A stretch of DNA of 47,918 nucleotides from a virus, in IMG/VR virus record IMGVR_UViG_3300037196_000092, positions 1 to 47,918 of that record. One strand, given 5' to 3'. Each line of letters starts with the position of its first letter. Positions within the stretch are counted from its first letter, which is position 1. A model generated the notes under the pieces. It worked only from the letters and a program-made list of their open reading frames with translations, searched no databases and was not told where the DNA came from. A program made the position numbers and the translations under genes. This document shows, in pieces, positions 1 through 47,918 of the stretch.

Positions 1-366
1 CATCCCCTTCCGCGCCCTGCCGACAAACGCGCCCAGGTCGCTGGGGCATCCCATTGCACGCCAGGATTTCTCGAAGATGCCCGAATACAACGGCCCCTTG
101 TCGTTGTCTGGGTCGCCATCGTCATAGGCGACAATCGCCACTTTCAGGCCGAGGCTGCGGGCGTACCTCGCCAGAGTCTCAATATGTGCATTTTCTGGCG
201 GAGAATTGAGCATTTGTGACACGGCCCCGGCACTGACCCCAAGACGTTCAGCGAGCTCCTTTCGTGAAATGTTCAATTCCTCAATCCTGTCCTCAAGCTG
301 CGCGAAAAAGTCCAGCGAAATGTTATACGCGAAGCTATTTGTGCTCTGCTGTGTCCAGTGCTTCAT
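1..366 (-). CDS. XRE-family helix-turn-helix protein, 3' end cut by window edge
   Basis: The frame opens with ATG at 366 after a GGAAGGTG ribosome site and runs 122 codons without a stop to the window edge, so the C-terminus is missing. Residues about 31-75 form a classic XRE helix-turn-helix (LNISRKELAERLGVSAGAVS, followed by a helix with IETLARYARSLGL). A charged linker follows (YDDGDPDNDKG). This is a DNA-binding regulator or antitoxin-type protein by family. Its target is unknown. It overlaps the preceding gene by one base (TAATG) and lies downstream of the helicase, so it is probably co-transcribed with the replication genes. Confidence 0.8.
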   Translation of the reverse strand, partial: MKHWTQQSTNSFAYNISLDFFAQLEDRIEELNISRKELAERLGVSAGAVSQMLNSPPENAHIETLARYARSLGLKVAIVAYDDGDPDNDKGPLYSGIFEKSWRAMGCPSDLGAFVGRARKGM

Positions 367-563
367 TACACCTTCCCCTTCCGCTCCGCCCACGCCGCCG
401 CAATCATCTCTCCCTGCTCAATGTCGGGAAGCAAACGCTGGAGCTTATCCGCGTAATGATAGAGCCAATTCCATCCCGAATCTCCATCCCCCGCCTTCCG
501 CCTGAGCACGAGTATCGCCTGCCCGATCAACACGCTGGCGTCCTTTATTTCCGTGTGTTCCAT
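366..563 (-). CDS. small hypothetical protein (65 aa)
   Basis: This is a short open frame between the helicase and the HTH gene. I chose the ATG at 563 because the AGGAGG site lies six bases upstream of it, whereas the in-frame ATG at 569 abuts that site. The start overlaps the helicase stop as TGATG, a sign of translational coupling. The protein is helical with a Trp-rich stretch (SGWNWLYHYADKLQRLLPDI) and acidic and basic patches. I do not recognise a family, and no catalytic motif is visible. Confidence 0.65.
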   Translation of the reverse strand: MEHTEIKDASVLIGQAILVLRRKAGDGDSGWNWLYHYADKLQRLLPDIEQGEMIAAAWAERKGKV

Positions 564-1867
564 CACCATCCTCCTGTAAACGTGAGTGTGTCCGCCTGAA
601 ACGTGATCTTGACCTTCCCTGCAATTCCATCCCGTACCTTCGCCATGATGAACAATCCGCGCATCCCTAACAGTTCGCCTTCCACTTGGGGATCGGGCGG
701 GCGATGCAGCAGCCCTACCACGTCCGCCGACTGCTCGATTTCACCCGTGTTTCGCAAGTCTCCCAGAACCGGCTCTTTCGATAAATCCTTGGCTTCCCGG
801 TTCAACTGGCACAGCGCCAGCACCGGACAGCGCGTCTCCCGCGCCAACAGCCGCAAGCCGGAGGCCGTCTCCGTCACCCGCTCATACTCCGTTCGCCCTG
901 GCCCGCGCACCAGCCCGATGTAATCGACTACGACCAGCCGGACGTTGTGGCGGGCGACGGCGTACCGGGCCTTGTGCTTCAATTCCCGGATGGTCAGCCC
1001 CGGCGTGTCGTCAATCCACATCGGCCACGCCTTCACAATCTCCGGGGCCTGTACGATGTTTGACCATACGGGCGGGCTGGCGAAGCGGGGATCGCGCACG
1101 TTGCGCGGCTTGGCAATCCCGGAGTGGGAGATACAGCGCAAGGCAATCCGCACCGCTTCCATTTCGACGGAGAACACCAGCACCGGGATTCCCTGTTGAG
1201 CTTGGGCGATGGCAACCTGCATCCCGAACGGCGTCTTTCCCACATTCGGCCTAGCGCCTATCACCCAAAACTCGGACTCCCTGATTCCCGTGGTGCCGCA
1301 GTCCACGTCCGGCAGCGTGGTGGTCAGACCGATGCAGCCCGCCTCGGGGATGTTGCGCTGCTCCGAGAGCCGGTCAACCGCCTCCGTCATAATCTCGTCA
1401 ATCTTGCGAATCTCCCCGCCAGTGGTTTGCAGCCGCAGAACGTACTCCTGGATCGACGCAATGACCTCTTTCGACTTGCCCGCCGGATCGCCAGCGGCGG
1501 CGTCAATCTTCTCGCTCAGCGCGAGCAGCGCCCTCATCACCGACTTCTCCCGGATTACCCCACACTGGAACGCAACCGACCGGGAACGCGCCACGCCATC
1601 CGTCAGACTCTCCAGATACGGCACCCCTCCGCACGCCGTAAGCCGTCCCCGCGCCTGCAGCACGCCGGATACGCCATGAGCGTCAATTGGCTCTCTCCGG
1701 TCGCTCAGCGCAACCATGGCGGCGAATATCTCCCGGTTGGACGAGAATAGGAAATCATCGGGCGAGAGCTTGGAACCCGCCTCGAAGATCAGCGCCGGAT
1801 CGAGCAGAATCTTCCCCAGCAGGGTCGCTTCGTTCTCCGGGCTGGACGGCAACTCGCGGTCGGTCAT
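563..1867 (-). CDS. DnaB-like replicative helicase
   Basis: The 434-residue protein has the DnaB layout: an N-terminal helical domain (about residues 8-110, beginning ENEATLLGKILLDP) and a RecA-like ATPase domain from about 185. Walker A is GARPNVGKT at about 204-212, followed by the DnaB-type VLVFSVEM segment and a Walker B-like VVVDYIGLV. By family it is a hexameric 5'-3' helicase that unwinds the fork. Length is close to bacterial DnaB (about 450-470). ATG 1867 overlaps the initiator stop by ATGA and has an AAAGGA site. Walker A has an unusual Pro after the Thr. The role is secure from motifs; the loader interaction is inferred from the neighbouring initiator. Confidence 0.93.
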   Translation of the reverse strand: MTDRELPSSPENEATLLGKILLDPALIFEAGSKLSPDDFLFSSNREIFAAMVALSDRREPIDAHGVSGVLQARGRLTACGGVPYLESLTDGVARSRSVAFQCGVIREKSVMRALLALSEKIDAAAGDPAGKSKEVIASIQEYVLRLQTTGGEIRKIDEIMTEAVDRLSEQRNIPEAGCIGLTTTLPDVDCGTTGIRESEFWVIGARPNVGKTPFGMQVAIAQAQQGIPVLVFSVEMEAVRIALRCISHSGIAKPRNVRDPRFASPPVWSNIVQAPEIVKAWPMWIDDTPGLTIRELKHKARYAVARHNVRLVVVDYIGLVRGPGRTEYERVTETASGLRLLARETRCPVLALCQLNREAKDLSKEPVLGDLRNTGEIEQSADVVGLLHRPPDPQVEGELLGMRGLFIMAKVRDGIAGKVKITFQADTLTFTGGW

Positions 1868-2643
1868 TGCGAGTTCCTTTCGGCAAACGACTGGCCGGGA
1901 GCGGGAGCCTTAAGAACGGGCTTCACCCCTCCGTTCACCGGTGCGGAGTTCTGTGCTTTACTCAGCCAAGCGTTCATAAACCGCTTGATCCCGTTGCGCG
2001 TTTTGCGATGCTGCGAGTTTGAGTCAAGCCAAACCAGCATCTTGTTCAGTTCGCCCATTACGCTGATCGCCGGGTAGGCTTTCACATATCTGTCGAACAA
2101 GGTTTGGGGAACGCCATATTCTTCCCCGCTTATCAGAGGAAGTTGGAAAACAACGGCTTCCGGCTGAGAGCGATTCTCGCTCGAAGCAAAAGGTTTTGAT
2201 CTTGATTCGTGTAACGCTGCGGGTACGTCTACGTATAATGGCGTTACATTTTCGTTAGCTTGCGTTACATTTGCGTTACCAGAATGTTTTGCGCGGTGCT
2301 TTCGGACACGCTCGCGGATTTGCACTTTCAACTGCTCACGCTTCGCTATCTCTTGATATTTCTTAGCGTTAAGCACAAGCCAGCCCCCAGGAACGCGCTC
2401 AACTCGTCGGCCTTCAAACTCCGGGTCGGATGAATCTGGGTCGGGAGCTTCAAAAGTGTCCACTGCCCGCTGTGCATCTTCCACGCTGATATTGGCCCTG
2501 CGTGCAAGGTTCTTAGCGGACGCGAAGCCGCAAAACCCGTCCTCGTCCATTGCCGCCAACATGGTGATCCAGGCGATGCGAACGGGGTCTGGTTCCAGCC
2601 AAATAGAGGAGTCGAGTATCTTGTCGAAGAGTTTGACGTACAT
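1864..2643 (-). CDS. phage replication initiator / DnaD- or O-like protein
   Basis: The N-terminal 100 residues look like a winged-helix replication protein (KLFDKILDSSIWLEPDPVRI, DEDGFCGFASAKNLARRANI), as in phage replisome organisers and lambda O-like proteins. A basic linker follows (about 105-120, RERVRKHRAKH). Codons for residues about 122-136 contain phased GCGTTAC repeats, as expected for an origin embedded in its initiator gene. The C-terminal part (about 165-240) is helical and may contact the helicase or its loader. The gene is directly upstream of DnaB with an ATGA overlap, the usual initiator-helicase pairing. No motif separates O-like from DnaD-like, so the class is inferred. Confidence 0.8.
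   Translation of the reverse strand: MYVKLFDKILDSSIWLEPDPVRIAWITMLAAMDEDGFCGFASAKNLARRANISVEDAQRAVDTFEAPDPDSSDPEFEGRRVERVPGGWLVLNAKKYQEIAKREQLKVQIRERVRKHRAKHSGNANVTQANENVTPLYVDVPAALHESRSKPFASSENRSQPEAVVFQLPLISGEEYGVPQTLFDRYVKAYPAISVMGELNKMLVWLDSNSQHRKTRNGIKRFMNAWLSKAQNSAPVNGGVKPVLKAPAPGQSFAERNSQ
2241..2279. repeat. phased GCGTTAC iterons, candidate replication origin
   Basis: Three perfect GCGTTAC copies start at 2241, 2262 and 2273, with a degenerate TCGTTAG copy at 2252. Starts are spaced 11, 10 and 11 bp, placing the sites on one face of the helix. They lie inside the initiator gene, as lambda iterons lie inside O. The local DNA is AT-richer than the flanks. The encoded peptide repeats NVT, so protein-level repetition is the alternative explanation. 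Confidence 0.6.
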
Positions 2644-2644
2644 A

Positions 2645-2685
2645 GCGTTACGGTAACTCCAATCGCGTTACAAGTCAAGCGTTAC
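2645..2685. promoter_or_regulatory. GTTAC operator/iteron cluster at initiator start
   Basis: GCGTTAC recurs at 2645, 2665 and 2679 in the gap just upstream of the initiator start codon. The first copy forms an inverted pair with GTAAC (GTTAC-G-GTAAC, 2647-2657). The same heptamer forms the iterons inside the gene, so the initiator may bind here and control its own expression. The cluster overlaps the ribosome-binding region. Confidence 0.5.
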
Positions 2686-2708
2686 CGCGCCCCGCCCGGC
2701 GGCGCAAG

Positions 2709-3386
2709 TCAATCGTCCCCCAGCGTCAGCTGCTCCGGCTTCGGCTCGAACAGCGACGGCTGCGCTTCCACGCGGGCGATGCGGTCACGGGCGGCTTGGA
2801 CATATTCTGGGACTACCTCGAACCCAAGGAAATGTCTCCCCAATTTCTTCGCTGCAATGAGGGTAGAGCCTACGCCAGCGTAGGGGTCAAGAATAGTGAA
2901 CGACGGCGGCGCTTTGCTCTGTACGATACACCACTCCATCAGGCCGACCGGCTTCTCTGTGGGGTGCTCACGCTCACAAGCAATGGTGTGCCAGATGTCA
3001 CGATAGCAGTAGACGCCCTGCGTTCCTTGAACCCATGCGACTTCAGCGTCCGAAAGAAAGCATCCGAACGCGGCATCGGATCGCTTAATCCAAACAAGCG
3101 TTCCACCAGAATATAAGAGTTCGGGAAAATGGTTGAATCCCCAGAGTACACAGTGATCGAATACAAGAAACGGCGTTGGATCAAACGGACGATTGTCGCC
3201 GCAGACTCGCGGAAACGAACGACCTCCAAGCGTGAACCGATTGCCGTCAGTGTTGTAGTCCATGCCGTAGGGAGGATCGGAGACGCAGGCGATGCCGTCT
3301 GACGGCAGTGCCTTCGTCAACTCCAAAGCGTCTCCGCACACGACGCTACAGCACTTGTACGGGCCTATCATGCGGTCACAGGTCAT
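2709..3386 (-). CDS. site-specific DNA methyltransferase (N6-adenine/N4-cytosine type)
   Basis: The 225-residue protein has the catalytic motif DPPYG at about 37-41, the HPTEKP motif at about 141-146 and the SAM-binding motif DPYAGVGST at about 167-175. Catalytic-before-SAM order indicates a beta-type amino-methyltransferase, and DPPY favours adenine as target. By family it transfers a methyl group from S-adenosylmethionine to a base in a specific site. No partner endonuclease is nearby, so it is probably an orphan enzyme protecting phage DNA or timing replication. The target-recognition region is short (about 45-135). ATG overlaps the upstream stop by ATGA and has an AAAGGTGG site. Confidence 0.9.
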   Translation of the reverse strand: MTCDRMIGPYKCCSVVCGDALELTKALPSDGIACVSDPPYGMDYNTDGNRFTLGGRSFPRVCGDNRPFDPTPFLVFDHCVLWGFNHFPELLYSGGTLVWIKRSDAAFGCFLSDAEVAWVQGTQGVYCYRDIWHTIACEREHPTEKPVGLMEWCIVQSKAPPSFTILDPYAGVGSTLIAAKKLGRHFLGFEVVPEYVQAARDRIARVEAQPSLFEPKPEQLTLGDD

Positions 3387-3571
3387 GCTGTGCCACCTTT
3401 CACTTCGCGCACCAAGTCCATCATCGCCTCCCTTTGGTCAAGCTCATACAGCAGCCCTAGCTTCAACTCTCCGGGGTAGAGTCGCTGACACGCGACGGCC
3501 TCCCCGATCTCCCACGCGCACCGCAGAAGCAGCTGAAGCCGGTCAGTCGCATTCGCATTCGCAGAAGCCAT
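3383..3571 (-). CDS. small hypothetical protein (62 aa)
   Basis: The open frame lies between a hypothetical gene and the methyltransferase. I start it at ATG 3571, overlapping the upstream stop by 29 bases; an in-frame start further upstream would overlap much more. The product is helical (DRLQLLLRCAWEIGEAVACQ, ELDQREAMMDLVREVK) with an acidic-basic pattern. I do not recognise it. The ATGA overlap with the methyltransferase start supports its being translated. Confidence 0.5.
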   Translation of the reverse strand: MASANANATDRLQLLLRCAWEIGEAVACQRLYPGELKLGLLYELDQREAMMDLVREVKGGTA

Positions 3572-4001
3572 CAGGCCGTCCACAGTCCGCGCAGATGTCC
3601 TGTCCGAATGTATCTCCACAGTTCTCCTCTAGACCCTTTGGTATCGCCGCGATATGCAGTACGATCAGTGATCTAGGAACCATCTCTTCAATCGCTTTCC
3701 GTGCCGTCTCTTCGGTACACGGAGTCATCGCGTAAAGCGCCGCTGGAGAAACCAACCGGGACTTTGCCGGGATAGATGTGCGTTTGACGGTTGATCCAAC
3801 CGGAAGCGTCACATATTGGTTTTCGTGCAATGTGTGCTCGGGACGTTCCAAAATGTACTCACGCTCCGGTATCTCGGGAGAGTCCACGCGGAAAAGCGCC
3901 GCGCCGCCGAAGTATTCCGTGGTTACAAATCCGATTTCGCGCTGATGGCCCATCATCTCCACCACCGCCCAACCTTCAAAATTCGCCTGTGCTTGATTCA
4001 T
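3543..4001 (-). CDS. conserved phage hypothetical protein with C-terminal Cys cluster
   Basis: The 152-residue protein starts with a pattern I have seen in many phage and actinobacterial genomes (GWAVVEMMGHQREIGFVTTEY), often loosely labelled acetyltransferase without support. The middle carries LPVGSTVKR. The C-terminus is Cys-rich (CADCGRPDGFCECEC, about 136-151), suggesting a bound zinc. The start at 4001 has a strong AGAGGAG site, and a perfect TATAAT lies about 30 bases upstream, so this may be the first gene of a leftward transcript covering the methyltransferase and replication genes. Biochemical function is unknown. Confidence 0.75.
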   Translation of the reverse strand: MNQAQANFEGWAVVEMMGHQREIGFVTTEYFGGAALFRVDSPEIPEREYILERPEHTLHENQYVTLPVGSTVKRTSIPAKSRLVSPAALYAMTPCTEETARKAIEEMVPRSLIVLHIAAIPKGLEENCGDTFGQDICADCGRPDGFCECECD

Positions 4002-4019
4002 AATTATTCTCCTCTATTT

Positions 4020-4040
4020 TCCATAGGGAATTATATACTT
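4020..4040 (-). promoter_or_regulatory. candidate -10 element for the gene starting at 4001
   Basis: On the minus strand the left inverted repeat contains TATAAT (4035 to 4030), placing transcription start near 4023, about 22 bases before the start codon at 4001 and ahead of its AGAGGAG ribosome site. No good -35 hexamer is seen 16-18 bases upstream (AAATGC), so an activator may be needed. Confidence 0.4.
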
Positions 4041-4045
4041 GACTT
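4026..4045 (+). repeat. 20-bp inverted repeat, left copy, flanking QueD/DpdA-like cassette
   Basis: GGGAATTATATACTTGACTT is present here and, as an exact reverse complement, at 5165-5184. The match extends to 22 of 23 positions. The repeat is AT-rich in a GC-rich genome. The interval between the copies contains exactly three genes: QueD, the transglycosylase-like gene and a small basic gene. It could be a recombination footprint, a cassette boundary or a duplicated regulatory element. Confidence 0.85.
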
Positions 4046-4057
4046 CCGTTTTGCATT

Positions 4058-4405
4058 TTAGCGCCTCCAGCCAGACCCAGCGCGGTCGGTTTCACGGACT
4101 TCGATTTCAGAAAGGAAAAGTTCGCTCAGGTTGAGACGTAAATACTGGACGATGTTCTCGCAGGTAGGGTTAGACAAACCTTCGATGTCGTTCAGAGTTT
4201 GGTGGTCTAGGGCCATAATCACCGGATCGGCAATCGCCTTGACCTCGGCATAGTCGATGATCCAACCTATCTCGTTAACCTCGCCCGTTATCTCAAGACG
4301 AATCTGATAGCGGTGGCCGTGCATGTTGTGGCATTTGTGATCGTCGGGGACACGCGGCAACCAGTGAGCGCAGTCGATTGAATACTCAAGGAAGACGTAC
4401 TGCAT
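4058..4405 (-). CDS. queD: QueD-like 6-carboxy-5,6,7,8-tetrahydropterin synthase
   Basis: I start this at ATG 4405, where a GGAGG site sits five bases upstream, giving 115 residues, the usual QueD size. A longer frame to 4543 is not supported. The zinc site is His14 (CAHW) plus the two His of HGH, with the catalytic Cys just before (KCHNMHGH). DHQTLND and PTCEN supply the other family motifs. By family it converts 7,8-dihydroneopterin triphosphate to 6-carboxytetrahydropterin, the second step of preQ0 synthesis. It overlaps the transglycosylase-like gene by 20 bases. A PTPS-II type enzyme is the alternative, but the context favours QueD. Confidence 0.88.
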   Translation of the reverse strand: MQYVFLEYSIDCAHWLPRVPDDHKCHNMHGHRYQIRLEITGEVNEIGWIIDYAEVKAIADPVIMALDHQTLNDIEGLSNPTCENIVQYLRLNLSELFLSEIEVRETDRAGSGWRR

Positions 4406-5039
4406 GAATACCTCCAAACATCTCGCTTTGTACAACCCGCTCGCGTAGGCCGGTAGATTCCTCCAAATATGCGCAGAGTCCACGATATTGGACTTGATCT
4501 CCGCGCATCCATCCCGTTCCGTCCACGCTCTCAGCTCCGGCATCGTAGCAATCCCAGAGACGCCGATAAGTGTTGACTCTGCCGATGTGTACGCGTCGGA
4601 ATTCGCTACACCACATCGTCATCGTTTCCCACTTCCATTTCGCAGTACCACCAACAAATATCACGCTCGCAGTACTCGGAACGTCTTGCGGGGTCATCCC
4701 ATCTTGCACAGCAAACGCCAGAGGCCACCCATATTTAGCAGCCTGCGGGGAGTACATCTCCCATCGGCGAAGTGTCCTGATTCGATCCCCAACCACATCG
4801 GGAACCAAGCACCAAAGGGGATTCTGGCCACTCAAGAGCGCCCAATCAAGAAGTTCGAACCAGCCGTCTTCTTCCCAATCATCGTCATGGCCGAAAGCCC
4901 CGTTATCGAGTCCATAGGGGAGGAATCTTTCAGGACCGCGTTGCGCCCCTGGCGAGTACAGATGGCCGATTTTTCCTTCAAATTTTCCGGCGAGGTAGCC
5001 GACTTTAACTCCCGTGTTGTTGGCTACCATCACGAGCAA
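4386..5039 (-). CDS. dpdA: tRNA-guanine transglycosylase-like protein, DpdA-type DNA 7-deazaguanine insertase
   Basis: The 217-residue protein shows degenerate TGT motifs in order: LDNGAF (Asp45, matching the DSGGFQ general acid/base), PDVVGD (Asp81), VGG (130-131, matching the base-recognition Gly pair) and SVDGTG (Asp173, matching the nucleophile). HIGRVNT precedes the last. This spacing is what I know of phage DpdA proteins, which swap guanine in DNA for a 7-deazaguanine. It is shorter than bacterial TGT (about 370) and lacks the zinc site that tRNA enzymes use. TTG 5039 lies seven bases from AAGGAG; ATG 5030 is possible. The QueD neighbour supports the role. The final modified base cannot be read from sequence. 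Confidence 0.75.
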   Translation of the reverse strand: MLVMVANNTGVKVGYLAGKFEGKIGHLYSPGAQRGPERFLPYGLDNGAFGHDDDWEEDGWFELLDWALLSGQNPLWCLVPDVVGDRIRTLRRWEMYSPQAAKYGWPLAFAVQDGMTPQDVPSTASVIFVGGTAKWKWETMTMWCSEFRRVHIGRVNTYRRLWDCYDAGAESVDGTGWMRGDQVQYRGLCAYLEESTGLRERVVQSEMFGGIHAVRLP

Positions 5040-5148
5040 TTTTCTTCTCCTTACGCTTGCGTTTCTTGCTACCTTTTGACTTTGGTTTCGGCCTGTATTT
5101 CAGGACCACATCGGTTATCGTGTCCAACACTTCTGGCGCTTCTTTCAT
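5005..5148 (-). CDS. small basic Lys/Arg-rich protein (47 aa)
   Basis: I start this at ATG 5148, which follows an AAAGG site eight bases upstream. A longer frame reaching 5223 would overlap the recT end. After a short acidic helix (PEVLDTITDVVLKY) the protein is almost entirely Lys, Arg and Ser (KPKSKGSKKRKRKEKK), suggesting nucleic-acid binding. Its stop overlaps the transglycosylase-like start by 35 bases. It is the outermost gene inside the inverted repeats. No family is recognised. Helping DNA contact for the transglycosylase is speculation. Confidence 0.5.
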   Translation of the reverse strand: MKEAPEVLDTITDVVLKYRPKPKSKGSKKRKRKEKKIARDGSQQHGS

Positions 5149-5164
5149 GCGGTGAGCCTTTCGT

Positions 5165-5184
5165 AAGTCAAGTATATAATTCCC
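5165..5184 (-). repeat. 20-bp inverted repeat, right copy
   Basis: This is the exact reverse complement of 4026-4045. It lies in the short gap between the small basic gene and recT, 17 bases before the start at 5148. The TATAAT it contains points rightward here, into recT antisense, so promoter duty is not the obvious reason for its conservation in this copy. Confidence 0.85.
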
Positions 5185-5191
5185 CTCGTTT

Positions 5192-6091
5192 TCATACTCC
5201 CTCCGGCGGCTCTGCGTCCTCATTGAGAATGAACGTCTCGAATCCTACCTGCTCGGCGCTCGGCTGCGGTGCCGCCTTGGCCTTGTCCTGCTTCAGTACC
5301 GACTTCAGCTTGTCGTTGCCCGTCTGCGCCTGCGGCTCCGGTGCCGCTTCCGGCTGGCTGATGTCCACGTAGTCCGCGTCTACCACGCCTCCAGTCGATA
5401 GCGTGAGGTTCTGCAAGCCATCGGCAGCGCGGTACTCCAGGTCGTGCGCCTGCGACATTTCAACTGACTTCGGCATATACTTCATCACCTGAAGCAGCGC
5501 CACCTTGCGCCCATACATCTCGCGGTTGTTCTCATTCTGAAGCGCATAGTGCCTGTCTCCCACCTTGTTGTACTGCCGGAGATGCTTCTCCACCTTGGCG
5601 CGGCTCCAGACCTCGATTACCGGCCACTGTGCGCCCTTGACCCAGCCCACGGCGTAGACGTAGGTGAAGTCTCCGTTCTCCTCTTCGGCAGGCGTGTGAT
5701 TCAGTACCGGCGAGGAACCAAGCGTGTACTGGAACTCGTCACCCTCATGCACCGCTCCCGTCCAGACCGAAGCCCGTCCAGCGCGAGAGATTAGGTCAAC
5801 GTATCCTTGCCACCCGGGGATCAGTTGGCACTTGTTACCGTAGGGCACCAGGTAGCATTGCCCGTTTATTCCCGGCTCCAAGCCAAGCTGAGCGGCCATG
5901 ATGATCGCGGCCAAGATGCTGGTCTTGTCGCAGTTGAACAGCGCAGGGTTCTTGCTCAGTTCCGTGATCGCTACCCGGCATAGCCGGTCTGCGGTGAGGT
6001 GCTTCGGCAGTGCGATTACGATCTGTTTTTTCTGTGATTCCAGTAGCTCGATGATGCTCTTGCGTGCGAGTTGAATTGCGGTGCTGGTCAT
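5192..6091 (-). CDS. recT: RecT-family single-strand annealing protein
   Basis: The 299-residue protein matches the RecT family over residues about 20-215: LPKHLTADRLCRVAITELSK, the conserved AAQLGLEPG and the LIPGWQGYVDLISRAG segment. By family it binds single-stranded DNA and anneals complementary strands during recombination. The C-terminal 70 residues are acidic and Pro/Ala-rich and probably flexible. It is two genes downstream of a YqaJ-type exonuclease, the usual partner that produces single-stranded DNA. ATG follows GAGGAGGAG. I am confident of the family. Confidence 0.95.
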   Translation of the reverse strand: MTSTAIQLARKSIIELLESQKKQIVIALPKHLTADRLCRVAITELSKNPALFNCDKTSILAAIIMAAQLGLEPGINGQCYLVPYGNKCQLIPGWQGYVDLISRAGRASVWTGAVHEGDEFQYTLGSSPVLNHTPAEEENGDFTYVYAVGWVKGAQWPVIEVWSRAKVEKHLRQYNKVGDRHYALQNENNREMYGRKVALLQVMKYMPKSVEMSQAHDLEYRAADGLQNLTLSTGGVVDADYVDISQPEAAPEPQAQTGNDKLKSVLKQDKAKAAPQPSAEQVGFETFILNEDAEPPEGV

Positions 6092-6102
6092 CTACTCCTC
6101 CT

Positions 6103-6594
6103 CTACGAGATACCAAGTTTCTTTTTCAGGGTGTCTGCCGCACACTGCATCGCGGCGGCGGTGAACTGTGCATCAACATGTTTGGCAAAATCAACCTTGA
6201 ATAGTTTCACGTTCTCCTCGACCACTTCATCCACGGCCTTAGTAAAAGCGTTGCGATCGCTGGAGTAATTCGTCTTTTTGTATGTCATGTTCTCGGTGAT
6301 AGACTTGAGGAGTTCCTTGCGAAAACTTGTAGGCTTATCCGTCTCACCCCATCGGCTTACGGGCTTGAACTCAGCGTCCATCAGGCTTCTCGATAGTTTC
6401 GGCATCTCGGACTTGAGATATTTGTTTAGACTATCGGTAATCATCACGGAAATGGCATGGTCAATACGCTCACCAATGCCCTTCTTAATTGTCTCGGCAA
6501 CGCTGTCAATCACCTGTCGCCGCACGCTCTCTTGTAGTGTCTCGGCTCCGCTTTCGTCGCCAAGAATATCGTTTATATCAATTTCGATTTTCAT
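6103..6594 (-). CDS. hypothetical protein between exonuclease and recT
   Basis: The 163-residue protein is predicted mostly helical, with an acidic start (IEIDINDILGDESG) and a Lys-rich centre. No enzymatic motif is visible. Its ATG directly follows the exonuclease stop (TAA-ATG) and it ends 11 bases before recT, so it is translated within the recombination operon. Proteins in this slot are common in phage recombination modules and may modulate the nuclease or annealer. That is an inference from position only. Confidence 0.75.
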   Translation of the reverse strand: MKIEIDINDILGDESGAETLQESVRRQVIDSVAETIKKGIGERIDHAISVMITDSLNKYLKSEMPKLSRSLMDAEFKPVSRWGETDKPTSFRKELLKSITENMTYKKTNYSSDRNAFTKAVDEVVEENVKLFKVDFAKHVDAQFTAAAMQCAADTLKKKLGIS

Positions 6595-7587
6595 TTACTC
6601 ATTCTCCTTGAACGTCGCCAGGAATCGGCGGTATCCGTGCGTCTTTTCGGTGAACTTCGTTACCAGTTCAGAGGTAGCTCCAAGATGGGTGGCGATCGCT
6701 TCCCAATTGACCTTCGCGCTATCTCTGGTCCGTTTCCAAGAAATTCTCCCCCACTCTCCCTTGATGCCGGCCGCGTCCGCGATGCGTTCCTTTAGCTGGT
6801 TGATGTACGCGGATTCGATAGACTCTTGCTCCGTGATGCTCTTGCGAACCTCACGCAGAGACACGGCAATGATATCTGTCTCCTGATCAGAGGCAATCAG
6901 AACCTCCGTGTTCTTCGCCCACTTCCGCGCAAGGTACTCGCTGGCCGACTTGCTACCGTCAAGCGGCGGGCACTCGCCGTTGACGACGTGGCGCTTCCAC
7001 CACGCTTCCGCCTCTGTCTTAATGGTTGCGGCAATCTCAGCGTCCGCGTGAACGATGTACCGCGCGAACTTGCTTCCCCAGAACAGCGCGGCCAGGTCGG
7101 CAATGTCCGTCTTGGCAACGATCATCTGCATGTGCAGCTGCAAGGCGTAGTAGATGGGGATATCGTCAGATTCCGGCTCTCCCCACTCGCCTGCGACCGC
7201 GCGGCCAATGTTCTTGGCATCCACGGGCCGCAAGTCGCCGCCCGCATGTCTCGCATCCAGGGTTGCCCCGAGCAACATACAATCGGGAGCGGTAATCAGT
7301 TTGTAGGGATCGGCGTAGGCCAGCAGGTGCCCCGTCTCTTCTTCGTATCCCCGCAGGATGCCGCGCTCTAGGCGATGGCCCCACTTCATCTGCTCGTTAA
7401 CTTCCTGCTCGACTCCCTCGTTCCGCTTCTCCAGCCACACGTCAACAGGGCTGCGGAACTTCGAGAGGCCGAGGATCGAGGCAATGTCAGTTCCCGTGAT
7501 ATGCTTCCGGCGCTCCTCAAGCCACGCCGCGCGGCGTTCCTTGTCAGACATTCTCATAATAAACGCAAGTCTCTCTTCGTCGTTCAT
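6595..7587 (-). CDS. YqaJ-like viral recombinase exonuclease
   Basis: The 330-residue protein has the YqaJ nuclease fold signature: RRKHITGTDIASILGLSKF (about 27-45), MKWGHRLE with Glu74, GATLDARH with Asp111 and VDAK at 122-125 as the metal-binding D-x-K, followed by a helix with YYALQLHMQM. Most relatives have E-x-K, so Asp123 is a conservative variant. By family it degrades one strand of duplex DNA to supply RecT. The C-terminal 100 residues are helical. ATG follows AAAGGGATAGCG. Partnership with recT two genes downstream strongly supports the role. Confidence 0.9.
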   Translation of the reverse strand: MNDEERLAFIMRMSDKERRAAWLEERRKHITGTDIASILGLSKFRSPVDVWLEKRNEGVEQEVNEQMKWGHRLERGILRGYEEETGHLLAYADPYKLITAPDCMLLGATLDARHAGGDLRPVDAKNIGRAVAGEWGEPESDDIPIYYALQLHMQMIVAKTDIADLAALFWGSKFARYIVHADAEIAATIKTEAEAWWKRHVVNGECPPLDGSKSASEYLARKWAKNTEVLIASDQETDIIAVSLREVRKSITEQESIESAYINQLKERIADAAGIKGEWGRISWKRTRDSAKVNWEAIATHLGATSELVTKFTEKTHGYRRFLATFKENE

Positions 7588-7589
7588 CG

Positions 7590-7916
7590 CTATCCCTTTC
7601 TTTGCAGTACAACAGTCGCAGGAGGAAGGCTGTTTAACAATTCCCCTTGTAGTTTCATCGTGTAATTCAGGCGCTTTTCCATATCCCCACAGATGATCTC
7701 TCCGAATACCCAGAGGATCGCCCGCATCTCACTCTCGTCTTTCGGCAAGTCACCATTGAGCCAGTGAGTAAACGAATCGGCGCTCATCCTGATAGGGTGA
7801 ATCTCGAATGGAGTTACCCCCGTACCCGATCCATAGCCGACAGCCGGTCGCGTGCCCATCGCTGTTGCCTTCTTCGGCATCATTTCTGCTAAGCGTTGCA
7901 TAAGAGAACTGCTCAT
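7590..7916 (-). CDS. hypothetical protein (108 aa)
   Basis: ATG 7916 is chosen for its GAGAGG site six bases upstream; a longer frame to 8009 reads through the upstream gene. The protein starts MSSSLMQRLAEMMPKK, has a Gly-rich stretch (AVGYGSGTGVTP) and then a helical region (ADSFTHWLNGDLPKDESEMR). I do not recognise it. It ends two bases before the exonuclease start and is probably translated from the same mRNA. Confidence 0.65.
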   Translation of the reverse strand: MSSSLMQRLAEMMPKKATAMGTRPAVGYGSGTGVTPFEIHPIRMSADSFTHWLNGDLPKDESEMRAILWVFGEIICGDMEKRLNYTMKLQGELLNSLPPATVVLQRKG

Positions 7917-7918
7917 CG

Positions 7919-8089
7919 CTACCTCTCCAGCGGTTTCCCGCGCTTCATCGCTGACCACGAATACTCGAATTCTCGCCCACACGAAACGCAGCAAATATAC
8001 ATTCGGCACGTCTTACCGTTGCGCGTTGAGCGGGGAAAGGTAAACTCCCGGTGGCGGCATCCGAGCAGGGCGCGGAGTAGGTGTCTCAT
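7919..8089 (-). CDS. small Cys-containing protein resembling an Acidobacteriota family (56 aa)
   Basis: The frame from ATG 8089 overlaps the preceding stop by ATGA. The product begins MRHLLRALLGCRHREFTFPR and ends with CVSCGREFEYSWSAMKRG, so one Cys-His pair and one C-x2-C could bind a metal. The pattern (LGCRH...FP...C-x2-CGREF.Y.W..M) is one I associate with short proteins common in Acidobacteriota genomes, a weak host clue. Function is unknown. A TTG start at 8107 is possible because the Shine-Dalgarno site lies very close to 8089. Confidence 0.65.
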   Translation of the reverse strand: MRHLLRALLGCRHREFTFPRSTRNGKTCRMYICCVSCGREFEYSWSAMKRGKPLER

Positions 8090-8361
8090 GGCTCCACTTC
8101 CGCCCAAGCATGTATATCGGCCCTGGCAGCCTCAATGATGATTCGCACCTTGCGACCGTCCATTAAATCGACTCCGATCCAGTAATTATTACGAGCCATG
8201 CGCTCCAGGTGGAAAGATCTTACCGAGGTAGAAACAATCTCATCCAACGACGGCCCCATCGACCCTATCTTTTCCATCGGCCTTCGTTCGGTGGTCGGCC
8301 CGTCGCGGCGGAGAATCAATGAGGTATCGCATTTACACTTTCCTTGGCATTGGCAGATCAT
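8086..8361 (-). CDS. hypothetical protein with N-terminal Cys cluster (91 aa)
   Basis: ATG 8361 follows AAGGAGG and overlaps the upstream stop (ATGA); a longer frame to 8535 is only the shadow of that gene. The N-terminus carries CQCQGKCKC, four Cys in nine residues, plausibly metal-binding. The C-terminal half contains YWIGVDLMDGRKVRIIIEA, a beta-rich segment. I do not recognise a family. Confidence 0.65.
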   Translation of the reverse strand: MICQCQGKCKCDTSLILRRDGPTTERRPMEKIGSMGPSLDEIVSTSVRSFHLERMARNNYWIGVDLMDGRKVRIIIEAARADIHAWAEVEP

Positions 8362-9038
8362 TCCGCCTCCTTGATCGCTTCCCGCAGGTCGAGCGCGATG
8401 TTGCCCGCCGTCGCCGCCCGCCGCGATCCAATGTCTGCGTCCATAGCGTCGGTTGGGGTGATAGGAAACGGCTCGTGGAGTAGCGAATATCGAGCATACA
8501 CGCAAAGCACCAGCGCCAACCGCTCCGCATCCCAAGCCGCCTTCTCTGCCGCCGCCTCTAGCGCCTCCGCTCGCGTGGCCCGGTTCAGCCAGGCCGGGGA
8601 GTCGGCATCGTGGATTTCGTCAAGAAAGTCGGAAGCGATCTCGATCAAGTCACCTCCGTTAAGCGCGAGGGCAGTTTTCATGTTGATGAAGTTGGCTACC
8701 CGCTCGCCGTGTTCCGCTAGTACGCGGCAGGCGTCCACGACGGCGTTCAACTCGGCCTTGCAGTCGCAAGCGTTGTACACGGCCTGCGAGTAACACGTAT
8801 CGGAGCATACCCAGCCCCAGGGGGTAACCTTTGCGCCGTCCAAGATATCGCCCAAGAGGTAAGCCCCATCGTGGTCGTGCTCGATATGGGTGTTCGTAGC
8901 CCAACAGCCGTCTTCTATCATGTCGGCCTGCTCGCCGCAGATAACGCATGTATCCACGCGCTCTGGTTGAGGCTGCAAGTCGGAGCCGGAGTTGAGAGCC
9001 TTGTCGTCAGATGCTTCTCTTGCGCTGTCGATATCCAT
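8358..9038 (-). CDS. hypothetical protein with zinc-finger-like N-terminal half (226 aa)
   Basis: The N-terminal 100 residues contain CVICGEQ, HIEHDHDG, VCSDTCYSQ and CDC, a mix of Cys and His that looks like one or two zinc sites. The C-terminal half is an Ala-rich helix (RAEALEAAAEKAAWDAERLA). It starts after a GGAG site and is followed by an ATGA overlap. No homologue is recognised. A DNA- or protein-binding role is inferred only from the zinc pattern. Confidence 0.7.
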   Translation of the reverse strand: MDIDSAREASDDKALNSGSDLQPQPERVDTCVICGEQADMIEDGCWATNTHIEHDHDGAYLLGDILDGAKVTPWGWVCSDTCYSQAVYNACDCKAELNAVVDACRVLAEHGERVANFINMKTALALNGGDLIEIASDFLDEIHDADSPAWLNRATRAEALEAAAEKAAWDAERLALVLCVYARYSLLHEPFPITPTDAMDADIGSRRAATAGNIALDLREAIKEAE

Positions 9039-9051
9039 AGCGTTTCTCCTT

Positions 9052-9222
9052 TCACTCGCTCAGCGCGAGCCAAGCGGCGATTATGATCCACGCGGCCAGT
9101 GCTAGCGGGATCGCGTACAGTATGCCCCGGATAGCGCCGCCCACGTTGCAGGCTTCGTCGTCCAGGATGATAGACTCCATCGGCTTCCGGCAGACCGGGG
9201 CCGTCCTGTCGGTGTCGGTCAT
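9052..9222 (-). CDS. small single-pass membrane protein (56 aa)
   Basis: The frame encodes MTDTDRTAPVCRKPMES, an acidic loop with Cys, and then a hydrophobic helix (LYAIPLALAAWIIIAAWLAL) at about residues 35-54 ending in SE. ATG 9222 follows GGAGGAG and overlaps the upstream stop by ATGA, so it is very likely translated. It is a membrane protein in the early arm, far from the lysis genes, so a host-interaction role is as likely as lysis. No family is recognised. Confidence 0.7.
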   Translation of the reverse strand: MTDTDRTAPVCRKPMESIILDDEACNVGGAIRGILYAIPLALAAWIIIAAWLALSE

Positions 9223-9449
9223 TTCGGCTCCTCCGATTGGATCGCGGGGAAGTACTTGGCGAGAACCTCAGCGCGGCGCATGATGCGCGTATAGCGAAGC
9301 GGAGACTCAATCGGATACGCAACCCCCGATGCTACGTCAGTCATTTCCAGAGCCGCGTCGAAGTGCCGTTGTGTTACCGGCGCAGGCTTTAGCCAGACCG
9401 GCGTCAGCGCCATCTCGGCCTCGCGCTCCGGCGTCTCATCGTATTCCAT
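9219..9449 (-). CDS. hypothetical protein (76 aa)
   Basis: The protein starts with an acidic stretch (MEYDETPEREAEM) and has helical segments (QRHFDAALEMTD, YTRIMRRAEVLAKYF). The ribosome site is GGAGATAACGCT before ATG 9449. I do not recognise it. It belongs to a run of tightly packed small genes read leftward from the control region near 9940. Confidence 0.65.
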   Translation of the reverse strand: MEYDETPEREAEMALTPVWLKPAPVTQRHFDAALEMTDVASGVAYPIESPLRYTRIMRRAEVLAKYFPAIQSEEPK

Positions 9450-9453
9450 AGCG

Positions 9454-9726
9454 TTATCTCCTTCCCAGGTAAATCAATTCCTCGGGATGGCACGGTACAT
9501 CGAACTTCGTGCCGTCGAATGTAACATGGACGTATTGATCGTAACTGCGCTTGCGGGCAATGGTTCCAGACTTCGTGCCATTCTTAGTGGTGACACGATG
9601 GCCGGGGACAGGATTCACTCCGTAGCACGACTTGACGTAAGCATAAGGCTCCAGCCTCGGCCTAGATGTCTTGCGCGGGAACAGCGCGTCGTAAACGGAC
9701 AGCAGGTTAGGGTCAGAGTCGGTCAT
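9454..9726 (-). CDS. hypothetical protein, beta-rich (90 aa)
   Basis: ATG 9726 overlaps the stop of the HTH gene (ATGA) and has a GGAGGGCG site; a longer frame to 9822 is a shadow of that gene. The C-terminal half reads like a small beta-barrel (GHRVTTKNGTKSGTIARKR, YVHVTFDGTKFDVP), similar in style to short SH3-like domains. No family is recognised. Confidence 0.65.
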   Translation of the reverse strand: MTDSDPNLLSVYDALFPRKTSRPRLEPYAYVKSCYGVNPVPGHRVTTKNGTKSGTIARKRSYDQYVHVTFDGTKFDVPCHPEELIYLGRR

Positions 9727-9938
9727 TTCGCCCTCCGCGCCGCAAGCCGAGATTCGGCTCCCGCACGCCGCTCCTGCATGTGTTTCTTGCGGGCCTCGAC
9801 GGCTCCGACAGGGATTACCCACTCCCCGTCACGCTTGACCGCGCCCCGCAGCTTCCCGCTCCAGAGTAGGTCTCTCAGGTAGTTACATCCGATGCCGAGA
9901 GCGTTGCAGGCTTCGGCGGTGGTCATGTTCTTGGTCAT
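9723..9938 (-). CDS. excisionase/MerR-like helix-turn-helix protein (71 aa)
   Basis: ATG 9938 follows GGAGG. The protein opens with MTTAEACNALGIGCNYLRDL, then a wing (GKLRGAVKRDGEWVIPVGAV) and a basic tail (EARKKHMQERRAG). This is the excisionase or helix-turn-helix type-17 pattern, a small DNA-binding fold. With no integrase in view it is more likely a regulator than a true excisionase. It is the first gene leftward of the control region, a natural place for an early switch. The frame opens upstream to 10037 but lacks a good start there. Confidence 0.75.
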   Translation of the reverse strand: MTKNMTTAEACNALGIGCNYLRDLLWSGKLRGAVKRDGEWVIPVGAVEARKKHMQERRAGAESRLAARRAK

Positions 9939-10061
9939 GTAGCCTCCGTTCAACTCTTGGTGTACACTAACTAATGATATCCTGTCAAGAGCGAAGTTGG
10001 GAAAGTTTTGCACAGGCCGATTTCTCTTGACTAACATATAGTACCGTGCTTGAATGTGTGC
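9939..10061. promoter_or_regulatory. divergent control region between leftward and rightward early genes
   Basis: This gap separates the two early blocks. Leftward: TTGACA at 9988-9983 on the minus strand, with only weak -10 candidates 17-18 bases on (GTACAC/TACACC). A perfect GTGTACAC palindrome at 9960-9967 overlaps them and may be an operator. Rightward: TTGACT at 10027-10032 and TTGAAT at 10050-10055, spacer 17, which puts transcription start at about 10062, the A of the next gene's ATG. The DNA is AT-richer than the surroundings. Confidence 0.55.
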
Positions 10062-10232
10062 ATGTCGCGTAAACTACCGAAGGGGATGAAGAACAATGTG
10101 CCGGTGACGCTGTACTACCGGCCTGCGGAACACGATGAATTACTCAAGCTGGCGAACGGGACTCCGCTCGCCACATTCTGCCGCGCTACCCTGGACGCGG
10201 CGCTGGCGGCAAGGAAGGGCGGCGGCAAATGA
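10062..10232 (+). CDS. small ribbon-helix-helix-like protein (56 aa)
   Basis: The product contains a beta-strand and two helices in ribbon-helix-helix order (NVPVTLYYRPAEHDELLKLA, then PLATFCRATLDAALAARK), as in small repressors and relaxosome accessory proteins. No Shine-Dalgarno lies before ATG 10062; the candidate promoter starts transcription on that base, so the mRNA may be leaderless. A TTG at 10050 is in frame but would lie within the -10 box. It is the first rightward gene, opposite the HTH gene at 9938, so the two could form a regulatory pair. Confidence 0.65.
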   Translation: MSRKLPKGMKNNVPVTLYYRPAEHDELLKLANGTPLATFCRATLDAALAARKGGGK

Positions 10233-10260
10233 CGCTACTTCGTACATGGAGGGCAGCGTA

Positions 10261-10821
10261 ATGGCGAGATGGAATATCGGGAAGAAAAACGGTTTCTGGA
10301 AGGGCGTGTCCGTGGAGGACCAGGCGGCGGCCGACGAGCGTATCCCGCTGCTACTCCAGACCCCGGCGGCGGTGCGGTTTGTGAGCTGCGAGCCACTGCT
10401 GGCGCCGGTGGACCTGACGTGGATCGCTGATCCCAATGAGGGCACGGATGGCGTGATTGATGCGCTTCGGGGGCAGAACTGGATTCTTCGCCTCGACAAG
10501 GACTACTCGGCCCCATGCCCTATCGACAGCCGCGAGTACACCGGGCAGCACTACACAAAGCTCGACTGGGTGATTACCGGAGGCGAATCTGGCCCCGGCG
10601 CGCGGCCGTGCGACGTGGACTGGATTCGCGCCATCGTCCAGCAGTGCAAGGCGGCGGGCGTGCCGTGCTTCGTGAAGCAGCTTGGAGCGAATGTCTTTGA
10701 TTCGAGCCTCACCGCTTCTGGACGTTCTGAGTCAATTACCTATAAGAACAGCAAGGGCGGCGACCCTGCCGAATGGCCGGAAGACCTGCGTATTCGACAG
10801 ATGCCGGAGGTTACGCGATGA
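10261..10821 (+). CDS. Gp37/Gp68-like (DUF5131) protein, N-terminally truncated
   Basis: ATG 10261 follows GGAGGGCAGCGTA. The product matches the C-terminal part of phage Gp37/Gp68 (DUF5131): GVSVEDQAAADERIPLLLQT, VRFVSCEPLL, LDWVITGGESGPGARPCDVD, VPCFVKQLGA and GGDPAEWPEDLRIRQMPE. Full-length members also carry an N-terminal half with a Cys cluster (radical-SAM-like C-x3-C-x2-C), which is absent here; only about 186 residues remain. It could be a natural short form or a remnant. The reaction of the family is not established to my knowledge. An in-frame ATG at 10246 is an alternative start. Confidence 0.75.
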   Translation: MARWNIGKKNGFWKGVSVEDQAAADERIPLLLQTPAAVRFVSCEPLLAPVDLTWIADPNEGTDGVIDALRGQNWILRLDKDYSAPCPIDSREYTGQHYTKLDWVITGGESGPGARPCDVDWIRAIVQQCKAAGVPCFVKQLGANVFDSSLTASGRSESITYKNSKGGDPAEWPEDLRIRQMPEVTR

Positions 10822-11090
10822 CTCTCTTTCGCAAGCTGCTGGACGCGCTCGGCCTCGCGCTCAAGTCGGAGACAGTATCGCTAGAAGCCTATCAGGCGAT
10901 TGAGCACGCCAACTACAAAGCCGTGTTGCGCGTAGCCACCCTAGAGCACCCCGCCGACGGCGTACCTTTCTGTATCCATTGCCACAAACCATTCCGGCGC
11001 AACGAGAAGCGGCACTACCTGACCGGCCTGCACGAGCAATGCCCTACGGACGCGGGTCAGGCGGCGGGCGAAACGAAAGAGGAGGTTTGA
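10818..11090 (+). CDS. hypothetical protein with Cys/His cluster (90 aa)
   Basis: ATG 10818 overlaps the preceding stop (ATGA); the longer frame to 10773 is a shadow. The N-terminal half is helical (LFRKLLDALGLALKSETV). The C-terminal half has CIHCHKPFRRNEKRHYLTGL, then HEQC, a likely zinc site (C-x2-C...H...C). It ends in an acidic tail. No family is recognised. Confidence 0.65.
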   Translation: MTLFRKLLDALGLALKSETVSLEAYQAIEHANYKAVLRVATLEHPADGVPFCIHCHKPFRRNEKRHYLTGLHEQCPTDAGQAAGETKEEV

Positions 11091-11091
11091 C

Positions 11092-11529
11092 ATGGCACCG
11101 TTGACCGAGGAGCAGATCGAGCGGGCGTATGTGTTGATACGTCCACACACGAGATCGAAGAGATCGTGGAAAAGACAGTCCGATAAAGTTCGGACAGACG
11201 TGCGAGAGCTGCTCACCGCTTCCGCACCCCACCTGCAATTCCCGATAGAGCCGCCGACCGAGGCGGAGTTGGAGCAGGCAGTGAAGGACTATTGGATCAA
11301 TCTTGACGAGGGAGCGAACGATGCGACGCGACACGCCCTCCGTCAGTTCATCGCCCGGCGCAACGCTCCGCCGGAGCCGTCGCTACGAGAGAGGGTAAGG
11401 CAGGCGATAAAGGACAAGCAGGTTGAGCGTGCAAAGGCCATCGGACTCGTGGATTACCCCGTCCCAGATGACGTGCTGGACTCCTTTACCGACTCGATCC
11501 TGGCCGTGCTGCCGAAGGAGAAGCGATGA
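11092..11529 (+). CDS. hypothetical protein (145 aa)
   Basis: ATG follows AGAGGAGG. The protein is charged and helical, with LTEEQIERAYVLIRPHTRSK near the start, PPTEAELEQAVKDYW in the middle and RVRQAIKDKQVERAKAIGL near the end. The layout suggests two or three helical segments separated by Pro-rich linkers. I do not recognise it. It overlaps the next gene by four bases. Confidence 0.65.
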   Translation: MAPLTEEQIERAYVLIRPHTRSKRSWKRQSDKVRTDVRELLTASAPHLQFPIEPPTEAELEQAVKDYWINLDEGANDATRHALRQFIARRNAPPEPSLRERVRQAIKDKQVERAKAIGLVDYPVPDDVLDSFTDSILAVLPKEKR

Positions 11530-11897
11530 GCGACGACACGAAGCCCGCGCCGATGAGCGCGGAGAAATGGATAGAGCCTGTATTGTTGTCGATATTTCGG
11601 CAATGCACCGATGTTGTAGGAGAGGATGTTTCCCACGATGTCCTTAAGGCTAGGATCATTCTTACCAAGGCTATTGAAACTCGACTCGCCGCCGTTGAGC
11701 AGCGCATTGAGGGACTTGAGTTAGCACTCAGCTCGGCACACGCCGATGCAGCGGTACAGCGGGGAATTGCCGAAGCTGCCGAGCAGCGCGAAGCCAAGCT
11801 GCGGGCGGAGTTGATTCTCGCGCAAAACAAAAACGAAAGACTGCTGCAATCAATGGCGTACATATCAAAAGCACTGACTTTGCAAAGTCAGAATTGA
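11526..11897 (+). CDS. coiled-coil hypothetical protein (123 aa)
   Basis: From about residue 50 onward the protein is a continuous heptad-rich helix (AVEQRIEGLELALSSAHADA, then EAAEQREAKLRAELILAQNK), so it is probably a coiled-coil oligomer. The 35 bases encoding AEQREAKLRA recur exactly in the next gene. The N-terminal half (EKWIEPVLLSIFRQCTDVVG) is globular. No function is recognised. Confidence 0.65.
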   Translation: MSDDTKPAPMSAEKWIEPVLLSIFRQCTDVVGEDVSHDVLKARIILTKAIETRLAAVEQRIEGLELALSSAHADAAVQRGIAEAAEQREAKLRAELILAQNKNERLLQSMAYISKALTLQSQN

Positions 11898-11956
11898 GGA
11901 GGTAAAAGTGACCAACGTACCAGCTGCCGAGCAGCGCGAAGCCAAGCTGCGGGCGG
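11774..11956 (+). repeat. 35-bp perfect direct repeat shared by two adjacent genes
   Basis: Copies are at 11774-11808 and 11922-11956, 148 bp apart, beginning AGCTGCCGAGCAGCGCGAAG and ending CTGCGGGCGG. Both are translated in the same frame as AEQREAKLRA, in the coiled-coil gene and in the following 49-residue gene. Identical codons suggest recent duplication or recombination. Confidence 0.9.
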
Positions 11957-12057
11957 CCCTGGAGTGGGTGCGCGACCAAATAGAACCGATTCCAGAGAAG
12001 CGTCGCCAGGTGTTGAGCGCGATGATACTCAAGAGAGTTAAGGAGGCTTTGCGATGA
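11908..12057 (+). CDS. small hypothetical protein (49 aa), GTG start
   Basis: GTG 11908 follows a strong GGAGG site five bases upstream, and the frame ends in an ATGA overlap with the next gene, so it is very likely translated. The sequence is one basic amphipathic helix (AEQREAKLRAALEWVRDQIE, then IPEKRRQVLSAMILKRVKEA). It shares the AEQREAKLRA segment with the upstream protein and could pair with it as a heteromeric coiled coil. No family is recognised. Confidence 0.7.
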   Translation: MTNVPAAEQREAKLRAALEWVRDQIEPIPEKRRQVLSAMILKRVKEALR

Positions 12058-12359
12058 CCGGAGTTGAGCTTATTGCAGCAGAGCGCCATCGCCAGATCGA
12101 GGTTGAAGGCTGGACTCCCGCGCACGATGACGAACATGGGAGGGGGCAGCTTTCTTGTGCTGGCGCGTGCTATGCGCGGCTGGCATCCAATCAAGAGACG
12201 TATCAGACACGAGCTATTCCAGACCCGCGTCCTCTTACCTGGCCGTGGTCTGCAAAATGGTGGAAGCCGTCCGCCGACCCTATCCGCAACTTGGTTAAGG
12301 CGGGAGCACTGATCGCAGCGGAGATCGACCGGCTGCAAAGAAAGGCGCTGAAACTATGA
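12054..12359 (+). CDS. conserved phage hypothetical protein (101 aa)
   Basis: This is a family I recognise as widespread in phages: TGVELIAAERHRQIEVEGWT, then HDDEHGRGQLSCAGACYA, then WPWSAKWWKPS and IRNLVKAGALIAAEIDRLQR. The conserved His/Asp/Glu residues (E-x2-RQ, HDDEH) give it the look of a small all-helical domain of MazG-like style, but I cannot assign a reaction. Length is typical for the family. Confidence 0.75.
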   Translation: MTGVELIAAERHRQIEVEGWTPAHDDEHGRGQLSCAGACYARLASNQETYQTRAIPDPRPLTWPWSAKWWKPSADPIRNLVKAGALIAAEIDRLQRKALKL

Positions 12360-13033
12360 TGACCGTACCGGCAGGAATGAAACCGTTCAACCTGGAGGCC
12401 GCGAAGACGGGCGCTCCGTGCGTCACCAGGGATGGGCGAAAGGTGGTATTCGTATCAGACCACTACGATGTGAAAGTCCCTGAGATGCTGGTGGAGTTTT
12501 GTTATGCAGACCTTAGTAGTGCCAACATCAGGGTAGATGAACGCGGTCGTTTTTACGGAGGATTGTATGCGTCTCCTAAAGACGTGTTTCTCCTCGCCCC
12601 CGAGCCGCAGGTCGGACCGCTCGGCCCGGAGCCTCCGGTTAATCAGAAGTTGGCGGAGTTGCTAGAGAAGGCACGTCACTACCCCATGTCTCCCGCCGAA
12701 AAGTGGGATCAGCACGTGTCGTTCGTTTACGGAAACGTAGCTATGCACAATCCTGAGATCACGAGAGAGTTGGTGGAAGCTGCTGCCACAGAGTTGTACG
12801 GCCCCAGGCCGGAGGAGCCGCCAGCCAAGCCCTACGCGCAGTTTTCGCCAGAGGAGTTACGTCGGATTCAGCAGGCTACCTTAGCGAAAGCGCCGCCCGC
12901 TCCGCCCCCGGCCAAGCCGAAGGCAATTCAGATGGTGCTCAATTCTGCCGATGACCTAATCGTGCTCTATGACGACAACTCGTTTTGGAAGCTGGAATAT
13001 CGCGGATGGCGGCGCATCCCGCCGGGTGAATGA
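12356..13033 (+). CDS. phage hypothetical protein, three-part architecture (225 aa)
   Basis: Residues 8-80 match a frequent phage segment (PFNLEAAKTGAPCVTRDGRK, YGGLYASPKDVFLLAPEP), probably a small beta fold. Residues about 100-145 carry a second (ARHYPMSPAEKWDQHVSFVYGN in abbreviated form, then NPEITRELVEAAA). Pro-rich linkers (PPAPPPAKPK) separate a C-terminal beta segment (VLYDDNSFWKLEYRGWRRIP). It looks like a fusion of modules usually found separately. Function is unknown. ATG 12356 and 12359 are both possible. Confidence 0.7.
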   Translation: MMTVPAGMKPFNLEAAKTGAPCVTRDGRKVVFVSDHYDVKVPEMLVEFCYADLSSANIRVDERGRFYGGLYASPKDVFLLAPEPQVGPLGPEPPVNQKLAELLEKARHYPMSPAEKWDQHVSFVYGNVAMHNPEITRELVEAAATELYGPRPEEPPAKPYAQFSPEELRRIQQATLAKAPPAPPPAKPKAIQMVLNSADDLIVLYDDNSFWKLEYRGWRRIPPGE

Positions 13034-13135
13034 TAAGATGACTTTGGGGGATTCGTGCGGCGGCTCGGCGTCGTGCCGACTCAAGCCAAGGGGCGATGCA
13101 GTTCCCCCGCCAGTTTTCGCAGCAGCGTGGCCACC

Positions 13136-13276
13136 ATGAAGAACGCAGAAATCAAGGATAAACTACGACGAGCCGCTCGTTACCTACAAGGAAACGACAC
13201 GCGGTATTTCAGTGATCTAGGAAAATACGAGGCGATTCAGTTCCTCTATCGCCACGCAGATCAGTTCACGGAATAG
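13136..13276 (+). CDS. small hypothetical protein (46 aa)
   Basis: The frame encodes a compact helical peptide (MKNAEIKDKLRRAARYLQGN, then KYEAIQFLYRHADQFTE). No Shine-Dalgarno is seen before ATG 13136. A GTG at 13055, preceded by GGGGGATTC, is in frame and would add 27 low-complexity residues. The last rightward gene before the terminator, it may or may not be translated. Confidence 0.45.
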   Translation: MKNAEIKDKLRRAARYLQGNDTRYFSDLGKYEAIQFLYRHADQFTE

Positions 13277-13301
13277 ATTTATGCGGCGGGGGTTTCACCG
13301 G

Positions 13302-13354
13302 AGTCCGATACCGGAATCGCGAGCCGGGGCTTGTAGGGAACGCATCGGACTTTT
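13302..13354 (+). other. hairpin downstream of the rightward block, possible structured RNA or weak terminator
   Basis: AGTCCGAT (13302-13309) pairs perfectly with ATCGGACT (13344-13351) around a 34-base loop that holds a further CCGG/CCGG pair (13311-13314, 13324-13327). The 3' arm runs into TTTT. The gap 13277-13679 otherwise contains the terminator, a possible small leftward ORF, a palindrome and another stem-loop. Confidence 0.45.
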
Positions 13355-13400
13355 AGCAGCCGCCCACTTGACGAGAGCGTGATTATCCGCCGCGCAGAGA

Positions 13401-13428
13401 GGCCCCGGTGATGAGCCGGGGCCTTTTT
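13401..13428 (+). terminator. intrinsic terminator of the rightward early block
   Basis: An 8-bp perfect stem GGCCCCGG / CCGGGGCC (13401-13408, 13416-13423) with a 7-base loop is followed directly by TTTTT. It lies about 125 bases after the last rightward gene and is a strong rho-independent terminator. Confidence 0.9.
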
Positions 13429-13552
13429 ACCGCCACAGTTTCACATGCCAGCGCCACAGCCGCAGCGATGCGATCAGGGGACAGGCGCGATAGACTTTCA
13501 GATGCTCCCGGCCCCGGTAGCGCCAGCCAGTATTGTGAATTTTGAGCGTCAT
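13427..13552 (-). CDS. possible small basic peptide (41 aa)
   Basis: The minus-strand frame from ATG 13552 encodes a Trp/Arg-rich peptide (MTLKIHNTGWRYRGREHLKV, then LRLWRWHVKLWR). Its stop overlaps the T-run of the rightward terminator. No Shine-Dalgarno is visible, so translation is uncertain. The composition is unlike random sequence in the other frames, which is the only support. Confidence 0.3.
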   Translation of the reverse strand: MTLKIHNTGWRYRGREHLKVYRACPLIASLRLWRWHVKLWR

Positions 13553-13570
13553 CTTTGACTCATAGTTAAA

Positions 13571-13592
13571 ACTGTGTCAATAATGACACAGT
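13571..13592. promoter_or_regulatory. 22-bp palindrome, operator-like
   Basis: ACTGTGTCA (13571-13579) and TGACACAGT (13584-13592) are perfect inverted arms around ATAA, in an AT-rich island between the rightward terminator and the lysis genes. No T-run follows on either strand, so a protein-binding site is more likely than a terminator. Confidence 0.5.
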
Positions 13593-13647
13593 ACGGGTGA
13601 CTTTGCGCGATGCTCTGATCTAAGCGATGGACGCGCGGAGACTCACT

Positions 13648-13673
13648 AAGCGCTCGGGTGACGCCGGGCGCTT
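13648..13673 (-). terminator. stem-loop just after the lysis block, candidate terminator
   Basis: AAGCGC (13648-13653) and GCGCTT (13668-13673) form the outer stem, with CGG/CCG continuing inside. It begins seven bases after the stop of the gene at 13680-14120. On the minus strand no clear U-run follows; on the plus strand TTTT follows after CCAC. Direction is therefore ambiguous. Confidence 0.4.
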
Positions 13674-13679
13674 CCACTT

Positions 13680-14120
13680 TTACTTCACGTCCTGCTCGAT
13701 CTTGGCTATGGCTGCCTTGGCGGAAGCGCCAAAGGTGTCATAGTCCTTGACGAGCTTCTGGACGGCGGCAATCATCTCGCCATACGTTCCTTTGGCCGTG
13801 ACTTTGGCGGCAAAGGCTTTCAGTGCCGTAAGCACGGCTTCATCGGCTGCGATATTCAGGCCATCGGACTTGGCTGCGGCCATGATTGCGGCTACCAGGT
13901 CATCGGCGGCGAGCAGGTCCGCCCCGCCGTCCTTGATTGCCGCCAGCGCCAGCGCGTCCACATCCTCGAAGACGGAGATGACTTGAGGCAGCAGAACCTT
14001 GGCATCGGCGGCAACGTCCTTGGTAACGGTGAGAACCTTCGGCACCCAATGGAACGGCTTGGCAATCTCCTTGCCGAGCCACACTACGCCGTGCGCGATC
14101 TTGCTAAACGGGTTTACCAT
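13680..14120 (-). CDS. Ala/Lys-rich helical protein in lysis block (146 aa)
   Basis: The protein opens MVNPFSKIAHGVVWLGKEIA, with a Trp-containing amphipathic helix, then long Ala-rich helices (LAAIKDGGADLLAADDLVAA, LKAFAAKVTAKG). ATG 14120 follows GGAGAG. It is the last gene of the lysis transcript. I know of similar genes beside phage endolysins but cannot name a function. Membrane association through the N-terminal helix is possible. Confidence 0.65.
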   Translation of the reverse strand: MVNPFSKIAHGVVWLGKEIAKPFHWVPKVLTVTKDVAADAKVLLPQVISVFEDVDALALAAIKDGGADLLAADDLVAAIMAAAKSDGLNIAADEAVLTALKAFAAKVTAKGTYGEMIAAVQKLVKDYDTFGASAKAAIAKIEQDVK

Positions 14121-14129
14121 GATGCTCTC

Positions 14130-14306
14130 CTACTTCGTGTTGGGCACCGTTCCTCCGGTGACGTTGAAGTCCTTGGCCATGAAGCCGAAGATTGCCATAG
14201 CGGCGGCCATCGCGTATCCCTTCCAGCCCTTGCTGCCGTCGTAGGTTTGCATCGCCATCAGCACGGCCATAACGATGCCGATGATGGTTGTTTTGTAGTT
14301 TGCCAT
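14130..14306 (-). CDS. small two-helix membrane protein, holin-like (58 aa)
   Basis: The frame encodes MANYKTTIIGIVMAVLMAMQ, a hydrophobic first helix, then a short loop (TYDGSKGWKG) and a second helix (YAMAAAMAIFGFMAKD) before a polar tail. Size, two helices and position right after the muramidase gene suggest a holin or a holin-like export partner. The start follows GGAGGC and lies just inside the endolysin stop. There is no sequence family I can name with certainty. Confidence 0.7.
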   Translation of the reverse strand: MANYKTTIIGIVMAVLMAMQTYDGSKGWKGYAMAAAMAIFGFMAKDFNVTGGTVPNTK

Positions 14307-14307
14307 T

Positions 14308-14784
14308 TCATGCCTCCTTGGGTTTGTCCATCGCCCGCCGCTTTAAGCCCTCGAACGCTGGCGAGCCGTAGCTGTGTTTGCAATAGTAATCATACTGCGA
14401 TTCGCAGAGCAGGGTAATCAATATGTCCGGCTTCATGGCATCGATGGCGGCGAGGGTCTGGATGCCGAACTTGCCATCGGGAACGGCGCCTACGATGGCC
14501 TGTATCTTCTTGGCAAAGCCCTGTCCGGGGTTCACGAGGCAGTCCAGCAGCTTTGCTCCCACGCGGTCGTCTGCAAGCCGGTCCAGCCGGAAGGCCAGCC
14601 AGTATTCCTTTTCGTAGATTTCCCGCGCACCGCCGAGAGACAGGTTCGCCACGTCCACGCCGGGATGGTAGCGAGAGGCGATTCCGTAGCGAGTCACGCC
14701 GCCCTCGTCCTTCGTCACCTTGCCGGACAGAGTGGGGTCCTCGTGCAGCATCACGTAGCGGAACGCGAACTCAAAGCTGGCCAT
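14308..14784 (-). CDS. GH108-type endolysin (N-acetylmuramidase)
   Basis: The 158-residue protein fits glycoside hydrolase family 108: FRYVMLHEDPTLSGKVTKDE, then GGVTRYGIASRYHPG, with the Glu of HED in the position of the family's catalytic acid. The C-terminal half (VGAKLLDCLVNPGQGFAKKI, PDGKFGIQTLAAIDAM) matches the peptidoglycan-binding domain that follows it. By family it cleaves peptidoglycan glycan strands at the end of infection. No signal peptide is seen, so a holin is needed. The canonical E-G-G is HED here, a small deviation. Membrane-protein genes lie on both sides. Confidence 0.85.
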   Translation of the reverse strand: MASFEFAFRYVMLHEDPTLSGKVTKDEGGVTRYGIASRYHPGVDVANLSLGGAREIYEKEYWLAFRLDRLADDRVGAKLLDCLVNPGQGFAKKIQAIVGAVPDGKFGIQTLAAIDAMKPDILITLLCESQYDYYCKHSYGSPAFEGLKRRAMDKPKEA

Positions 14785-14792
14785 CTCTCCCC

Positions 14793-15062
14793 CTACCTAT
14801 GCACCATCCACGAAGCGAACTGGAGCAGTAACCCGATCACGATGACTATGAGCATCACATCCGCGCGGGTCATAAAGCGTTCCTGCTGCTTGATGAGGGT
14901 GTTCAGGTGCGCCTCCAGTACCACTCGCTCCGCCGCGTCAATGTCCAGCAAGTGCTGGAACCGTTCGTTGTAGCGAACGTCGCGCTCCGCCGCAAGCCTT
15001 GAGTCAGCCGACATGAGAGCCGTTAAGTGCTCCTTAACCGTTACCGATTCCTCATGCGTCAT
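14793..15062 (-). CDS. coiled-coil protein with C-terminal membrane helix (89 aa)
   Basis: Residues 1-65 are polar and helical (VKEHLTALMSADSRLAAERD, VLEAHLNTLIKQQERF) and residues about 69-86 are a single hydrophobic helix (VMLIVIVIGLLLQFASWM) with HR at the end. This tail-anchored layout is common next to phage endolysins. It could be a holin regulator or a spanin-like factor. The start overlaps the upstream gene by ATGA. Confidence 0.7.
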   Translation of the reverse strand: MTHEESVTVKEHLTALMSADSRLAAERDVRYNERFQHLLDIDAAERVVLEAHLNTLIKQQERFMTRADVMLIVIVIGLLLQFASWMVHR

Positions 15063-15223
15063 GGGCGCTTATTCCAAGCGTGGCCGACCCACATCAAGAA
15101 CGTGACCAGCGTCACCACGGCGGTTGCCATGATACCTAAGACTACCAGCAGAGCCTTCATCGGCTTCCCCCTCACTCTCGGCGGCTTATAGTTCGTGCGC
15201 CACCGCAAGCAGTCTGGACTCAT
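15059..15223 (-). CDS. small single-pass membrane protein with two possible starts (54 or 33 aa)
   Basis: From ATG 15223 (ATGA overlap, GGAG site) the product has a basic N-terminus (SPDCLRWRTNYKPPRVRGKP) and then a membrane helix (ALLVVLGIMATAVVTLVTFL) ending in GHAWNKRP. A second ATG at 15160, preceded by GAGGGGGAAGCC, would give the helix alone with Met-Lys at the front. Lambda-type holin genes use two starts to make a holin and a more basic inhibitor. This arrangement recalls that, but no direct evidence exists. Confidence 0.65.
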   Translation of the reverse strand: MSPDCLRWRTNYKPPRVRGKPMKALLVVLGIMATAVVTLVTFLMWVGHAWNKRP

Positions 15224-15426
15224 CGGCTCTCCTCGTCGTCCAGCTTGATGTGCATCTCAAGATATTCGTCAATATCCTCTGCGCTAATCTCCAACCCGAA
15301 CGGATCGACTCTACACGCCTTTCGCGCAATCTCCGGGTCAAGCCCCTGCTCGATCAACTCGCGCATGAACTCTGCCGGTGACTTCGCCGGTAGATCATGC
15401 TCGCGGCCATTGGGCGTACCATCCAC
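15220..15426 (-). CDS. small acidic hypothetical protein (68 aa), GTG start
   Basis: GTG 15426 follows GAGGGG by six bases and lies just after the upstream gene's stop; the frame continues to 15597 but that part is a shadow. The product is acidic (SPAEFMRELIEQGLDPEIAR, then ISAEDIDEYLEMHIKLDDEE). I do not recognise it. Its position suggests a chaperone or accessory factor for the fibre or lysis proteins, which is only an inference. Confidence 0.55.
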   Translation of the reverse strand: MDGTPNGREHDLPAKSPAEFMRELIEQGLDPEIARKACRVDPFGLEISAEDIDEYLEMHIKLDDEESR

Positions 15427-15436
15427 GTCATCCCCT

Positions 15437-16396
15437 CTACCAGCTCCCCGTCGCGCACACCCCGCCCCCGGCGCAGACGTAGGTGCCGGTGTAGGGGCTG
15501 GGACCGTAAACCACCGTGTTCCTGACATCGGATGCAGCGGGCGGCTGGACAGCCATGGTTGCGTGAGAGTCGTTGACGCCGAGCGTGTAGCTGGCATCCT
15601 TGGGGCTGAGAATGTAGTTAGTGGCAGCCGCGGGCGTCCAGAAGTAGGGGCCAGTTATTCCCTGACTTTTGAGGCCATTGATAATGTTTCCAGTCACTAT
15701 AAAGAGACTAGTGGATGAGGATAAAGCGTTGCACCCTGCTGCGGTCACCGTGTTTGACCCTTGGCAAGTCCCGACCGTCGCTGTCGCTCCTGCTTGTAGA
15801 TACATACCAGTGCTGGTAGCAGCACTCCCCGGAGATACCGTCCCGGTTATAACAAGCGGACCCGTCGAGGAGGAAACTAACCCGTATGCTCCACCAGTTG
15901 TCGTCCCGCCTGTGACATTTCCCGCAACGGTTACTGTGCAGGCGGTGTGACTATCGCTGACCGCCTGCCCGCTGCTTGCCGCACTCCCTGTAATGTTTCC
16001 GCTGATCGTCCCGCACCCTGTACTTCCGGTGATTGTCAACGTTGTGGTTGTGCCCCCAATAATGTGTGCGTGCAGCGTGACCATCGTCCCAAGGTCTGCC
16101 GTTGCGAGAGTGAAGCCACCGCCGTAGGTCACAGTCGAGAGCGTGACCTGCACAGCCGCTCCGCCCATGTCCACGTTGACCGCCAATGACGTGCAGCCGT
16201 TTGCGTTGAACGTGTCGCCCGTCGCTTGCGCTCCCCAGACCAGAGCCGTTCCGGTAGCCGTGCAGGTTCCGCTATGTGTCGGCTTCCAAAGCCCCGTCGT
16301 ATTCACGTTCACACTCGACGAGGTCGCATACCACGTCGTTACCGCTAGCAGCGGCGCGGCGCAGAGAAGCATTGCGAGTAGGATTAGCCGCTTCAC
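15437..16396 (-). CDS. secreted-looking beta-rich fibre-associated protein (319 aa), GTG start
   Basis: GTG 16396 overlaps the upstream stop (GTGA) after a GGTGG site; the frame extends to 16504 without a better start. The N-terminus is a textbook signal peptide: MKR, a Leu/Ala core (LILLAMLLCAAPLLA) and a small residue near position 18. The rest is Thr/Ser/Gly-rich beta repeats (TITGSTGCGTISGNITGS, VTVAGNVTGGTTTGGAYG) ending in TGTYVCAGGGVCATGSW. It reads like a beta-solenoid. It is next to the giant fibre, which also has a signal peptide. It may be a fibre accessory or an exported surface protein. Confidence 0.7.
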   Translation of the reverse strand: MKRLILLAMLLCAAPLLAVTTWYATSSSVNVNTTGLWKPTHSGTCTATGTALVWGAQATGDTFNANGCTSLAVNVDMGGAAVQVTLSTVTYGGGFTLATADLGTMVTLHAHIIGGTTTTLTITGSTGCGTISGNITGSAASSGQAVSDSHTACTVTVAGNVTGGTTTGGAYGLVSSSTGPLVITGTVSPGSAATSTGMYLQAGATATVGTCQGSNTVTAAGCNALSSSTSLFIVTGNIINGLKSQGITGPYFWTPAAATNYILSPKDASYTLGVNDSHATMAVQPPAASDVRNTVVYGPSPYTGTYVCAGGGVCATGSW

Positions 16397-16638
16397 GATT
16401 TCACCACCGTAATCGTCACCGTCCCGCTGAAGCTGAGCGCCATCGCAGCCACCTGCGTTTCCACGTATGCGTGTAATTGCGACAACAGCATGGAGCGCAG
16501 CCACGGATAGGCAGGCACAACCTCGTTCTCGTTTGACACGAACGGCGTTGTCGAGCCAAGGTCATTCGTCTGCGTCACGTTCATCGCGGCAATGTTGATC
16601 GCGTTCGCCGATGGCGTTCCTACCCAAGTCAGTTTCAT
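16393..16638 (-). CDS. small hypothetical protein downstream of fibre (81 aa)
   Basis: ATG 16638 overlaps the fibre stop (ATGA). The product starts MKLTWVGTPSANAINIAAMN, contains PWLRSMLLSQLHAYVETQVA, a likely helix, and ends in a beta segment (LSFSGTVTITVVKS). I do not recognise it. It sits in the same transcript as the fibre and may be a tail accessory or fibre-assembly factor. Confidence 0.65.
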   Translation of the reverse strand: MKLTWVGTPSANAINIAAMNVTQTNDLGSTTPFVSNENEVVPAYPWLRSMLLSQLHAYVETQVAAMALSFSGTVTITVVKS

Positions 16639-19600
16639 CAGTGTTTCTCCGTCATCACGCAATTAATCGTGGTTGAGGTTCCGTCGGCAACCAGCGTCCA
16701 GTTCACCCAGACATTCGCGGCAATGGTGGTAGTCGCGCTCTGCGTTCCTGCCGCCCAGGTGTTCGTTGCCGTGATCGCTGCATTCAGCAGGGGGTTGGCG
16801 GCGCTGTCTGCCAAATTGCCGGTGGATGAGCCATTGTTGTCGGAGTAGCATTTCACTCCGGTGATTGTGTAGGTTGCGCCGTACACGTTCAGGCAGCGCC
16901 CCGAGAGCGTGTAGGTGCCCACCGTGATGGCCGAGCCGCCGTTGTAGAGTCCCGCCGAGCACGGCACGATATCATTGCCGACCGTCACAACCAGAGCGGT
17001 CGGGAAGGCGGTCATATTGGCCGCGCTAAGGGCTGGATTGTTGAGCAGCGTCGGGGCCAGTCCAGCCGCGCCCGTTCCGTGAGAAATGAGAGCTTGGTCG
17101 GTTGCTGCCGTGTTGCCCGCGAGCAAAGACGTAGCTCCCGCCGCCGTTTGGTAGGGGATGCCGCCGACCAGCCCGCCTGCGATGTTGGTTGCCGTGGTTG
17201 CGGAGGTCGCGCTCCCGGCAGAACTGACAACCAGCGTGTTCGCATCTACCGCAGTCGGAGCTATCGCGCTGCCGCTGGGCTGCCACGCATAGACGAAGGT
17301 GTGTCCGGTTGTGGTGGGCGCTACGATATAGCCTGTCGTAGCCGAAGCGCTCTGATAGGGCGCGTAGTCAACTCCCGTGCCCGCAAGGTTGGTAGCAGTC
17401 AGAGCGGTGCCGCTGGTGCTCTGGTTGAGCGTGGGGAAGCTGGTCATGTTTGCCGCGCTGATCGTCGGAGCCGTCTGGAAACTGGGAGCGCCCGGACTGC
17501 CTGTTGGCGGTCCCGCAAACACCGAGGTTATCGGAGCCGTGGTGGATACGCCCGTGCCGCCGTTCGCGATCGGTAGGATGCCGGTTACGCCCGTAGCGCC
17601 GGAACTGGCAAGGTTCGCCGCTACCTGCGCCGCTGCAGGAGTCGAGCACGCCCACGGGTCCGTGTCCAGAGCGCCGCCCGATACGATGGTTTGCCCAGCC
17701 GTACAATTACCGCCCGTGAGCCTGTTGCCCGCTACCCATGGCAGCTTCATGTAGTCCGGGTTAAGCGTACCGTTATTCACATTGGAATTGTTGAGGCTTA
17801 CCGTCACGCTGCTGAACGACACGTCCGCATCGTGAATCACTTTGCCGCCGAATCGGGACAGGTCCGAAGCAATGATCGTCGGCGTATCAATGAAGCCGGT
17901 AGCGATTCCGTTGAGGGCGCTGCCGTTGTTGGTAAACACCATGTTGTGACCACTCGTGTTGTCGCCGCAGTAAGCGAATGCGCTCGCGTTGTCATAAAAC
18001 ACGTTGAAATCGAACTTGTTGCCGTAGCTCTCGTGCACCCAGATTCCGCATGTATAGTTGACCAGTTCAAACAGGTTGCCGTTAATCTTGTTACCCAGAG
18101 ACAGGTACGAAGCGTCGCCGTAGATGACCAGTGGCGCGCCATCGGCGGTGGCGTGTGCACCAGTGTTTCCGCTGCGATTCCAGACCGTGTTGTTCTCGAC
18201 GGTAATGCCGTTGAACGCGGTATTCGCCACCAGAAGATGCCGAATCTGATCCGCGAAGTTATCGTTCTCAAACGCACCATAGGCGTTGAAGTAGTCGCCC
18301 ACGGTGCCATCCAGCGGGCGCGTGATGGGGTTGGTCGATCCCGCTACCCACACGTCATCGCAAGGGCTTCCGCCACCCGCGTAGCCGAAGAAAGTGTTGT
18401 CGTGAATCTTCATCACGGCGAGCGTGGAGTAGATAAAGGTGCCGCAGCTCGTTCCGCCGTTCTTGATGAGGTTATGGTCAATTTCAACCGTCCCTTGGCC
18501 GAGCGCGAGAATCCTGTTTCCAGCATAGCGCAGGTCGAGGGTTGATCCGCCCGTAGGAGTAGCCAGAGCGTCAGCAGAGGCCATCGGGTTTGTGCTGCCG
18601 GTGATGCGAACCGGAGTCGCTGCCCAGGGGGTCGAAACCGCCTTCGGGATCACGATCTGCCCATCCGCCCGCAGTGTCTTTCCGGCGTCGATAGCAACGC
18701 AACCTCCGCCCGCCGTGTAGAACGTGCCGAGCAGGGTGTTGAGCGTCGTCGTCTCATCGGTGCCGTTTAGCAGGAATCCAAGCGAGGAGGCAGTCGGGCA
18801 AACGCTGTTGCCGCTACCACCTGAGGGCACCGCCCCGCCGTCGGTAATCGAAGTTCCGGAGGTATTTCCCATCACTGCCAGATGACCCACCGTCGCGCCA
18901 GAGCCGGGGCCGGTCACCACGTTGCTGAGCGATGTAGTCCACGCCGTACATGGCGTTCCCACGCAGACGGCTACTCCGGGCGTTGCAGGATATCCTGCCC
19001 CTCCGCCCCCACCAGAGCACCCGCTGTTAGTTAGAAGGCCACCTGTGGTAGTGCAGAGGGGAGCAGTGCTGGACCCAAGAGCCGTGTCGTAAAGGTTTCC
19101 TGAAGCGTCTGCGACCTTCGTTACCGACCCGATGTCGTAAGCCGCCGCGTGGACCGTTGCCGCTGGGGTCACACTGCCCGTATAGACATCCGTCACCGTA
19201 CTGCCGCCAAGCACAACCTCATGGCTTGCAGTGCATAGGGAGTTGTATCCGATGCAGGTAATATCGGTTAGAGCGTCCGAAGCGGAGCGGGCCGAACTTC
19301 CAAGAAAGGTTCCATTGGTGGTCGTCGTGTACACGTAACCGGCATCATATCCTAGCGCCGTGTTTCCGTTTCCCGTGGTGATGGCGCTTAGGGCATTGGT
19401 TCCCCAGGCGGAGTTATTGCTTCCTGTCGTCGCGTTTAGGCCAGCATTGTATCCGCCAAAGGAGTTATTGCTTCCGCTTGTGTTCGCCCCGCCCGCCTCG
19501 AACCCGAGGCCAACATTATTCGTTCCAGAAGTGCTCGTTCGGAAAGACGAGAAGCCGACTGCTGTGTTCCCGCTCACCGTGGTTGGCGTCTGCAAAGCGC

Positions 19601-21782
19601 CATAACCGACCGCTGTGTTGTAGGAGCCGGTAGTCGTGTTGTTGAGCGCGTAGTCGCCTACCGCTACGTCCTGCGCCCCAGACGTGATAGAAAACGCCGC
19701 CTGTTGTCCGAAAGCGTCTATATGTGAGCCGGTCATCCCCATCGTTCCCGTCGCGGCGGTGTAACCGAAGGCTGTAACGGGGCCAACCGTGCTATTGAAT
19801 CCAGACTGATAGCCGTAAGCCGTGTTTTGACTTCCGGTAGTATTGAAGTAGAGCGAGAAATATCCGTCCGCCGTGTTGTAGGAGCCGGTCGTGTTCCTGA
19901 CCAGCGCACCGCCGCCGACCGCCGTGTTCTGGTTGCCGGTGGTGGTGGCCTGCATGGCCGTCTCACCCACGGCTGTGTTTCCTCCGCCGGTCGTATCCGC
20001 GTAAAGTGCCGCCCATCCAACCGCCGTGTCCGAGCTTCCGGTGGTAAGGTTCCCGAGCGCCTGCCCGCCACCAGCAACCGTGTTATTCACGTCCCAGGAC
20101 TTGAAGCCCCCGTTAGCGTAGATTCCGCCGAGAGCCGCCAGTAAATCCGTCTGCGTCACGACTGGCGAGGGAAGCACTTCCAGTTTGGCCGCGAACGCCT
20201 TTGCCAGCACGTCGTAACCTTCTTTGCGAAGGTGGATTCCGTCCGTCTCCGTGACCACCGCGCCCGCGTTGTGAGCGATATTCGGGTTGCCGCCGTAGCC
20301 GCGAACGCAAGTCAGAATCGTGTTCGTAGTCGGCTCATCTGAGGTGACAACCAAGACGTTCTCTGCATTCGTTGTTCCGTCGTCAATGGTGACGATGGCT
20401 CCGACTTGCGGGAAGAACACCGATGGGTAGCTAATCAGGATGTTGCAGGTTGAAACCCCGCCCGTTGTGCCCGCCCCGATGGTGTTGGTCAAGGTGCCCA
20501 TCTGGTTAATAGCACGGAGCGAAGTAGGCGGGATACCGTTCGCCACATCCGAAACGTCTGTTGGCAGGCTCGGATTGTACGCCGCCATGAGCGCCGCGTT
20601 GAGATCGACGTACTCGGTTGGATATGCTGCTGCCGTGGCTGCGTTGACGGCATTGATCGTAGTGGAGTTTGAGGTGCCGTTCCACTCGGCCCCGGTGGCG
20701 ACTCCTACGCATCCAGTCGGATTGTAGAGCGCGTTGCCGCATGCCGCGTTGGTCTTGATGATCGAGCCGATAACGAATATCTGATTGGTTGGCAGGCTTG
20801 CGACCATGGCCGCGATGTCCGAAGCGATGGTGGCCGCGCCAGTGGTATAGACGTTGTTTCGGCCAGCAGTGATGATTGGAGCAACGCTCACATAAGGGCT
20901 GGTCACGGTGAACGACACGGCTCCCGGAACCGTGGCTCCCGGAGTTAGAGCCGTTGGCGTGAACGTATAGACGTTTCCTGCCGCCACCGTCACCATGACG
21001 GGAATGATGGGCGAGGAGTGCAGCACTCCTGGAATCGACATGACGAGGGTGTTGGTTCCGCCCTGATAGATAATCGGCTGCGAACCGGAAGTGAAGGTTC
21101 CGACAACGCCCGTACAGGGGAACGACGTGCAGGCAGGGATCGACCCTCCGGTAATGGTAACGCTGGTCGGGCACGCCCCCATCTGAGCGCATATCTGCGT
21201 CGAGGTCGTGCCGCCAATGCCGAGATTAGCGACATTCGCACCGGCGAGCTGCTGGAGCGTCACTGGATACGAGCCGCGATCATAGTTGCCTTCGTAGCCC
21301 GCCGTCAGAGAATCGCCACGCGCAACCAAGGCTCCGAGGTTGAACGGAGATGCGCTTACATGCCCCGGATCGAATGGGCTTCCGCCACCGCCACCTGCCA
21401 TCACGTCCGTAATCGTCACTGGCATTGGGTAAGTGTTTGGCGCAATACCCCCACTCAGGACCACGTCATAGGCATCGGTCCCAGAAGCGTACGCGAGGAA
21501 CTGGCCCGTCGAAGACGCGGTGAACGGGTTGGCGAGAGCGGTTCCGGTAGCGTCCGAATAGATCGTCGCATACGTGGGGGAGCCGGTGAGGAACACGGCA
21601 ACTTGGCAGGATGGAATGATGCCGTCGAGATAGTTGGTGCTTCGCATCCCCGAAGTTGACGCCTGCACGGCTCCCTGCACGCAGAACTGCACCGGGAGCG
21701 CGGCATATTGGGCGTATCCGGCACACGGGAACAAGGCGGCCAGCGAGAAGAAAAGGGCGAGGGCGAAAAGTCGATTCTTCAT
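16638..21782 (-). CDS. giant fibre: signal peptide, SGNH esterase, YadA-like repeats, beta-helix (1,714 aa)
   Basis: From ATG 21782 the first 24 residues form a signal peptide (MKNRLFALALFF..., ending GYA-Q). Residues about 35-125 match a phage fibre N-terminal domain (IYSDATGTALANPFT). About 150-535 is an SGNH-hydrolase block: GDSLTAG with Ser158, GRNN, and DGIHLRKEGY with Asp514 and His517. About 578-863 holds YadA-type repeats (TTGSYNTAVGYGAL). A right-handed beta-helix follows (HNLIKNGG, ITVENNTVW), then GILPIANGGTG near the C-terminus. Roles: receptor binding and likely deacetylation or cleavage of host surface glycan. GTG 21797 (AGGGCAAGC upstream) and ATG 21818 are alternative starts. 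A signal peptide on a virion fibre is odd. Confidence 0.85.
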   Translation of the reverse strand: MKNRLFALALFFSLAALFPCAGYAQYAALPVQFCVQGAVQASTSGMRSTNYLDGIIPSCQVAVFLTGSPTYATIYSDATGTALANPFTASSTGQFLAYASGTDAYDVVLSGGIAPNTYPMPVTITDVMAGGGGGSPFDPGHVSASPFNLGALVARGDSLTAGYEGNYDRGSYPVTLQQLAGANVANLGIGGTTSTQICAQMGACPTSVTITGGSIPACTSFPCTGVVGTFTSGSQPIIYQGGTNTLVMSIPGVLHSSPIIPVMVTVAAGNVYTFTPTALTPGATVPGAVSFTVTSPYVSVAPIITAGRNNVYTTGAATIASDIAAMVASLPTNQIFVIGSIIKTNAACGNALYNPTGCVGVATGAEWNGTSNSTTINAVNAATAAAYPTEYVDLNAALMAAYNPSLPTDVSDVANGIPPTSLRAINQMGTLTNTIGAGTTGGVSTCNILISYPSVFFPQVGAIVTIDDGTTNAENVLVVTSDEPTTNTILTCVRGYGGNPNIAHNAGAVVTETDGIHLRKEGYDVLAKAFAAKLEVLPSPVVTQTDLLAALGGIYANGGFKSWDVNNTVAGGGQALGNLTTGSSDTAVGWAALYADTTGGGNTAVGETAMQATTTGNQNTAVGGGALVRNTTGSYNTADGYFSLYFNTTGSQNTAYGYQSGFNSTVGPVTAFGYTAATGTMGMTGSHIDAFGQQAAFSITSGAQDVAVGDYALNNTTTGSYNTAVGYGALQTPTTVSGNTAVGFSSFRTSTSGTNNVGLGFEAGGANTSGSNNSFGGYNAGLNATTGSNNSAWGTNALSAITTGNGNTALGYDAGYVYTTTTNGTFLGSSARSASDALTDITCIGYNSLCTASHEVVLGGSTVTDVYTGSVTPAATVHAAAYDIGSVTKVADASGNLYDTALGSSTAPLCTTTGGLLTNSGCSGGGGGAGYPATPGVAVCVGTPCTAWTTSLSNVVTGPGSGATVGHLAVMGNTSGTSITDGGAVPSGGSGNSVCPTASSLGFLLNGTDETTTLNTLLGTFYTAGGGCVAIDAGKTLRADGQIVIPKAVSTPWAATPVRITGSTNPMASADALATPTGGSTLDLRYAGNRILALGQGTVEIDHNLIKNGGTSCGTFIYSTLAVMKIHDNTFFGYAGGGSPCDDVWVAGSTNPITRPLDGTVGDYFNAYGAFENDNFADQIRHLLVANTAFNGITVENNTVWNRSGNTGAHATADGAPLVIYGDASYLSLGNKINGNLFELVNYTCGIWVHESYGNKFDFNVFYDNASAFAYCGDNTSGHNMVFTNNGSALNGIATGFIDTPTIIASDLSRFGGKVIHDADVSFSSVTVSLNNSNVNNGTLNPDYMKLPWVAGNRLTGGNCTAGQTIVSGGALDTDPWACSTPAAAQVAANLASSGATGVTGILPIANGGTGVSTTAPITSVFAGPPTGSPGAPSFQTAPTISAANMTSFPTLNQSTSGTALTATNLAGTGVDYAPYQSASATTGYIVAPTTTGHTFVYAWQPSGSAIAPTAVDANTLVVSSAGSATSATTATNIAGGLVGGIPYQTAAGATSLLAGNTAATDQALISHGTGAAGLAPTLLNNPALSAANMTAFPTALVVTVGNDIVPCSAGLYNGGSAITVGTYTLSGRCLNVYGATYTITGVKCYSDNNGSSTGNLADSAANPLLNAAITATNTWAAGTQSATTTIAANVWVNWTLVADGTSTTINCVMTEKH
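19194..20051 (-). repeat. YadA-like head repeats inside the fibre gene
   Basis: About a dozen imperfect units of roughly 23-24 residues follow the pattern TTGSxNTAVGxxAL (for example TGSYNTAVGYGALQT, TSGTNNVGLGFEAGG, TTGNGNTALGYDAGY). This is the left-handed beta-roll motif of trimeric adhesin heads. At DNA level the units are diverged, so the array is old. Confidence 0.8.
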
Positions 21783-21851
21783 TCCCTCATTATGCACGCT
21801 TGCCCTAAACAAACTCATTGCTTTTATGGAAAGTTGGTGTAGAGTTTGAGT
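21783..21851 (+). promoter_or_regulatory. divergent gap between fibre and glycosyltransferase genes
   Basis: Rightward: TTGCTT (21818-21823) and TAGAGT (21840-21845), spacer 16, which would start transcription at 21852, the A of the next ATG. No Shine-Dalgarno precedes that ATG. Leftward I see no convincing -35/-10 pair. Confidence 0.4.
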
Positions 21852-22997
21852 ATGAAACTGAAACCGCTTCTCTTCGTAGGAGACTCAATCTCTTCCCATA
21901 CAGGGCTTGGACGCATCACGCGCGATCTTGCGACCAGAGTCCACGAGCACCTCGGCGACGTGTTCCGCGTGGGCGCGGCGGGATATGGCGGAACCGGAAG
22001 CCGCCGCTTTCCGTTCCCTGAGTACCACTTCAACGAGGTGAACAACTGGCTTCTCCCGGAGCTTCCTGCCATCGCCGACGACTTCGCGGAGGGCGAGGAA
22101 TTGACCGTCATGTTCGTTTGGGACGCTAGCCGCCTCTACTGGCTGGGGATTCCGGCCATGTGCCCCATGCCGCACCTGCGCCAGTTTGCCGAGCGCAAGG
22201 ACGTGAAGAAGTGGGCGTATTCTGCCGTGGATGCCGAGGGGCCGGGAGGGAAACTTCCCTCCCTGATCGCCGAAACCTACAAGGGCTTCGACCGCGTTCT
22301 GGACTACAGCGCGTTCTCTTCCAAGATCACCGGCAACCCAGACCACCTCCCGCATGGAGTGGAAACCCACGTTTTCAAGCCGTACCCCAATCGGGAGTCG
22401 CGGGCGAAGCTCGCCGCTCGGGGGTTCACCGGGTTGACGCAAGGCACGTTCCTAATCGGCATCGTGGGAACGAATCAGGCGCGGAAGAATTGGCCGCTCG
22501 GTTTCCAGACAGCTAAGATTCTCCTGGACCGTGGCCTGGACGTGAGGGTGTGGGCGCATATCGACTCCGTGGACCGCTACTGGTCCATCGGCGGGCTGGT
22601 AGCCGATTACGGCCTTGCAAACCGCGTGGCGGTCACGACTCACCACTTCACCGACAAGGAGATGGCCGAGATGTACTCGGCTTGCGACTGTTGTCTGGGA
22701 ATCGGACCTGAAGGTTTTGGCTATCCAATCGCCGAATCTCTTGCGTGCGGCGTTCCGGTGGTGTGCGGGAGCTACGGCGGACAGACGGAGTTCGTTCCGA
22801 AGGAAATGCAGGTTGACCCCATTGCCTATCACTACGAGGGCGCGTTTTGCTCGAAGCGGCCCGTGCACGACCCTGAGAAGTGGGCCGACAACGTGCAAGT
22901 CGTCCATGGTGGCGAAGTGACACTACCCGATCACGTTGACTGGAACGGACCTACGCTCTTACCGGCGTGGCTTGATTGGTTCAGGGAGGGACTATGA
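21852..22997 (+). CDS. GT4-type glycosyltransferase (381 aa)
   Basis: The protein has the two-domain GT-B layout: an N-terminal acceptor domain (LLFVGDSISSHTGLGRITRD with the GLG loop) and a C-terminal donor domain from about 200 (LIGIVGTNQARKNW). The donor-site E-x7-E motif is EGFGYPIAE at 287-295, followed by SLACGVPVV. By family it is a retaining glycosyltransferase using a nucleotide sugar. The frame could begin at TTG 21846, but ATG 21852 fits. It opens a rightward three-enzyme module back to back with the fibre gene. Fibre, host glycan or DNA are all possible acceptors. Confidence 0.88.
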   Translation: MKLKPLLFVGDSISSHTGLGRITRDLATRVHEHLGDVFRVGAAGYGGTGSRRFPFPEYHFNEVNNWLLPELPAIADDFAEGEELTVMFVWDASRLYWLGIPAMCPMPHLRQFAERKDVKKWAYSAVDAEGPGGKLPSLIAETYKGFDRVLDYSAFSSKITGNPDHLPHGVETHVFKPYPNRESRAKLAARGFTGLTQGTFLIGIVGTNQARKNWPLGFQTAKILLDRGLDVRVWAHIDSVDRYWSIGGLVADYGLANRVAVTTHHFTDKEMAEMYSACDCCLGIGPEGFGYPIAESLACGVPVVCGSYGGQTEFVPKEMQVDPIAYHYEGAFCSKRPVHDPEKWADNVQVVHGGEVTLPDHVDWNGPTLLPAWLDWFREGL

Positions 22998-23566
22998 TCC
23001 GACACATCAGGCCGTGGCAGTTGTTTGCTCACCTTGGCAATGATCGCACAGTGCGATACACGATCCCTTCACACAAGGGAGTGGAATCGGAAACGATCAT
23101 GTCTCTTGAAACCTTGATTCTCATCACGGCGGCGAGAATACGCGGCGTGAAAATAGTCTTAGAGTTTGGCACCGGACTCGGCTACAACGCGATGCATTTA
23201 GCGAAGAACCTGGATGATTACGTGATAACGGTTGACAAGGATAGAAAGCCGCGTGTTTTCGACGGTTTTGGATACAGGATACACTCCGTCAAGGCCGACA
23301 TTTTCAATTTAACTCCGTTCGATCTTGCCTTCTTTCCGGCTGTCGATATGGTCTTCTGCGATGTGAACTACACGCTTGAGACGACCACAAGGGCAACCGA
23401 GTTGGCGTTCCTGTGCAATCCGAAGGTGATCGCTTGGCACGATTACGGTCATCCCGACCATCCTCACGTCAAAACTTTGTTGGACGACCTGTCGGAGACG
23501 AAGGAACTGGTTCACATCGAGGACTCCTGGACGGTGCTGTGGTTCAAGGAAGGGCTGGAATTATGA
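22994..23566 (+). CDS. class I SAM-dependent methyltransferase (190 aa)
   Basis: ATG 22994 follows GGAGGGACT and overlaps the glycosyltransferase stop (ATGA). Motif I is LEFGTGLGYNA at about 56-66; the acidic end of strand 2 is Asp81 (VITVDKD). Motif IV is VFCDVNY and WHDYGHPDHPH is typical of the family-24 type that methylates small molecules or sugars. By position it may methylate a sugar added by the flanking glycosyltransferases. No DNA-target domain is seen. Confidence 0.82.
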   Translation: MIRHIRPWQLFAHLGNDRTVRYTIPSHKGVESETIMSLETLILITAARIRGVKIVLEFGTGLGYNAMHLAKNLDDYVITVDKDRKPRVFDGFGYRIHSVKADIFNLTPFDLAFFPAVDMVFCDVNYTLETTTRATELAFLCNPKVIAWHDYGHPDHPHVKTLLDDLSETKELVHIEDSWTVLWFKEGLEL

Positions 23567-24339
23567 TTCGGCACGCGGTTATTTCCCTCTTCTACAACAC
23601 GACTGACGAGCAACTGGAGTTGAGCAAGAAGGCTCTGGATTCCGTACTGGCGCAGGACATCGGCCCGCTTAAGATTTATGCGGTGGACAATGGGAGCACG
23701 GTAGAAACTATGTATTGGCTTCACTCCATGCAGGATGTAGCAACCGAACAGGGACATCGGCTTGTGATTTTCCGCCGCGACGATAACTCCTCTCCGGTTC
23801 ATAACTCTAACGAGATTCTGAGGCTGTTATTCCTTACATATCAGTCCGTTCTCAGCGTTCCGAACGACGTGATTCTACCCCCGAACGCCTACCGGGAGAT
23901 GCTTTCCTGGCCGCGCGGCTTCGTGAGCGCAACGCCTATCGAGGGTGTCCCGTTGGATCAGGCTCACACGATTCCGCGAGTCGAGAAGTCCCGCGCTATT
24001 TCGGAATGCACGCCCATGTGCGTCATGCTAACCCGGAAGTGGGCCTACGATGCGATTGTGGCGAAGGACGGATACTTCTTCGACGAACGATTCGATCACT
24101 ATTGTTCAGACTGCGACCTAGCCCTACGCATGGCGGCGTGCGGCATCCGTGGCGTGCAACTCGACCTCCCGGTATGGCATTTCCGCTCAGCATCGTGGCG
24201 GATGGCCGCGCCTGGAATAGGAAAGTCGATTACCGACAAGGCCGATGGCGACAGAGAAAAGTTCGCCGCCAAGTGGGGCTTCCAAGTGTTCGATCCACGG
24301 TACGCCGCGTGTGCGCGGGACATCAATTTCCGAGGATGA
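23563..24339 (+). CDS. GT2-like glycosyltransferase (258 aa)
   Basis: ATG 23563 overlaps the methyltransferase stop (ATGA) after a GGAAGGGCT site; the longer frame is a shadow. The N-terminal nucleotide-binding half has IRHAVISLFYNTTDEQLELS and IYAVDNGS, the DNGS element of GT-A enzymes. Later RFDHYCSDCDLALRMAACGI gives the acidic catalytic region, followed by VWHFRSASWR. By family it is an inverting transferase. It completes the glycosyltransferase-methyltransferase-glycosyltransferase set. Confidence 0.8.
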   Translation: MIRHAVISLFYNTTDEQLELSKKALDSVLAQDIGPLKIYAVDNGSTVETMYWLHSMQDVATEQGHRLVIFRRDDNSSPVHNSNEILRLLFLTYQSVLSVPNDVILPPNAYREMLSWPRGFVSATPIEGVPLDQAHTIPRVEKSRAISECTPMCVMLTRKWAYDAIVAKDGYFFDERFDHYCSDCDLALRMAACGIRGVQLDLPVWHFRSASWRMAAPGIGKSITDKADGDREKFAAKWGFQVFDPRYAACARDINFRG

Positions 24340-24340
24340 G

Positions 24341-24655
24341 ATGCCAATAAACTTTGAATTTCTTGATCGTATTGACGGAGTTTACGTACTTCTTGGATTC
24401 CTAAATGCAGACCTTTGTGACGATGAAACTTTGAAAGTTATTGAGTTCTCGTCACGGATTTCCGACATCCTTAAAGGTAGAAAGCTATTAAAGTGCCGGT
24501 GCGGGAAGTTCTTTCTTGCAAGGAGAATCGACCAGCGCCATTGCAGCACGAATTGCCGCGTGAGAGAGCACCAGTCTTCGGATGAATTCAAAGAGAAGCG
24601 GCGAATATACGACCGGCGGCATTACGCTAAGAAGACTGGGAGGATGATGGGGTGA
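24341..24655 (+). CDS. small zinc-finger protein, CGNR-like tail (104 aa)
   Basis: ATG 24341 follows GAGGATGAG. The C-terminal half has CRCGKFFLARRIDQRHCSTN, C-x-C then C-x3-C, followed by REHQSSDEFKEKRRIYDRRH, the layout of CGNR-type zinc fingers. The N-terminal half is a short beta/helix segment. Likely a nucleic-acid-binding protein; target unknown. Confidence 0.7.
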   Translation: MPINFEFLDRIDGVYVLLGFLNADLCDDETLKVIEFSSRISDILKGRKLLKCRCGKFFLARRIDQRHCSTNCRVREHQSSDEFKEKRRIYDRRHYAKKTGRMMG

Positions 24656-24658
24656 GAG

Positions 24659-24973
24659 ATGAGCCAAGGAAAGTTCTGGGCGAGCGTAAATGAAGAGAGA
24701 CGAGACATCGACATCCAGGGGGGATGCTCAGTTGACTGGTCGCCAGTCGATTCTGAAACCGTTCTTGTACTCGGCCTCAGCCATGTACGCGCGGCTGATA
24801 ACATCGAAATCCAATACGACTTCACTCGTGACGGATGGGTAATTTTCCGCACTGTTACGGTGGGATGGACGGAACCAACCGCAGAGAAACACTACATCGA
24901 AGGTATCGAGAAGCGCAAGGAATTGGCGTTCATTCCTTCATGGGACGAGGAGCAAGCCGATGAGCCTGCCTGA
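24659..24973 (+). CDS. hypothetical protein (104 aa)
   Basis: ATG follows GGGGTGAGAG. The protein is beta-rich (VDSETVLVLGLSHVR, IEIQYDFTRDGWVIFRTVTV) with a helical acidic tail (IEGIEKRKELAFIP). No motif is recognised. It overlaps the next gene by 14 bases, so it is part of the same transcript. Confidence 0.65.
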   Translation: MSQGKFWASVNEERRDIDIQGGCSVDWSPVDSETVLVLGLSHVRAADNIEIQYDFTRDGWVIFRTVTVGWTEPTAEKHYIEGIEKRKELAFIPSWDEEQADEPA

Positions 24974-25427
24974 AAATACAACCAAGAACGCCGCTCCGAC
25001 TCCGGTCTGCATGTGCGGCCAGCAGATGACGCATCGGGTGTGGGTTGAGTTTGACCTCCAAGGAGGCACGCGCACGGCATACGGTGTGTCCTGCTCGACG
25101 GACGGATGCCCCGGAAACTTCCCGCAAGTTTGGGAGAGGATTATGGAGAAGGGCAAAATAAAGACCGACGATATCACGGAATCGGAATGGCGCGGGGTTC
25201 GTTATTGCATTCAAGAGTCTTACGTCAAGCCAAGCACCGAGTATCCGATGGGCAGCTATCTGTACAAGATCGAAGGTGAGGTTCGGATTGCTACCGGAAT
25301 CTATGAGAAGGAATTTCCCGGCCATCCGTCGCCATACTTTCACGGAGGTCCTCCTTTTGTGGTGTTTGATTCTTTAGATTCCCCATGGGAGATCGACGAG
25401 GAAATCAATGGCAAAGCTGAAGCCTGA
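24960..25427 (+). CDS. hypothetical protein with Cys pairs (155 aa)
   Basis: ATG 24960 follows GAGGAG. Near the start CMCGQQM and later CSTDGC suggest a zinc site. The remainder is mixed alpha/beta (YCIQESYVKPSTEYPMGS, EVRIATGIYEKEFPGHPS). No family is recognised. Confidence 0.6.
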   Translation: MSLPENTTKNAAPTPVCMCGQQMTHRVWVEFDLQGGTRTAYGVSCSTDGCPGNFPQVWERIMEKGKIKTDDITESEWRGVRYCIQESYVKPSTEYPMGSYLYKIEGEVRIATGIYEKEFPGHPSPYFHGGPPFVVFDSLDSPWEIDEEINGKAEA

Positions 25428-25869
25428 TGAGAAGCGCGTCCGGTTGTCCTTCCAGCGCCCTGACGACCTGAAACTGTTCGCTCTGCTCGAAAAGGAAGCG
25501 TACCGCTGCCGCTGGAACGTGCCCACGTTCATTCTCGCCAGCTTGCAGGATGCGTTCAAGGACCGGATTGAGGAAGAGGAAGTGTCGGCCATCGCGGAGG
25601 AGGCTGCGCGGAAGGTGCGGGAGAGGGCGATAACGGTTGGGACCGCCCCTAAACAAGAACCTCCATTTTTCGACGATAATCCGAACAGTAGTCCAGTAGC
25701 GAGTTACGTCTGGAAGAATCCGGCAGAAACGGAAGCTCCCAAGCCAACGCCGGTATCAATGGACGTAGCTATGGCCCAGGCGGAGGCTCAGATCGCCGCG
25801 CTCAACCCGCCGGGGATGAAGCTCAAGAGGGGGAAGGTTCCCACACCAGAAATGCCAAAGGAGAAGTGA
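25408..25869 (+). CDS. hypothetical protein with N-terminal RHH-like segment (153 aa)
   Basis: ATG 25408 follows GAGGAAATCA. Residues about 8-45 (KRVRLSFQRPDDLKLFALLE, then RWNVPTFILASLQDAF) have the strand-helix-helix order of a ribbon-helix-helix protein. The rest is an acidic helix and a long Pro-rich disordered tail ending KEK. It may be a DNA-binding regulator of this block. Unproven. Confidence 0.6.
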   Translation: MAKLKPDEKRVRLSFQRPDDLKLFALLEKEAYRCRWNVPTFILASLQDAFKDRIEEEEVSAIAEEAARKVRERAITVGTAPKQEPPFFDDNPNSSPVASYVWKNPAETEAPKPTPVSMDVAMAQAEAQIAALNPPGMKLKRGKVPTPEMPKEK

Positions 25870-26042
25870 TGAGGTCAACTATACGGCAACGTCTAAGGTC
25901 ATCTGCACGGCGTAAGTGGGCGATCAACGTCCTGTCAAATATGTATCCGTCGAAGTTCCGCCAGTGCGGGATGACCAAAACTATCAACTCTCAGGTGTCT
26001 TCTGCGGTTAGGATTTTAAGTAAGAAGGAGAGGTTCCGCTGA
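25869..26042 (+). CDS. small basic protein (57 aa)
   Basis: ATG 25869 overlaps the previous stop by one base (TGATG) and follows AGGAGAAGTG. The product is Arg/Lys-rich (MRSTIRQRLRSSARRKWAIN, then RILSKKERFR). No family is recognised. It is the last rightward gene; the convergent gene stops 33 bases away with no obvious terminator between. Confidence 0.6.
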   Translation: MRSTIRQRLRSSARRKWAINVLSNMYPSKFRQCGMTKTINSQVSSAVRILSKKERFR

Positions 26043-26074
26043 GCGCATACATGCTTTACGGCGTCTCAGAGAAC

Positions 26075-26995
26075 TCATTGAAGAACCGTATCCTTTTGGC
26101 GGTACAGATGTGCCAAGTCCGACAACTCCAACTCGGTAGGACTCCAACACAGAGCGCTCCACGGGCAAGCCCCGAACACGGAATCGCAGCTACTACGGCG
26201 CATCGGCGAATCAGCCGTTGCGCTTTCCATTTGCGGCAGAATCTTGAGAATGTCATGCTTTGCCTGCACGATTCGGTGATCGTCGTCCCGGTACGGTACG
26301 CGGTGAGTGCGGATCAGGTCGTCCAAAACTTCGTCCTTCTCCATGCGGTCAACCCACGTCTCGGCGCTGATGTCGGTAACCTCGCGCCAGACCTCGCGCC
26401 AGCCGGAAGTGAATCCAGACTCTTTGCCGGACTTGCGCCGCGCAAACCGGAGAGCCGACTTCTGGACCGGATGCTGGAAGCAGCGCGTCCAGTGGGAATG
26501 GCGTCTTCCGGCCCTCTGAGCGCCTACTACGACGGCGGTGAGGATAATGTCCTTCCCAAGCGCCACAAGCTCGCCGACGGTGCCCCATGAGTGCGCGTAG
26601 CCCCTCAGAGCGTCGTCGTCCAGGCTCGCCATGAGCAGGATGCGGTGCAGGCCGTGTTTAGACTCAAACAGGTTGGATTGCCACTGGTGCTTGCCGAACG
26701 GAACCGTCTCCAGACGCTTGAACTGGCCAAAGCGCCGGGTGAGCGCCAGGGACACGACCTCGGACAAGAAGCCGATGTGCCGAACGGACGAGATTGCCGC
26801 CAGTTGGCCGGATTCCACGTCCTTGACCGCCGTGATTGCCCGGATGGCGTCCAGAGCGTTGCCGGTGACGCCGCCCTCAACACCGGCGTAAAGCAGCCCC
26901 ATTGTGCTGATCGTGCGCGTCTCGTGGGTGCGCTCAAGAGCACACCTACGCGGGCAGCGGTCCCATACATCCAGGGCGTGAGCGGAGAGAGTCAT
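26075..26995 (-). CDS. Cys-containing protein, Cas4/AddB-like iron-sulfur pattern (306 aa)
   Basis: Cys14 and Cys18 lie at the N-terminus (DRCPRRCALERTHETR) and three Cys near the C-terminus (SCDSVFGACPWSALC). One N-terminal Cys plus three C-terminal Cys is the layout of iron-sulfur RecB-family nucleases, and CPRR near the start fits that group. I cannot find clear PD-(D/E)xK catalytic residues, so nuclease activity is not supported. The start overlaps the upstream gene's stop (ATGA). It is the last gene of the virion transcript and converges on the rightward module. Confidence 0.6.
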   Translation of the reverse strand: MTLSAHALDVWDRCPRRCALERTHETRTISTMGLLYAGVEGGVTGNALDAIRAITAVKDVESGQLAAISSVRHIGFLSEVVSLALTRRFGQFKRLETVPFGKHQWQSNLFESKHGLHRILLMASLDDDALRGYAHSWGTVGELVALGKDIILTAVVVGAQRAGRRHSHWTRCFQHPVQKSALRFARRKSGKESGFTSGWREVWREVTDISAETWVDRMEKDEVLDDLIRTHRVPYRDDDHRIVQAKHDILKILPQMESATADSPMRRSSCDSVFGACPWSALCWSPTELELSDLAHLYRQKDTVLQ

Positions 26996-28992
26996 TTCAG
27001 GAAGTCGGAAACCTTCTTCTTCGGAGCGGTAGAGCCAACCGCTGCGCCGATGCCAATGGCTTGCAGAACTCGCGGGTCAACCTTAACGCCTTGCGCTTGG
27101 GCTTCCTGTGCTATCTGCTTAAAGGCACCGCGCATTTCCATAGGAATCTCTGAAATTTGCTTTGCTGTCGGATCAGTCAGGAACTTTATCACTCCTGGCT
27201 GTTCCAATAGTTTCGCGTACCCCTGTTTTCCAAGTCCGTAAATAGCCCTGGCTGCAACGTCTATAGCTACTCTGCTCCAGTTACCTTCAAGTCCGCTACG
27301 GATAATATCGTAGGCGGCAATAGCACTCACGAACGGGGAATGAGAACTAGCAATTCTCTGGGATTCGACGCTTAATTGTTCCTTGTTGGCCGTGCTCATT
27401 TCCTCCTCGCCGATATTCTTTAGAGGCTTGGGGTTTACGGGCGGATGGTTCTCGATTGGAGAGGGGCTGGGCTGACGGGTAACTTCCGCCTGAGCTTCCT
27501 CCACGGGCTTCAGTATTTCCCTAATAGGGCGAGTTTTGGGAAGCGAATCCGATCCCGTCCGAAGATTCTCAATGTGCTTAAATAGACCCGGCAAACGCGA
27601 GTCGAAAGATCCAAGCAACCTGATTCGATTCGCCTGCTCATCTGCCGAAGCTAAGTCTTTCGAGGCAGTTTCCACGGCCCCCGATGCCGCATCCGATGGA
27701 TTCAGGGGTTTTCCGAACGTCTGCTTCATTCTCCGCCAGTAATCTCTCGCCTTCGTGAGTTGTGCCCCTTGTCCATTGCCATCTGCGATACGTTGCATCT
27801 CCTTACCGATGGCTTCGTGGAGAACATCATAAGCCTGGTACAAGTCTCCAGGAAGAGTTCCTTTCGTCAATTCTCTTCCAAGGCGAGAATAGTCACCCTG
27901 CAAATCATCGTATGTCGGAGGACGCTCCCTGTACGTCTTTTGCATATCTTTTAAAATGGTCGGTTCTTGAGTTGATCCGCGCAGACTCGACTCGGCCTCT
28001 CCCATAGCGCCAGTCACAATAACGTCATCAGCTTCGATGTCTTTCAATTCTTCATTTACGGTGTCGTATTTCTCGTTGCCAACGTCAAGAGCCTTCTCTC
28101 TAGCCGTTTCCACTCCGGCGCGAAGATTGCTCCACGCCTGTTTCAACTTGGCCGTGACTGCGGGAATTTTCGCCTGCTTAATAATCTCCGTATTCGCCTT
28201 GTCTTTCGCAGACTCTACCTTTCCTTGTATCGCAGACTTCTTTCTCGCATATTCCGCCGACTCTTTCCGTCTAAGCCGTTCCTCCTTCGCCCGCTTTCCC
28301 TCAAATTCTTCAAGTTGTTTCTGGTTGGCGTCAGATATCGACTCATTCTCAGCCGTAGTTTTTTTGACCAAATCACGAACTACGTTCTTCCCTGGTCCAA
28401 GTGCTTCTCGAACATTCCTTTTAAGCGTTTTCGATACCGGAGGAACTACTTTTTCCACCGCTTTAGGAATCCCTGCTATCGTCGCGCCTTCTGCGACCGC
28501 TCCCGCCGTCTGCGGAGCCGCCTTGGCATACCCCGGCCCTGCCTCTTCTGCCTTGCGTATGATCCCGCCCACGATGGGAAGATTCTCGCCATATGTAAGA
28601 GCCTGTCCGGCAATGCCCTCACCACTCCGCGCCGAAGCCTGACGAGCGCCCTCGGCATTCATCCAACCTGATTCGATGTCAGCGGGGGTATTGTAGATTA
28701 TCCGCCCCACTGGCCCCATTTTAACTTCCTGTTCGCGCGTAGCTCCCGCCGTGTCGTGTGGAGTCATAAGTTGCTTCGGCAACCCGGCGATACCGCTCAA
28801 TACTCTCCCTACCCCTCCGCCAATTTCCCCCGCGTAGGTTGGTTTTTTTGTCTCAGGTTGCGTCGGGAACGTCGGGGGCTGAGTATTAGATGGAGATGGA
28901 GTTTCTACATCGCCCGATGACAAATTCATAGGGTCTTCAACGTCCCCCGATGATATGTCTAGTGGTGCGGTCGGTTTCGTTGGGCCAGCCAT
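26992..28992 (-). CDS. large helical protein, likely internal virion/ejection protein (666 aa)
   Basis: The N-terminus is disordered with a repeated SSGDVE motif (DISSGDVEDP, NLSSGDVETP). Residues about 195-330 form long charged coiled coils (EFEGKRAKEERLRRKESAEY). The C-terminal part is Ala/Gly-rich. No enzyme motif is seen. Size, coiled coil and location among late genes fit internal virion or DNA-ejection proteins of podoviruses. That is inferred from context. Confidence 0.65.
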   Translation of the reverse strand: MAGPTKPTAPLDISSGDVEDPMNLSSGDVETPSPSNTQPPTFPTQPETKKPTYAGEIGGGVGRVLSGIAGLPKQLMTPHDTAGATREQEVKMGPVGRIIYNTPADIESGWMNAEGARQASARSGEGIAGQALTYGENLPIVGGIIRKAEEAGPGYAKAAPQTAGAVAEGATIAGIPKAVEKVVPPVSKTLKRNVREALGPGKNVVRDLVKKTTAENESISDANQKQLEEFEGKRAKEERLRRKESAEYARKKSAIQGKVESAKDKANTEIIKQAKIPAVTAKLKQAWSNLRAGVETAREKALDVGNEKYDTVNEELKDIEADDVIVTGAMGEAESSLRGSTQEPTILKDMQKTYRERPPTYDDLQGDYSRLGRELTKGTLPGDLYQAYDVLHEAIGKEMQRIADGNGQGAQLTKARDYWRRMKQTFGKPLNPSDAASGAVETASKDLASADEQANRIRLLGSFDSRLPGLFKHIENLRTGSDSLPKTRPIREILKPVEEAQAEVTRQPSPSPIENHPPVNPKPLKNIGEEEMSTANKEQLSVESQRIASSHSPFVSAIAAYDIIRSGLEGNWSRVAIDVAARAIYGLGKQGYAKLLEQPGVIKFLTDPTAKQISEIPMEMRGAFKQIAQEAQAQGVKVDPRVLQAIGIGAAVGSTAPKKKVSDFLK

Positions 28993-30455
28993 TATGGGAT
29001 TACCTCTTTGCCCTGCGCTTGCGCTTGCTGCGCGGCTACATTTACGTCTTTCCCAGGGTTCGCCGCTGCGTACTTACTCTTTGACCATTTCTTTTTCGGC
29101 GCACCCGTCTTTGGCTTAATTAAATCGCCAACAGGACTGGCTCCAGTCTGAGGAATCGGACCAGTTCCGCGACCTTGAATTATTTCCGCTGCCTTATCCA
29201 TCTGGTCAATACCTGCGATAGCCGCTGCTGGATTCGTGAGGTTTTTGCCCACTACATCATAAATTCCTTGTAGAGCCGCCTCGGAACGACCACCAAACAC
29301 GCCTGCCAAGTGGTCAGCCGCAATTCGCGCCCCAGACCTGAATCGCTGAGCGTCTGGGTCTTGCGAACCAACCCACTGCTCAAAGTTTGTGAGGCGTCCA
29401 GCAATAGGGCCAAATAGATCATGGCGGCTCGTCAAAATAGACTTCATTGTTTTAAGTTGCTCACGAGCACTCATCGCCAAGTCTGCGCGTCCACGCTCCG
29501 CCCCGGTCGGCATCTGGAGCCGGTAGTCAATAGACCCCTTCCCTTGGGCGCGTGTCCTGGTTGCTTCAGGGATGGTTTCGTAAATCGTTTCGGTCGGAGA
29601 ATTTGGATTAACAACCTCAACAGCCCGAAGTGATGGGGCTACCTGAGCATAATTCGGAGCTGGCTCAAAACTAGGGATCGGCTGCTGAGTTTGCGGGTCA
29701 ATCCATCCGGTAGCAGTTAGTAATCCCCATGCAGGTCTGCCGTTGACAGTTCCCACCTTTGGCTGTCCAGGTTTGGGAGCAGGAGCCGTGTAGTTCTCAA
29801 TTTCTTTGTTTATGATGTTTCCTTGAGCGTCCGCCATCGGCTGATACCACTTCTTGTCTGGAGCTTGGAATGGATGAACACCGGGCAACGCCTTCTCTGT
29901 ACCAACGGGAGGAGTGTAGTTCTCCACTATCTCATTTACGATTTTCCCCGTTCCATCGTACATCGGCTGGTAGTATTGGCCGTCCGGACCCTTGAATGGA
30001 TGAATTCCGGGAACCGGATGAACTCCACGCTTACCTCCAGACAGCTTCTCGTCCGCAGCCGCCGTGCCGCCTTCTGGAGTCGCGTCCCCCGAATACTTCA
30101 CACTGGGCTGCTGGTACGTCGCTCCGCCCTTAAGAAGATGCTGCCAAATCGACGGCTCCTTCTTTGGCGCTCCGAGCGACTGGTACTCCTGATTGAGTTG
30201 CGTGCGCTTCTCTGGCGTAAGGGTTCCGTACTGCTGATCGAGAGCCAACTGGTTCTCAAGGAACTTGGCTCGTCTCGCTACCACTTCATCCTGAGCCTTT
30301 TGCTTCTGCTGGCGCTTCTCTTTCTGCATCTCCGGCAGTTCGCCGGACTCTTCTTCGGCCACGGCCTTGCCAATCGGCTCAAGCACAGTTCCGGCCACGC
30401 GGCCCGCCTTCGCCAGACCGCCGCCAACCCCCTTCAAGAAATCGCCAATCGACAT
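28992..30455 (-). CDS. virion-associated protein with internal repeat (487 aa)
   Basis: ATG 30455 follows GGGGGAGGT. The N-terminus is an amphipathic Gly-rich helix (MSIGDFLKGVGGGLAKAGRV). A charged coil (KEKRQQKQKAQDEVVARRAK) follows. Residues 149-226 are two copies of a 42-residue unit built on PGIHPFKGPDGQYYQPM. The C-terminal half is helical and ends in a basic segment. It lies between the ejection-like protein and small structural genes, so it is probably another internal or ejected virion protein. No family is recognised. Confidence 0.65.
   Translation of the reverse strand: MSIGDFLKGVGGGLAKAGRVAGTVLEPIGKAVAEEESGELPEMQKEKRQQKQKAQDEVVARRAKFLENQLALDQQYGTLTPEKRTQLNQEYQSLGAPKKEPSIWQHLLKGGATYQQPSVKYSGDATPEGGTAAADEKLSGGKRGVHPVPGIHPFKGPDGQYYQPMYDGTGKIVNEIVENYTPPVGTEKALPGVHPFQAPDKKWYQPMADAQGNIINKEIENYTAPAPKPGQPKVGTVNGRPAWGLLTATGWIDPQTQQPIPSFEPAPNYAQVAPSLRAVEVVNPNSPTETIYETIPEATRTRAQGKGSIDYRLQMPTGAERGRADLAMSAREQLKTMKSILTSRHDLFGPIAGRLTNFEQWVGSQDPDAQRFRSGARIAADHLAGVFGGRSEAALQGIYDVVGKNLTNPAAAIAGIDQMDKAAEIIQGRGTGPIPQTGASPVGDLIKPKTGAPKKKWSKSKYAAANPGKDVNVAAQQAQAQGKEVIP
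29778..30011 (-). repeat. tandem duplication inside the 487-residue virion protein
   Basis: Two units of about 42 residues: PGIHPFKGPDGQYYQPMYDG and PGVHPFQAPDKKWYQPMADA, each followed by an IVNE/IINK-ENYT segment. The DNA has diverged, so it is an old duplication. Confidence 0.8.
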
Positions 30456-30463
30456 ACCTCCCC

Positions 30464-30829
30464 CTAGGAAGTACTACCGTCTAATGCGTAAACGGCCACT
30501 TTGCACGCCGCCGACCCGTCAATCCACCATTGCGTTGCGTCCAGGAGGCCGTCCACCGCAACCGCTCCAATGGGTAAGCTAATCGACTGGCCAGCCTGCA
30601 CGATGAGAGCCGTCTGGTTGCCCAGGCCAGCGATGTTCCCGTAGTTAACGTAAACCTCGCCCGCAACCGTGCTCGACACGCTGAATCCAAGGCTACGGCA
30701 CTGGAAAGCATAGCTTTTTGTGGTAATGCTCGTGTTGGCGAGAATGTTCTGCGGCGTTCCGACCGAGATGGTGAACTTGCCCAGCGGTGTGATACCGCCA
30801 ATCGCGCGAGTAACTGTTTGCCATGCCAT
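30464..30829 (-). CDS. small beta-rich structural protein (121 aa)
   Basis: ATG follows AAGGAGAC. Beta-strand patterns dominate (GKFTISVGTPQNILANTSIT, GEVYVNYGNIAGLGN, AGQSISLPIGAVAV). No enzyme motif is present. Among late structural genes it is probably a minor virion or tail decoration protein. Confidence 0.65.
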   Translation of the reverse strand: MAWQTVTRAIGGITPLGKFTISVGTPQNILANTSITTKSYAFQCRSLGFSVSSTVAGEVYVNYGNIAGLGNQTALIVQAGQSISLPIGAVAVDGLLDATQWWIDGSAACKVAVYALDGSTS

Positions 30830-30848
30830 GATGTTGTCTCCTTAATTT

Positions 30849-31454
30849 CTAAGCCCACGTCGCAAACGCTTGGTTTTCGAGAGGAGTTCCGGCCTCGACT
30901 ACATTGGAAGCGGATATACCGCCATCCTCGGCAGGGTTTGCCCCGCCAGCAAACAAGGATGAGGCAATCTCTCCGGCACCCTTGGCGATCCCGCCCACGT
31001 CGGCTTGTTCTCTGGCTTGCTCTGCGGTCCTCAGCCTAGCTACGTCATTGATGTTCCCGCTCGCCATTCCGAGGTCTTGCGTTCCGAGGCTTCCGGCGTT
31101 TGTCGCCGCGCTCGACTGCAACCCGCCGAGCAGGCTGATGATGTTTCCCCGCCCCGCAGAGTCCAGACTCGCCGCCTTCGCCGCGGTACCCCCAGAACGG
31201 TTGCCGAACTCGGCCAGTTGATTCTTGGCCTGCTGTTCGCCCTCCTGCTGCGTTCTGATCTCGGGAGCAAGCGTCTGTGCCGTCTTTGTGGGGTCGCCGG
31301 ACAGGATGCCGAGGTCGTAGTTCATCGCGGCGGTCGTGCCTTGTTCGCCGATTCCGGTCTCGAATCCGCCAATTTGGTTAAGCTGGTTCTCCTGCGCTTG
31401 CGCCGGATCGCCGTTTACCAAGCCCCAGATTCCCGTCGCTAGACTAGTAGCCAT
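30849..31454 (-). CDS. Ala/Gly-rich helical virion protein, ejection-type (201 aa)
   Basis: The protein is Ala/Gly/Gln-rich with amphipathic helices (NQLNQIGGFETGIGEQ, RTQQEGEQQAKNQLAEF, VGGIAKGAGEIASSLF). This composition is typical of phage DNA-ejection or internal core proteins. ATG follows AAGGAGG. Function is inferred from composition and position. Confidence 0.65.
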   Translation of the reverse strand: MATSLATGIWGLVNGDPAQAQENQLNQIGGFETGIGEQGTTAAMNYDLGILSGDPTKTAQTLAPEIRTQQEGEQQAKNQLAEFGNRSGGTAAKAASLDSAGRGNIISLLGGLQSSAATNAGSLGTQDLGMASGNINDVARLRTAEQAREQADVGGIAKGAGEIASSLFAGGANPAEDGGISASNVVEAGTPLENQAFATWA

Positions 31455-31463
31455 GATGCCTCC

Positions 31464-32234
31464 TTACGTTGCCTGAACCTGCGCCGTTAAAAGACCCGCA
31501 GTAAACGTCATGCTTCCTTGCGTGCCGCCGCTTGAAAGTTTCGCCGTGGTTATTGTGACACTCAAACCGGCGATGGGCAATTGCGAAGTCGCAAGGTTCC
31601 CGCTGATGTCGGGGAACGACGGTTGCGCCGCGCTGAACACGCCCGTAGCGGCGTTGTATGCCGTCAGGAACTCGTGCAGCACCGCCGTGAACGTCTGCGG
31701 TCCAATCGGCAACGTAGCCGCCCAAAAGTTCGTTCCGTCAAAACTCACCAACGCGAAGTATCCGCTTGCCAGCGTCATTGACGCCGCTCCGTTGATCGTC
31801 CCCGAGAACGGAGTCAGCGTCACCAACCCCGTCCCCTGGTTTACCGGGATACAGAACCACGGAAAGGAAACCGACGACGTTAGGGTGAACGCAACCGGGG
31901 ATGCCGAGTTCAAGATGATGAAGGCGCCGTTGTCCGTCTGACCCGTGGAGTAGGACGCCGCCCCCGTCTGGTTGTTTACCGCTCCGATTGCCGCCCCCGC
32001 GCTATTGACGACAACGGTCTGAGAGGTCTGGGACACCTGAGTTGCCGTGGTAGCCGCCGCCGTGGACGCAGGAGTAGCCAGCGCCGCCACTTGCCCCTTC
32101 AGCGCCTTGATCGCCTGATTCAATGTCACTAGTCCAGCGTCATGTGTCGTCAGTGCCTCTCGGACAGACGGATGTGCCGCATCCACGGGAATCGAGATTG
32201 GTAGCCTAAACGACGGTTTGAGTGGAGTTCCCAT
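31464..32234 (-). CDS. tail-fibre-like structural protein (256 aa)
   Basis: An N-terminal helical part (REALTTHDAGLVTLNQAIKA) is followed by a beta-rich region (AVNNQTGAASYSTGQTDNGA, FTLTSSVSFPWFCIPVNQGT) of the type seen in podovirus tail proteins. The start overlaps the stop of the large upstream gene (TAATG). Likely a tail or fibre adaptor protein. No recognised domain. Confidence 0.65.
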   Translation of the reverse strand: MGTPLKPSFRLPISIPVDAAHPSVREALTTHDAGLVTLNQAIKALKGQVAALATPASTAAATTATQVSQTSQTVVVNSAGAAIGAVNNQTGAASYSTGQTDNGAFIILNSASPVAFTLTSSVSFPWFCIPVNQGTGLVTLTPFSGTINGAASMTLASGYFALVSFDGTNFWAATLPIGPQTFTAVLHEFLTAYNAATGVFSAAQPSFPDISGNLATSQLPIAGLSVTITTAKLSSGGTQGSMTFTAGLLTAQVQAT

Positions 32235-35200
32235 TATGGCTCGCTCCCTTCGCCGCCGGTCGAATCGGCGAATACGATAACCGGACGCAACTCGCCCTCA
32301 CTGCCCCAATCCCGAACCTCGACGACGAAGCCTTGCAGGAACACCAGTGCCGTGGGGTCCGTGAAGCTAAACTTGAATTGCAGCAGCTTCCACTTCGCCG
32401 GAGAGAAGCTGGAGTAGAACTTTGTCAGTGCCCCGCCGGTCGATGGCAAGGTGACGGGGTTCGGCGCATAGCTACCGTTTCCTTCGTCGGCCACGATGGG
32501 CGTGAGCGTGATCGCGGCATTGCTGCTGTACTCGACCGTGAAATCGGGCGCGAACTGGAACCCCTGTCCGCCGATTGCCCCGGTAAGAACGATGCCCTCG
32601 GGAGTCTCCGCCCCCGTCGGCTGCAACAGGCGAACGGTGCCGTCAGCGCAGCCCGCCAGCACGCCCTGTACGCTCTCTCCCGAGTCGGAAGCGTGACAAG
32701 TGATCGCAGGCGTGATTGCGTCCCAAATCCAGCCCATAGACTCGATATCGAAAACAAGAGTGTGAGGGTTGCCGTCCGCATCGGCGTAATCCCAATACAT
32801 GAACTGGCCTACCACACTCGCCTGTTGAGCTTGCGGATTCGTGTCATCAGGCGGATAGATCGTCACGCCGCCGCGCGTCACCGCTACCGGAGTGGAGCCT
32901 TCATGGGGAAACAGCGAATAGAGAGACTCATCCGTGATTGATCTGGATACCGCTCCGCCCGGAGACACATGCCAGCCATCCTCAACCCGGAAGAAGATCA
33001 GACCGCCGCCGGAGACGGCAATGCAGCGCGGAATGTAGAGGCCACGGCTGATGGAGGTCAGCCGGTACGTCCACGTCGTTCCTTCGGCTCCGGTGACGGT
33101 TTCCAGCGCGTCAAACTGGTTGGGAGCGATGATTCGCACCCGCAGATTGGAGGCCAGGATTCCGACTCCGCCCGACACCGCGCCGTTTATCAACGGCTCG
33201 GAGGGAGAAGTTACGTCCTCCTGGTTGGTGTCGGGAGCGGAATCGAAGTTGTTCCCCTTGGTCCAGTAATCGACTCCGGGACGCAGGGGATCGCCAACGC
33301 CGTGCATGACCACGATGTTGTCGGTTGGGCCGAACAGGTACGGCAACGGCTGTGCCGCGAGCTTCGGCTCGGCGATGTTCCAAACTAGAGCAGTCCCGTC
33401 TGGCACACCCGGAATCGTCACGATAGACGTGGTGGTTGGGCGAGCGATGAAGACATAGGAAAGCTGCGTAGGCGTGCCAATGGAGATGATGGTTCCGGGG
33501 AGCCAGCGCAAGTTGAAGTAGTCGCCGGAGACGCGGGTGATGACCCCGCCAGAGACGGTACAGGTTCCCGAGCGCGGCAAGTCGATGGAAGGAAACGGCT
33601 CGAAGTCGTCGTACTGCATGATCGGATTGCCCGCCGCCACGATGTCAGTCAGCGAGTCCGTGATGGCGGTATTCACCCCGCTGCCTTGACCGTCGTCATT
33701 CGGCCCGGTCGCAACGTAGGTGAAGTTGGCAAGGCCGGAGTCCTGACGGTAGTAATCCACCTTGTCCACTTGCGGATCGGGAGAATAGAGGCTGGCAACC
33801 TGATTGGCGAGCACCGGAGTTACTTCCGGGGTAGATACCGGACTAGGGTTCGACAATGCACCCGTGGGAGACGAGCGGTACTTGTAGGCGTAAGAGACGT
33901 TCGTTCGCACCCCAACGGGAAGCGGAGGAATGATCGCCGCTGGCCCGCCCGGAGTTGCCGCGCCCATCAGAAGCAGGATTCGACCGGAGTGATACCAGTA
34001 ATCGTAGTCCACCTCAATCGGGTAGCCTCCCGCCGCTGGAACGCTGATGCTGAAAGTAGCCGTTCCGCCCACTGGAGCCGCCGCAATCGGGTAGCCTCCG
34101 ACTACCGTCTTGGTCTGCCCATAGTGGCCGTTGATGGCGCCGCCATTCACCGTAATACCGCCGCCGAACCCAATCATGGCGGCATCGTGAGCGTCTAACG
34201 TGAACAGGTAGGTTCCGGGGAGTGGGAAATACAAGTTTCCCACCGCGCAGAAGTTGAAGTTCGCATACTGAGTGTTTCCGTCCTGCCCTTTCAGCGCGGG
34301 CGAGTACAAGGGATAGCTACCCGACACCACTTCCTGCGGCGTCAACTGGAACCACGTCATCGGGATGGTGGAGTTGCCGATGCCGGGACCGCTTGGGATG
34401 CCCGAGGTAAATGTCGCATCGAAGATGAAGGAGTTTCCGGTCGTAATGACCGCCGCATCGCCGGTGGTGCGAGACGGCCCACTGCCCGTATCTTCGGGAT
34501 TCTTCCAGATGTACTGCCCGACCGGCCCGGAAGGGGAGGGAGAGTCAGGGTAAATGTAAGCGGTGACATCGCCCATGACCGAGAGCACGGACGGAAGCGC
34601 GTTCGTCGTCACCGTCACGCCGATGGCGAACGAGCCGGAGTTCGCGGTGAACGTGTTTCCGGTCGAGTTGATGCCAACCTGAAACGTCTGCGCCCCGTAG
34701 GGAACGGTGATCGCCACGCCAATCGAGCCGCCCACGTCAACCACGGCGGGGATGTAGAGCGGCACCACGCCCGCAGCGACTACGTTGCCCGCGCCGTCGC
34801 AGAACGCGCCAATGACCACACTCGGATTAGCACTGGCCGGAGTAGTGCCAGAACCATCCTGCTTCATCGTGTAATGTCCGGGATTCGTGGCAGTTGATGA
34901 CGACGGGCCAGCCGTGGTAGGGGTAGCCGAAGCGTTCCCATTGACCATGGCCGTGCCCGTCAGAGACGTGATGGTGACGGTTGTGGCGTTGGCGACGTTG
35001 ATAATGTAGGGAGCCGTGCCGTCAAACGGAGCGACCCCGCCCGGTTGACCGACATAAGCATCCGTCTCACCGTAACTGTAGGAATTGTTCGCGCCGCTGT
35101 AATTTGTCCACGGGATAGTCGTCGCCAGCAAGGTTCCACTCGTCAGCGCGTCAGTGTTCTTCGTGGTAACAACCGGCGCAAGTTGCGGCTCCTTGATGCC

Positions 35201-35662
35201 AGTTTTGTAAACCAGGCCGTCAGAGCGGACCTTGAGCATCCCCGAGCAAACAAACGTGGTTGCAGAGTTATTGATCGCAAATTTCGTGGTAATCGTGACA
35301 TTGCCATCGGCGGCGGAATCTCCAATGTAAACCCAGGGCTGCACGCTGGTATTCGGACGGAAGCCGATGAATGACACCGGATTCCCGCTCAGTCCAACCG
35401 CAATCTTGACTCCGTTGCAGTACAGGTTGCCGTTGGAGTCCACGGTGATGAGCGAGTATCCCGATGGCGGTCCATTCGGTGTCGAGTCGTTTAGCCGGAA
35501 CACGCTCACCACGGAGGACAGCATCGTGTACAGCGCGGTGCCGAGAACGGATCGCAGTCCGAAGCCGGACTTCGCCAGCGCCCGGACGTTCTGGGCAAGC
35601 GCGACCAGGCCGCTACGCAAACGGTTGACGGGATGAACAAGGTCTTGGCCTATGAACTTCAT
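32234..35662 (-). CDS. large nozzle/hub-like tail protein (1,142 aa)
   Basis: Residues about 40-250 and 260-560 are Thr/Gly/Asn-rich beta domains. The second half has DKVDYYRQDSG, VVMHGVGDPLRPGVDYWTKG, RLTSISRGLYIPRCIAVSGG and ADGNPHTLVFDIESMGWIWD, a repeated-blade style I associate with the beta-propeller nozzle of podoviruses (P22 gp10 or T7 gp12 equivalent). It directly follows the adaptor-like gene, as expected. The Fe-cluster or enzyme motifs are absent. The assignment is by position and fold style only. Confidence 0.65.
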   Translation of the reverse strand: MKFIGQDLVHPVNRLRSGLVALAQNVRALAKSGFGLRSVLGTALYTMLSSVVSVFRLNDSTPNGPPSGYSLITVDSNGNLYCNGVKIAVGLSGNPVSFIGFRPNTSVQPWVYIGDSAADGNVTITTKFAINNSATTFVCSGMLKVRSDGLVYKTGIKEPQLAPVVTTKNTDALTSGTLLATTIPWTNYSGANNSYSYGETDAYVGQPGGVAPFDGTAPYIINVANATTVTITSLTGTAMVNGNASATPTTAGPSSSTATNPGHYTMKQDGSGTTPASANPSVVIGAFCDGAGNVVAAGVVPLYIPAVVDVGGSIGVAITVPYGAQTFQVGINSTGNTFTANSGSFAIGVTVTTNALPSVLSVMGDVTAYIYPDSPSPSGPVGQYIWKNPEDTGSGPSRTTGDAAVITTGNSFIFDATFTSGIPSGPGIGNSTIPMTWFQLTPQEVVSGSYPLYSPALKGQDGNTQYANFNFCAVGNLYFPLPGTYLFTLDAHDAAMIGFGGGITVNGGAINGHYGQTKTVVGGYPIAAAPVGGTATFSISVPAAGGYPIEVDYDYWYHSGRILLLMGAATPGGPAAIIPPLPVGVRTNVSYAYKYRSSPTGALSNPSPVSTPEVTPVLANQVASLYSPDPQVDKVDYYRQDSGLANFTYVATGPNDDGQGSGVNTAITDSLTDIVAAGNPIMQYDDFEPFPSIDLPRSGTCTVSGGVITRVSGDYFNLRWLPGTIISIGTPTQLSYVFIARPTTTSIVTIPGVPDGTALVWNIAEPKLAAQPLPYLFGPTDNIVVMHGVGDPLRPGVDYWTKGNNFDSAPDTNQEDVTSPSEPLINGAVSGGVGILASNLRVRIIAPNQFDALETVTGAEGTTWTYRLTSISRGLYIPRCIAVSGGGLIFFRVEDGWHVSPGGAVSRSITDESLYSLFPHEGSTPVAVTRGGVTIYPPDDTNPQAQQASVVGQFMYWDYADADGNPHTLVFDIESMGWIWDAITPAITCHASDSGESVQGVLAGCADGTVRLLQPTGAETPEGIVLTGAIGGQGFQFAPDFTVEYSSNAAITLTPIVADEGNGSYAPNPVTLPSTGGALTKFYSSFSPAKWKLLQFKFSFTDPTALVFLQGFVVEVRDWGSEGELRPVIVFADSTGGEGSEP

Positions 35663-37014
35663 TCGGCCCCCTTGATCGTTAACGGCTTCTCCTGCGTGAT
35701 CGGATGCTCGAACCTGCGATCCATTACCTCGTCTTTATCGCCTGCCGTCAGCAAGTCTGGGCGGAAGATTCCGAGCGCTGCATACTGAGCGTTCTTCGTC
35801 CGGCAATACAACTCGAACTGCTCTAGCAATGGCATCGTCAGGGTGAAGTCTTTTCCTCCGGTTTTGAATGTTGCGACATGCTGCGCCCGCGCCAGAATCG
35901 CATCCACGCCATCCCGGCTCAACTGTATTTCGTCGGTATCGTTGACCGGAACCGGAGCATTTCCCACCAGCGTCAGAACACTGGACACAATCCCCGAGGT
36001 AACGAACGGAGCCAGCGCGACCAAATCCATCCCGCCCACCACAATCGTCGGATCGGTGGCGTTCTGCGTCTGCTCCCAATTCTGCTGTTGCGAGTCCATC
36101 TCCGTCACGCCAGGAGTGTCCACCGCGATGCTCGCCACTCGGGCTTCAAGCATCCACGGAAGCATTTGCATGGCCTTCTTGCCGTGCTCATAGACTTGCA
36201 GACAGTAGTTTGCCCGCTGCATGTCCCGGCCCTCTGGAGCGCTCGACAGCACGTCGGCAAGAGCGCCGTACATCGCTACCCAGCACCAGTCATCGGGTAA
36301 TCCTAGGACGGTCGCCGCGGGCGGAGCAAGCGTGGCCCCGGCTTCGCTTACGAGCATGTCCCACGTTCCCGGCTGGTTTGGCGGGCAGGAGCAATCGAAC
36401 GCCAGCGGAGAGTTGGCGGTAATGAGCCACGAATCCGGCTCTCCCAGCTCGGTTCCCCGTGAAGGATAGAAAGCATTGGCCGTGCCTACATCCTCGCGCC
36501 CGAGCGCGTAGGGCGAGCCAAAGGACGTGTTCGAGGGAATCCAGCGAACGCGGTGCAGGCTCAGAGCCGTATCTGGCAGGGATGACCGCATCGAGCCGAC
36601 TGGCGATGGCTGGAGTAGGTTGACCACGTTGCCCGCGCATTGGAGCAGAAGTTCATCCCGGCGGGACTGGAGCGCCGTTTGCAGCATGGCGATGTTGAAC
36701 TGGTTCGTTCCCGTCCACGTTCCGCCGCTCATCGGCTCAACCAACATGGCTTGAATTTGGGTATAGAGATCGACATCGGTAACGGTGCGCTGCCGAGGGC
36801 TTCCCGCCACGGTCAAGGACTTCCACTTGTCGCCGGGGTTGAAGTCGAGCATGTAGTCGGTAGGAAACAGGAACGTCTTGGCCGAAAGGGCGCGTAGGGA
36901 CTCGCGGATATATAAGTTCGCCTCCGCCGCCGTGGTGAACACGGCCCCGCTGTCCTGCAAGCGATTCAGGAGTTCCGCCCGCAACTGCCCGAGAGTGATG
37001 TAGCTGTAGCTCAA
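35659..37014 (-). CDS. adaptor/tail-accessory-like protein (451 aa), TTG start
   Basis: TTG 37014 follows GAGGG and starts SYSYITLGQLRAELLNRLQD, an adaptor-type helical opening. The body contains SLHRVRWIPSNTSFG, LGLPDDWCWVAMYGALADVL and YCLQVYEHGKKAMQMLPWM, with C-terminal mixed sequence. It sits between the portal-proximal genes and the nozzle-like gene, as do head-to-tail adaptors in podoviruses. ATGA overlap with the nozzle-like gene supports a joint transcript. Confidence 0.65.
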   Translation of the reverse strand: MSYSYITLGQLRAELLNRLQDSGAVFTTAAEANLYIRESLRALSAKTFLFPTDYMLDFNPGDKWKSLTVAGSPRQRTVTDVDLYTQIQAMLVEPMSGGTWTGTNQFNIAMLQTALQSRRDELLLQCAGNVVNLLQPSPVGSMRSSLPDTALSLHRVRWIPSNTSFGSPYALGREDVGTANAFYPSRGTELGEPDSWLITANSPLAFDCSCPPNQPGTWDMLVSEAGATLAPPAATVLGLPDDWCWVAMYGALADVLSSAPEGRDMQRANYCLQVYEHGKKAMQMLPWMLEARVASIAVDTPGVTEMDSQQQNWEQTQNATDPTIVVGGMDLVALAPFVTSGIVSSVLTLVGNAPVPVNDTDEIQLSRDGVDAILARAQHVATFKTGGKDFTLTMPLLEQFELYCRTKNAQYAALGIFRPDLLTAGDKDEVMDRRFEHPITQEKPLTIKGAE

Positions 37015-37191
37015 TTACGCCCTCTTCTTCTTCGAGATTTTTCGCTCATTTTTGAGTTCAATTGCGATCATCTGTTTGAGAGCCTTGCGTTTACCGTACT
37101 TATTTTTTGTTCTCTTAAATGTCTTTCCGTGGCGAAGCTCGTGCAGGTTCTTGCGCTGTGTAGATCGACTGCGACCCCTAAGAAGCGGCAT
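37015..37191 (-). CDS. small very basic protein (58 aa)
   Basis: ATG 37191 follows GGAGGATAGG. The sequence (MPLLRGRSRSTQRKNLHELR, HGKTFKRTKNKYGKRKALKQ) matches a style of short phage proteins beginning MPLI/L with a repeated HGK-T-KR motif that sit next to structural genes. It is about 40 percent Lys/Arg/His and may bind DNA or be packaged. Immediately upstream of the TTG start of the adaptor-like gene. Confidence 0.75.
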   Translation of the reverse strand: MPLLRGRSRSTQRKNLHELRHGKTFKRTKNKYGKRKALKQMIAIELKNERKISKKKRA

Positions 37192-37192
37192 C

Positions 37193-38200
37193 CTATCCTC
37201 CCCACGGCCCAGAAGTCATAGTCCGTGAATTGAAGAACGCCCTGTTTGGAAATCCCCGCATGGCGGCTCTCATATCAATGAGATACGCATCAACCGCGTC
37301 CTTATCGAGAAGCCTCAGCGTCTTCATGCGATTCAGAAAGTCAATCTCGGATTCCCTCTTGAGCGCCATGTAGTTCCCGCCGCTGCCCTTCGCCGACATA
37401 ATATCTTTTCGAGATTCCGCGTCCCGGTAGGCCCACGTCAGCGCCTTCTGAATGACTACATCCTCGCCAATCTGCGTCGGCAGCGTGTCGGAGTTGTTCG
37501 CCAGCGGCGGCAGGTCCACAACCGCATACCACTGATACCCGATTTCTGCCGTCGGATACGGGTAAAGTTCATAGAGTTGCTGCCCGAGAGTTGCCGATGC
37601 GTTCGGAGTTCCGGCGCCTCTTCGATCAGTTCCCAATGCGAGCAGAGCGTATGGGTTCGACGCAATCTGCCGCGCCGGGTCAACCAGGTCCAGACTTCGC
37701 CGCCCAGTCCAAATGTCCATCGACCACTGGTCGAACATGTCGGCTACGGACAGCCATCGCTTGAAGCCAACCGGTGCCGGGATGTACGCCTGATACATCT
37801 GATAAGCCACGCCGGAGAACGCCTTGAGCGGGTCGGTGAATAGACGATCCAGCGTCAGCACCACGGCGTTCGGGTTGGTCGAGTCCAGGCCGATGACGCT
37901 GTAAACCGAGTAGCCCAGCGCCCGGATTTGCTGCGTCGTCGCCCGCCAATAGAACGGAAGCGCCAGCCATGCCGCAGAAGCCGTAGCGTCACCGGTGACC
38001 AGATTACTGCCCAGAGAGAACGTGCATGTGCCAGCTATCGTGATCCCCGGAGTCGAGAAGCTGCCATTCTGGAGTTGAAACGAAAACAGTGAAGAGTCCT
38101 GGACGAATTGCCATGCCCTGTTGACGAGCTTCTTGGCGCGGATTCGGCTCAGTGCTGGAACAAGGTCGGCCATCTCACTGAACATGTCGATATAGGCCAT
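37193..38200 (-). CDS. second adaptor-like structural protein (335 aa)
   Basis: I prefer ATG 38200, five bases after GGAG; GTG 38206 is in frame just upstream. The N-terminus is helical (ADLVPALSRIRAKKLVNRAW), followed by a beta insert (STPGITIAGTCTFSLGSNLV) and helices (DVVIQKALTWAYRDAESRKD). Position between head decoration genes and the adaptor gene suggests a head-tail joining or tail accessory protein. No recognised family. Confidence 0.65.
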   Translation of the reverse strand: MAYIDMFSEMADLVPALSRIRAKKLVNRAWQFVQDSSLFSFQLQNGSFSTPGITIAGTCTFSLGSNLVTGDATASAAWLALPFYWRATTQQIRALGYSVYSVIGLDSTNPNAVVLTLDRLFTDPLKAFSGVAYQMYQAYIPAPVGFKRWLSVADMFDQWSMDIWTGRRSLDLVDPARQIASNPYALLALGTDRRGAGTPNASATLGQQLYELYPYPTAEIGYQWYAVVDLPPLANNSDTLPTQIGEDVVIQKALTWAYRDAESRKDIMSAKGSGGNYMALKRESEIDFLNRMKTLRLLDKDAVDAYLIDMRAAMRGFPNRAFFNSRTMTSGPWGG

Positions 38201-38212
38201 CTTCACTCCACG

Positions 38213-38238
38213 AGAAAAGGGACGGGGCTATTGCCCCG
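38213..38238 (-). terminator. intrinsic terminator after the capsid/decoration genes
   Basis: On the minus strand CGGGGC-AATA-GCCCCG forms a 6-bp perfect stem (38238 to 38223) followed by TCCCTTTTCTC. It starts 26 bases after the stop at 38264 and lies before the gene at 38200. It would partly end transcripts of the capsid genes. Confidence 0.7.
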
Positions 38239-38263
38239 CCCCCCGGTTAAACGCTAAGCCTTG

Positions 38264-38626
38264 TTACTGGCCGATAGCCGCTAAGCGAACCTTGAAAGTT
38301 GACAGGTTCGTTCCCGTCGCGGCTTCCGTTCCGGCAGTCTGAGATTGTCCGCCAACCGTTGCAGTCGTCATCGAGATAAACACCAACTGCCACTGCGTCA
38401 CTCCGTTATTGAGAGCACGAGCTTCGACACGGAACTTGCACGATTGATCGACGGCTCCGACGAGTGTCCAAATTGTGCTATTCAAGCCAAACGTCGATGG
38501 GCTGATCGAGTCGCCGCCCTGAACGTAACTGGACGACCCGGCATAATCGAGAACATTGAATCCCAGCCCGCCGAAGGTTTGAGTCAAACCGACAATCTGA
38601 CTTGTAGTACCAATTCCCTGTGCCAT
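38264..38626 (-). CDS. small capsid-associated or decoration-like protein (120 aa)
   Basis: ATG follows AAGGAGGGGG. The sequence is beta-rich (GGLGFNVLDYAGSSSYVQGG, CKFRVEARALNNGVTQWQLV). It sits between the 222-residue protein and the terminator. Position suggests a head decoration or joining protein. No family is recognised. Confidence 0.65.
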   Translation of the reverse strand: MAQGIGTTSQIVGLTQTFGGLGFNVLDYAGSSSYVQGGDSISPSTFGLNSTIWTLVGAVDQSCKFRVEARALNNGVTQWQLVFISMTTATVGGQSQTAGTEAATGTNLSTFKVRLAAIGQ

Positions 38627-38635
38627 GCCCCCTCC

Positions 38636-39304
38636 TTAGTTCGGGAAGCGGAAGATGAAGCCGGGGTAGTAGACAACCGCCGTCGAACTGGTGCTTCCGG
38701 CAACGATTCCAATTCCGTTTTTGACACCGGTGGTCGAGATGGTACTCGCGCCCTGGAACTTGCCAATGTGCCCGCTATCCGGGTACACCGCGTTGCCAAG
38801 AGCCACCGCCGCCACCGAACCCGTAATGACCTGAGCGCGGCCCGCGCCGACAAAGATCATCGTCCAGTTGCCCGGAGTCGGCCCGTTTGCCAGACCGCCC
38901 ACCGTCGCCGGGTTGATGAAGATACCGGCAAAGAAGGCGTTCAGGCCAAGGGCGTTCGCCACGTCGCCGGTCGTCACGACCGGGATCGGATACGAGGTTT
39001 CGGTATTGGTGCCCTGTGCCGTTCCGCCCGAGTTGAGCAGGAAATAAGCGGCATATCCCTGAGTCGCGTAACCAGCCGTCGCGCCCGAGTCAAGCTGGAC
39101 GTACTGATACGCGCCGTCGTAGATGGTCGTGCCCGGATAAGCGTAATTCACCGCTTCGTTCGAGCTGAGGATAATGACCTTGCCAGCGTTGAGACCCATC
39201 CAGTAGGGATTACCCGCGATGTCAGCCTGCGAACTCTGACTCGTGCTGTTGATCGTGTTGATCGGGCCTGGAAGCCAGATTCCCGGAGTTGTAATTTTTG
39301 CCAT
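38636..39304 (-). CDS. structural protein after major capsid, decoration-like (222 aa)
   Basis: ATG follows GGAGACATT. The protein is Gly/Ala/Thr-rich and beta-like (GLNAGKVIILSSNEAVNYAY, LDSGATAGYATQGYAAYFLL, NWTMIFVGAGRAQVITGSVA). In an uninterrupted genome it would directly follow the major capsid gene, where decoration proteins lie; the HNH gene now separates them. Its own start region overlaps the HNH promoter region. Confidence 0.65.
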   Translation of the reverse strand: MAKITTPGIWLPGPINTINSTSQSSQADIAGNPYWMGLNAGKVIILSSNEAVNYAYPGTTIYDGAYQYVQLDSGATAGYATQGYAAYFLLNSGGTAQGTNTETSYPIPVVTTGDVANALGLNAFFAGIFINPATVGGLANGPTPGNWTMIFVGAGRAQVITGSVAAVALGNAVYPDSGHIGKFQGASTISTTGVKNGIGIVAGSTSSTAVVYYPGFIFRFPN

Positions 39305-39333
39305 AATGTCTCCTACAGTGCTACAATAGCACT
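39298..39333 (+). promoter_or_regulatory. promoter and palindrome ahead of the HNH gene
   Basis: TTGCCA (39298-39303) and TACAAT (39322-39327) are 18 bases apart, placing the transcript start at about 39334, the A of the HNH start codon. AGTGCTA-CAA-TAGCACT (39317-39333) is a perfect 7-bp inverted repeat covering the -10 box, probably an operator. Confidence 0.55.
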
Positions 39334-39885
39334 ATGAAAATCAACGTTGATCGACATGCCGTTCAGCAACCTGCCGACGAATCCATAAAACTGATTCCGC
39401 TCACTCAGGGACTCAACACAACGGTTGATGCCCACAACTACGACTGGCTCATGCAGTGGAACTGGTTTGCTCAGTGGAACCCGCATACCAAGTCCTACTA
39501 TGCGGCTAGCAGCATAACGGCTGGCGGTAAGCAGAAGCGCTTCCTCATGCATCGAGAAATCATGCACGTTAGTGATGAATTGCAAGTCGATCACGTCGCC
39601 ATTGGAGATACCTTGAACAACCGAGAATCCAACCTTCGCATTGCCACCGTATCCCAGAATTGCGCGAATCGCCGCAAACGCTCGGACAACACATCTGGGT
39701 ACAAGGGCGTAACGTTCTACCAAAGGAACGGAATGTGGATGGCCCAACTCTGCACCAGAATGAACGGATGCCGCCGCAACCGATTCCTGGGATACTTCGA
39801 TACCCCGGAAGAAGCTGCCGTGGCTTACGATATTGAGTCTATCCGTATTCATGGCGCGTTCGCTCATCTCAACTTTCCGTCTTAG
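39334..39885 (+). CDS. HNH endonuclease with AP2 DNA-binding domain
   Basis: The 183-residue protein has an HNH site (VDHVAIGDTLNNRESNLRI, with Asp86-His87 and Asn95/96/100) followed by an AP2 domain at about 121-182 (SGYKGVTFYQRNGMWM, then GYFDTPEEAAVAYD, FAHLNFP). By family such proteins are free-standing homing endonucleases that copy themselves into cognate DNA. It is the only plus-strand gene in the 21-kb minus-strand virion block and splits the major capsid gene from the next structural gene. Its stop overlaps the capsid stop by three bases. No Shine-Dalgarno precedes the ATG; the mRNA may be leaderless. Confidence 0.9.
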   Translation: MKINVDRHAVQQPADESIKLIPLTQGLNTTVDAHNYDWLMQWNWFAQWNPHTKSYYAASSITAGGKQKRFLMHREIMHVSDELQVDHVAIGDTLNNRESNLRIATVSQNCANRRKRSDNTSGYKGVTFYQRNGMWMAQLCTRMNGCRRNRFLGYFDTPEEAAVAYDIESIRIHGAFAHLNFPS

Positions 39886-41096
39886 CCCAGGATTCCGTAA
39901 ACTTGCTGATCTTCGCGCGGCGTCGGGTTGTAGAAGTTCAGGACGTGCCGGAGCCACTGAACGTACAGCATCGGGTTCTCTGGCCAGCGGGCGGGGTCCA
40001 TAAAGTAGTAGTTCATCGGAGCGCCGTCGGCTTCGCGGTACTTCCACACGTCCGGGGTGATCCAGAACAGCGGCTCTCCGACGATGATCGTGTTCAATGC
40101 GCCCGTGGAGCTTTTCTGCGAAGTCGAAGTGAATCCCAGGCTCGGCAACCCAGAGATGGCCTGATTGGTAAGCATCGCGGCGGTCAGAACGAAAGTTCCC
40201 GTCTGAATCGCTCCCGGTGATGGCGCGGTGCCGTTGGGAGACTGGAACAGTCCTGAGATGGACGGCTTCGGGGCGCTGGACGGAACGATGTCATCGTAGA
40301 AGATCGTCCCTTGCTCCAGCTTCATGCCTTCCCAATTGATGTGCTTGTCGTCCTTGACCAGATACCGCTCCTGGCGCTGGAAGGCGGCGCTGATAGACGA
40401 ATACCCCAGATACGAGGTCACGCCTAGCTTATCGCCACCGTTCTGAATCGGCGTCAAGTACGTCTTGAGCAACGTCTGGTAATTCGGCGGTGCCGGATTA
40501 CCATTCTGATCGCCAAGCCAGATAGGAGTCGAATTGAGCGAACTGCTACCGGCGCGGGGCTGACCGCCGTAGGTTGGGAAGTAGTTGCCATCCCACGAGG
40601 GAGTCGAGCCGTCATTAAGGGCTTCGGAGATGCCGTTGATCGACGCGGCTCGATTGTCGCTGACTCCCGTACCTGCGGCCTGACCGTGGCGGAACATGTC
40701 GCCTTCGATCTGGAAGTCGATGCCTTCCATCATCTGATGGAGGTAGGCTTCGAGCAGAGAGACCTTGGCTTCCGGACCCTTGTTCTGCGCCTCGATCACG
40801 AAGTCGTTCACCAACTTGTACTTGGCATACGCCTTCGGCTGGAAGAGGCTCGCAGTGATGATCTGCTCATCGGTGATGGTCATGTCCTCGCCGGGGAAGA
40901 AGGCACCGCCGCCCACGCCCTGGTACAACTGAGGAACCTGCATCCCAGCACCGCCACCAAATGGGTCATACGCACCGGAGGCCCGCATGGCGCGCTGGAA
41001 CGCGGTTCCGATATATGAGTTCTGGTAGATGTAACCGTCAACCAATTCGGCGAGGGTTGTCGCGCTGAGTTCGGGGAACAACGGGGCGAATGCCAT
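39882..41096 (-). CDS. major capsid protein
   Basis: The 404-residue protein follows the scaffold-like gene and has features of a phage major capsid protein: a helical start (TTLAELVDGYIYQNSYIGTA), a beta region and C-terminal NYYFMDPARWPENPMLYVQW. No enzyme motif is present. ATG follows GGAGAC. The assignment rests on gene order (terminase, portal, scaffold, capsid) and size; the fold (HK97-type) is assumed from that. The end is trimmed tightly against the HNH gene. Confidence 0.82.
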   Translation of the reverse strand: MAFAPLFPELSATTLAELVDGYIYQNSYIGTAFQRAMRASGAYDPFGGGAGMQVPQLYQGVGGGAFFPGEDMTITDEQIITASLFQPKAYAKYKLVNDFVIEAQNKGPEAKVSLLEAYLHQMMEGIDFQIEGDMFRHGQAAGTGVSDNRAASINGISEALNDGSTPSWDGNYFPTYGGQPRAGSSSLNSTPIWLGDQNGNPAPPNYQTLLKTYLTPIQNGGDKLGVTSYLGYSSISAAFQRQERYLVKDDKHINWEGMKLEQGTIFYDDIVPSSAPKPSISGLFQSPNGTAPSPGAIQTGTFVLTAAMLTNQAISGLPSLGFTSTSQKSSTGALNTIIVGEPLFWITPDVWKYREADGAPMNYYFMDPARWPENPMLYVQWLRHVLNFYNPTPREDQQVYGILG

Positions 41097-41118
41097 GGTT
41101 TTGTCTCCTTACTGCTTA

Positions 41119-41970
41119 TTACGCTGCGGACTGTCCAGCGCGAACCTTTTCCAGCGCCCTTTCGCGCCAGTTCTCGTTACGCTCCCGGTGTCCATGCGCC
41201 GCCTGCCACGGCTTCTTGCCGTCTGCCGATGCGTCGGAAGCCTTGTATTTGTCGTAGCGGCTTGTCTGGCCGCTTCTCGTGTTCGGATTCGATCCGTGCC
41301 GCTCTGCCTGCGTTCTACGATCGGCAGAGATGGCTTCGTCGATTTCCTTTTTCCGCGCTGCCGCTTGAATCTCGGTTCGCTTCGCGGCCACGTTGTTCTT
41401 GGCCTCCCAGGCGTTCCGAATGGTGTAATTTTGGTTTCCGAGAAGGCGCTGGCGATTGGTTTCAGCGACCAGTTCATCGGTTCCGCCAAGCGGCTTGCCA
41501 AACAACTCGAAGTGCTCCGCGTTAAGGTTCTGAAGAGTAATCAGCGTGTTCGACTGAGCATTGCTGAAGCGGTTCAAATCTTCGCGGGTCAGGCTGTTCG
41601 GATCGGGAGAGCCGGGAGCGCGAGGTGGAACAGTGGGAGTGGGAGCAATTGCGGGCGCCTCATCCTCAAGGATGATGCCGTACTCTTTGGCCTTGGACAG
41701 CTTCGCGCGGAGCGCGGCCAGTTCGCCTTCCTTGGCGAGAGCGTCCTGCGCCGTGCTTCTCATGGCCGGAACAAACTCGTTGTTATAGCGGGTAGTGAAC
41801 TGCTCCAATTCGCCTCTTGCTGTCGCTGCCTCGGTGGTAAGTTTTTCGTTGGCGCTGATTACCTTCTTGAGCATGGCCTTGAACTTGCCATCCCCAAGAA
41901 TGGTTTCATACGTCTTGAGTTCGTCGTCGGTGAGTCCCGATTCCCGTTTGAGCCATTCGAGTTCGTTCAT
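41119..41970 (-). CDS. scaffold-like coiled-coil protein (283 aa)
   Basis: The protein is helical and charged (KKVISANEKLTTEAATARGE, LRAKLSKAKEYGIILEDE) with a Pro-rich centre (APAIAPTPTVPPRAPGSP) and a basic tail. It is placed directly before the major capsid gene, where scaffold genes usually lie. ATG follows GAGGAGGAAAC. No conserved scaffold motif is recognised, so the role is inferred. Confidence 0.75.
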   Translation of the reverse strand: MNELEWLKRESGLTDDELKTYETILGDGKFKAMLKKVISANEKLTTEAATARGELEQFTTRYNNEFVPAMRSTAQDALAKEGELAALRAKLSKAKEYGIILEDEAPAIAPTPTVPPRAPGSPDPNSLTREDLNRFSNAQSNTLITLQNLNAEHFELFGKPLGGTDELVAETNRQRLLGNQNYTIRNAWEAKNNVAAKRTEIQAAARKKEIDEAISADRRTQAERHGSNPNTRSGQTSRYDKYKASDASADGKKPWQAAHGHRERNENWRERALEKVRAGQSAA

Positions 41971-41999
41971 TGTGTTTCCTCCTCAAAGTCTCGTCAGGA

Positions 42000-42239
42000 T
42001 TACCGGGGAGGCGCGGCCACTTGCTGAGGACTGGACGCAGCCGCAGCCGATGACTGAATCATCTGCAACCCCTTCAACATCATCTGGATTCCCTGCTGAC
42101 CGTTGGGGAACTCTTTAGCGAGTCCCTGAATCGCCTGGCCGAGCATTGCCAGTTTGATAACAGGCGAAGCGCCGCCCGAAGACGGCGCTCCTTCCTGTTG
42201 AGGAGGTTGCTGCGTTACGGCGGTGGGGAACGTGCCCAT
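42000..42239 (-). CDS. small Gln/Ala-rich hypothetical protein (79 aa)
   Basis: Composition is Pro/Gln-rich at the start (TAVTQQPPQQEGAPSSGG) with a helix in the middle (VIKLAMLGQAIQGLAKEF). Ala/Ser-rich end. Ribosome site is weak (GGAAG eleven bases upstream). It is in the capsid operon and may be a scaffold accessory. Not recognised. Confidence 0.6.
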   Translation of the reverse strand: MGTFPTAVTQQPPQQEGAPSSGGASPVIKLAMLGQAIQGLAKEFPNGQQGIQMMLKGLQMIQSSAAAASSPQQVAAPPR

Positions 42240-42241
42240 GA

Positions 42242-42355
42242 TTAGGCGCGCTTCCGTCCGCGACCGCGCTTGTGACCACCCTTGCCCTTATGGCCCTTAT
42301 GGCCGAGGTGCGGCCCCATCACGGTCAGCTTTTTACGACCCCTGCGCTTAGACAT
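42242..42355 (-). CDS. tiny Lys/His/Gly-rich protein (37 aa)
   Basis: ATG 42355 follows GGAGAAAATCA; a TTG at 42460 is in frame but would lie within the candidate promoter. The product (MSKRRGRKKLTVMGPHLGHK, then GHKGKGGHKRGRGRKRA) is almost all basic residues and Gly, so it probably binds nucleic acid. It is the first gene of the capsid transcript. Translation is supported by the ribosome site. Confidence 0.65.
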   Translation of the reverse strand: MSKRRGRKKLTVMGPHLGHKGHKGKGGHKRGRGRKRA

Positions 42356-42431
42356 TGATTTTCTCCAGTGTTCGATGTGCCGGAGGGGCTGCTTATCCTT
42401 CTCAGGGAAGCGGTAATCCTTGACTGATTTG

Positions 42432-42460
42432 ACGCTAGCGCCAATGATTTTTCGCGTCAA
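42432..42460 (-). promoter_or_regulatory. candidate promoter of the capsid gene block
   Basis: On the minus strand TTGACG (42460 to 42455) and TAGCGT (42437 to 42432) are 17 bases apart. The -35 matches well and the -10 weakly. It lies between the portal-transcript terminator and the first capsid-block gene. Confidence 0.45.
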
Positions 42461-42481
42461 GCATGTTTGGGTAGTGTTTAT

Positions 42482-42515
42482 GAAAGAAAAGAAAAGCCCG
42501 CCGGGGAGGCGGGCT
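42482..42515 (-). terminator. intrinsic terminator between portal and capsid blocks
   Basis: On the minus strand AGCCCGCC (42515 to 42508) pairs with GGCGGGCT (42502 to 42495) around TCCCC, followed by TTTCTTTTC. It lies just after the stop of the 42521-42745 gene. A strong rho-independent terminator. Confidence 0.9.
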
Positions 42516-42520
42516 GGTTG

Positions 42521-42745
42521 CTACTCTTCTCTGATCGTGATGTCCTGCCGTTGAACTGGCTCATCGAAGACAATCGAGGCTATGCATCCGCCGCCGCCAA
42601 ACTGCACGGTCATCTTCCCTGGCTGCTTGTTTTCGTGGACGCAATCGAACGCCTCAACAAGAAACTCCCGGCCTCCATCCTTGGGCTTGCTGTCCGGGGT
42701 GAATGCGTGATGGTGATTTGCTTCCGTTGTCGTTTTGATATGCAC
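42521..42745 (-). CDS. small hypothetical protein (74 aa), GTG start
   Basis: GTG 42745 follows AGAGGAG at seven bases. The product is beta-like (REFLVEAFDCVHENKQPGKM, VQFGGGGCIASIVFDEPV). No family. It is the last gene before the terminator and is in the portal transcript. Confidence 0.6.
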   Translation of the reverse strand: MHIKTTTEANHHHAFTPDSKPKDGGREFLVEAFDCVHENKQPGKMTVQFGGGGCIASIVFDEPVQRQDITIREE

Positions 42746-42757
42746 TGATTGTCTCCT

Positions 42758-44884
42758 CTACGCCGTTTTCACGACTGCCCTGCCGCCGCCCGATGGACCC
42801 TTTTGTCCCAGCGTTGGCGATTTCTTGTTGGATGGTGGATGTCCCGCTCCGGGCTGCCCTGGCTTCGGGCCGGGCTTCGCCGGTCCCTGTTCCATATCTC
42901 CAAGTCCGAGCGCCTGAGCTAGTTTGGCAATCTCGGCCTTTTCGGTAAGCTGTTCCTTGGCCCAATTGAAAACCTTCTCCTTGATCGTCGATCCTTCGAT
43001 ACTCCCCCAATTGGGAAGGTCGAATTGTCCTGCAATCGTCTCCGGGTCAACTGGAACGCCCTTGCCGAGCAAGGCCAAGAGATTTAGTTTCTGCTTTGAC
43101 TGCGCGATGTAGTGCATCGAGTGAGGCGTGATGTACTCGCGGACGTTGCGCTCGAAGTTCTTCGCTCTTGTAATCTGGTCCACGTTCGATGCGACCGGAT
43201 TCCCCTGATCGTCCACGGTCTGCTCTCCCGGCATGTGCGAGGGGATTACCATGTCCGGCGCGTAATCGAACACTGAAGGCGCGATTCCGTCTGTGCCAAG
43301 GTAATCCATTAGTGTCCGCGTGGGAAGAAACTGGATAATGAGTGATTTGACCATTCTTGCCAAGTCCCTGAATCCAATCTCCATGCTCCGGGACGCGCCC
43401 ATGACGGTCGGGCCTTCCGCTTCCAGCAACTTCTCCGGGTCGGAGATGTTGCCGCGGAGCTTCTCCAGCGATTTTACCTGGTCGAGTCCAAGCTGGCGTG
43501 AGATAGACGCTTGCAGGAACTCAACTACCTTCATCAACCACTCGGGCACGTTGTAACACCATTCCGGCATCGGAGGCTTGAGAACGGGTTCCTTAACGTC
43601 TCCGTCAATGCCCCAGGTCGCATCGGGATCGAACGGGTCCATCGCTTCCACTTGCCGGGAGGTTAGCTTGCCTTCCTTGCCGCCGGAGGAAATGTCGGTG
43701 TTGTAAACCTTGCCCGGCTTCGCTCTCGCCATCGCCACGCGGTAGATGGACCGCACCAGATCGTCGATAGCGTCCTGCGTCCCAGCCGTCCCGCTGAACA
43801 GGGAGTATCCAGTATCTTCCCATGCCCACTTTTTTAGGTAGAACGGAACGAGCGGCACCATCCCGTGAAAGTCAAATCCCGGCCCGTCGTACATAAGGGC
43901 CAAGTCCGAGGAGATCATTAAACGCCTTCGCGGATACACCCGGCAGTCGTCCTCCGTCGCCGCCCGCGTAATCGTGCGCCCGCCCTCGAAGCGCGTAATC
44001 TGCTGGCCGACATAGGGAACCTTGTAGCTCCAGCTTGTGTCTTTCTGGCCCATCTCTATCTCTTTACCGATGGGATTGCCGTCGCGGTCGAGAACCGGGT
44101 TTCCCTTTTCGTCCACCTCGCCATAGTTGATTCTCACATCCAGGATGTAGGTGTAATAGACATCCACATATTGCTCAAGCTGGCCGTCGATCTTGTGCAT
44201 CCGCCAGCGGTTGTTATCGTAGGCTCTCCGCGCGTCTCCGCCCTTAGTGCGCCCGTACTTCTTTTTGGCAAACGGTTTCAGGAAGGCTTGGAACTCCGGG
44301 AAGCGGGCGTGGGCTTCGGCCACTCCCATCGGGATCGCCAAGGTGACGATGTAGGCGTTCTGATAGTTTCCGCCGCGCGGCAGTTGGATTGGGAGAACGT
44401 CGGGTTGGCCCAGCGCCATGAACTTGAACACTCCATCTCCAGACCCGAACATGTCGCGCGAGAAAAATGGATAGATGAATCCCCCGCCGGATATAGCCGC
44501 GAAGTCAAGAGCTTCTTTGATGGCGCGATCCACGAAATACTCCATATAGATCGACTTCGCCACCTTGGTCATCATGTTGCAGTATTCGAGAAACGCCTTG
44601 TTGTCGGTCGAGTATCCCCAATACGGGCGGATGTCGGCCAGCGTCTCGACAATCTCCAGCACGTCGCGCATCAGGTCGCCAGTGGTGAAATTGGCCCACT
44701 TGCCGGACAGCGTTCCGCCTGTCTTACCGGCAAGAATGTCCATCGCCTTCTGCAAGGAGTCCCGGTTGCAGTTATCCTCCTGCCACCGGATTCCCTGTTC
44801 GATGCACCGCTTGAGAAAGCCGAATTTCTGATCGTCTGGAGCCTCGAATACCGGACACTGCCACGAAGTCTCTCGTTCTCCCAT
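42758..44884 (-). CDS. portal protein (708 aa)
   Basis: The 708-residue length fits podovirus portals of the P22 type. Between terminase and scaffold, it has a helical N-terminus (KRCIEQGIRWQEDNCNRDSL), a long middle with TDISSGGKEGKLTSRQVEAM and a stem-like helix (WLMKVVEFLQASISRQLGLD). The C-terminus is disordered and Pro/Gly-rich (GPAKPGPKPGQPGAGHPP). By position it forms the dodecameric ring through which DNA is packaged. ATG follows AAAGGTG. Assignment mainly by gene order and size, with clear portal-like helices. Confidence 0.85.
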   Translation of the reverse strand: MGERETSWQCPVFEAPDDQKFGFLKRCIEQGIRWQEDNCNRDSLQKAMDILAGKTGGTLSGKWANFTTGDLMRDVLEIVETLADIRPYWGYSTDNKAFLEYCNMMTKVAKSIYMEYFVDRAIKEALDFAAISGGGFIYPFFSRDMFGSGDGVFKFMALGQPDVLPIQLPRGGNYQNAYIVTLAIPMGVAEAHARFPEFQAFLKPFAKKKYGRTKGGDARRAYDNNRWRMHKIDGQLEQYVDVYYTYILDVRINYGEVDEKGNPVLDRDGNPIGKEIEMGQKDTSWSYKVPYVGQQITRFEGGRTITRAATEDDCRVYPRRRLMISSDLALMYDGPGFDFHGMVPLVPFYLKKWAWEDTGYSLFSGTAGTQDAIDDLVRSIYRVAMARAKPGKVYNTDISSGGKEGKLTSRQVEAMDPFDPDATWGIDGDVKEPVLKPPMPEWCYNVPEWLMKVVEFLQASISRQLGLDQVKSLEKLRGNISDPEKLLEAEGPTVMGASRSMEIGFRDLARMVKSLIIQFLPTRTLMDYLGTDGIAPSVFDYAPDMVIPSHMPGEQTVDDQGNPVASNVDQITRAKNFERNVREYITPHSMHYIAQSKQKLNLLALLGKGVPVDPETIAGQFDLPNWGSIEGSTIKEKVFNWAKEQLTEKAEIAKLAQALGLGDMEQGPAKPGPKPGQPGAGHPPSNKKSPTLGQKGPSGGGRAVVKTA

Positions 44885-44885
44885 T

Positions 44886-45347
44886 TCAGTTCACCTTTGT
44901 CCGTGCGCCTTCAAGCGGAGCCTCGGACTCTTCCATCGCGCTCACTCCATACTTGGTATTCTTTTGCGCCTCGAAATCGCGCTCGTTCATCAGTCTCAGC
45001 GACTCCCGGATGAACGCCTTCTCCCATTCACTTGTCTCTACGGACAGAAGACGTTGATTTAGACGGGAACGAAGCTCCTCGTAGTAGGCGCGCCCCCTAG
45101 ACCAGAGTTTCTCTATTTCCTTTTCGTTCCTCTCCCGCTCCTGCTCGTGAATCTTCCGGAACACGTGATCCATTTCCGATGGCTGGTTCGTCTTGTGGCG
45201 ATTGAACCCAGGCCGGTACGGGGAAATAGGAGACGTGATGACAACCTGCTTGGTTACGGGGTTCTCGTCAAAGTAGAGAATTTCCTTGCCGTTCTCGCGC
45301 GACCAATCGCTGCCTTGCTTTGCTCCGCTCTGAATAATCACGCTCAT
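44886..45347 (-). CDS. hypothetical protein between terminase and portal (153 aa)
   Basis: The protein has a beta N-terminus (MSVIIQSGAKQGSDWSRENG) and a charged helix (RKIHEQERERNEKEIEKLWS) with more helix after. The start overlaps the terminase stop (ATGA). Location suggests a portal or packaging accessory. No recognised motif. Confidence 0.65.
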   Translation of the reverse strand: MSVIIQSGAKQGSDWSRENGKEILYFDENPVTKQVVITSPISPYRPGFNRHKTNQPSEMDHVFRKIHEQERERNEKEIEKLWSRGRAYYEELRSRLNQRLLSVETSEWEKAFIRESLRLMNERDFEAQKNTKYGVSAMEESEAPLEGARTKVN

Positions 45348-47509
45348 TGCGCTCCCATCATTTCATCGTGGTTGGAGTTGATGCCCACGGGATACGAGTA
45401 GTTTACTTCCAATTCCTTTTCATCGCCTTCAAATTTGTTCATCACGCGCCTGCTCATGCTCTCCGTGTCGTTCAGGATCACATAGGCGATTCCCGCCCCG
45501 AAAATGCGGTCGTCGCGCTTGCCGTTCTGGTGATCCCACTTCGTCTTTCCTTGTTCCGTCATGTCGATCTGGAACGCGGGCATCTCGTGTTTCAATAGAA
45601 AGGGGTCGTTCAGCTTGAGCCAGTGATTCTCAACCGCCGTCTTGAACAGCGACAGCATGAAGTTCCGGCTCCACTCGGTTGTGTACCAGCCCATGCGTTT
45701 CGACTTCTTCTTATCGGCCTCCGGGTTTTTTCCATCCAGCCGGTTGAAGTGATACAGGTTTCGCTTGTTGAACCCCATCGAAAGCATCTGAATCTGCGGC
45801 GTGTCGCCCAATCCGTACACCTGTTCGATTCCGACCATAGGCTCCAGTCCCTCGGGCATCTCCGACTTGTAGAGCGACACCAGCGCCATGATGTAGGGAT
45901 GAATGAGCGACGGGTCAACCTTATTGCTCCAGAAAGCCGCCGCCTGAAAGTCCGGCTCGTTGCTGTATTTGGCTTTGGCGTTCACGGATATGTAGGTGCC
46001 GTCATTGCCAGTTCCACCCGAGTTGTCGATTCCGATACCGTAGGTGTAGCCCTTCTCCGGCCACTTGAAGATTAGCAACTTGCGCTCGGCGTTGAACAGG
46101 TCGATCCCATTCTCCTTGGGTTGCTTGAGCGGCACGAACTCCCACCAGAACGTCTTTTCTATCCGTCCTCGAAGGTCGGTGATGTGCCCGTCGTAGCAGA
46201 CTTGAAACCGCTCCGCCTCGTAGTCGATCTCGCTATCGTCGGGGTAATCCCGCTCCTGGACCTGCTCACCGATGATCGACCAGACAGAATATGGAGCGCG
46301 GCTCTGATCCTGCTTCGTGATCTCATGCTGGTTGAATACGAGGTCTTTCTTAGGGCGCAGGGCTTCGATATCGTTCAACGGGCGTTCCTGGTAAAACGAG
46401 TTTTCTTCTCCCTTGCGTCTCGCCTCTAAAAGCTCTTGCTGCCAGTAGTAGGATTGAAAGTCCGGCATCCTCCAGTCGTCGCCATAGTATTTGCGAAGCA
46501 GAGGAGTTTGGTGAACGTATTCCGCCGCCTCGGCCATCATGCGGCGCGCGTCCGCCATCGGAGTCCAATCCCCCGGAACCGGGTGTTCCCTTCTCCATGC
46601 CGGAGGCGGGAATAGGTCAACCGCGATGAACCATGGGAAGAACACCGGCTGAAGCCGCGCTCCACCGCTGGCCCAATAGTCGCGGCTGGAGTACCACGTC
46701 CGCGCCCACCAGTCCGTATTTCCGTTGCCGGTGGATTCAAATATCCCGAACGTGTTTTCGGTTGGATGGACGGACTGGAAGAACGACTTCTCGATTACTT
46801 CCGAAGCGTTAGGGAAATTCGACGCCTCGGAAATATGATAGACGTTAGGCGTGTCGCCGCGAGCGATTCCAGCCGCCTTTTTGCCGCTGTACATCGTCAA
46901 TCTGGAGTTTGTCGCGGCAAATGCCTTCAGGCTTCCGGCGCGGTCGCTGGTTGGATTCGCCGCCATCCACGATGGCATTTCGTTGAAAGCGAGCTCCATC
47001 ATGCCGCCCATGCGCTCGCAGGCATCCTGGTCATAGGACGCGATAGCCGCTCGGACTCCGATACCGAAGTTCACCTTCTTGGTGATGGCCAATTCGACGA
47101 TTGTCGAGATGCCCTGCTGGCGAGCCTTCAATACCTGCATCTCGATGGGAAGCTCGGACTCTTCGCGTTCGGCCCACAAGTCGATTAGCATGGACTGGCT
47201 GTGGCGCGGCTTGAACCGCTTAAGCACGCCGTCATCGTTGATGAAGGCGTAGTTGTCCAGCCAGTAGCGGTCGTCGCAGGCGCATATCTGGTACTCGTTG
47301 TTGATCCACGCCAGCTCATCCTTCCCTAAATCGTCTTCCGGGTGCCCCCCGTTCAACTCTTTCTTTTTCGATATAGCGTTGAAGTGGGAGTTGAAGGATT
47401 CGATCTGCGAGAGGCTATGGTACTCGGGAATCCACAATTCTCCTTCCGTCCGGGAGGAGTTCTCGGAAAGAGCTTGCAACTGCGCCGTAGCTAGTTTCTT
47501 AGAAAACAT
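45344..47509 (-). CDS. terminase large subunit (721 aa)
   Basis: The ATPase half has a deviant Walker A KARQQGIST (128-136) as in many phage terminases, HISEAS (225-230) as Walker B with the catalytic Glu, and GIFESTGNG (255-263) as the coupling motif. The nuclease half begins at IDNSGG (494-499), an RNase H-like first Asp. By family it cuts concatemers and pumps DNA into the head. ATG 47509 has a weak ribosome site, so coupling to the upstream gene is likely. No small subunit is identified; the cut gene at the right end is a candidate by position. Confidence 0.93.
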   Translation of the reverse strand: MFSKKLATAQLQALSENSSRTEGELWIPEYHSLSQIESFNSHFNAISKKKELNGGHPEDDLGKDELAWINNEYQICACDDRYWLDNYAFINDDGVLKRFKPRHSQSMLIDLWAEREESELPIEMQVLKARQQGISTIVELAITKKVNFGIGVRAAIASYDQDACERMGGMMELAFNEMPSWMAANPTSDRAGSLKAFAATNSRLTMYSGKKAAGIARGDTPNVYHISEASNFPNASEVIEKSFFQSVHPTENTFGIFESTGNGNTDWWARTWYSSRDYWASGGARLQPVFFPWFIAVDLFPPPAWRREHPVPGDWTPMADARRMMAEAAEYVHQTPLLRKYYGDDWRMPDFQSYYWQQELLEARRKGEENSFYQERPLNDIEALRPKKDLVFNQHEITKQDQSRAPYSVWSIIGEQVQERDYPDDSEIDYEAERFQVCYDGHITDLRGRIEKTFWWEFVPLKQPKENGIDLFNAERKLLIFKWPEKGYTYGIGIDNSGGTGNDGTYISVNAKAKYSNEPDFQAAAFWSNKVDPSLIHPYIMALVSLYKSEMPEGLEPMVGIEQVYGLGDTPQIQMLSMGFNKRNLYHFNRLDGKNPEADKKKSKRMGWYTTEWSRNFMLSLFKTAVENHWLKLNDPFLLKHEMPAFQIDMTEQGKTKWDHQNGKRDDRIFGAGIAYVILNDTESMSRRVMNKFEGDEKELEVNYSYPVGINSNHDEMMGAQ

Positions 47510-47512
47510 CGT

Positions 47513-47767
47513 CTATTTGATCTCGGACAGTCGTATTGCAATAGCCTCTTTTCGGGTTGCTGCGACACGGCATCCTGGGTAGCAATCCCACCAAAGGTTT
47601 CCATTGAGTGCATATCCCTCGCCATTCGGGTAAAACGGGTGACGACCGGGATGACTGTGTTGCTCTCGAATTGTAGCCTTTACGATAGCGCACCCTCTCC
47701 CAGAAGGTCCGTGCCCTCTATCTTTGACCCATACCGTATCTCCAATTTTGAAACGAAAGTCAGTCAT
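47513..47767 (-). CDS. small hypothetical protein (84 aa)
   Basis: The product starts TDFRFKIGDTVWVKDRGHGP and continues with a small beta-barrel style (GRGCAIVKATIREQ, NGEGYALNGNLWWDCYPGC). IGDTVWVKD recalls SH3-like folds. Its ATG overlaps the stop of the next gene upstream. Function unknown. Confidence 0.65.
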   Translation of the reverse strand: MTDFRFKIGDTVWVKDRGHGPSGRGCAIVKATIREQHSHPGRHPFYPNGEGYALNGNLWWDCYPGCRVAATRKEAIAIRLSEIK

Positions 47768-47918
47768 CGCTCGAATACCGTGGTTTTGTGCCGCTGGAGG
47801 TGAAAGTTGTCGTCATGGGCCGATTTCCCGGCCTCTAGCTGCTTCGGGTTCGTGATGGCAATGATTTCCTTCAGACGATCCTCCGGGTATTTCCACTCGT
47901 GTCCGCCTTCCGTGATTT
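47764..47918 (-). CDS. 3' part of a gene cut by the right edge
   Basis: A frame without stops runs from the right edge to a TGA at 47764-47766; about 50 codons are visible (EWKYPEDRLKEIIAITNPKQ, then AHDDNFHLQRHKTTVFER). Its start is outside. Position just before the terminase would fit a terminase small subunit, but the visible part carries no recognisable domain. Confidence 0.55.
   Translation of the reverse strand, partial: ITEGGHEWKYPEDRLKEIIAITNPKQLEAGKSAHDDNFHLQRHKTTVFER

Follow-up and report, generated by a model that had tools for sequence, protein, structure and literature searches.

The IS1595 family of insertion sequences (IS) is said to have been described by Siguier et al. in 2009, and the same work may describe methyltransferase passengers in chromosomal IS1595 members. 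Two kinds of IS-derived units have been defined, namely the transporter IS (tIS; PMC3129680) and the mobile insertion cassette (MIC) of the MIC231 type (PMC3129680, PMC3281130). Insertion sequences are described as rare in phages and transposases as very rare in virulent phages (PMC8136500, PMC8631192); because of this rarity, the gain of a single DNA-modification gene by a phage is usually ascribed to other kinds of recombination. Integron gene cassettes are reported to be mobile cassettes that occur in both temperate and virulent phages (PMC9892861). For the 7-deazaguanine DNA modification of phages, host supply of the missing preQ0 pathway has been considered for those phages that do not encode it (Hutinet et al. 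2019, PMC6884629), and transposons go unmentioned in the text of that study.

Here we analyzed a 47,918-nucleotide viral record (the window, meaning this whole stretch of DNA), which is a phage with a recognizable terminase large subunit (1.9e-8), major head protein (1.1e-5) and endolysin, and we focused on the interval 4026-5184. This interval keeps both IS ends, has no transposase and carries two passengers, queD and a dpdA-like gene, that are unrelated to transposition; under the published definitions (PMC3129680) it is therefore a mobile insertion cassette whose source was a transporter IS. We consider it highly probable that 4026-5184 is such a cassette, having arisen from an IS1595-family transporter IS that lost its transposase, with dpdA-like/queD cargo.

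The locus shares terminal repeats with IS and tIS of the IS1595 family, and its relatives add 8-bp duplications, a PF12762/PF12760 transposase and passengers behind the transposase; in contrast to that family, the window copy is devoid of a transposase, the relatives are phage-borne and the passengers are often DNA-modification genes. As in MICs, IS ends surround passengers with no transposase between them, and a related IS could activate the unit in trans, but the ends are of IS1595 and not IS231 type, the location is a phage, the cargo is dpdA-like/queD, and the transposase deletion from which the unit arose can still be seen. Phage 7-deazaguanine systems (PMC6884629) likewise combine QueD with a DpdA/TGT-like protein, and DpdA-like relatives are annotated in phages, whereas the window protein belongs to a short (217 aa) DpdA-like subfamily, has no adjacent FolE, QueE or QueC and is transposon-borne. 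Integron cassettes (PMC9892861) have attC sites and an integron integrase in place of the transposon ends and DDE transposase involved here. The locus is thus no new class of element; what is new is a phage IS1595-family insertion cassette with 7-deazaguanine-type cargo, and our search of the open literature turned up no account of phage IS1595 elements carrying DNA-modification genes.

The interval and its inverted repeats

A repeat search located two arms of 23 nt that are 22/23 (96%) complementary, with a spacing of 1113 nt. The right, transposase-distal terminal inverted repeat lies at 4026-4048 on the plus strand (inward GGGAATTATATACTTGACTTCCG; 20-mer core 4026-4045), and the left, transposase-proximal one at 5162-5184 on the minus strand (inward GGGAATTATATACTTGACTTACG; 20-mer core 5165-5184), where it includes the 18-mer core of the repeat family discussed below. 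Of the perfect 20-mer, AAGTCAAGTATATAATTCCC, the 47,918-bp record has exactly two copies; no further site was found in the record at up to 3 mismatches, and none was found in 100 dinucleotide shuffles. Both arms occupy intergenic gaps, one toward recT (5192-6091) and the other toward a gene at 3543-4001, and both are ends of the GGGAATTATATACTTGAC-type subgroup of the repeat family. In the left arm, the final few bases of the 23-nt match double as a remnant of a transposase gene.

Between the arms lie three genes, as a sequence-only reading of this DNA had proposed when it described QueD, a TGT-like protein and a small basic gene bounded by perfect 20-bp inverted repeats (22/23 when extended); all three are on the minus strand. 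The queD-like gene of the 6-pyruvoyl-tetrahydropterin synthase family (4058-4405; PF01242 PTPS, 8.2e-25) is preceded by the gene for the DpdA/TGT-like protein of 217 aa (4386-5039; phrog_15826, 7e-29), which starts at TTG 5039 as listed or at the in-frame ATG 5030. The small basic ORF (5005-5148, 47 aa, ...DTITDVVLKYRPKPKSKGSKKRKRKEKK...) gave no Pfam or PHROGs match; tblastn showed it to be homologous to the small ORF behind the transposase of full-length elements. Upstream of the cassette, on the recT side, recT is followed by a YqaJ exonuclease gene (6595-7587); downstream are the gene at 3543-4001 and a DNA methyltransferase. The latter, an N6/N4-type enzyme encoded at 2709-3386, is close to the cassette, and given its presence the phage may have two kinds of DNA protection.

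A repeat family in viral and bacterial genomes

In an exact scan, the 18-bp core GTCAAGTATATAATTCCC was found in at least 120 viral stretches and at least 120 bacterial genome stretches, and among the matches listed many formed outward-facing pairs 0.04-3.5 kb apart. Perfect 8-bp target duplications flanked 46 of the 61 viral pairs among these matches (non-redundant, with full flanks, the window left out), while permutation gave a mean of ~0.8 and a maximum of 5 in 2,000. Likewise, 42 of 52 elements in bacterial genomes, again among the matches listed, had perfect 8-bp duplications. The duplicated target sequences were 84% A+T, and no listed element showed a 9- or 10-bp flank match. Full-length pairs encode a protein of ~305 aa with an ISXO2-like DDE domain (PF12762, 6.8e-47) and an IS1595 zinc ribbon (PF12760), a combination found in L031, L029 and L116. 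On the basis of this transposase and the 8-bp duplications, we assign the repeat to an IS1595-family group as its terminal inverted repeat, with the consensus GGGAATTATATACTTGACTCCC.

Full-length elements are laid out as left repeat, transposase, small basic ORF (e.g., DAITDVVLAYRPKPKSKPAKKRKRR), cargo and right repeat, and the stop codon of the transposase gene and the start codon behind it usually share an ATGA. By tblastn, more than half of the transposase-bearing viral elements have a homologue of the small ORF seen in the window. At the transposase-proximal end, TTGACT forms a -35 box, and 44 of 65 transposase-bearing elements have a -10-like hexamer 17 bp inward of it. A 1,561-bp element sits at two different targets with 99.7% identity (L058, L112). 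Of the elements that have no transposase, L080 and L084, each of 1,069 bp, are 91% identical at different targets, and among the matches listed a perfect duplication is kept in 21 of 23 such elements. The family is nearly absent from sequenced isolates, with two tblastn matches among 50,697 phage records, and part of the L031 element had no plasmid match by blastn. Because many copies have no transposase, the family is easily overlooked.

Some unusual arrangements of the ends were also observed. Two end repeats stand almost back to back at L110:6144-6182 and L025:270-317 (39 and 48 bp in all), each pair flanked by perfect 8-bp duplications; these are the smallest possible elements or excision scars. 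At L018:7107-7144, left end repeats are found in tandem (7107 and 7127), as if an element had inserted at the end of another.

Transposase loss and relatives of the cassette

No IS1595 transposase (PF12762) was found in the 47.9-kb record, only an eight-codon 3' remnant at 5145-5171 on the minus strand. Here, the left repeat continues straight into LTYERLTA-stop (TTGACTTACGAAAGGCTCACCGCATGA), the C-terminus of the transposase, and the remnant stop still overlaps the start of the small ORF in an intact ATGA; this ORF is itself a member of the family that follows IS1595 transposases. Since the left end is fused to the last transposase codons, the transposase has been deleted. L016, the closest sister among those seen, shares with the window the repeat variant and the start of the small ORF, and it retains 50 codons of the transposase end (TTGACTTACAAGAGGCTGACAGCATGA), the remnant finishing in TTGACTTACAAGAGGCTGACAGCATGAAAGAAGCGCC. 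Its cargo is a DNA methyltransferase (phrog_757), and it has a perfect duplication, AAAGTTAT.

In the simplest history, the ancestor would have comprised a left repeat with a built-in -35 box, an IS1595 transposase, the small basic ORF, cargo and a right repeat, and the dpdA-like/queD pair, of the kind found in many phages free of any transposon, would have been captured as cargo in this lineage. The transposase would then have been lost, probably across a 7-bp repeat, between the TTGACTT of the left repeat and a TTGACTT near the transposase 3' end, an event that we infer from the junction seen in the DNA. With the transposase the -10 element went as well, so that the cargo is probably read from the recT side. 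Since both ends were kept, the window element could be moved by an IS1595 transposase acting in trans, whether encoded by the host or by a co-infecting phage, and reinsertion would create an 8-bp duplication, of the sort that is seen, by sequence, in the relatives. The sequence-only reading had suggested a unit with its own ends, which holds for the IS1595 repeats but not for a transposase of its own. The window copy has no 8-bp target duplication (TTTCCATA versus CTCGTTTT, 6 of 8 mismatched), and in this it resembles the 15 of 61 other viral pairs among the matches listed that have no perfect duplication; a near-duplication close to its ends, TATGAAAA/TATGGAAA, is no more than suggestive.

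The window cassette was found in four other viral contigs (L003, L004, L005 and L006) at ~77% nucleotide identity and with unrelated flanks. The repeat is kept, on the queD side, in three of them (L003, L004 and L006), where the homology stops at its outer edge and the left end is truncated, while L005 has the two main genes and no repeat; these truncations and the repeat-free copy suggest that the genes also travel or persist without the transposon. Over 1,081 bp, L003 and L006 are 99.6% identical, with unrelated surroundings, so the transfer was recent. In L006, the cassette interrupts a small gene that is intact in a sister contig, L341, whose flanks match those of L006 at 98.6% (1,281 bp) and 93.1% (1,648 bp) and in which a 31-nt target is present in single copy. 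By sequence comparison, L341 shows the site of L006 in its unoccupied form. The mobility proposed by the sequence-only reading is thus supported by IS1595-family ends with 8-bp duplications in relatives, by unrelated contexts and by an empty allele, and the search for the repeat and for presence or absence of the cassette that it had called for yielded unrelated places, L341 and three relatives with the repeat. A direct nucleotide search of the cassette region against isolate phages gave no match, and a recT relative (L129, 69% identical), whose recT has no cassette next to it, is too far diverged to stand for the exact empty site of the window.

The direct repeat of 31 nt in L006 can be split into 8 bp and a further 23 nt of target. 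The empty allele and the 8-bp rule of the family speak against a long target duplication or a target-primed insertion; more likely, we infer, an empty and an occupied allele recombined near GAAAGA/GAG, which also removed the left end. The inserted element gives the remainder of the interrupted gene (L006:4972-5139) a new in-frame start codon (ATGAAAGGGAGTCAAG...). L003 (7017 onward) and L004 (6789 onward) are of one lineage, 99% identical on the left and wholly different to the right of the end repeat; a search for an adjacent deletion or inversion found the right flank of L004 to be absent from the 43-kb L003 record.

These relatives also bear on other explanations for the locus. The gene pair might be an ordinary phage moron that arrived by illegitimate or homologous recombination, its repeats being an old relic with no present role in mobility. 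About 29 loci besides L005, among the 80 kept, have the dpdA-like/queD pair without the repeat, the window copy has neither duplication nor transposase, and the left-end truncations of L003, L004 and L006 resemble recombination. We nevertheless consider this explanation unlikely: homology in the same three contigs breaks off precisely where the right repeat has its outer edge, one empty allele has been identified and perfect duplications are common in elements that have no transposase. An assembly artefact, in which the contig was joined via a repeat common to several elements, would fit the identity of repeat copies across contigs, the divergence of L003 and L004 right of the repeat and the missing duplication in the window, but it is very improbable given that a 20-nt repeat is short for a mis-join, that gene order and strand run on and that the transposase remnant makes a natural deletion junction. 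Even less probable is a widespread promoter or operator in place of a transposon end. The repeat does contain TTGACT, with the -10-like hexamer inside that most transposase-bearing elements have, and TATAAT when read outward, and the sequence-only reading had itself named wide occurrence as an ordinary promoter among the findings that would overturn it; yet the copies are paired, face outward and abut 8-bp duplications, which refutes a promoter-only role, homology ends at the repeat edge, the window genome has just 2 copies, and promoter activity is a property of the transposon end itself. The notion, also raised by that reading, of an invertible cassette flipped by a recombinase to switch expression is likewise very unlikely, since apart from the perfect inverted repeats around the genes no recombinase or invertase gene was recognized inside the element, no inverted copy was seen among the relatives (the repeat is on the queD side in all three), and the family repeats go with target duplications and a DDE transposase.

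Cargo of the window element and of its family

Returning to the mobile insertion cassette, we examined its two passengers. The 217-aa protein is ~30% identical to phage proteins annotated as 'DpdA-like tRNA-guanine transglycosylase', and its profile searches returned nothing useful in Pfam or PDB sequences. A first fold from five sequences was poor (pLDDT 50) and was replaced by a model from a 35-sequence alignment (pLDDT 89, pTM 0.87). With this model, Foldseek retrieved TIM barrels, many of them tRNA-guanine transglycosylases, together with the DNA preQ0 insertase DpdA (7ui4, E 1e-4); E-values were modest, and other TIM-barrel enzymes ranked alongside TGT. Invariant positions in the alignment were D45, D81, Q112, G130-G131, H151 and D173, of which all but H151 stand where TGT active-site residues would be expected. 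Homology to the annotated DpdA-like proteins and the predicted fold thus support a DpdA-type assignment. QueD has H14, C25, H29, H31, D67, H68 and E102, including the CxxxHGH motif and zinc ligands (C25, H29, H31 and H14), presumably the PTPS/T-fold signature.

An alignment-based scan yielded at least 355 viral relatives of the 217-aa protein. Of these, 80 loci were kept, at least 33 of which have queD within ~1 kb on either side, and the repeat is present at just the three known relatives. The frequency of the pair without the transposon suggests that it is probably a functional unit older than its capture, and dpdA-like/queD is apparently an undescribed phage gene pair. On homology and fold, the cargo probably works with host QueE and QueC to give a preQ0-type 7-deazaguanine, which would enter phage DNA as protection against restriction; the host would have to supply the rest of the preQ0 pathway. 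Against this predicted DNA-modifying role counts the Mycobacterium phage Orion, which has a lone DpdA and no 7-deazaguanine in its DNA (PMC6884629). In Escherichia phage phiG7, where a 7-deazaguanosine inserting enzyme is annotated as well, a short DpdA-like relative is split over two overlapping hypothetical ORFs (L260:1441-2033).

Among 62 non-redundant viral elements (window excluded), at least 23 have a DNA methyltransferase, Mom or restriction gene; as the proteins were picked by eye, this number is a lower bound and no measure of enrichment, and L084 and L102 enter it as near-copies of L080 and L086. N6/N4 methyltransferases are carried by L014, L015, L036, L047, L053, L054, L071, L103 and L113, C5 methyltransferases by L023, L035, L050, L081, L086/L102 and L092, and other DNA methyltransferase families by L080/L084 (D12), L016 and L045 (phrog_757) and L093. 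Mom is in the second element of L047, and restriction enzymes are in L116 (MvaI/BcnI) and L023 (Eco29kI, beside its methyltransferase). Phage hallmarks, i.e., portal, tail, terminase, DNA polymerase, primase and internal virion protein, flank many of these elements. L047 has two transposase-less elements with perfect duplications (1658-2462 and 11961-12588), one carrying the N6/N4 DNA methyltransferase and the other the Mom-family protein. A phrog_31486 protein (L035:8191-9057, 5e-123; L093:11730-12599) adjoins a C5 DNA methyltransferase and is possibly the partner restriction enzyme.

The window cassette falls within this phage-resident transposon group, which often carries DNA-modification genes, and through the same transposon ends many unrelated phage genomes receive genes for DNA methylation, restriction and other kinds of DNA modification. 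We tentatively suggest, with a little less than even confidence, that IS1595 transposons and their transposase-less cassettes form a phage/bacterial exchange system for counter-restriction genes, which would pass between unrelated phages, with some copies using a foreign transposase. Besides DNA methyltransferases and Mom, genes for 7-deazaguanine insertion and restriction-modification sets would be among the cargo so exchanged, and the same small basic ORF would often precede it. In this transposon family, which has exact ends and for which duplications and an empty site are known, DNA-modification genes move from phage to phage, and the 18-bp end can be used to find more anti-restriction cargo and to date transfers.
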